This document shows, one piece after another, positions 1-32,370 of a DNA stretch of 32,370 nt. The notes below the pieces were generated by a model. The model searched no databases. It was not told where the DNA came from and saw nothing but the letters and a program-made list of their open reading frames with translations. The DNA lies in NCBI GenBank assembly GCA_000990565.1, contig LBQC01000005.1, positions 1 through 32,370 of the forward strand, in the 5' to 3' direction. The position numbers were made by a program, and so were the translations under genes. The first letter of the stretch is position 1. The number at the start of each line of letters is the position of its first letter. The stretch comes from Candidatus Roizmanbacteria bacterium GW2011_GWA2_35_19. GTDB taxonomy: Bacteria > Patescibacteriota > Microgenomatia > UBA1406 > GWC2-37-13.

Positions 1-2
1 CA

Positions 3-98
3 CCAAATGAAGCAATGGAGCAGGAATCAAACCGTTACAAATTTAGAAAATTTAAATCTTCAAAAGAAGCAAGTGTTGCACTTCAACTTAGAATGTAG
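3..98 (+). CDS. 3' end of a CDS truncated by the window start (PNEAMEQESNRYKFRKFKSSKEASVALQLRM*)
   Basis: Open frame from the window edge to TAG at 96-98; family not recognised. Confidence 0.45.
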   Translation, partial: PNEAMEQESNRYKFRKFKSSKEASVALQLRM

Positions 99-173
99 GG
101 TAGATTTTTTGTAAATAGGGCATTATCCTATAATGTTATGTATTTAGAGAAAAATCTGCTATAATTCCAACCT

Positions 174-449
174 ATGGCAGAAAAAGCTACTTGCGACTTC
201 AGATTGACCGACGCATTACAACGGAAAGAAAAATGGTTCTCCATTGGTTCTGTAATTCATTTTTTACTCTGGAGAAGCGATAAGCAAGCGAGAGAAAAAG
301 GACTAATAAATGGACAAATTTGTATGGTAAGGACATTACATAATGGAGGAATGCCGACAGTATGTAATAGATTAACCGACTCAACCTCGACTTGTCCGAC
401 TGCTCAAGAAGCAATAAAAGAAGTAAATGCTGAATTCCCGCAGATTTAA
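174..449 (+). CDS. hypothetical protein (91 aa)
   Basis: ORF preceded by a -10-like tataat; no family recognised; overlaps an antisense ORF. Confidence 0.3.
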   Translation: MAEKATCDFRLTDALQRKEKWFSIGSVIHFLLWRSDKQAREKGLINGQICMVRTLHNGGMPTVCNRLTDSTSTCPTAQEAIKEVNAEFPQI

Positions 450-469
450 CGCAGATTCACCGCAAGAAA

Positions 470-1483
470 TCATTTCTTTGCGAATTTTTGAGATTCAATA
501 AGGATCGTCTCTATAAATATTGTGGTTGGGACAGCAAGAAGTACTCCCATCACTCCGGCCAATTTACCACCGACCACCATGACAATAAGGGTAGTAATAG
601 GATGAAGACCGGTCGCTTTCCTCATGATAATTGGAACAAATAAATTATTCTCAAGTTGTTGAACAACTAAGTAAACAAGGACATTTTTTAAGGCTAATAG
701 TGGGGAGACGGAAAGACCTATTAATATCGCCGGGATTGATGAGGTGATTGGACCCAAAGTCGGTATTACCTCAAGTAAGCCAGCAAGGACGGCAAGCGCA
801 AGAGTATATTTCATTCCGATGAAGCTAAGGCCGATATATGTAAATGTACCAACTACAAGCATTAATATTATTTCCCCCCAGAACCATGAGCTCATCCTTG
901 TTTGCGCCCTTTCTGAGATGATTTCTAATCTTTTTATTTCTAATTCATCAAAAAAGTTTCCGAGCATTTTCTCAACTAGTCTCTTTTCCAATAGAAAATA
1001 AAACCCAAAGAATAGAGTAGAGGTAACAAAGATGACATTAGAAAATATTGCTTTAACGAAATTTATAGTCTGATTTGCTAACCCCGGTAGGTTATTAGTC
1101 AGAAAATCAAAATTGATTAAATTTGCATAATCTGGGAACGTGCTCTTAATAATGGTTGGTAGACTTTTAGACAAAAAAATTATTTCAGTTACAAGTGGGG
1201 GGATTATCAATGAAAAGACATTAAAAATTACAAAAACAAATAAAGTGTAAATGACAAAGGCAGCTATCGAGCGGGGAATCCTTTTATTCTCTAAAAAATT
1301 TACAGCCGGCCGTAGACTCCCCGAAATAATAAAGGCGATAAAAAGTGAAAAGACTAATTCCCTAATTTGCCATAACAATCCCAAAGCAAGGAGAAAAAAA
1401 ATCGTAAATATAATTGTTTTTGAAGACACTTCAATCTTATGAGTGTTCATGATGATAATTATATCATGATTACCCTTTAGCAA
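470..1483 (-). CDS. AI-2E family transporter (PF01594-like membrane permease)
   Basis: Multi-TM protein with 'LEVIPTLGPITSSIPAILIGL' and 'VGGKLAGVMGVLLAVPTT' typical of the family. Confidence 0.88.
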   Translation of the reverse strand: MLKGNHDIIIIMNTHKIEVSSKTIIFTIFFLLALGLLWQIRELVFSLFIAFIISGSLRPAVNFLENKRIPRSIAAFVIYTLFVFVIFNVFSLIIPPLVTEIIFLSKSLPTIIKSTFPDYANLINFDFLTNNLPGLANQTINFVKAIFSNVIFVTSTLFFGFYFLLEKRLVEKMLGNFFDELEIKRLEIISERAQTRMSSWFWGEIILMLVVGTFTYIGLSFIGMKYTLALAVLAGLLEVIPTLGPITSSIPAILIGLSVSPLLALKNVLVYLVVQQLENNLFVPIIMRKATGLHPITTLIVMVVGGKLAGVMGVLLAVPTTIFIETILIESQKFAKK

Positions 1484-2156
1484 GGGCTAAGACAAAAACC
1501 TTACTTGTTCCATTTCTTTTTAAAACCCGGGTGGCTTCGCTGACCGTTGAGCCGGTGGTTACAACGTCATCAACAAGTAAGATTTTTTTGTTTTTTACAT
1601 CGGCGTTAGGCCTCAAAGTAAATATCCCCCTAACATTCCTATATCTCATGAGCTTTGACCCAAGCTGTGCTTGAGGATACTTATCTTTTACCCTTATTAA
1701 AAAATCACCGGTTTCAAGCCCTAAAAACTTATTTAAAAACTTTGCAATTAGAATTGACTGGTTAAAACCTCTTTCCGTCATCCTTGCTTTAGTTAATGGT
1801 ATCGGCTCAATAATATAGTCCTTCGCGATTGTTTTTAGCTTCATAATCTTTTCTAAAGAATCTCGTTTTATACCGCGAATAAAGTCGCTCCAAATTTCGG
1901 TCGCCAATCGATATTTAATATTTTTAATAATCTTTTTTAAAAAACCATTGTAATAATAGATTCCCGTCAATCCATCTATGTTCAATTTTTTTAGGCATCC
2001 TGGGTGAGTTAGGCCTAGAGGACTGGATTTTTTACAGTAATAACATCGCTCTCGATTATATGGTTTTAGTTTTTGATAACATTTCGGGCAGATATATGTG
2101 CCTAGATAGCCACAACCAAGGCAAAATTTTGGAAACAGGAGGTCTTTAAGAAACAT
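1470..2156 (-). CDS. comF: ComF family protein / phosphoribosyltransferase
   Basis: N-terminal zinc-binding CxxC pairs; PRTase motif 'KKILLVDDVVTTGSTVSEA'; 'RGFNQSILIAKFL'. Confidence 0.9.
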   Translation of the reverse strand: MFLKDLLFPKFCLGCGYLGTYICPKCYQKLKPYNRERCYYCKKSSPLGLTHPGCLKKLNIDGLTGIYYYNGFLKKIIKNIKYRLATEIWSDFIRGIKRDSLEKIMKLKTIAKDYIIEPIPLTKARMTERGFNQSILIAKFLNKFLGLETGDFLIRVKDKYPQAQLGSKLMRYRNVRGIFTLRPNADVKNKKILLVDDVVTTGSTVSEATRVLKRNGTSKVFVLALAKG

Positions 2157-2366
2157 AATATAGATACATTATAAACCTAATACTTTGTTCACAAATATCA
2201 AAGTATTTATACTTTGAAAAAAACTGCAAAAAAATCTGAGGCTAAATTTTTGTTTGATATAGTTTGAATACATTTTGACCTCTTGCAAACCTACAGGCAG
2301 TGTTATAAATTTTTAAAGCACACTAGGGAAGAAATATTAAATAACAAATATTAAATATCAAAAATA

Positions 2367-2813
2367 ATGTTTTGTATATTTTGCAAGAATCAAGACACAG
2401 AGGTAATAGAAACTAGGATATCTGATGATGGGGCAACGGTTAGACGTCGAAGGGTTTGCTTAAAATGCGAAAAAAGATTCACAACTTATGAAAGAGTAGA
2501 AGAGTTACCAATATTAGTTATAAAACGGGACGGCAGAAGGGAAAGATTTGATCGAGACAAATTAAGAAGAGGATTAGTGATACCCTGCGAAAAAACGACA
2601 ATTTCGTCCGATCAAGTTGAAGGTGTAATTAATGAAGTTGAGCAGGATTTAAAACAAAGAGAGACAACCGAGATTGAAAGTAAGGAAATCGGAAATTTAG
2701 TAGCAAAAAAATTAAAAAAATTAGATAAAATAGCCTACATCCGATTTGCCAGTGTTTTTCGAAGGTTTGTAGATTTAGAAGATTTTGAAAAAGAATTGAA
2801 AAAATTAAGTTAA
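2367..2813 (+). CDS. nrdR: transcriptional repressor NrdR
   Basis: Zinc ribbon CIFC...CLKC, 'RRRRVCLKCEKRFTTYERVE', ATP-cone 'VIKRDGRRERFDRDKLRRGL'. Confidence 0.96.
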   Translation: MFCIFCKNQDTEVIETRISDDGATVRRRRVCLKCEKRFTTYERVEELPILVIKRDGRRERFDRDKLRRGLVIPCEKTTISSDQVEGVINEVEQDLKQRETTEIESKEIGNLVAKKLKKLDKIAYIRFASVFRRFVDLEDFEKELKKLS

Positions 2814-2836
2814 ATAGTTACTATACATAACACAAT

Positions 2837-5233
2837 ATGAAGCTTTTAGGAATTTCAGAAAAAGTATTTATCGACAGATACTCTTTAAAAGATAAGGCAG
2901 GTAATTCGATGGAGAAAAAACCGGAAGAAATGTGGAGAAGAATAGCGAATGCAGTTGCTCAAGTAGAAAGAAAATATAAAAAATCCTCCTCCGCTAAAGC
3001 TTCGGCGGACAAGTGGGAAAAAGAATTTTATTCTTCACTTAAAGATTTCAAGTATGTCCCAGGCGGGAGGATACTCGCCGGAGCCGGGACTGGATTTAAT
3101 GTCTCATTTTACAATTGTTTTGTAATCCCGTCGCCCCCTGATTCTCGAGATGGAATTATTGAGACATTGAAACAAATGGTTGAAATTATGGCTCGCGGTG
3201 GAGGCGTCGGTATAAATCTTTCGTCTCTTCGACCTCGTGGAGCCCGGGTTAAAAAAGTCAATGGGTTTTCATCAGGCCCGATTAACTGGGCCGAGCTTTT
3301 TTCAGTTGCTACCAAAGACATAATTCAACAAGGAGGGACGAGACGCGGAGCCCTGATGCTTATGCTCTGGGATTGGCATCCTGATATTGAAGAGTTTATT
3401 ACAGTTAAGCAAGACTTAACAAGAATAAATGGTGCTAATTTATCAATCTGTGTTTCTGATTCCTTCATGGATGCAGTTGCCAAAGATGCCGACTGGCCAT
3501 TATGTTTTCCTGATATAAAAGATCCTGAGTATGATACTAAATGGACGGGAGACCTTGAGGTTTGGAAAAAGCTGGGGAAAAAAGTGATAGTTCATAAAAT
3601 TGTTAAAGCTAGAAAAATTTGGGATTTGGTCGCTGAGGCCGCTTGGAAATCGGCTGAACCTGGGGTAGTTTTTATGGAAAGATATAACAAGCTATATAAT
3701 AATTACTATTGGAATAGAATTATTTGTGTTAATCCATGTGGAGAAGAAGGATTGCCACCATGGGGGGTCTGTAATCTTGGGTCGATTAATCTATCAGCTT
3801 TAGTAAAGGGTGATAATGTTGATAAAAAAGGAACCTTTGATTTTACTATCTTAAAAAAGTTGGTAAAAACCGCCGTCCGCTTTCAGGATAATATTGTAGA
3901 TATGGATCCTTACGTTTTTCCAGGGATAAAGAAAACACAACTTGAAGGCGAAAGACGAATTGGTCTTGGAACAATGGGGTTAGGGGATGCATTAATCAAG
4001 CTTCACCTTCGATATGGGTCGCCAGAGTCACTTCAATTTATTGATAAGGTATATAAAATAATCCGTGACGAAGCTTACCGCGCCTCGTCAGAAAACGCAA
4101 AAGAAAAAGGGAGTTTCGGAAAGTTTGATAAAAAATTATTTCTTGAGGGTCTTTTTGTTAGGGAGATTACAGAGGATGTGAAAAAATCAATCAAAAAGAA
4201 TGGGATTAGAAACTCGCTTTTATTAATGCAAGCCCCAACCGGATCAACTTCTCTCATGGCGAATACAACGTCAGGGATTGAACCCGTTTTTGAATATGAG
4301 TTTACAAGAAGAGATCGATTGGGGACTCACATAATCCGCCATCATCTTTATGAGCAATGGTATAAAAAACATGAAAAAGAAATTAAAGAAGGCAAAGTGG
4401 TGAGGCCGGACTGGTTTGTATCGGCAAATGATTTAACTCCAGAAGACCATGTTAGAGTCCAGGCCGCTATCCAAAAATATGTCGATGCATCAATATCAAA
4501 GACAGTCAATGCGCCAAGGACTCACACCGTTGAAGACGTCAAAAGACTCTATACTTTAGCTTACAAACTTGGATGCAAAGGAATTGCATATATGAGAGAA
4601 GGATCCAGGCCCGGAGTTCTTGAGAGAGAAACAAAAAAAGAGGAAGAAGTCAAACAAAAATTACCCGCCTATACCATTAAACCAAGACCAATGGTTGTAA
4701 GAGGAGCGACTTACAGAATGCACACGCCAGTCGGGATTGCCTTTATCACAATCAACACCAATGGTGGCAATCCGCCAGAGCCGCTTGAGGTATTTATCAA
4801 TGTTGGTAAGGCGGGATCGGATGTCTATGCGATGGCGGAAGGCCTAGGGCGGATGATTTCAGTAGCCCTGCGCTTTTCATCCCATCTATCAGTAGTTGAG
4901 CGAATCCAGGAGATTATTACTCAACTTCAGGGAATTGGAGGGGCTCGAAGTTCTGGATTTGGGAAGGATAGGATTAGAAGCCTGCCTGATGCAGTTGCTA
5001 AAGTACTCTCAATTCATTATGGGTTTAATGGTGAGTCAAAGCATGAAAACGGGGTTGCTGAAATAAAGAAAGAAGAACCAAAACTAGTTATTACAACAAC
5101 ACAACCTACTCTGGCCGCCGCCTCTGTCTCCAAACAAGTAAATTTTGACATCTGCCCTACATGTGGTGAAGCGACCTTTGTCCATGAAGAAGGTTGTAAA
5201 AAATGCTATGGATGTGGATACTCGGAGTGCTAA
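2837..5233 (+). CDS. nrdJ: adenosylcobalamin-dependent (class II) ribonucleoside-diphosphate reductase
   Basis: 'GGGVGINLSSLRPRGA', 'NPCGEEGLPPWGVCNLGSINLS', 'APTGSTSLMANTTSGIEPVF'; C-terminal CPTCG...CYGCGYSEC. Confidence 0.94.
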   Translation: MKLLGISEKVFIDRYSLKDKAGNSMEKKPEEMWRRIANAVAQVERKYKKSSSAKASADKWEKEFYSSLKDFKYVPGGRILAGAGTGFNVSFYNCFVIPSPPDSRDGIIETLKQMVEIMARGGGVGINLSSLRPRGARVKKVNGFSSGPINWAELFSVATKDIIQQGGTRRGALMLMLWDWHPDIEEFITVKQDLTRINGANLSICVSDSFMDAVAKDADWPLCFPDIKDPEYDTKWTGDLEVWKKLGKKVIVHKIVKARKIWDLVAEAAWKSAEPGVVFMERYNKLYNNYYWNRIICVNPCGEEGLPPWGVCNLGSINLSALVKGDNVDKKGTFDFTILKKLVKTAVRFQDNIVDMDPYVFPGIKKTQLEGERRIGLGTMGLGDALIKLHLRYGSPESLQFIDKVYKIIRDEAYRASSENAKEKGSFGKFDKKLFLEGLFVREITEDVKKSIKKNGIRNSLLLMQAPTGSTSLMANTTSGIEPVFEYEFTRRDRLGTHIIRHHLYEQWYKKHEKEIKEGKVVRPDWFVSANDLTPEDHVRVQAAIQKYVDASISKTVNAPRTHTVEDVKRLYTLAYKLGCKGIAYMREGSRPGVLERETKKEEEVKQKLPAYTIKPRPMVVRGATYRMHTPVGIAFITINTNGGNPPEPLEVFINVGKAGSDVYAMAEGLGRMISVALRFSSHLSVVERIQEIITQLQGIGGARSSGFGKDRIRSLPDAVAKVLSIHYGFNGESKHENGVAEIKKEEPKLVITTTQPTLAAASVSKQVNFDICPTCGEATFVHEEGCKKCYGCGYSEC
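2990..3009. repeat. short palindromic element inside nrdJ (tccgctaaagcttcggcgga), read as SAKASADK
   Basis: Imperfect 20-nt palindrome in frame in a variable loop of NrdJ. Confidence 0.65.
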
Positions 5234-5363
5234 AACAGAAGGTAGAGAATAGGAATAGATGCGAGTTAAGAAGTTTGAATAAGGACGATAGATAAACCTT
5301 TCCTCTTATTTCTATTTTCCCAACTCGTTTCTAAACCCAATTTCCATTTTCTAACTTTTAAAT

Positions 5364-5909
5364 ATGCCAATATACACACGTACAGGTGACAAAGGGGAGA
5401 CTTCGTTATATGGTGGAAAGAGAATTTCAAAAGCCGATTGTCAGGTTGAAACTTACGGATCGATAGACGAATTAACAAGTTTTATTGGATTGCTGGTAAG
5501 CAAAGTAAAGAAAAGTAATGATAAAGAATTATTAATAAATATACAAAAAGATCTTTATCAGATTATGTCATTTTTGTCTGGAGCAAAAATAGATTTATCG
5601 GTCCTTCCAACAAAAGTTATTAATTTTGAAAAACAAATTGATTCAGTTGAAAAAAAACTACCAAAGTTAAATAAATTTATACTACCTGGGGGGAATGAAA
5701 TATCATCTCTATTTCATGTAGTTAGAGTGCTTTGCCGGAAAGCAGAAAGAAGAAATATTGATTTTTTCAATCAACCCTTCGACTTCGCTCAGGACAAGTC
5801 AACAATTAACAATCAACAATTAACAATTATTAAATATTTAAATCGACTTTCCGACCTTTTTTTTACGCTGGCCCGAAAGTATGGACAAAGACAGGAAGTT
5901 GTTTTATAA
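5364..5909 (+). CDS. PduO-type cob(I)yrinic acid a,c-diamide adenosyltransferase
   Basis: 'IYTRTGDKGETSLYGGKRISKAD', 'VETYGSIDELTSFIGL', 'ILPGGNEISSLFHVVRVLCRKAERR', 'YLNRLSDLFFTLAR'. Confidence 0.94.
   Translation: MPIYTRTGDKGETSLYGGKRISKADCQVETYGSIDELTSFIGLLVSKVKKSNDKELLINIQKDLYQIMSFLSGAKIDLSVLPTKVINFEKQIDSVEKKLPKLNKFILPGGNEISSLFHVVRVLCRKAERRNIDFFNQPFDFAQDKSTINNQQLTIIKYLNRLSDLFFTLARKYGQRQEVVL
5776..5794. repeat. short repeat (ccttcgacttcgctcagga) inside the adenosyltransferase gene, read as PFDFAQDK
   Basis: Resembles the TCCTGAGCGAAGTCGAAGG element seen scattered in many bacterial drafts; followed by low-complexity aacaattaacaatcaacaattaac. Confidence 0.5.
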
Positions 5910-5915
5910 TCTCAG

Positions 5916-6308
5916 TTGCCTATGAAAAAACAAAACATTTTTTTGATTATTTTAGTAATTTTAATTTTCTTGACAGGTTATTTTTACAAAACAAAACTTC
6001 AACCAAATAAAAACATATCTATTAAGCAAAATGTAGTTCTTCTTAAAGTTGGCGATGAAAAAAACTTCACAACTTATAAAACAATTGAAAAGAAATCGGC
6101 CTTAGATTTGCTGAAAGAAAAAAACAAAGTAACTACTAAAGGAGAAGGAGTAAACGCCTACGTGATTTCAATTAATGGGATTGAGGCAAAGACGGAAAAT
6201 AAAGAATTTTGGTCATTTTACGTAAACGGAAAAATGGCTGAAGTTGGTGCCGGAAGCTATATTATTAGAGAAGGAGATAAGATCGAATGGAAGATAGAAA
6301 AGTATTAA
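5916..6308 (+). CDS. DUF4430 / transcobalamin C-terminal-like domain protein, membrane-anchored
   Basis: N-terminal hydrophobic anchor; 'YVISINGIEAKTENKEFWSFYVNGKMAEVGAGSYIIREGDKIEWKIEKY' is DUF4430-like; likely start at 5922 (second ATG). Confidence 0.75.
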   Translation: MPMKKQNIFLIILVILIFLTGYFYKTKLQPNKNISIKQNVVLLKVGDEKNFTTYKTIEKKSALDLLKEKNKVTTKGEGVNAYVISINGIEAKTENKEFWSFYVNGKMAEVGAGSYIIREGDKIEWKIEKY

Positions 6309-6318
6309 TTAAATCCAA

Positions 6319-6846
6319 ATGACAAAATCCAAAACCCAAAAATTTATTTCGTATTTTGCAATGATTTTGTTGGCTGTTTTTGCAAGGCTGATACCACACT
6401 CCCCAAATTTTACCCCTATCGGAGGACTCGCTATCTTCTCTGGATTACAATTTAAAAGTAAGCTTTCCGTCTTAATACCCTTATTAGCAATGGTCATTTC
6501 AGATATGTTTTTAGGAATCCATAAAACAATCCCATACGTATATATAAGTTTTATAATTATTTTTTTTCTTGGAAGATCAATAAAAAATGAAATTACTTTT
6601 AAAAAAATAGTTATCATTAGTTTAGTGTCATCAATTTTATTTTTTTTAATTACCAATTTAGGCGTCTTCATAACCGGATCAATGTATCAAAAATCATTTT
6701 CTGGTCTTATTCAATGTTATTTCATGGGAATTCCATTTTTTCGAAATACGGCGATTAGTGATATTTTTTATAGCTTAACTTTTTTTTATGGATATAAATA
6801 TCTTCCGCTCATAATTCCAAAAAAATTATTCAGGTCCAAGCTTTAA
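6319..6846 (+). CDS. DUF6580 / ECF-transporter S-component-like membrane protein
   Basis: 'ARLIPHSPNFTPIGGLAIFSGLQF' and 'LIPLLAMVISDMFLGIH', multi-TM. Confidence 0.75.
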   Translation: MTKSKTQKFISYFAMILLAVFARLIPHSPNFTPIGGLAIFSGLQFKSKLSVLIPLLAMVISDMFLGIHKTIPYVYISFIIIFFLGRSIKNEITFKKIVIISLVSSILFFLITNLGVFITGSMYQKSFSGLIQCYFMGIPFFRNTAISDIFYSLTFFYGYKYLPLIIPKKLFRSKL

Positions 6847-6867
6847 ACACCCAGGTATAATGAAATT

Positions 6868-7278
6868 ATGGCCCAAAAAAATTTTACTTCAGTAGATGAA
6901 TTGGTCAAGAAAAAAAATGAATCAATTAGCTTGCCAAAAGAGGCAGAGCCAATATCTTCTGAAAAATTTAATATTCAGGAAGCGGTTGAGCATGAGCCGG
7001 AACAAGAAGTAGAAAAATTCGTAAGCCCAAGAAGCGAGTCAATAGAATTGCCTCCAGACTTAAAAAGATTAGGCTTGCAACAGGCGACCACGACAAAATT
7101 CCCAACATTTAAAAATATAAAGCTTCCAATAAGCGATGAAAAAGTTATGGTTGGACTACACGCGCCGATTAATACTTCAATTAGGTGGTTAGCGACTTTT
7201 GCTATATATTTATTAGCTCGGGCTCATCTTGGGTTGAAAATAATTCACGGGAAAGTAGTGAGAGTCTTTAAAAGTTAG
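6868..7278 (+). CDS. hypothetical protein (136 aa)
   Basis: ORF in a compact block, no family recognised. Confidence 0.6.
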   Translation: MAQKNFTSVDELVKKKNESISLPKEAEPISSEKFNIQEAVEHEPEQEVEKFVSPRSESIELPPDLKRLGLQQATTTKFPTFKNIKLPISDEKVMVGLHAPINTSIRWLATFAIYLLARAHLGLKIIHGKVVRVFKS

Positions 7279-7595
7279 GATGCAACTTTTTTTATTTCAG
7301 CTAGAAAGCCTTCTTTTCCCATCGCCCCGACAAATTGATTGGCAGGTGCTCCATCTTTAAAAATTACAAAAGTTGGGATAGAAAAAACTGAGTACTCTTG
7401 AGATAAATCCGGGTTTACATCAACATCAACCTTCACAAACTTAACATCCTTTAATTCATCAGACAGTTGATCAATAATTGGTCCGGTCATTTTACAGGGC
7501 CCGCACCAGTGAGCAAAGAAATCAACCATCACTGTCCCCTTATAATCCAAAACTTCAGATTTAAAATTATTTTTATCTCCATCAATGACTGCCAT
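7275..7595 (-). CDS. trxA: thioredoxin
   Basis: 'VMVDFFAHWCGPCKMTGPIIDQL' with WCGPCK; 'FSIPTFVIFKDG'. Confidence 0.95.
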   Translation of the reverse strand: MAVIDGDKNNFKSEVLDYKGTVMVDFFAHWCGPCKMTGPIIDQLSDELKDVKFVKVDVDVNPDLSQEYSVFSIPTFVIFKDGAPANQFVGAMGKEGFLAEIKKVAS

Positions 7596-7773
7596 ATATT
7601 TTTTAAATTATTAATGCAGGCTAAATAATAGAGAAAAACTTTGCTTCAGTCAAGCGGATTAATAAATATTTTATTTAGGTTACTACAACAATTAAATAAT
7701 ATCACTTGTAGCATATAGTCCATAGACAAACTCAAAAAAACCTGCTAAATCTTAAACAGTTAAATATTAAACT

Positions 7774-9294
7774 ATGCTAGCAAAGGTAATATCGGGGACG
7801 ACGCTTGGGCTTGATGGATTATTAGTCGAAGTTGAGGTTGATGTCGCCACAAAAGGGTTCCCTAAGTTTAATATCGTCGGGCTTCCGTCAAAATCAGTCG
7901 ATGAATCAAAAGAAAGGGTAAGGGCGGCAATAGTTAACGCCGGCTATGAAATGCCAGATACTAGAATTACTGTTAATCTGGCGCCGGCAGATTTACCTAA
8001 GGAGGGCGCAGGTTTTGATCTACCGATTGCTATTGGGATTCTAGCTGCCGCCGGGATGATAAAAAAAGAAAGCCTAGAAGATAGTATTTTTTTAGGTGAA
8101 CTTTCTTTACAAGGTGGACTAAGGAAGGTGCCAGGAATAATTTCAATTACAATTGAAGCGGAAAAGAAAAAGATTGAAAAAATTTATCTACCGAATCAAA
8201 ACATTATAGAAGCATCGCTTATTAATAATATTGAAACTTTTGCAGTAAAAGATTTATCTGATCTTATATTTCATCTTAACGGGGACAAAATACTAAATTG
8301 TCATTCAAAAAAAGATATTTATTCTTTAATAAAAGAAGAGAACTTTCAGTATTATTTTGAAGATGTTAAGGGGCAAGAATCGGTTAAGCGAGGCCTTGAA
8401 ATTGCCGCTTCTGGTTTTCACAACGTAATTATGAAGGGCCCGCCCGGAACTGGGAAAACTCTACTCTCCCGGGCCTTCCCATCAATTTTGCCACAAATGG
8501 AAAAAAGCGAAATCCTTGAAGTGACAAAAATCTATTCAGTTGTGGGACTTTTAAATAACGAATTTTTTAAAACTGCAAGACCTTTTAGAAGCCCGCATCA
8601 TACTACTTCACGAATTGGATTAATTGGTGGTGGTTCAACTCCGACACCCGGTGAAATTTCACTAGCTCACAGAGGAGTTTTATTCTTAGATGAATTACCA
8701 GAATTTCCCCGGTCGGTTCTTGAAGCATTGCGGCAGCCACTTGAGGATGGCAAAGTAACAATCTCGCGAGCATCAGGAAGTCTGACTTTTCCTTCAAGAT
8801 TCCTACTACTTGCCGCTTGTAATCCATGTCCTTGTGGATATTTAGGACATCCGAAAAAAACCTGCCGATGTTTTCCCGGATCAATTCTTAAATATAAAAA
8901 AAGATTATCGGGACCCCTAATGGACAGAATTGATATCCACCTTGATGTTGCACCGGTTGATGAAGAAAAACTAACAAATAATATTACACCGGAGAATAGT
9001 AAAATTATTCGGGAAAGGATTATAAAAACAAGAAAAATTCAAAAGATAAGATTCTCAAAAGAAAAAATTTTAACTAATGGTGAAATGGGATCTTCCGAAA
9101 TCAAAAAATACTGCAAGCTTGATGATAAAGCTCTAGGTTTATTAAAACAGGCAATTTCCCGACTTTCATTATCTGCCCGAAGTTATCATAAAACAATCAA
9201 AATAGGCCAAACAATATCTGATATGAAAAACGAGAATATTATTTCAATAGAATCAATAGCAGAAGCATTGCAATATAGATCATACGACGACTAA
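7774..9294 (+). CDS. YifB family Mg chelatase-like AAA ATPase (ComM)
   Basis: 'VEVDVATKGFPKFNIVGLPSKSVDESKERVRAAI', Walker A 'GPPGTGKT', 'FRSPHHTTS', 'CNPCPCGYLGHP'. Confidence 0.96.
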   Translation: MLAKVISGTTLGLDGLLVEVEVDVATKGFPKFNIVGLPSKSVDESKERVRAAIVNAGYEMPDTRITVNLAPADLPKEGAGFDLPIAIGILAAAGMIKKESLEDSIFLGELSLQGGLRKVPGIISITIEAEKKKIEKIYLPNQNIIEASLINNIETFAVKDLSDLIFHLNGDKILNCHSKKDIYSLIKEENFQYYFEDVKGQESVKRGLEIAASGFHNVIMKGPPGTGKTLLSRAFPSILPQMEKSEILEVTKIYSVVGLLNNEFFKTARPFRSPHHTTSRIGLIGGGSTPTPGEISLAHRGVLFLDELPEFPRSVLEALRQPLEDGKVTISRASGSLTFPSRFLLLAACNPCPCGYLGHPKKTCRCFPGSILKYKKRLSGPLMDRIDIHLDVAPVDEEKLTNNITPENSKIIRERIIKTRKIQKIRFSKEKILTNGEMGSSEIKKYCKLDDKALGLLKQAISRLSLSARSYHKTIKIGQTISDMKNENIISIESIAEALQYRSYDD

Positions 9295-9356
9295 TTTTAA
9301 CGACTAATTTTAATTCTATTGACAAGCCGAAAAAAATTATCTATCATTATCTCATT

Positions 9357-9719
9357 ATGTTAAGTCTCTTTAGTTTAATAGCTAACACAGGGGATGGATT
9401 GCCTAATGTTACTTATTCCCAAGTAAACTTAGGTTTTGCCATTCCCTCATTTGATTTAGTTTTAACATTTATTATTAGACTATTCTTTGTGGTTGCAGGA
9501 TTGATTGCTTTAATTTACCTGCTTCTTGGAGCCTTAGGCTGGATTACGTCAGGCGGAAATAAAGAAAGTGTTGATAAAGCTCGAGAAAAAATTCAAGCGG
9601 CCTTAGTAGGGATTATTCTTATCTTTGTTGTCTTGGCGATTGTTGGAGTGGTTGAAAACATGTTGGGGATTGGACTTGGAATAACAAAAAATATTGTATT
9701 TCCACAACTTATTAAATAA
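9357..9719 (+). CDS. small two-TM protein, TrbC/VirB2 or pilin-like
   Basis: Signal-like N-terminus, two TM helices around 'GALGWITSGGNKESVDKAREKIQAALVGI'. Confidence 0.6.
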   Translation: MLSLFSLIANTGDGLPNVTYSQVNLGFAIPSFDLVLTFIIRLFFVVAGLIALIYLLLGALGWITSGGNKESVDKAREKIQAALVGIILIFVVLAIVGVVENMLGIGLGITKNIVFPQLIK

Positions 9720-9731
9720 CCCTTTCAAAAA

Positions 9732-10133
9732 GTGATCAATTTATTTTTACCTCTTTTTACCGTTTCTGCTCAGATTCAAGAATGGGATCAAACTGCTTCT
9801 GGTGGAACAAGTTGTGTTGTTGATGGAGTCCCTACCCTGAAGTGCCTAGAGATTGTATTTGGAAATGTTTTATTTATGGCTTCTTCTTTTATTGTCCTTA
9901 CCCTTTTTATTATGTTTGTCGTTGGATCTTTTCGATATCTAACCTCTTTTGGAAATGCCGAAAGGGTAAAAAAAGCCCAAGGGACGCTTCGGATGGCTTT
10001 GGTCGGATTTCTTTTATTTTTAAGCGCATTTTTGATTCTTAATATTATTCAGATATTATTTTTAGGCAAGCCTGACCCGAGTAATCCCAATGATACAACA
10101 CCTAATCTATTTAAATTTGAGATTGGTCAATGA
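9732..10133 (+). CDS. small membrane protein with the same architecture as the preceding gene (VirB2/pilin-like), GTG start
   Basis: TM-'GSFRYLTSFGNAERVKKAQGTLRMALVGF'-TM parallels the upstream gene. Confidence 0.6.
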   Translation: MINLFLPLFTVSAQIQEWDQTASGGTSCVVDGVPTLKCLEIVFGNVLFMASSFIVLTLFIMFVVGSFRYLTSFGNAERVKKAQGTLRMALVGFLLFLSAFLILNIIQILFLGKPDPSNPNDTTPNLFKFEIGQ

Positions 10134-10135
10134 AA

Positions 10136-10285
10136 TTACTTTGATGGGGTAATGAAGATGACCTTAACTCCGGTTTCTTCTGGGATTGGGGAGGCAATTT
10201 TATTATTTTCCTTAACAAAATTAAACAATACAAACGTTAAAAGCGCGACCCCTATAACTATTAAAATAAATCCTATTTTTTTCAT
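10136..10285 (-). CDS. 49-aa single-TM protein (MKKIGFILIVIGVALLTFVLFNFVKENNKIASPIPEETGVKVIFITPSK)
   Basis: Below the ORF-track cutoff; ATGA overlap with the upstream glycosyltransferase gene. Confidence 0.55.
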   Translation of the reverse strand: MKKIGFILIVIGVALLTFVLFNFVKENNKIASPIPEETGVKVIFITPSK

Positions 10286-11214
10286 AGGTTGATTTTTTCT
10301 TTTATTAAATATTTTGGTCGTCTTTGAATTTCTTTATAAATCTTACCAACGTATTCTCCAATAATTCCGATTGTAATTAGTTGAATTCCTCCTAAAAACA
10401 TAACAGCAGTAAAAAGACCCGTCCATCCGATTACAAACTGTTGTGGGTAAAGAGACTTCATCAGCAATTCATAAATAATTCCGAGGAATCCTAAAAAGCC
10501 GGATGTAATCCCTAAATAAGTCGCAATCCGTAAAGGCTTAATTGAGAAAGAAGTGATTCCCTCAAGAGCGAAGTTGACCATCTTAAAAAAACCATAATGA
10601 GTTTGACCTTTAAATCTCTTTTCTCTTTCAAAGTAAACAAAATCGGACGTATATGATCCCCAAGAGACAAGGCCTCTTAGAAATCTTGAATGCTCGGGTA
10701 GATCATTTAAAAACTGGACGACCGATTTATCAAGCAATCTAAAATCACCAACATCGGAGGGAATTGGAGTGTCTGATAGAAAGTTAATAAATTTATAAAA
10801 AACCTGAGCGGTAATTCTTTTAAAATAATCATCATACTCCCGCTTATCACGCTTAGCATAGACTACCTTTGCCCCATTTTCCCATTTATTTATCATTTCA
10901 GGGATGATCTCGGGCGGGTCTTGAAGATCAGCGTCAAGACTAATAACTGCGTCTCCATGCGCTTGATCATAGCCAGCGGAAAGGGCCATCTGATGGCCGA
11001 AATTTCTTAAAAATGACACCAGTTTTATATTTTTATCTTTTTCAATCTGTTTTTTAATATTTGAAGTAGTATTATCGTTTGACCCATCATCAACAAAAAT
11101 AATCTCATGATTATATTTTTTTATAATTGGTAGGAGGCGCTTTAAAAGAGGGGTAATATTACTTTCTTCATTATAGACGGGGATTATGATTGAAAGTAGA
11201 AAATCGTCGCTCAT
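10282..11214 (-). CDS. GT2 family glycosyltransferase (DPM1/GtrB-like) with C-terminal TM helices
   Basis: 'LSIIIPVYNEESNITPLLKRLL', 'IIFVDDGSNDNT', 'SLDADLQDPPE'; start placed at internal ATG (MSDDFLL), track ORF begins at 11292. Confidence 0.92.
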   Translation of the reverse strand: MSDDFLLSIIIPVYNEESNITPLLKRLLPIIKKYNHEIIFVDDGSNDNTTSNIKKQIEKDKNIKLVSFLRNFGHQMALSAGYDQAHGDAVISLDADLQDPPEIIPEMINKWENGAKVVYAKRDKREYDDYFKRITAQVFYKFINFLSDTPIPSDVGDFRLLDKSVVQFLNDLPEHSRFLRGLVSWGSYTSDFVYFEREKRFKGQTHYGFFKMVNFALEGITSFSIKPLRIATYLGITSGFLGFLGIIYELLMKSLYPQQFVIGWTGLFTAVMFLGGIQLITIGIIGEYVGKIYKEIQRRPKYLIKEKINL

Positions 11215-11255
11215 GAAGATTATTATATCATTTCTGGTCCGCCTACATTCATGTT

Positions 11256-11483
11256 CATCTCCTAGGAGATTATGCATTACTGTTATCTCCAATTACTTAG
11301 AGTGTCGGACTGTGTCTTCACCCCGCCCTTGCGGGGGTTGGCGTTCAGTCTCTACAGGTTCCCGACTAAGTCGGGATTCCCGCGGCGTTTTCCTGTTTAA
11401 TTAGGAGTTCGCCGTTATAAGCCAATTATCATACAAAATTACTTTCATATGAGCCCATTGTATTAAGCCTCCTGTGCAACCGT
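11256..11483 (-). ncRNA. group I self-splicing intron, ORF-less, about 228 nt
   Basis: Minus strand: P1 GUGU/GCAC with terminal U.G; P3 UUGGC/GCCAA; P4 CGGCG/CGCCG; P5 UCCU/AGGA; P6 GGG/CCU; P6a UCCCGAC/GUCGGGA; P7 GACUG/CAGUC; P8 CCCCGC-AAGG-GCGGGG; R 'GUAGAGACUGAACG' and S 'GAAGACACAGUCC'. Boundaries inferred from P1 U.G and a possible P10. Confidence 0.82.
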
Positions 11484-11514
11484 ACACTACCCCGTAATAT
11501 TAAAGAACGTATTG

Positions 11515-11520
11515 ATTATA
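11515..11520 (-). promoter_or_regulatory. candidate -10 box (TATAAT) upstream of the group I intron
   Basis: TATAAT about 30 nt before the predicted 5' splice site; no clear -35. Confidence 0.3.
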
Positions 11521-11649
11521 TCATTAATCACTACATCTTTCATCCTAATTTCTTAAATTTATTGACTTTACTTATGATTTATTCTTATCACCGTAACATT
11601 ACGCTGAGATAACTAAATTTTTACTGTTTATGTTCCTCTAAATAACAAT

Positions 11650-11766
11650 GTCATCCCCGTGAGCCGAAGGCTTCCCTTTGGGAAAGACGGGGATCCAGTC
11701 TATAAATACAATATTTATAATAATAAAAGAATATTTAGTCTGGATTCCCGCCTCCGCGGGAATGAC
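11650..11766. repeat. MITE-like composite inverted repeat (GTCATccccg...ggggATCCAGTCT / AGTCTGGATtcccg...cgggAATGAC)
   Basis: Two hairpin-forming arms in inverted orientation around an AT-rich spacer; resembles dRS3/NEMIS-type repeats. Confidence 0.65.
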
Positions 11767-11790
11767 TTCGATGTATCGATACATCGAAGT
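11765..11790. repeat. 26-bp perfect palindrome acttcgatgtatcgatacatcgaagt
   Basis: Exact self-reverse-complement, abutting the composite repeat. Confidence 0.85.
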
Positions 11791-11909
11791 ATTAATTTAC
11801 TTAGAAAATATTTTGGTTATATTGAAGGTATTTTGCTAAACATCAATTGTTAATTAACTTCGTCATCGATGTGTAACAATAATAATGATAAGGTGACGTA
11901 GAAACAATA

Positions 11910-12785
11910 TTATATTTCTATTTCTTTTTCTCCGAACAATATTGCCTTTCCCCCAATTCGAACGCGCTTTATGGCTTCATTTTTTTCTTCAAGTAAAACG
12001 TGAATTTTTGATGGTTTTCCCATAGAATAACCCTGCTCAAACATCAATTTATTTACATTAATATTTTTTAGAGTCTTATTCCTAAAAAGATAACAGGCCA
12101 AAGCACCACTTGAACTACCAGTTGCCGCCTCTTCATTAATTCCATAAAGTGGAGCAAAGTTTCTACAATGAGCCAGCGAATTGATATTAATTGTATTAAG
12201 TGTAAAAGCATGAAAACCAACAGTATGAGTTTCTTTATTCAATGCTCTCATCTTATTTAAATCAGGCTTCAGATTAAAAAGCGCCTCTCTATTTATTATT
12301 GGAAGGAAAATGTCTCTTAATCCAGTTGACACTATTTGTGATTTTAACTTTGTTTTTAAAATGATACTTTCTGGAATATTAAATATATTTGTTATTTTTT
12401 TAATTAATATTTCTTCAGAAAAAATAGGCAAAGCTTGATCCATAAGAATTAATCCATCATCGGCTATTTCTATTGGCAATATCTCAGATTTTAATTCTTG
12501 CTTATATACTCCAGATTTAAGGAGGTGTTTTTGATGAAGGAGAGAATATGCTGCAATGGTTGCGTGCCCGCAAAGATTAACTTCGTCTTTAGGAGTAAAA
12601 AAGGCGACTTTATAATCAGCCTTGTTAGATGATGAAACAAATGCAGTTTCGGAATAATTAACTGTTCTAGAAATGCTTTTTTTCTGATTATCAGTTAGAA
12701 AGTCAGCATTTAGCACTACTCCTGCCAGATTGCCTCCGTCTTTTGAAACGCCAAACGCGCTAAGTAAATAAACCTTAATTTTCAT
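11910..12785 (-). CDS. PhzF family isomerase-like protein
   Basis: 'KVYLLSAFGVSKDGGNLAGVVLNAD', 'YSETAFV', 'FFTPKDEVNLCGHATIAA', 'EEAATGSSSGALACYL'. Confidence 0.92.
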   Translation of the reverse strand: MKIKVYLLSAFGVSKDGGNLAGVVLNADFLTDNQKKSISRTVNYSETAFVSSSNKADYKVAFFTPKDEVNLCGHATIAAYSLLHQKHLLKSGVYKQELKSEILPIEIADDGLILMDQALPIFSEEILIKKITNIFNIPESIILKTKLKSQIVSTGLRDIFLPIINREALFNLKPDLNKMRALNKETHTVGFHAFTLNTININSLAHCRNFAPLYGINEEAATGSSSGALACYLFRNKTLKNINVNKLMFEQGYSMGKPSKIHVLLEEKNEAIKRVRIGGKAILFGEKEIEI

Positions 12786-12848
12786 AGAAAGATTATAACA
12801 AAGTATCTAGCTTCATTACACCCGTAGGGTGAAATAGAAATAAAGATT

Positions 12849-13184
12849 TTACTTAACAAACAATTTAAACCACTGAAGGTAATTTGGAAGTGGAGTAGGG
12901 GTCGGGGGAACCGGTGTTATTTTTGATGGTGGGATTATTAGGGCGACCTCATTTTCCTTTAAAAGATTAAGTTTATTTCTGATAGTCCTTTCGATTTCAG
13001 TCCGACTTTTTTTCTTCACAATCTCGGTTTTTAACTCGATATTTGTTTTATTTTCTTTTTCAAAAGCCTGTTTTATGTCTTCATAAAACTGAAATTTACT
13101 TCGGTAGTTGACGATATTTTTCACTAATGATAGAAATAAAAAAATCATTAAAAAAATAATAAAAATATTTTTTAACAGCTTCAT
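12849..13184 (-). CDS. septum formation initiator family protein (FtsB/DivIC-like)
   Basis: N-terminal TM, coiled coil, 'IERTIRNKLNLLKENEVALIIPP'. Confidence 0.75.
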   Translation of the reverse strand: MKLLKNIFIIFLMIFLFLSLVKNIVNYRSKFQFYEDIKQAFEKENKTNIELKTEIVKKKSRTEIERTIRNKLNLLKENEVALIIPPSKITPVPPTPTPLPNYLQWFKLFVK

Positions 13185-13203
13185 AGAACGATTATAGCAA
13201 TAT

Positions 13204-13659
13204 TTATGACTGAAGACGTGGCGCGAGTAGTTTCATTATTCGAGCAGGATCAGCCTTTGATTTAAGTTTCCCCATGCAGAGGCCGATAATTTTTTTTGGA
13301 TTCTCATCAAAAACACTCTTATTCTCAGCGATTATCTTATCAATCTCGCGACTTAATTCCGTATCATCAATTTCTTTTGGTAGATAAGCCATAACAATAT
13401 CAAGCTGCTTTTTATTATCCGCGACAAGCTCGGTCCTATTACCTTTTTCAAAAGCCTCAATTGACTCTTTTAATTCTTTAGAAAATTTCTTAAGAACCAC
13501 CATTACTTCCTCGTCATTTAACTCTCCACCGACCGGGCCAAACTTCTCGATCTCCTGGTTTTTTATTTGAGCTATAATAAAGCGAAGAACCGATAATTTA
13601 GCCTTGTCACCAGATTTGAGAGCAACAATGGAATCGTCTTGTAATTTTTGTCTTAACAT
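13204..13659 (-). CDS. GatB/YqeY domain protein
   Basis: 'MLRQKLQDDSIVALKSGDKAKLSVLRFIIAQIKNQEIEK', 'YLPKEIDDTEL'; internal start preferred over 13707. Confidence 0.9.
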   Translation of the reverse strand: MLRQKLQDDSIVALKSGDKAKLSVLRFIIAQIKNQEIEKFGPVGGELNDEEVMVVLKKFSKELKESIEAFEKGNRTELVADNKKQLDIVMAYLPKEIDDTELSREIDKIIAENKSVFDENPKKIIGLCMGKLKSKADPARIMKLLAPRLQS

Positions 13660-13675
13660 AGAATAATTATAGCCT

Positions 13676-14077
13676 ATGAAAACTAAAAAGAAATTAGCAA
13701 AAAACATGTCGGAGTTAGTCGGCAGTTTTCAAATGCTTGTTAAAAATAAGCCTCCAATAAATCAAATGTATGAAGAAATAAGAATGATGAAATTTAGGAT
13801 CCGTCCTCTTCAAGGGAACGTTTTATCAGTCAATCTTAATAATGAGAAGTTTATTGAAGTGCTTTGGAGCATGGGTAAACTCGATGAATTTTATCAAAGT
13901 GAGTTTTCAAGTCTTACCCCAAAAAACAAACAGTTATTTATAAAAATATTTGAAGATCTCCATATTCAATTCCAAGAAGAGTTGAATAGAGTTAACCTAC
14001 TTAAGGGTCGGTATTCTAAAAAACCCCAAACGCTTGAGATGGAAATTTATAAAGAAAAAAATAAAAAAGTTAACTAA
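13676..14077 (+). CDS. hypothetical protein (133 aa)
   Basis: ORF immediately upstream of the RNase H-like gene. Confidence 0.6.
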   Translation: MKTKKKLAKNMSELVGSFQMLVKNKPPINQMYEEIRMMKFRIRPLQGNVLSVNLNNEKFIEVLWSMGKLDEFYQSEFSSLTPKNKQLFIKIFEDLHIQFQEELNRVNLLKGRYSKKPQTLEMEIYKEKNKKVN

Positions 14078-14080
14078 TTT

Positions 14081-14659
14081 ATGAAAAAGTTCCCGGTAGT
14101 CCTTGACCTTGAAACCAAACATTCATTTCGAGAAGTTCCTGACCCAAAAAAATTAGGAATATCCGTTGCGGCAATTTATGACTATAAAAACGGTCAAAGC
14201 ACAATATATGAGGAAAAAGAATTAAGCAGACTTTTTCCAATTTTAGAAAATGCTTCATATATAATCGGATATAATGTTAAAAGCTTTGATATTGCCGTCC
14301 TTCAGGGTTACTATCCTGGGAATGTCGAAGTCTTTCACAGTTTTGATATATTGGAGTATATAAGAGAAAAAATAGGATATAGACTTTCACTAAACGACGT
14401 TGTCTTTGCCACCCTTGACAAAAAAAAGACAGGTCATGGGCTTGCGGCTATAGATTTTTATAAAGAAGGCAAATGGGATGAATTAAAAAAATACTGCTTG
14501 GATGATGTAGCGCTTACTAAGGAGCTTTTTGAATATGGCGTTAAAAATAAAGAAATATTTTATCTGAATGAAGTCGGAAAGATTTCAATTAAGACAGATT
14601 GGCAGAAATATTTAGAAGAGGAAAATAATTCCGACATGCCTTTAACCTTGCCATTTTAA
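14081..14659 (+). CDS. RNase H-like (DEDD superfamily) exonuclease-like protein
   Basis: 'VVLDLETK', 'IIGYNVKSFDIAVL', 'KKYCLDDVALTKELFEYG' give the D-x-E / NxxxFD / DxxxT pattern. Confidence 0.75.
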   Translation: MKKFPVVLDLETKHSFREVPDPKKLGISVAAIYDYKNGQSTIYEEKELSRLFPILENASYIIGYNVKSFDIAVLQGYYPGNVEVFHSFDILEYIREKIGYRLSLNDVVFATLDKKKTGHGLAAIDFYKEGKWDELKKYCLDDVALTKELFEYGVKNKEIFYLNEVGKISIKTDWQKYLEEENNSDMPLTLPF

Positions 14660-14667
14660 ATTTATAT

Positions 14668-15249
14668 ATGAAACCAACAACGGATGAAATTATAAAAATA
14701 AAAACACCACAGTTGAGAGAGGATATATTAGATGTTCTTAAGCTTCGTTTTAGTCCAAGAGTATTTCTGGAAGAAAAGATAAATGACGAAGATATAAAAA
14801 AGTTTTTCGAGGCAGCGAGAATTTCTCCATCATCATCTAACCGACAACCATGGTTTTTTTACTTTGCAAAAAACGAAAGTGGTAACTACATGAAGATAAT
14901 TAACTCCCTCAGTCCAGATAATAGTTGGGCGAAAAATGCCCCTCTCTTGATTGTTGGTTGCTTTATTGGTGAGGATGAAAAAGGACCTAATAAATACGCT
15001 CAGTATGACCTAGGACAATCGGTAATGAGTATAGTTATTCAAGTTAATAGTATAGGTTATTACTGTCGGCAGATGGGCGGATTTGATAAAAGTAAAATGG
15101 CGGTAAATCTCAATATTATGCCTCCAATCTTTCCATGGGTGGTGATAGCGGTAGGAAAAATAGGGGACTATCAAAAAGCAGATCCCGCACTAATTGAAAA
15201 AGACAATCGTGTAAGAATTAGAAAGGCAGATGTTGCAAAAGAGATTTAA
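14668..15249 (+). CDS. nitroreductase family protein
   Basis: 'LRFSPRVFLEEKINDEDIKKFFEAARISPSSSNRQPWFFYFAK'. Confidence 0.9.
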   Translation: MKPTTDEIIKIKTPQLREDILDVLKLRFSPRVFLEEKINDEDIKKFFEAARISPSSSNRQPWFFYFAKNESGNYMKIINSLSPDNSWAKNAPLLIVGCFIGEDEKGPNKYAQYDLGQSVMSIVIQVNSIGYYCRQMGGFDKSKMAVNLNIMPPIFPWVVIAVGKIGDYQKADPALIEKDNRVRIRKADVAKEI

Positions 15250-15267
15250 GAGTAATAAGATTAGCTT

Positions 15268-16071
15268 ATGAAATTGATTGGTAGAGTTTTTTTCCTGACA
15301 ATTTTACTCCTTATTCTTTCTCCGATTCTTGTCCTTGGATATTTCGGATTTATACCCGGACTTTCAAGTTTTTTCGGGTCAGATAAGCCCCGCGACCTCA
15401 AGATTAAATATACTGATGCCGATTTTAAAGCGGCTCGGTCACAAAGCAAAGTAGAGTATATGGAACTCCCAAAAAGCACACCTGATGAAACAAGTATTCA
15501 GCGGGTTGGGACACGCGAAGTTAATATGGAATTAACATCGTCCCAGGCAACATCACTTATGAATGATCGGCCCTGGAAGTATTGGCCATATAATAATGTC
15601 CAGGTTAAATTTAATGCCGATGGATCAGCTGAGACATCGGGAATTTTGATAAAAGACAAGCTGCCGGGATATGCCGCAACGATTGGGATTCCAAAAGAAG
15701 CGGTTGCTTTTGCAATGAAATTCCTACCAGTAAACCCGGTTTTTTATCTGAAAATGAAGGCATCCCTCAAAAATAATAAAATTGAAGTGTTTGAGCCTCA
15801 GAAATTTGAGCTCGGAAGAATTCCAATTCCCGTAAATATCTTTTTATCCAAAGCTCCAAAGAAAATGTTTTCGGATGTCTATGCAATCGACATCGCCGGT
15901 ATGACCGGAGAATTATCTCAGATTAAAAATAAAAAAGATCTAATTATTTCATACATTAATGGAAGGCTCGCCGGATACTCAAGTTTCTTTTATGCAAGAG
16001 AAGCACGGATTGAAGAAAATAAACTTATCTACAAAGGCCGTCTCGCTGAAAAAGAATTAATGGTTAAATAA
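15268..16071 (+). CDS. hypothetical membrane-anchored extracytoplasmic protein
   Basis: N-terminal hydrophobic segment followed by a soluble domain. Confidence 0.65.
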   Translation: MKLIGRVFFLTILLLILSPILVLGYFGFIPGLSSFFGSDKPRDLKIKYTDADFKAARSQSKVEYMELPKSTPDETSIQRVGTREVNMELTSSQATSLMNDRPWKYWPYNNVQVKFNADGSAETSGILIKDKLPGYAATIGIPKEAVAFAMKFLPVNPVFYLKMKASLKNNKIEVFEPQKFELGRIPIPVNIFLSKAPKKMFSDVYAIDIAGMTGELSQIKNKKDLIISYINGRLAGYSSFFYAREARIEENKLIYKGRLAEKELMVK

Positions 16072-16584
16072 TCAGGACTGTTTATTAGTGCCTTTCCTCA
16101 TTAATTCAACAAACATTTCAGCCTCTTTTTTGTATTCTGGTTTTGGTGATCCATCGGGATTTCTAGTATCAACCCAGTTATATTTTTCAACGAATCTTAA
16201 GTAAAAGCCGAAAGGATCAACAATCCTAAAATCAGGATAATAGAATCGTCGCTCAAAAGCAGAAAAAATTTGTGACGAATATTTTTTATAAATTTTTTTG
16301 TATAAAAGTTCCAAACCCTGAATAGGGATGACGATTTCAACTGCGTAACCGCGTTTTGTCTCACTTGGAAATTGTTTGAAATATGAATGATCATATACCT
16401 CATTAGTTCCGCAATAAAAACATAAAACGCTTTGATCTCTTTTCATAACCATATAACCCTTAGTTTTTTCCGTTGGTTTTCTTTCCCATAAAACATTAAA
16501 TCCCAAATCGCCATAAAATTGTTTTGCTACTTCAAAACTAGGGACATGGAGTTCACAAATTACATCAGAAAGCTGCTTTTTCAT
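16072..16584 (-). CDS. VOC (glyoxalase/bleomycin resistance-like) family protein
   Basis: 'ELHVPSFEVAKQFYGDLGFNVLWE...' and C-terminal 'FRIVDPFGFYLRFVEK'. Confidence 0.85.
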   Translation of the reverse strand: MKKQLSDVICELHVPSFEVAKQFYGDLGFNVLWERKPTEKTKGYMVMKRDQSVLCFYCGTNEVYDHSYFKQFPSETKRGYAVEIVIPIQGLELLYKKIYKKYSSQIFSAFERRFYYPDFRIVDPFGFYLRFVEKYNWVDTRNPDGSPKPEYKKEAEMFVELMRKGTNKQS

Positions 16585-16692
16585 AATTGAATTATAGCAA
16601 TCTTAAGCTTAGGATTACATTATTTTTGAAGTAAACAACCTAAATAACTAATGCTTTCTTGATTATAAATAAACCTATAGTATAATAAGTTA

Positions 16693-17427
16693 ATGTCCTA
16701 TTATTTAGATAGATTTCCTCGTCATCCACGCGCGTATAATCATGGGAGCACATGTAATGGTTGGACTATTAAGAACAGTGATATGGCGGATTATTTGAAA
16801 GATTTTTACTTAGACAGAGACATTGATTTTATAGATAGGACAGTATTAAAATTACAATCAGAGCCCAAACCTGTAATGATTGATCTTTTGGCGCCAGAGG
16901 ATGCTATATTTTCTTTCTACAAAACTTTTCTCTCTAATAAACCAAAAATAAAAGCTTTGGCCGTTGGATTGGAACACGATTACATTAGACCTGAAAGAAA
17001 AGATTTAATTCGTTCTATTGGAATTGAAGTTAGGGAAGGAGATCTAAATAAAAGTAAGACATGGAATGAGATGCAGGAATGGTTAGGGGAAGATAAGGCC
17101 CATCTTATTATGGAACGAGGGTATGGGGGCTTGCATTTTATACCTACATATATTCATTATTATAGATCTGCAATGGCAAGATTATGGCGAATGTTAGATC
17201 CAAACGGCGGCATTCTACTTTTACAAACGCCACCATTTGGGATATTAGAAAAAAGAGGTGTTCCAATTAAAGATTGGCTCAAGTTATTAGATGATGAGCA
17301 AATCTTTTACCAATATTCAGAAGCTTATATATCACAAGATAAAGGATTGCCCTACGGAGTGTTAATAATAGAAAAAAATCCTCAAGTAGAAATACTGCCA
17401 GACATTGTTAACCTGAAAAAACCGTGA
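16693..17427 (+). CDS. hypothetical protein, possibly a Rossmann-type methyltransferase-like fold
   Basis: 'VMIDLLAPEDAIFSFY', 'WRMLDPNGGILLLQTPPFG' resemble methyltransferase strands; weak. Confidence 0.5.
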   Translation: MSYYLDRFPRHPRAYNHGSTCNGWTIKNSDMADYLKDFYLDRDIDFIDRTVLKLQSEPKPVMIDLLAPEDAIFSFYKTFLSNKPKIKALAVGLEHDYIRPERKDLIRSIGIEVREGDLNKSKTWNEMQEWLGEDKAHLIMERGYGGLHFIPTYIHYYRSAMARLWRMLDPNGGILLLQTPPFGILEKRGVPIKDWLKLLDDEQIFYQYSEAYISQDKGLPYGVLIIEKNPQVEILPDIVNLKKP

Positions 17428-17458
17428 TTTTTTGCTAAGATATATAAGTCCTTTTATA

Positions 17459-17516
17459 TCCCCTGTAGCTCATCCGCCAGCTGGCGGAGGTAGAGCAGGA
17501 ATTGTTAGAATGAATT
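17459..17516 (+). pseudogene. degenerate 5' portion of tRNA-Asn with a palindrome in the D-loop
   Basis: tcccctgtagctca...ggtagagcagga matches 17759-17787 except that att is replaced by tccgccagctggcgga; decays in the anticodon region. Confidence 0.75.
17473..17488. repeat. 16-bp perfect palindrome tccgccagctggcgga
   Basis: Exact palindrome within the D-loop of the partial tRNA. Confidence 0.85.
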
Positions 17517-17768
17517 ATGTACTTAGTTTATGCGATTTGGAATAAGGAACATAATAAGATTTATATTGGTCAAAGCGTAAATTTAATAGAACGACTAAGG
17601 TTACACAAAGAAAAAATATTTACTAACAGCTATACAAGTCGGTTTAGAGGAGAATGGAAACTTATTTATACTGAGGAATATGAGACGAGAAAAGAAGCAC
17701 TTGTGAGAGAAAAGCAATTAAAAAGTTATCGTGGAAGAGAGTTTGTAAAGAAGTATATTCCCCTGTAG
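17517..17768 (+). CDS. GIY-YIG nuclease family protein (83 aa)
   Basis: 'VYAIWNKEHNKIYIGQSVNLIERLRLHK' (YVY/YIG signature); TAG stop is inside the tRNA-Asn gene. Confidence 0.88.
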   Translation: MYLVYAIWNKEHNKIYIGQSVNLIERLRLHKEKIFTNSYTSRFRGEWKLIYTEEYETRKEALVREKQLKSYRGREFVKKYIPL

Positions 17769-17834
17769 CTCAATTGGTAGAGCAGGATCCTGTTAAGATC
17801 AAGGTTGCGCGTTCGAGTCGCGCCGGGGGAGCCA
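17759..17834 (+). tRNA. tRNA-Asn (anticodon GTT), CCA encoded
   Basis: Acceptor TCCCCTG/CGGGGGA, D arm GCTC/GAGC, loop CTGTTAA, T arm GCGCG-TTCGAGT-CGCGC, discriminator G then CCA. Confidence 0.95.
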
Positions 17835-19394
17835 AACAGGTTGACCACCTGAAAAAGTGCCCGTTTGTCCCATGACAGCGGGCTTTTTTAATGGTTCGAA
17901 AATCTTATCCGTTTTTTGCTCAACTTTTTCAACTTTCGAACTGTTTGTGGCCAATACCGCATCGTGCAGTATTTGAAAAGCTTTCGTATATTTAACTTCC
18001 AACACTCCCTCGTTAAGTATTAAGCGTTCAAAAACTAAACGCATTAGCATACGCTTTTGGTCTAATAATGCTTTGCTATAAATACCCACAGCGTTTTGTG
18101 ATAGTTCATAAAGGTTAATACCTAACTCAAAGTATTTTAGTGATGCGTTGGTGTGTTTGTTTATTGATTTATCAACGGCGGTAAGTTCGGCGGAATATTG
18201 TTTAAACTTTTCCTGGTAAAACGCTTCCGTTATTTTCCCATCAAGTTTTTCATCATAAAGTTTATCTAACCGGCGTTTTATCATGTCGTGCTGTTTGTTT
18301 ATTTCCCCAACCGATGTTGAGTGGTAGGATATTTCATCTTTATGGCTTTCCTTTAACGCTTTTTTAATCCACTCTGATAATCTTTGGCTTTTAACTTCAA
18401 GGCTTTGGAAAAACTTTTTTAATTGTTCCTCTACCTGTGGCTCTTTAGCCCAAATCGTTTGTGAACAGTTGCGGTAGTGGTTACAGTGGCCGTACACATG
18501 TCCTTTGGCGGTTTCCCAAGTAATAAGTCCACCGCACTCATAACAATATATAAGTCCCTTAAATAGGAAATTATGTTTGGTTAGCTTGAGGGTAGTTTTA
18601 CCTGTTAACATGGCTTGCACAGCCTTAAAAAGCGGCTCTTCAATAAGAGGCTCTTGGTTACCTGGGTATTCAACGTCCTTCCAACAGTTAATCCCAATAT
18701 AAAAAGGGTAGCGCAAGTATTCGTGTATCCTACTTTTGGCTATCTTATTTCCAAGGTCAGTCCTTAACCCCTCTTTGTACACCCAGTCTGTCAGTGAAAG
18801 TATTGAGTGTTCGCCGGTTGCGTATAACTCAAACATCTTTTTAACTAATGGGGCTTTGGTTTCGTCAATAACGTGTATCTTGTGGCCTTTTTCACCAACT
18901 GTTTTATAACCTAATGGAGGTTTGGTTGGTAGCCAACCTTGGGCAATTTTTTCCTTTTGTCCCTTTTTAACTTCCTCGGAAAGATTATCAATATAATTTT
19001 TAGCAAAAACTATTCTTATATCCCAATTTAACTTTTCCTGTGAGCGCGAGTTTTTATGTAAAACTAAGCTATCTTTTACAGAATGTAATTGTCTTTCATC
19101 ATCACCATCAAGCCAATCATAAAGATTTACGCTATCTTTTAAGTTACGCGTGTATCTATCCGCCTTTTCAATAATGATTATTTTAATATCGTGTTTTGTA
19201 ACGTACGCCATCATCTTGTCAAATTCCTCGCGTTGTTTTTTCGCGCTTGCTGACTCCGATATTAGGAATACCTTATCAACGTCTATATCCCTGCTTTCAG
19301 CATAACCTCTAAGGAACTTTTCTTGCGCTGGTAATGAGTATCCACTATCTCCCTGTTCTTTACTTGAAACTCTACATGGTAATACTGCTTTCAT
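17799..19394 (-). CDS. large serine recombinase (site-specific integrase)
   Basis: 'KAVLPCRVSSKEQGDSGYSLPAQEKFL', 'IIIIEKADRYTRN', recombinase domain, zinc ribbon 'CYECGGLITWE', coiled coil; C-terminus runs into tRNA-Asn antisense. Confidence 0.93.
   Translation of the reverse strand: MKAVLPCRVSSKEQGDSGYSLPAQEKFLRGYAESRDIDVDKVFLISESASAKKQREEFDKMMAYVTKHDIKIIIIEKADRYTRNLKDSVNLYDWLDGDDERQLHSVKDSLVLHKNSRSQEKLNWDIRIVFAKNYIDNLSEEVKKGQKEKIAQGWLPTKPPLGYKTVGEKGHKIHVIDETKAPLVKKMFELYATGEHSILSLTDWVYKEGLRTDLGNKIAKSRIHEYLRYPFYIGINCWKDVEYPGNQEPLIEEPLFKAVQAMLTGKTTLKLTKHNFLFKGLIYCYECGGLITWETAKGHVYGHCNHYRNCSQTIWAKEPQVEEQLKKFFQSLEVKSQRLSEWIKKALKESHKDEISYHSTSVGEINKQHDMIKRRLDKLYDEKLDGKITEAFYQEKFKQYSAELTAVDKSINKHTNASLKYFELGINLYELSQNAVGIYSKALLDQKRMLMRLVFERLILNEGVLEVKYTKAFQILHDAVLATNSSKVEKVEQKTDKIFEPLKKPAVMGQTGTFSGGQPVWLPRRDSNAQP
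17859..17889 (+). terminator. rho-independent terminator downstream of tRNA-Asn
   Basis: GCCCG...CGGGC with inner GTC/GAC followed by TTTTTT. Confidence 0.65.
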
Positions 19395-19408
19395 AGTAAT
19401 TTTAGCCT

Positions 19409-20197
19409 CTATGACGATAGCTTAGAGGATTGCTGGCCGATTGTAGAGGCCTTTTTATCAAAATAATCTTTTACCTTGGTATTAAAAACTGCACCAGGTT
19501 TATCGCAATTACTTTGCTTAATTTCGCTTACAAACGAATAAAAACAATCTGCCGGTAAACCCATTTTTGCGGCTCTTAAGTAGGTCGTATAAAAAGCACG
19601 CTTATTGTTTGGCTCTAGTTTCATACACGCATCTTTTGCCGCAGTATCAAGTTGGTTGGTGGGTACATATTTAATAGGCTCTGGTAAGCGTTCAAAATCT
19701 AATAAATCACCAATCTGTTTAACTGCTTTTTTATTAGCGATGCCGTTTCCGTATTCGCCTTTATTAACCTGAACTGAACTAGACTTTACTGCACTATACT
19801 TAGGGGTAACTTGTCGTTCAGCTGTCTGACCAATGTCTGACGTATGTACGTCTTTATAAGGTATAAATGAGGGTAAATCAGAGGGGATATACCGGCTCTT
19901 CCTTATGTGCTGATATTTTTTCCAGTTAATAAACTCTATGTACCACTCGTTATTACTGTTCCAATAATGTATTAGTCCCTCTTTATCCATCAATTCAAGG
20001 TAATTCTTTATGACTTTATGCGACCATTTAATTTGAGGCACAACAGTAATTTTTATATATTGAGGTTCACCTAATAAGCGACCATCGCTATCAGCGTGAC
20101 TAAACGTCCAAGTGAATAGCAATTGTGCACCAATAGGTAACCGGCCGACCTGAAGCGACCTGGATATTTTATTATGTAACATACGTGCTATTGCCAT
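19409..20197 (-). CDS. phage/plasmid replication (DnaD/replisome organiser-like) protein
   Basis: 'LPIGAQLLFTWTFSHADSDGRLLGEPQYIK...' and '...YIEFINWKKYQHIRKSRYIPSDLP'; internal start MAIARML preferred over 20212. Confidence 0.65.
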   Translation of the reverse strand: MAIARMLHNKISRSLQVGRLPIGAQLLFTWTFSHADSDGRLLGEPQYIKITVVPQIKWSHKVIKNYLELMDKEGLIHYWNSNNEWYIEFINWKKYQHIRKSRYIPSDLPSFIPYKDVHTSDIGQTAERQVTPKYSAVKSSSVQVNKGEYGNGIANKKAVKQIGDLLDFERLPEPIKYVPTNQLDTAAKDACMKLEPNNKRAFYTTYLRAAKMGLPADCFYSFVSEIKQSNCDKPGAVFNTKVKDYFDKKASTIGQQSSKLSS

Positions 20198-20198
20198 A

Positions 20199-20348
20199 TT
20201 ATTTATTTTCAAAATTAATCCTGACTAATAAGTCAAAATATCCAACCAAAACCGTCGCAATTTCGGCAACCTCATCAATTGTTAAATTAAGGTTAAAATC
20301 CTCTTTCAAAATTGTTTTTAATTCGTTTAGTAATTCTTTGCTTACCAT
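20199..20348 (-). CDS. 49-aa hypothetical (MVSKELLNELKTILKEDFNLNLTIDEVAEIATVLVGYFDLLVRINFENK)
   Basis: Below the ORF-track cutoff; fills the gap between 20351 and 20197 genes. Confidence 0.5.
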   Translation of the reverse strand: MVSKELLNELKTILKEDFNLNLTIDEVAEIATVLVGYFDLLVRINFENK

Positions 20349-20350
20349 AG

Positions 20351-20605
20351 TTATTTTTCCCAATATAAACGCGTCTTAATTGCTTTCATTTGTGCCGAAA
20401 AAGCTTGTGGTTCAATCTTTAGTTGCCGGCGCCAAAAAGTTTCCAAAACTTGGTCAAAGTTATCTGTTCGCTTGAAAAGGAAAAAAGCCTTGTTTGGGTT
20501 AGTTTTATCTATGGCCTCTATGGGGAAGAATAGGGAAAGTGTTACCGCGGTGGTTAAGTCCGTGGTGGTATATAGCTCGCTGGTTTTAATAGTATCGGTC
20601 TTCAT
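20351..20605 (-). CDS. hypothetical protein (84 aa)
   Basis: ORF in the minus-strand element operon. Confidence 0.55.
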   Translation of the reverse strand: MKTDTIKTSELYTTTDLTTAVTLSLFFPIEAIDKTNPNKAFFLFKRTDNFDQVLETFWRRQLKIEPQAFSAQMKAIKTRLYWEK

Positions 20606-20640
20606 AGTAATAATTGATTAACTATGAAAACGGTTTTTAT

Positions 20641-20706
20641 GCCAAATAGCACAAAAAAACCGCTTTCAAACGTAGCATTGTTTGAGCGGTATTGTGCTTT
20701 TTTGGC
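20641..20706. terminator. long imperfect hairpin (gccaaatagcacaa...ccgctttcaaac/gtttgagcgg...ttgtgcttttttggc)
   Basis: Nested inverted repeats with an internal A/T-rich symmetric bulge in an intergenic gap. Confidence 0.5.
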
Positions 20707-20850
20707 TACCCTTAAAAGTAAGGGTTAACGCCTAGCTTACCAAGTGTGTTCTGCTATCTATAATAAGTTTACTATTTTTCATTAAAAAGTCAAAGATAGG
20801 CACGATAATACAAACCAAAGTGATAATTGAAGATGCGCCAGTTGGCGCAC

Positions 20851-21138
20851 TTATTTACTAATACGCTCGTTTATAAGTTTTTCAACCTCTTTAGCGTCTT
20901 TAAGTTTCACCCTATCAGCAACAAGTGTTTGATTGCCGGTGCTAAATATCTTTACTGTTGCTTGTCCTAAGCCAAGTATGTCGGGTTGGGTCATCTGTAT
21001 TTCCACTCCTGTAATCTGTTTATGGGTAAGTGAATTAGATTGTTGGTAGCCCAATAACTTAAGTGCCTCTATGGATACTTTATCGTCGTAAACGATTAAA
21101 TGGCCTTTTGTGCATCTTGTTTTAAGTAGTACGGTCAT
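20851..21138 (-). CDS. hypothetical protein (95 aa), possibly a bacterial PH-like domain
   Basis: Strong SD (TAAGGAGGTGACAT-ATG) and beta-rich sequence with 'GLGQATVKIFSTG'. Confidence 0.6.
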   Translation of the reverse strand: MTVLLKTRCTKGHLIVYDDKVSIEALKLLGYQQSNSLTHKQITGVEIQMTQPDILGLGQATVKIFSTGNQTLVADRVKLKDAKEVEKLINERISK

Positions 21139-21166
21139 ATGTCACCTCCTTACTCATATATAGCAA

Positions 21167-21185
21167 TGCTAACTTATGGTTAGCA
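21167..21185. promoter_or_regulatory. candidate operator tgctaac-ttatg-gttagca
   Basis: 7-bp perfect arms between divergent genes, next to an XRE regulator. Confidence 0.45.
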
Positions 21186-21264
21186 CGAAAACAAGTCCTT
21201 TTCAAGGCTAATTGCTAAGTGTGGCTAAGTGGATTAACGACCGAGTATTTTCCACAATTGGTTA

Positions 21265-21477
21265 ATGCGGAAAAATGCAAAGTTACCAAAGGTCCTTGGT
21301 AAAAAAATACAAAAGAGGCGTAATGTTTGTGGTATTACCCAAGAGGAGTTGGCTAATAAGGTAAATATTAGCCGCGCCTATATGGGCTATATTGAACAAG
21401 GACGAAATAGTCCATCGCTTGAAGTGCTGGAAAAAATAGCTAAGGCACTCAAAACATCAATTAGTTCGTTTTTTTAA
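21265..21477 (+). CDS. XRE family HTH transcriptional regulator
   Basis: 'GKKIQKRRNVCGITQEELANKVNISRAYMGYIEQGRNSPSLEVLEKIAKAL'. Confidence 0.92.
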   Translation: MRKNAKLPKVLGKKIQKRRNVCGITQEELANKVNISRAYMGYIEQGRNSPSLEVLEKIAKALKTSISSFF

Positions 21478-21695
21478 AAGGTTTTTCCTAAATCCTGATA
21501 TTTTATTAACCTTGGCTTAACTCCATATTTTTTTGCGAGCTTAATTACTTTCCTGTTTATTATTTCCAAAACGGGTTTAACCCTGACCTGCGCTTCCTCA
21601 TAACTAATACTGCCATGGTGCATAGCAAAATGTATCGCTCTGGCCTCGGCTAATAGTTCCCTGTAGTTCATAATGAAGGACAGTCTAGAGGACAA
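21474..21695 (-). CDS. hypothetical protein (73 aa)
   Basis: ORF convergent with the XRE gene; likely start MNYRELLAEARAIHFA. Confidence 0.45.
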   Translation of the reverse strand: MSSRLSFIMNYRELLAEARAIHFAMHHGSISYEEAQVRVKPVLEIINRKVIKLAKKYGVKPRLIKYQDLGKTF

Positions 21696-21760
21696 AAAGC
21701 AAATTGTAGAGGAGGAAATAAACCCCGTTTAGATGTATAATTAAGTAGAGGTAAGTAGAC

Positions 21761-21949
21761 ATGGATAAAAAAGTTAAATTACTACGAATAAAAGAGGCGG
21801 CTGACATACTGGGTGTAAACCCCGAAACCTTACGTAGGTGGGATAAAGAGGGAAAGTTGCCGGCGGTTAAGGTTAGCGTTAGAGGTGACAGACGATATAA
21901 GCCGGAAGATATTGAAAAGTTTATTGAACAGAATAAAAAGCAAATATAA
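21761..21949 (+). CDS. MerR-like / excisionase-type HTH domain protein
   Basis: 'LLRIKEAADILGVNPETLRRWDKEGKLPAVKVSVRGDRRYKPEDIEKFI'. Confidence 0.88.
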   Translation: MDKKVKLLRIKEAADILGVNPETLRRWDKEGKLPAVKVSVRGDRRYKPEDIEKFIEQNKKQI

Positions 21950-24642
21950 TTAACGAGGAAACCACACGCAAACAATGGATTGATGGGAAACTAAAAAAAG
22001 CAGGTTGGGAAACCATTATTCCCTATACAGAGGGTATTGATACTTCGTCACTTCATAAAACTGCAGTAACGGAATACATGACCACAACCGGACCTGCTGA
22101 TTACGCCCTATTTGCCAATGGCAAACTTATTGCTTTTGTTGAAGCTAAAAAAATAAGCCTTGGTCCACAAAATGTATTACAGCAAGCCCATCGTTATGTA
22201 AAAGGCGCTGAGGAACAAGGAACTACAGTTCCGTTTATTTACTCTACTAATGGTGAGGTTATTTGGTTTGAAGATTTGCGAGTTACTCCAAGTCGCTCAC
22301 GCCAGGTACAAGAGTTTTATACACCCAAAGCCTTAATTGAATACATCATCAATAAAGCGTTTGAAAATGTAACTTGGTTTACCAATAATCCTCCAGCAAA
22401 CACCAAACTGCGTTATTACCAGCGTGATGCTATAACCTCAATTGAAAAAGCCATTACTAATAATAAGCGGTCAATGCTTGTGGCAATGGCAACAGGCACG
22501 GGCAAGACCTACACAATCGCCTCATTGGTTTACCGATTACTTAAATCCGGTGTTAGTAAGCGCATTTTGTTTTTAGTTGACCGTAAAGCACTTGCCGCCC
22601 AAGCGGTTATGGAGTTTGCCGCTTATGAGGCTGAAAGTGGTTTAAAGTTTAACCAGATTTACCAAGTATATAGCCAAAGGTTTAAGGTTGATGACTTTGA
22701 AGCAAATGAAAAGGTTGATTTTAACGTTATCCCTACGGGCTACCTAACAGACCCAGATGGCAACCAGGTGTTTATCTATATATCTACTATTCAGCGTATG
22801 CAAATAAACCTGTATGGCCGTGAGGGTATGTTTAGCTACAGCGGTGATTACGACCCAGATGATGACGCTGACAAAATTGATATGCCGATTAACGCCTTTG
22901 ATACGATTATTGCCGATGAGTGTCATAGAGGTTACACCTCGCAAGAGGTAAGCAAGTGGCGTGGTGTGCTAGACCATTTTGACGCTATTAAAATTGGACT
23001 TACTGCTACACCGGCGGCGCATACAACCAGCTACTTTAAGGAAATAGCGTATAGATATGGCTATGAAAAAGCTGTACAAGATGGATATTTGGTTGATTAT
23101 GATGCGGTTAAAATTGCTTCCGGTGTCCGCTTGCAAGGCATTGACCTAAAAGAGGGTGAGGAGGTTGAACAAGTTGACACAGACACAGGAGCACAACAAT
23201 TAGACTTACTTGAAGACGAAAGGCATTTTGATGTTACCGATGTTGAACGGGACATAACTGCGCCTGATAGTAACCGCAAAATTGTACAAGAGCTAGCTAA
23301 ATATGCACTGGAACAGGAAAAGGAAACAGGCCGTTTCCCAAAGACGCTTATATTTGCCGATAATGATTTGCCCCATACCTCACACTCTGACCAGTTAGTT
23401 GATATTTGCCGCGACACATTTGGTAGAGGCGATGCTTTTGTGCAAAAGATTACTGGTTCACCCACGGTTGATAGACCGTTAACCCGCATAAAAGAGTTTA
23501 GGAACAGACCAGAGCCACATATTGTGGTTACTGTAGATATGCTTTCAACTGGCGTTGACATACCGTCTATTGAAAATATAGTTTTCCTGCGTCCAGTTAA
23601 ATCACGTATCTTATTTGAACAAATGCTTGGACGTGGCACACGACTTTGCACTAACTTTCCCAATGGTTTAGGAACACCAGCCAAAACCCACTTTACCGTT
23701 TTTGATTGTTTTGACGGCACATTACTTGAAGCGTTCAAAAACAGCACCGGCATTACCCAAATAGCACCTATTAACCCAACTAGGTCAATTGATGAAATTA
23801 TTAAAGCAATAAATGACAACGTTGATATTGAATACAACACCAGATGTTTAGTAAAACGCCTACAGCGTATTGCTAAAAACATAACCGCCGAGGGACGGGA
23901 AATGTTTGCTAAAAATATAACTGACGGGGATATAAGCGCGTTTGCAAAGGAGCTACCCAATAAGTTAAGTGAAGATAGAGTTGGAACGTTAAAGGTGCTT
24001 ACCGACCCCAAGTTTATTGACTTACTGAAAAACTATCCAAGGCCACCAAAGCGGTTTATACGGGCTATAGAGCAAGAGGATACCGTAACATCAGAGTTTG
24101 TTTTTAGGACAACTGATGGGCGTGAGTTGAAGCCGGAAGATTACTTAAAACAGTTTGAAAAGTTTGTTAAAGATAACCCTGAGCATATTGAGGCGATAAG
24201 TATTGTATTAAGTAAGCCGCAAGGTTGGAATACCGATGCGTTAAAGGAATTACGCACCTCACTAGCACAACAACCGGAGCGATATACAGAGGATAACTTA
24301 CGTCGTGCTTATAAATACCCTTTGGCAGATATTATTTCCATGGTAAAGCACGCGGCAAAAGATGAGCCGTTACTATCCGCTAAAGAGCGTGTAGACTTAG
24401 CGATTGAAAAAGTGATTGGCAAAAAACAACTTAACGAAAAACAAGAGCAATGGATTGAACTTATAAAATTACATTTGGCTGAAAACTTAACCATTGACCA
24501 AGAGGACTTTGATGAAATGCCGATATTTACTAATTTGGGAGGTAGTTTTAAGCGTATAAATGCGGATTTTGACGATAGACTGTTACCATTTATTACCCAA
24601 TTAAATACGACGATACCACAGGTATATGCCTATGCAAACTAA
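21949..24642 (+). CDS. hsdR: type I restriction endonuclease R subunit, predicted to start at non-canonical ATT
   Basis: Homology-like N-terminus 'INEETTRKQWIDGKLKKAGWETIIPYTEGID' upstream of the track ATG (22078); helicase 'MATGTGKTYT', 'DECHRG'. Confidence 0.85.
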   Translation: MNEETTRKQWIDGKLKKAGWETIIPYTEGIDTSSLHKTAVTEYMTTTGPADYALFANGKLIAFVEAKKISLGPQNVLQQAHRYVKGAEEQGTTVPFIYSTNGEVIWFEDLRVTPSRSRQVQEFYTPKALIEYIINKAFENVTWFTNNPPANTKLRYYQRDAITSIEKAITNNKRSMLVAMATGTGKTYTIASLVYRLLKSGVSKRILFLVDRKALAAQAVMEFAAYEAESGLKFNQIYQVYSQRFKVDDFEANEKVDFNVIPTGYLTDPDGNQVFIYISTIQRMQINLYGREGMFSYSGDYDPDDDADKIDMPINAFDTIIADECHRGYTSQEVSKWRGVLDHFDAIKIGLTATPAAHTTSYFKEIAYRYGYEKAVQDGYLVDYDAVKIASGVRLQGIDLKEGEEVEQVDTDTGAQQLDLLEDERHFDVTDVERDITAPDSNRKIVQELAKYALEQEKETGRFPKTLIFADNDLPHTSHSDQLVDICRDTFGRGDAFVQKITGSPTVDRPLTRIKEFRNRPEPHIVVTVDMLSTGVDIPSIENIVFLRPVKSRILFEQMLGRGTRLCTNFPNGLGTPAKTHFTVFDCFDGTLLEAFKNSTGITQIAPINPTRSIDEIIKAINDNVDIEYNTRCLVKRLQRIAKNITAEGREMFAKNITDGDISAFAKELPNKLSEDRVGTLKVLTDPKFIDLLKNYPRPPKRFIRAIEQEDTVTSEFVFRTTDGRELKPEDYLKQFEKFVKDNPEHIEAISIVLSKPQGWNTDALKELRTSLAQQPERYTEDNLRRAYKYPLADIISMVKHAAKDEPLLSAKERVDLAIEKVIGKKQLNEKQEQWIELIKLHLAENLTIDQEDFDEMPIFTNLGGSFKRINADFDDRLLPFITQLNTTIPQVYAYAN

Positions 24643-26044
24643 TACAAACATTGTTAATAAATTGTGGGGTTACTGCCACGTACTACGCCATGACGGTATG
24701 GATTATGGTGACTATGTAGAGCAGTTAACATACTTATTGTTTTTGAAAATGGCCGAGGAAAAAGGTGCGGCAATTCCTAAAGAATACTCTTGGGACGTGC
24801 TTAAAACTAAAGCTGGTACTGATTTAACAGATTTTTATAGCGACCTATTACGCGGATTAGCTAAGCAAGACGGATTACTTGGCGATATTTTTACCGAGGC
24901 ACTATCTAAGTTCACTAAGCCAGTTAACTTAAAGCGTTTAATTGACCTTATAGACGAAATTGATTGGTCGGGGTTAAACATTGATGTTAAAGCCCAAGCT
25001 TATGAAGGGCTACTTGAAAAGTCTGCCGCCGAGGGTAAAAAAGGCGCTGGTCAGTACTTCACTCCCCGCGTACTTATACAGGCAATAGTTAGCGTAATGA
25101 AACCAGACCCAAGAGCAATAAAAGACTTTACAATATGCGACCCTGCCGCCGGCACTGGTGGATTTTTATTAAGCGCTTATGAGTGGTTGATGCAACAAAC
25201 AGAGGGGGCAATAAATCGTGAGGATATAAAACGAATAAAGGAAAATACCTATTTTGGTACGGAACTTGTAGCTAGACCGCGAAGATTAGCCCTTATGAAC
25301 CTTTACCTACACGGTATTATTGCCAATATCCGGTTAGGTGACAGCCTTTATGAGCCTGACCGTGGCGATAGATACGATGTAATACTGACAAACCCGCCAT
25401 TTGGCACTAAAGGAGCAAATCAAGTACCTGAAAGACAAGATTTTACTGTTGCAACGAGCAATAAGCAGTTAAACTTTGTGCAACATATCCTCACTATCCT
25501 TAAACCAGGAGGCCGAGCGGCCGTTGTACTGCCCGACAACGTGCTTTTTGGTGACCAAGCGGGTGAAGTATTCAAAATACTGATGCAGGATTGTAACTTG
25601 CATACAATTTTACGTTTACCTAATGGCACTTTTACCCCCTATAGCCAAGGTGTTAAGGCCAATGTCGTGTTTTTTACTAAAGGTATGCCAACGGAAAACG
25701 TATGGATATACGATGCACGAACTAATGTTCCAGGAATAACAAAAAACGATAGACCCCTCTTAAACAAGCATTTTGATGAGTTTGAAAAATGCTATGGTGA
25801 TAGTCCAAATGGTCAGTCGCCCCGCAGTGAAAGCCAGTCAAGGGAAAACCGATGGAAAAAGTTTACCATAGCACAAGTTAAGGAAAAAAATTACAAGCTA
25901 GATAGTTTTAAGTGGATAAAAGATGAAGCTGTTGAAAACGGTGATGGTGTTGGTGAGCCAGAGGAGCTTATTGCAGATGCACTAACAGAGTTAAAAGAGG
26001 CTACAAGTAGCTTGGAAAAAATATATGCAGACCTTAAGCGTTAA
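24626..26044 (+). CDS. hsdM: type I restriction-modification DNA methyltransferase M subunit
   Basis: 'GQYFTPRVLIQAIV', 'CDPAAGTGGFLLSA', 'VILTNPPFG'. Confidence 0.96.
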   Translation: MPMQTNTNIVNKLWGYCHVLRHDGMDYGDYVEQLTYLLFLKMAEEKGAAIPKEYSWDVLKTKAGTDLTDFYSDLLRGLAKQDGLLGDIFTEALSKFTKPVNLKRLIDLIDEIDWSGLNIDVKAQAYEGLLEKSAAEGKKGAGQYFTPRVLIQAIVSVMKPDPRAIKDFTICDPAAGTGGFLLSAYEWLMQQTEGAINREDIKRIKENTYFGTELVARPRRLALMNLYLHGIIANIRLGDSLYEPDRGDRYDVILTNPPFGTKGANQVPERQDFTVATSNKQLNFVQHILTILKPGGRAAVVLPDNVLFGDQAGEVFKILMQDCNLHTILRLPNGTFTPYSQGVKANVVFFTKGMPTENVWIYDARTNVPGITKNDRPLLNKHFDEFEKCYGDSPNGQSPRSESQSRENRWKKFTIAQVKEKNYKLDSFKWIKDEAVENGDGVGEPEELIADALTELKEATSSLEKIYADLKR

Positions 26045-27335
26045 TAACACAAATGAAAAATGGCCAACCGTAAAACTTATTGAACTGGTTGACTATAAAA
26101 AGGGCAAAAAACCAGCCGACCTGATTGAAACACCAAAGAGCAATTATTTACCATATATTGATATTGAGGCTTTTGAAAAAGGAATAATAAACAGATATAC
26201 CTCTGACAAATCTGCACCTGTAAGTAATGATAATAACGATATTTTAGTAGTGTGGGACGGTGCAAGAGCAGGATTAGTTGGGAAAGCTACTGGTGTTGTT
26301 GGGTCAACCCTTATGAAACTTACCCCCAAAGATGTTAATCGTGATTACCTGCTTTTGTATCTATTATCCAAATACGAGGATATAAACAAAAACCCCAGAG
26401 GAACAGGTATTCCACATGTGAACCCAGATATATTTTGGGATTTAGATGTGCCTACACCAAGCACTGAGGAACAATCCAAAATTGTATTTAGGTTAAAGAG
26501 TTTGATGCAAGATATAAAACAAGGCAAGTCTAAAATTGCAAAAGCAAAAGCTAACTTAACAAATTTTCGTCAAGCAATTTTAACCTCAGCAATTACTGGA
26601 AAACTTACAGAGGATTGGCGTAAGGGAAAAAATGTTGAACCATCAACTATCCTGTTTGAAAAAATTAAAAATCAACGCAAAATAAAAAGCAAAGCCCCAA
26701 AAAGTAAATTAGATTTTAATAGCTTACCGCCTTTACCTGAAAAGTGGATATATGTGTATTTTGGCGACATAGTTAGCGATTTTAAGTATGGCACATCGGA
26801 AAAAAGTGACTATTCGTATGAAGGTACACCGGTATTGCGTATACCAAACGTAATCTCCCAAAAAATAAATACATCAGATTTAAAGTACCTATCAAAAAAG
26901 GAAACAAGGGGTGAATACTTAGTAAAAAATGGTGACATTTTGATTGTTCGGTCAAACGGAAGCAGGGACTTGGTTGGGAAAAACGCTCTTATTAGTGAAC
27001 TTGACGGCGATTATGCTTATGCTTCCTATCTGATACGTATCAGACCGGTTTTAGTTGCGCCTGGCTATTTATCAATACTACTTAACTCCGATTTGGGTCG
27101 TCGTCAGTTATTTTCAAACGCTAAATCAGCCGCAGGCATTAACAATATCAATACACAAGAGCTTGCATCAATTGTTGTTCCCTTACCATCAATTGACGAG
27201 CAAAACGAAATTATTACAAAAGTTAATGAGTACTTTGAAGTTGCAGATAAGACCGGATTACAAATAGACAAAGCTGAAAAACAAATTACAAAACTCACAC
27301 AAGCAGTTTTAGCTAAGACATTTCAAGGGAACTAG
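26025..27335 (+). CDS. hsdS: type I restriction-modification specificity subunit S
   Basis: Two target-recognition domains with conserved repeats 'IVFRLKSLMQDI...NLTNFRQAILTSAITGKLTEDWR' and 'EIITKVNEYFEVADK...KLTQAVLAKTFQG'. Confidence 0.95.
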   Translation: MQTLSVNNTNEKWPTVKLIELVDYKKGKKPADLIETPKSNYLPYIDIEAFEKGIINRYTSDKSAPVSNDNNDILVVWDGARAGLVGKATGVVGSTLMKLTPKDVNRDYLLLYLLSKYEDINKNPRGTGIPHVNPDIFWDLDVPTPSTEEQSKIVFRLKSLMQDIKQGKSKIAKAKANLTNFRQAILTSAITGKLTEDWRKGKNVEPSTILFEKIKNQRKIKSKAPKSKLDFNSLPPLPEKWIYVYFGDIVSDFKYGTSEKSDYSYEGTPVLRIPNVISQKINTSDLKYLSKKETRGEYLVKNGDILIVRSNGSRDLVGKNALISELDGDYAYASYLIRIRPVLVAPGYLSILLNSDLGRRQLFSNAKSAAGINNINTQELASIVVPLPSIDEQNEIITKVNEYFEVADKTGLQIDKAEKQITKLTQAVLAKTFQGN

Positions 27336-27346
27336 GAGTTATATGT

Positions 27347-28051
27347 ATGGCACTTACACACAATCAAATAAATAGACTTTGGTATAAACCGATTTACGAT
27401 AACTTCAAAAAACACGGATTTGTAAAACATATATTTACTTCAAAAGATGCAGAGGATTTTATAAGGACAGGTGCATATTTAATAAAAGAGGCTGAAAAGC
27501 GGTCCAACATAATTATTCCTTGGGACGAAAACAGACGTTACGAAATACTTGCAAACCCTCGTCTGGAAAACGCGTTTGTTGCATTAGGAGCAGAGTATCT
27601 ATTGAAAGGTGTATTTTTAATTAAGGGTTACGCTATTAACGAACCTAAGCAATTATCAGCTCCAATTCGCCACCCTATTATCCTAAAAGGTAATAAAAAT
27701 AAGCTATTAACAAATGAAGTACATGATTTATCTTATATTGTTGACCACATAGCTTCGGTTATTGATTTTACCGACTTTGATAAGTCGCAAAAAAACGATG
27801 AAGCAAAGGCAAAAGCCGAACTTAAAGGTAAACGATTAGCTGGTATAACACGTATGACCATACCATTTCCTTCAGCTAAACAGATATTGGTTTATCTACA
27901 CTTCAAACGTAATTTCGCTTTACATAGACCCTTTACCATACCTGAGTTTAGGGGTATAACCCAACACATTTTTAAGCTGTTAGATTATATTGCTCAAAAA
28001 GGCACAGGGCGGACAATTGAAGTGTTAGCCAAATTAAATGATGAACTATGA
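27347..28051 (+). CDS. HEPN-like protein (234 aa), RM-operon associated
   Basis: Helical; 'LENAFVALGAEYLLKGVFLI' and C-terminal 'HFKRNFALHRPF' with RNxxxH motif; 11 nt after hsdS. Confidence 0.6.
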   Translation: MALTHNQINRLWYKPIYDNFKKHGFVKHIFTSKDAEDFIRTGAYLIKEAEKRSNIIIPWDENRRYEILANPRLENAFVALGAEYLLKGVFLIKGYAINEPKQLSAPIRHPIILKGNKNKLLTNEVHDLSYIVDHIASVIDFTDFDKSQKNDEAKAKAELKGKRLAGITRMTIPFPSAKQILVYLHFKRNFALHRPFTIPEFRGITQHIFKLLDYIAQKGTGRTIEVLAKLNDEL

Positions 28052-29187
28052 AACGTAGTTATAAAACCTTAATGATAATGCCATACCTACCCCTAGAGGG
28101 GCTTATTAAGTTTGATGGTTTATCTTTATGGTCATATAAAAAGTTAAGTACAAAACTAATAACTGATGTTGCTTTACGTGGCCACATTGATAGACTTATG
28201 GCCTGCTATCAGCTTTACAAAGGAAGCCAGATACAAAACCCAGCTTTAGTTACTACTGATTTTGTTAATTTTCCAAATCCAACAAGGGCAACAATTGCAA
28301 AGATTGAAGTGTTAAAAAACATAATGCTATTTTTGGGTATTTTGGAAAATAATAGTTGGTCTTTTATAACAAGCGATAATTTTGAAGTATTTTATCAGCG
28401 TTTTAATGTAGGTGACGACGGCCTTGCTACACAAGGTGGTGCGATACATAGGATATTAAGTGGAGGCTATAAGATTGGTGAAATTGCGTTTGTTAAACCG
28501 GAATATATAAATCTTCCAATGGGTTTTCACCCCGATGGCGCAATCTATAAAGCATTAAGTGATTGCACGGTTAATTCAGTAAAAAGTAAAGATAAAAGCC
28601 GTGTAATCCAGGCCTTAAATCCTTTGTTTGCCGCTTACCGAAATAGCCATGAGCAGACTTGGCAATCACGTATTTTATTGCTTGTTATGGCTTTTGAATT
28701 ATTGTTTGGTGAAACTGAACGAAAAAACTTTAGGAAAAACATACAAAAATTCTCAAGGTTAGGTGAACGAACACCATTGAAAACGTATAAATACCCAATA
28801 ATTAACACGGAAACAGGAAAAACTATGGCAGAGGAACAATTAACACTTAACCAAATATGGGCTGAGGAGTTTTATAAACTGCGTCATAAAATAATCCACG
28901 GTAATACTGTTTTTAGTGATGACTTTATTTTTAGGGATTTAATAAAGGCAGTGAAACCACGTGAGCCGCATTTTTATATTGCGGTAAACTTTTTGGTAGT
29001 TTGCGTGCTTAATAAATTAAGGGAAATAGGGTTTAGTGACGTTGAACATTACATTATTAACCCCGACGCCCCTAAAGTGTTCGGTGGGAAAATAATATCT
29101 GGTATAAAAGATGAGTTGTTTAAGATTGAAAGCCTAAGTTTTTACGAAGCGTTAACACGAGCAACAACGTCATCTGCTACGACCTAA
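28048..29187 (+). CDS. HEPN-like protein (379 aa, ApeA-HEPN-like C-terminus), RM-operon associated
   Basis: 'ILLLVMAFELLFGE' and 'EEFYKLRHKIIHGN' (Rx4H); ATGA overlap with the preceding gene. Confidence 0.65.
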   Translation: MKRSYKTLMIMPYLPLEGLIKFDGLSLWSYKKLSTKLITDVALRGHIDRLMACYQLYKGSQIQNPALVTTDFVNFPNPTRATIAKIEVLKNIMLFLGILENNSWSFITSDNFEVFYQRFNVGDDGLATQGGAIHRILSGGYKIGEIAFVKPEYINLPMGFHPDGAIYKALSDCTVNSVKSKDKSRVIQALNPLFAAYRNSHEQTWQSRILLLVMAFELLFGETERKNFRKNIQKFSRLGERTPLKTYKYPIINTETGKTMAEEQLTLNQIWAEEFYKLRHKIIHGNTVFSDDFIFRDLIKAVKPREPHFYIAVNFLVVCVLNKLREIGFSDVEHYIINPDAPKVFGGKIISGIKDELFKIESLSFYEALTRATTSSATT

Positions 29188-29586
29188 TTGAGCATCTGCC
29201 TGTTTGCCTAACCGGCTTAATGTAACTAAAAAACCTGGTTTCAAAGCATTGCTGGCAACCCTGCCGGTGTTTTCAATATCAAACTTTTCCCTGTAACGTT
29301 CAGGTTTGAGGTTTTTAAGTGTAAATATAATAGCTGTAATGTTCCTATCCTTGGTTACCGCTAACCGTAAGGCATTTTCCGCTTCATCTGCACGCGTTTC
29401 CAGACCTTCGGCTACAGCCTCGCTCCAGTTGTGGTCAAACTCCTCATCATTTTTCCGCCAGTAATACATGGTTGGCCGGCTAAACCCAAGATATATACAG
29501 GTAGCAAGTACATTGCCAGCACTGCGTATGCTCCGTAATTCCTCTATAAATCTTTTTTTATCGTTAATAATGCTATTTTTTGCCAT
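29170..29586 (-). CDS. phage terminase small subunit-like / HTH protein
   Basis: 'SAGNVLATCIYLGFSRPTMYYWRKNDEEF...ITAIIFTLKNLKPERYREKF' typical of terminase small-subunit-like HTH proteins. Confidence 0.6.
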   Translation of the reverse strand: MAKNSIINDKKRFIEELRSIRSAGNVLATCIYLGFSRPTMYYWRKNDEEFDHNWSEAVAEGLETRADEAENALRLAVTKDRNITAIIFTLKNLKPERYREKFDIENTGRVASNALKPGFLVTLSRLGKQADAQLGRSR

Positions 29587-29594
29587 AGCCTTTT

Positions 29595-29741
29595 TTATAT
29601 GTGTCTAATTTGTCTAATATCTGCCTCAAAAGACTGCGCTGTGAGGGCTAATAATTCCTGGGTTTGTCTTAGGGTTGTTTGGGGGTCTACAATAAGTTCA
29701 GCCCAGTCGGAGGTACGGAAGGTATCCCACTTGGTGAGCAC
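29595..29741 (-). CDS. small hypothetical protein (48 aa), GTG start
   Basis: VLTKWDTFRTSDWAELIVDPQTTLRQTQELLALTAQSFEADIRQIRHI; track ORF extends to 29834. Confidence 0.35.
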   Translation of the reverse strand: MLTKWDTFRTSDWAELIVDPQTTLRQTQELLALTAQSFEADIRQIRHI

Positions 29742-29786
29742 TTCAGTACTTAATATAACCAATGCTATAATTTCTTTATAACAACC

Positions 29787-30770
29787 ATGAGATTTTCTAT
29801 TCGTCTGGGAGAGATTAAAAATGAACAATTTCAAAAAGCCCTAGACTATTTTAGTTTAGGAAAGCTACTAAATGCTAAAGCAATCCCTTTTGGAAACTTC
29901 GGTCAAAATGTATTTTTAACAACAGATAAAGGAGAATATGTTTTTCGAGGTAAGCCTCATTATTCTTGGCAGTTTAAGAATGAAAAATTAATGACGGACT
30001 TACTTCATAAAAAAACTAAAACCCCAGTTGCTTATCCCTATTTAATTAATGAAAACAAAATTATTTTTGGTTGGGGTTATGCAATAAGTCCAAAACTTAA
30101 GGGCAAACAAATTATTGATGAAAAAACACGAAAGGAATTAACTCAAAAGGATTGGAAAGAATTAGCTAAAGCTTATGGGCAAAATTTAGCAGAAATGCAC
30201 TCGCTAATTTATGAATATCCAGGAAAATATACTGATAATTACGAAGGAATTAAACCTTTTAGTCCTTCATATTCTTCTTGGATAATTGATAGCATAAATC
30301 ACCTTTTAGAAAAATCCCTATCGCATAACAATAAAACAACAAAAGAAGATGCTAATTGGGTTCAAAAAATAATCAGAGATGGAAAAGAAGCATTGAACAT
30401 TCCTTTTGTCCCATCGTTTGTCATGCAGGATTATCAACAAAGTAATACATTAGCAGACAAAATTAATGGCAAATGGTATGTGGTAGGAGTATTTGATTTT
30501 ATGGAAAGTTATTTTGGCGACTATGAAGCCGATTTACCACGAATGCGCGCTCAACTCATTGACCAAAATAAAAAACTGGCCGACATTTTCCTTAAGACTT
30601 ATTTATTGATAAAAAAGCCGAGGGCAGGGTTTGAAAAAAGATATCCTATCTATGTGATTTTAGACAGATTATTAGTTTGGGAATGGTTGCAAAGAAATAA
30701 TAACCAGCTTATTAATAAGAACAGTCTTAAAGAGTGGTGTGAAAAGTATACTCAACTTGATTATTCATAG
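29787..30770 (+). CDS. aminoglycoside phosphotransferase (APH)-family protein
   Basis: Kinase-like fold: 'GQNVFLTTDKGEYVFR', 'YGQNLAEMHSL', 'FVMQDYQQSNTLAD...GVFDFMESYFGDYEADLPRM'. Confidence 0.75.
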   Translation: MRFSIRLGEIKNEQFQKALDYFSLGKLLNAKAIPFGNFGQNVFLTTDKGEYVFRGKPHYSWQFKNEKLMTDLLHKKTKTPVAYPYLINENKIIFGWGYAISPKLKGKQIIDEKTRKELTQKDWKELAKAYGQNLAEMHSLIYEYPGKYTDNYEGIKPFSPSYSSWIIDSINHLLEKSLSHNNKTTKEDANWVQKIIRDGKEALNIPFVPSFVMQDYQQSNTLADKINGKWYVVGVFDFMESYFGDYEADLPRMRAQLIDQNKKLADIFLKTYLLIKKPRAGFEKRYPIYVILDRLLVWEWLQRNNNQLINKNSLKEWCEKYTQLDYS

Positions 30771-30832
30771 TATATCTTGATATTAATTCAGACATCATCC
30801 AACTATGTACTCAAATTCCCCTAACCCGCTCT

Positions 30833-30854
30833 ACTTTGAAAAGCCCTTCAAAGT
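30833..30854. repeat. inverted repeat actttgaa-aagccc-ttcaaagt
   Basis: 8-bp perfect arms, about 100 nt upstream of the Fic gene. Confidence 0.6.
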
Positions 30855-30951
30855 GAACTTGCTTTAAAATGAGGCTAAATTCGTCCATTGTCTCAATAGC
30901 TCCGTATCATTATATTGTTCTTTGCGTTTCATTATGGTACTCTGTTGATAT

Positions 30952-32007
30952 ATGGATGGAACGAAGTTATCTCTACGTCAGAAAAAAATTTTGTCAATTA
31001 TTACTAAAGAAGCGTTATCCCGTCCCCAAATAAATTTGTTCTTGGAAAAAATTTATCCCATTTCTAAGTTGACTCTTATTCGCGAACTTAATTATTTAAT
31101 GGCCCTGAAAATTGTAAAAAAAATTGGGTCAGGAAATAATATAAGATATGCTCTGAAAGAAGAAAACCCTCTTTTAAACTTCATAGATATACAACAATAT
31201 TTTGACGATCAGGCTAGTCGGAATAAATTAAATCCAATAGCTTTTAATTTCAAAATGTTTGATTATCTAAAAAATTTAATAACTCCTCAAGACTTAAATG
31301 AATTTGAAATTATTTTATTGAGTTTAAGAGAACAAGAAAAAAAACTTGATCCTACAATATTCAGACGGGAGATTGAAAGATTTATTATTGAATTTTCCTG
31401 GAAGTCTTCAAAAATAGAGGGGAATACATATTCTCTTTTGGAAACAGAAGTTTTGATCAAACAATCAAAAGAGGCTCCCGGACACTCTAAATACGAAGCA
31501 GTAATGATTTTGAATCATAAACGGGCTATCGAATATATTTTATTGCACAGAAATATTTTTAAAAAGATAACACTCTCTCAAATTATTAATTTACACGCAA
31601 TTTTAACAAAAGGACTCGAAGTTACTTCGGGAATTAGAAATAATCCAGTAGCAATTTCTGGATCGAATTATTTACCTTTGTCTTCCAAAAAAGAGATAGA
31701 AAATAGTTTAAATAAATTTATAAAGGCAGTAAATAGCAATCGTAACCCATTGGAAAAAGCTTTAATTTCATTAACTCTAATATCTTATATTCAACCTTTC
31801 GCTGATGGTAATAAGCGTACAGCTCGTGTTTTGGCTAACGCCGTTTTGATTTCTCACGATTGCTATCCTGTAACATTTCGCAATGTAGAAGATACTGATT
31901 ACCTCAAGGCTCTTCTCCTTTTTTATGAAAAAACTAACCTTTTTAATTTTAAACACATGTTTTTGGAGCAATACCGTTTTGCTTTGCAAAATTATTTCAG
32001 GACGTAG
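30952..32007 (+). CDS. Fic family protein with N-terminal winged-HTH, catalytic His replaced by Gln
   Basis: 'IQPFADGNKRTARVLANAVL' (consensus HPFxDGNxRxxR); 'SSKIEGNTYSLLETEVLI' inhibitory-type motif. Confidence 0.9.
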   Translation: MDGTKLSLRQKKILSIITKEALSRPQINLFLEKIYPISKLTLIRELNYLMALKIVKKIGSGNNIRYALKEENPLLNFIDIQQYFDDQASRNKLNPIAFNFKMFDYLKNLITPQDLNEFEIILLSLREQEKKLDPTIFRREIERFIIEFSWKSSKIEGNTYSLLETEVLIKQSKEAPGHSKYEAVMILNHKRAIEYILLHRNIFKKITLSQIINLHAILTKGLEVTSGIRNNPVAISGSNYLPLSSKKEIENSLNKFIKAVNSNRNPLEKALISLTLISYIQPFADGNKRTARVLANAVLISHDCYPVTFRNVEDTDYLKALLLFYEKTNLFNFKHMFLEQYRFALQNYFRT

Positions 32008-32130
32008 CAACTATGAACACATAGTGTTTCAAACTATTAATTCTACTACTATACCAGCGGAAATAACCCTTTTACGGTTGACGGTCAATTGTGAACTGTC
32101 AGCTTAATTGTATTGTGCTAAAATTCATTT

Positions 32131-32370
32131 GTGAATAGCAAACAACTGATTGGTTTTTTACCATCAAACAAATTTAAAAAAATTGGATTTTTTTTAGGAA
32201 TTTTGTTTTTGATATTAACTGCCTTTATTTCCTATAAGCCAGAACCATTTTTGAAATTTGGATATGTTGGAGTGTTTATTTTTAATCTTTTTGGTCCAGG
32301 GACATTGCTTATTCCAACCTTGGCTCAACATATGAGTGTATTTTGGTTAGCTTTGGCATCTTCCATTGGA
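32131..32370 (+). CDS. membrane protein N-terminus, possibly VTT/DedA-like, truncated by the window end
   Basis: GTG-initiated open frame MNSKQLIGFLPSNKFKKIGFFLGILFLILTAFISYKPEPFLKFGYVGVFIFNLFGPGTLLIPTLAQHMSV... Confidence 0.6.
   Translation, partial: MNSKQLIGFLPSNKFKKIGFFLGILFLILTAFISYKPEPFLKFGYVGVFIFNLFGPGTLLIPTLAQHMSVFWLALASSIG

Follow-up and report, generated by a model that had tools for sequence, protein, structure and literature searches.

The question raised by this locus is whether the structured RNA upstream of a family 2 glycosyltransferase (GT2) gene is a group I intron and, if so, which transcript it interrupts. The window, meaning the whole stretch of 32,370 nt analysed from Candidatus Roizmanbacteria bacterium GW2011_GWA2_35_19, had been credited in a preliminary description with a group I intron without an open reading frame (ORF) on its minus strand, lying in the 5' leader of the GT2 gene. 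The evidence set out below makes it very probable that the element is indeed an ORF-less group I intron, which interrupts the initiator tRNA-Met(CAU) of a Microgenomates (Roizmanbacteria-like) bacterium between U33 and C34, and that the damage to the 3' part of the tRNA gene is most likely either an assembly or consensus error or the mark of a dead copy.

The assignment to group I was borne out by the family match and the fold. When positions 11200-11600 were scanned alone, RF00028 scored 54.4 bits at 11286-11475 on the minus strand, above its gathering cutoff of 50 (E=3e-13), and the P3/P7 core is accompanied by P4-P6, P8 and P9. The minus strand of the region folds 4.0 SD beyond its shuffles, better than all 200 of them (z -4.0). 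The Rfam scan of the whole window with fast (default) filters missed the intron, its sole listing being a tRNA-Asn at 17759; given that these filters skip a family member above the gathering score, absence from a routine scan is no evidence against the intron. Elsewhere in this genome a further group I match (G000:C1:89075-89246) scored 18.1 bits, under the cutoff. The preliminary description had already placed P3, P4 and P7 at the positions in Table 1, and the P5, P6a and P8 that it read from the sequence are likewise present.

The extent of the intron, by contrast with its core, had to be redrawn. Comparison of empty and filled sites among relatives gives ends at 11465 and 11275, in place of the 11256-11483 (about 228 nt) first proposed, and the GUGU/GCAC helix at 11484-11487 that had been taken for P1 is the D-stem of a tRNA. 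For P2, homologues compared by eye favour the pairing in Table 1 instead of the AUACAA/UUGUAU helix originally given that name.

Table 1. Features of the intron locus and its surroundings, in window coordinates.
Feature	Position	Strand	Remarks
GT2 gene, independent neighbour	10282..11214	-	PF00535, E=1.1e-33
Extended -10 box of GT2 gene	11222..11230	-	TGATATAAT; ends 7 nt before ATG (11214)
Foreign 23 nt in place of T-arm and 3' acceptor strand	11239..11261	-	GAGATGAACATGAATGTAGGCGG; no match in 57 relatives
Remaining 3' exon	11262..11274	-	CATAATCTCCTAG; C34 A U A A, anticodon 3' strand UCUCC, variable-loop start; identical to relatives
Perfect 14-nt palindrome across tRNA breakpoint	11257..11270	.	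ATCTCCTAGGAGAT; from sequence, may be chance
Group I intron, ORF-less	11275..11465	-	191 nt; RF00028 54.4 bits; ends from empty site and 20 aligned sequences
P1	11469-11466/11455-11452	-	GGCU with GGCU
P10	11458-11456/11274-11272	-	CAU/AUG pairing
P2	11451-11443/11438-11430	-	homologues, by eye
P3	11425-11421/11342-11338	-	
P4	11414-11410/11387-11383	-	
P5	11406-11403/11394-11391	-	
P6a	11376-11370/11366-11360	-	
P7	11350-11346/11312-11308	-	
P8	11336-11331/11326-11321	-	
P9	11302-11297/11292-11287	-	
omega-G	11275	-	
5' exon of initiator tRNA-Met(CAU)	11466..11496	-	31 nt, 100% identical to intact intronless tRNA-Met of genome G006
Sigma-70-type promoter-like site of tRNA gene	11515..11543	-	ATGAAA-17-TATAAT with TG; consensus match only

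These boundaries are anchored in a set of related loci. A DNA search with 11520-11240 of the minus strand gave matches in 44 of 57 genomes, mostly to the stretch just before the intron only, and in the loci examined, for example in G006, such matches are uninterrupted tRNA-Met(CAU) genes. The empty site that the preliminary description looked to related genomes for is found in 14 genomes of the same genus, while four others carry the intron within an intact tRNA, so that the intron is present in five overall. A pattern search of named genomes identified 17 intron loci, partly overlapping the contigs of the 57-genome search and all from Microgenomates-type Patescibacteria (Roizmanbacteria, Gottesmanbacteria, Woesebacteria, Blackburnbacteria and others). 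There are 19 related loci with an intron at the same site, hence 20 distinct introns with that of the window, and common to all 20 are the insertion site, the end G/CATAATCT (the slash marking the splice junction) and the guide UGGGC. The homologous introns that were measured are 178 to 248 nt long and thus too short for a homing endonuclease gene. Following in-silico splicing, ARAGORN recovered tRNA-Met(cat) from 17 of 18 homologues, the remaining one having two Ns in its T-arm; locus L008 lay outside this scripted set and was read by eye.

The same sequences argue for a conserved fold. When the helices were read out sequence by sequence, all 20 proved to keep P3, P4, P7 and P9 paired, and each of these helices shows double-sided changes. 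Pair 2 of P3 alternates between U-A and C-G, pair 4 of P4 between C-G, U-A and G-C, and pair 5 of P7 between G-C and A-U, a change that may be a single event, with further changes at pairs 3-6 of P9; as related sequences share ancestry, these counts do not equal independent events. The U.G pair at the 5' splice site and the omega-G are kept in 20 of 20 and each pair of P10 in 18-20 of 20, and the loop of P9 is a GNAA tetraloop. As a separate observation on the outer stems, the P6a hairpin TCCCGACTTAGTCGGGA (window 11376-11360) is found again as an exact copy at another place in its own genome and in 10 further members of the genus, the reversed control giving no copy. Hairpins resembling P6a form the P5 and P8 loops of homologues, as if a dispersed palindrome enters outer stems.

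The flanks, previously said to hold no recognisable tRNA, identify the host gene. What precedes the intron is the 5' half of a tRNA-Met, made up of the acceptor 5' strand TACGGGG, the D-arm GTGT/GCAC, the anticodon 5' strand GGAGG and C32 U33, and the intron enters directly after it (CU/CAUAA). The promoter-like site lies about 19 nt upstream of the tRNA, and relatives have a TATAAT-like box at the same place. Further upstream of the tRNA gene, window 11640-11800 holds dense palindromic repeats (ATTCCCGCGGAGGCGGGAAT; GATCCCCGTC...GGGGATGAC).

A CAU anticodon could belong to an initiator, an elongator Met or an Ile2 tRNA. In the one-contig genome G026, ARAGORN finds two CAT tRNAs, of which the other is elongator-like with a G1-C72 acceptor pair, and AUA is covered by a tRNA-Ile(tat). 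Several homologues have a C1.A72 mismatch, which is typical of bacterial initiators. From this elimination in G026, together with the C1.A72 of several homologues, it is concluded at the level of sequence that the intron-bearing tRNA-Met(CAU) is the initiator and neither of the other two. The three G-C pairs of the canonical initiator anticodon stem (GGGCTCATAACCC pattern) are absent in all 57 genomes, the stem here being GGAGG/UCUCC; given that this absence is lineage-wide, it is not counted against an identity reached by elimination. In these Microgenomates the initiator tRNA is itself unusual, with an anticodon stem of A29:U41, G30:C40 and G31.U39 (L007, L008, L056, L064, L066, L120; window 11496-11466). 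Pair 1-72 is U1:A72 in Roizmanbacteria and C1.A72 in others, the T-loops of these initiator tRNAs are without U54U55 (CGCGACT), and the T-stem of the Roizmanbacteria initiator has a bulged base.

In the window copy, the 3' half of the tRNA is replaced after the anticodon stem and the gene as written therefore cannot yield a tRNA: after in-silico splicing, neither a tRNA (ARAGORN) nor a complete cloverleaf is obtained. Next after the foreign 23 nt comes ACCA (11238-11235), perhaps the 3' end of the tRNA. The lesion junction occurs in one of 72 family genomes, namely this one, and has no exact match in viral contigs, where the 3' part of the intron was not found either. Neither another copy of the tRNA nor the missing 3' half (<=3 mismatches) is found in the organism's own assembly, which is 86.7% complete and has one other CAT tRNA, elongator-like. 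By pattern, 17 of the genus's 20 genomes have exactly one intact 3' half, and ARAGORN finds an intact variant of it in G005.

The lesion is probably an error of assembly or consensus, the tRNA-fMet gene at this place in the living cell being normal and intron-bearing. The initiator gene is needed for initiation, and the genus has it as a single copy; none of the other genomes among the 72 shares the lesion; no source for the replaced sequence turned up in the window, the rest of the assembly or the relatives; and the assembly is a draft of 52 contigs. Against this, the lesion is local, with the anticodon stem and then ACCA, the GT2 promoter and the GT2 gene all in the right order. The alternative, that the lesion is real and marks a dead copy while an intact initiator tRNA lies in the roughly 13% of the genome outside the assembly, is the less likely, although it fits the completeness of 86.7% and an assembly whose only other CAT tRNA is elongator-like. 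Two copies occur in no genome of the genus, however, and the intron core and the 5' exon are without decay. A local assembly error is favoured over a dead copy because the gene is needed for initiation and is single copy.

A quite different reading, put forward in the preliminary description, is that GT2 is controlled by the splicing of an intron situated in the 5' leader of its mRNA. Two facts would suit such an arrangement: GT2 lies downstream in the same orientation, and the 3' half of the tRNA cannot be recognised in this assembly. Nevertheless, it is highly improbable: the 5' exon is half of a tRNA, with the same sequence as in relatives, and the tRNA genes holding homologous introns are complete, some of them without a recognised GT2 gene downstream. 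Furthermore, the extended -10 box TGATATAAT adjoins the GT2 ATG, is downstream of the intron in the window and precedes the GT2 ATG in most syntenic relatives, in which the spacing from tRNA anticodon stem to GT2 runs from 37 to 179 nt. Judged from these sequences, GT2 is most readily taken to have a promoter of its own, and given this and exons that are tRNA-fMet, splicing control of GT2 finds no support. It is equally hard to credit that the assembly is right and the locus holds only a 5' half and intron, with the 3' half supplied from elsewhere (a split tRNA, with the group I ribozyme acting in trans) or initiation served by another tRNA.

With the intron placed in the initiator tRNA gene, sequence comparison establishes its structure, its insertion site and, in relatives, the intact product, and the course of splicing may be inferred from known group I chemistry. 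To judge from the anatomy, a precursor tRNA would be transcribed from its own promoter and the intron would fold; a guanosine bound in P7 would attack after U33, at the U.G pair of P1 (GGCU/GGCU). Through P10 the CAU of the 3' exon would be aligned with AUG in the guide sequence, and joining of the exons after omega-G would restore the loop CUCAUAA.

The Azoarcus tRNA-Ile and Anabaena tRNA-Leu introns are about 200 nt, ORF-less, built on a P3-P9 core and situated in the anticodon loop, all of which they share with the intron described here. Their host tRNAs are other than the initiator tRNA-Met, and in Azoarcus the insertion falls at the opposite side of the anticodon. That tRNA-fMet can carry a group I intron has long been known, and the present intron is one more of this known kind. 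In cyanobacteria such introns hide tRNA-fMet from tRNA finders (PMC8450103; PMC1995217), and the relevant passage of PMC8450103 cites Biniszkiewicz 1994 and Paquin 1997 for initiator tRNA-fMet introns of Synechocystis sp. PCC 6803 and Gloeobacter. In both cases a group I intron interrupts an initiator tRNA gene within the anticodon loop, a likeness at the level of host gene and loop; the intron of Synechocystis measures 655 nt and contains a homing endonuclease gene (I-Ssp6803I, PMC1995217), whereas that of the window is 191 nt without an ORF and belongs to Patescibacteria. Among circularised genomes, nearly all of them CPR, some tRNAs are described as having group I introns that make them hard to detect (PMC8172020). 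The passage of that paper reporting these introns names no tRNA or site, whereas the present analysis defines both, together with 19 homologues.

The locus thus lends no support to a new kind of leader control. The patchy distribution of the intron within one genus, with five genomes carrying it and 14 having an empty site, provides a usable case for the gain and loss of a tRNA intron without an endonuclease. The intron also accounts for the initiator tRNA that routine annotation of such Patescibacteria would leave out, because the gene it splits is missed by tRNA finders and by fast Rfam scans.
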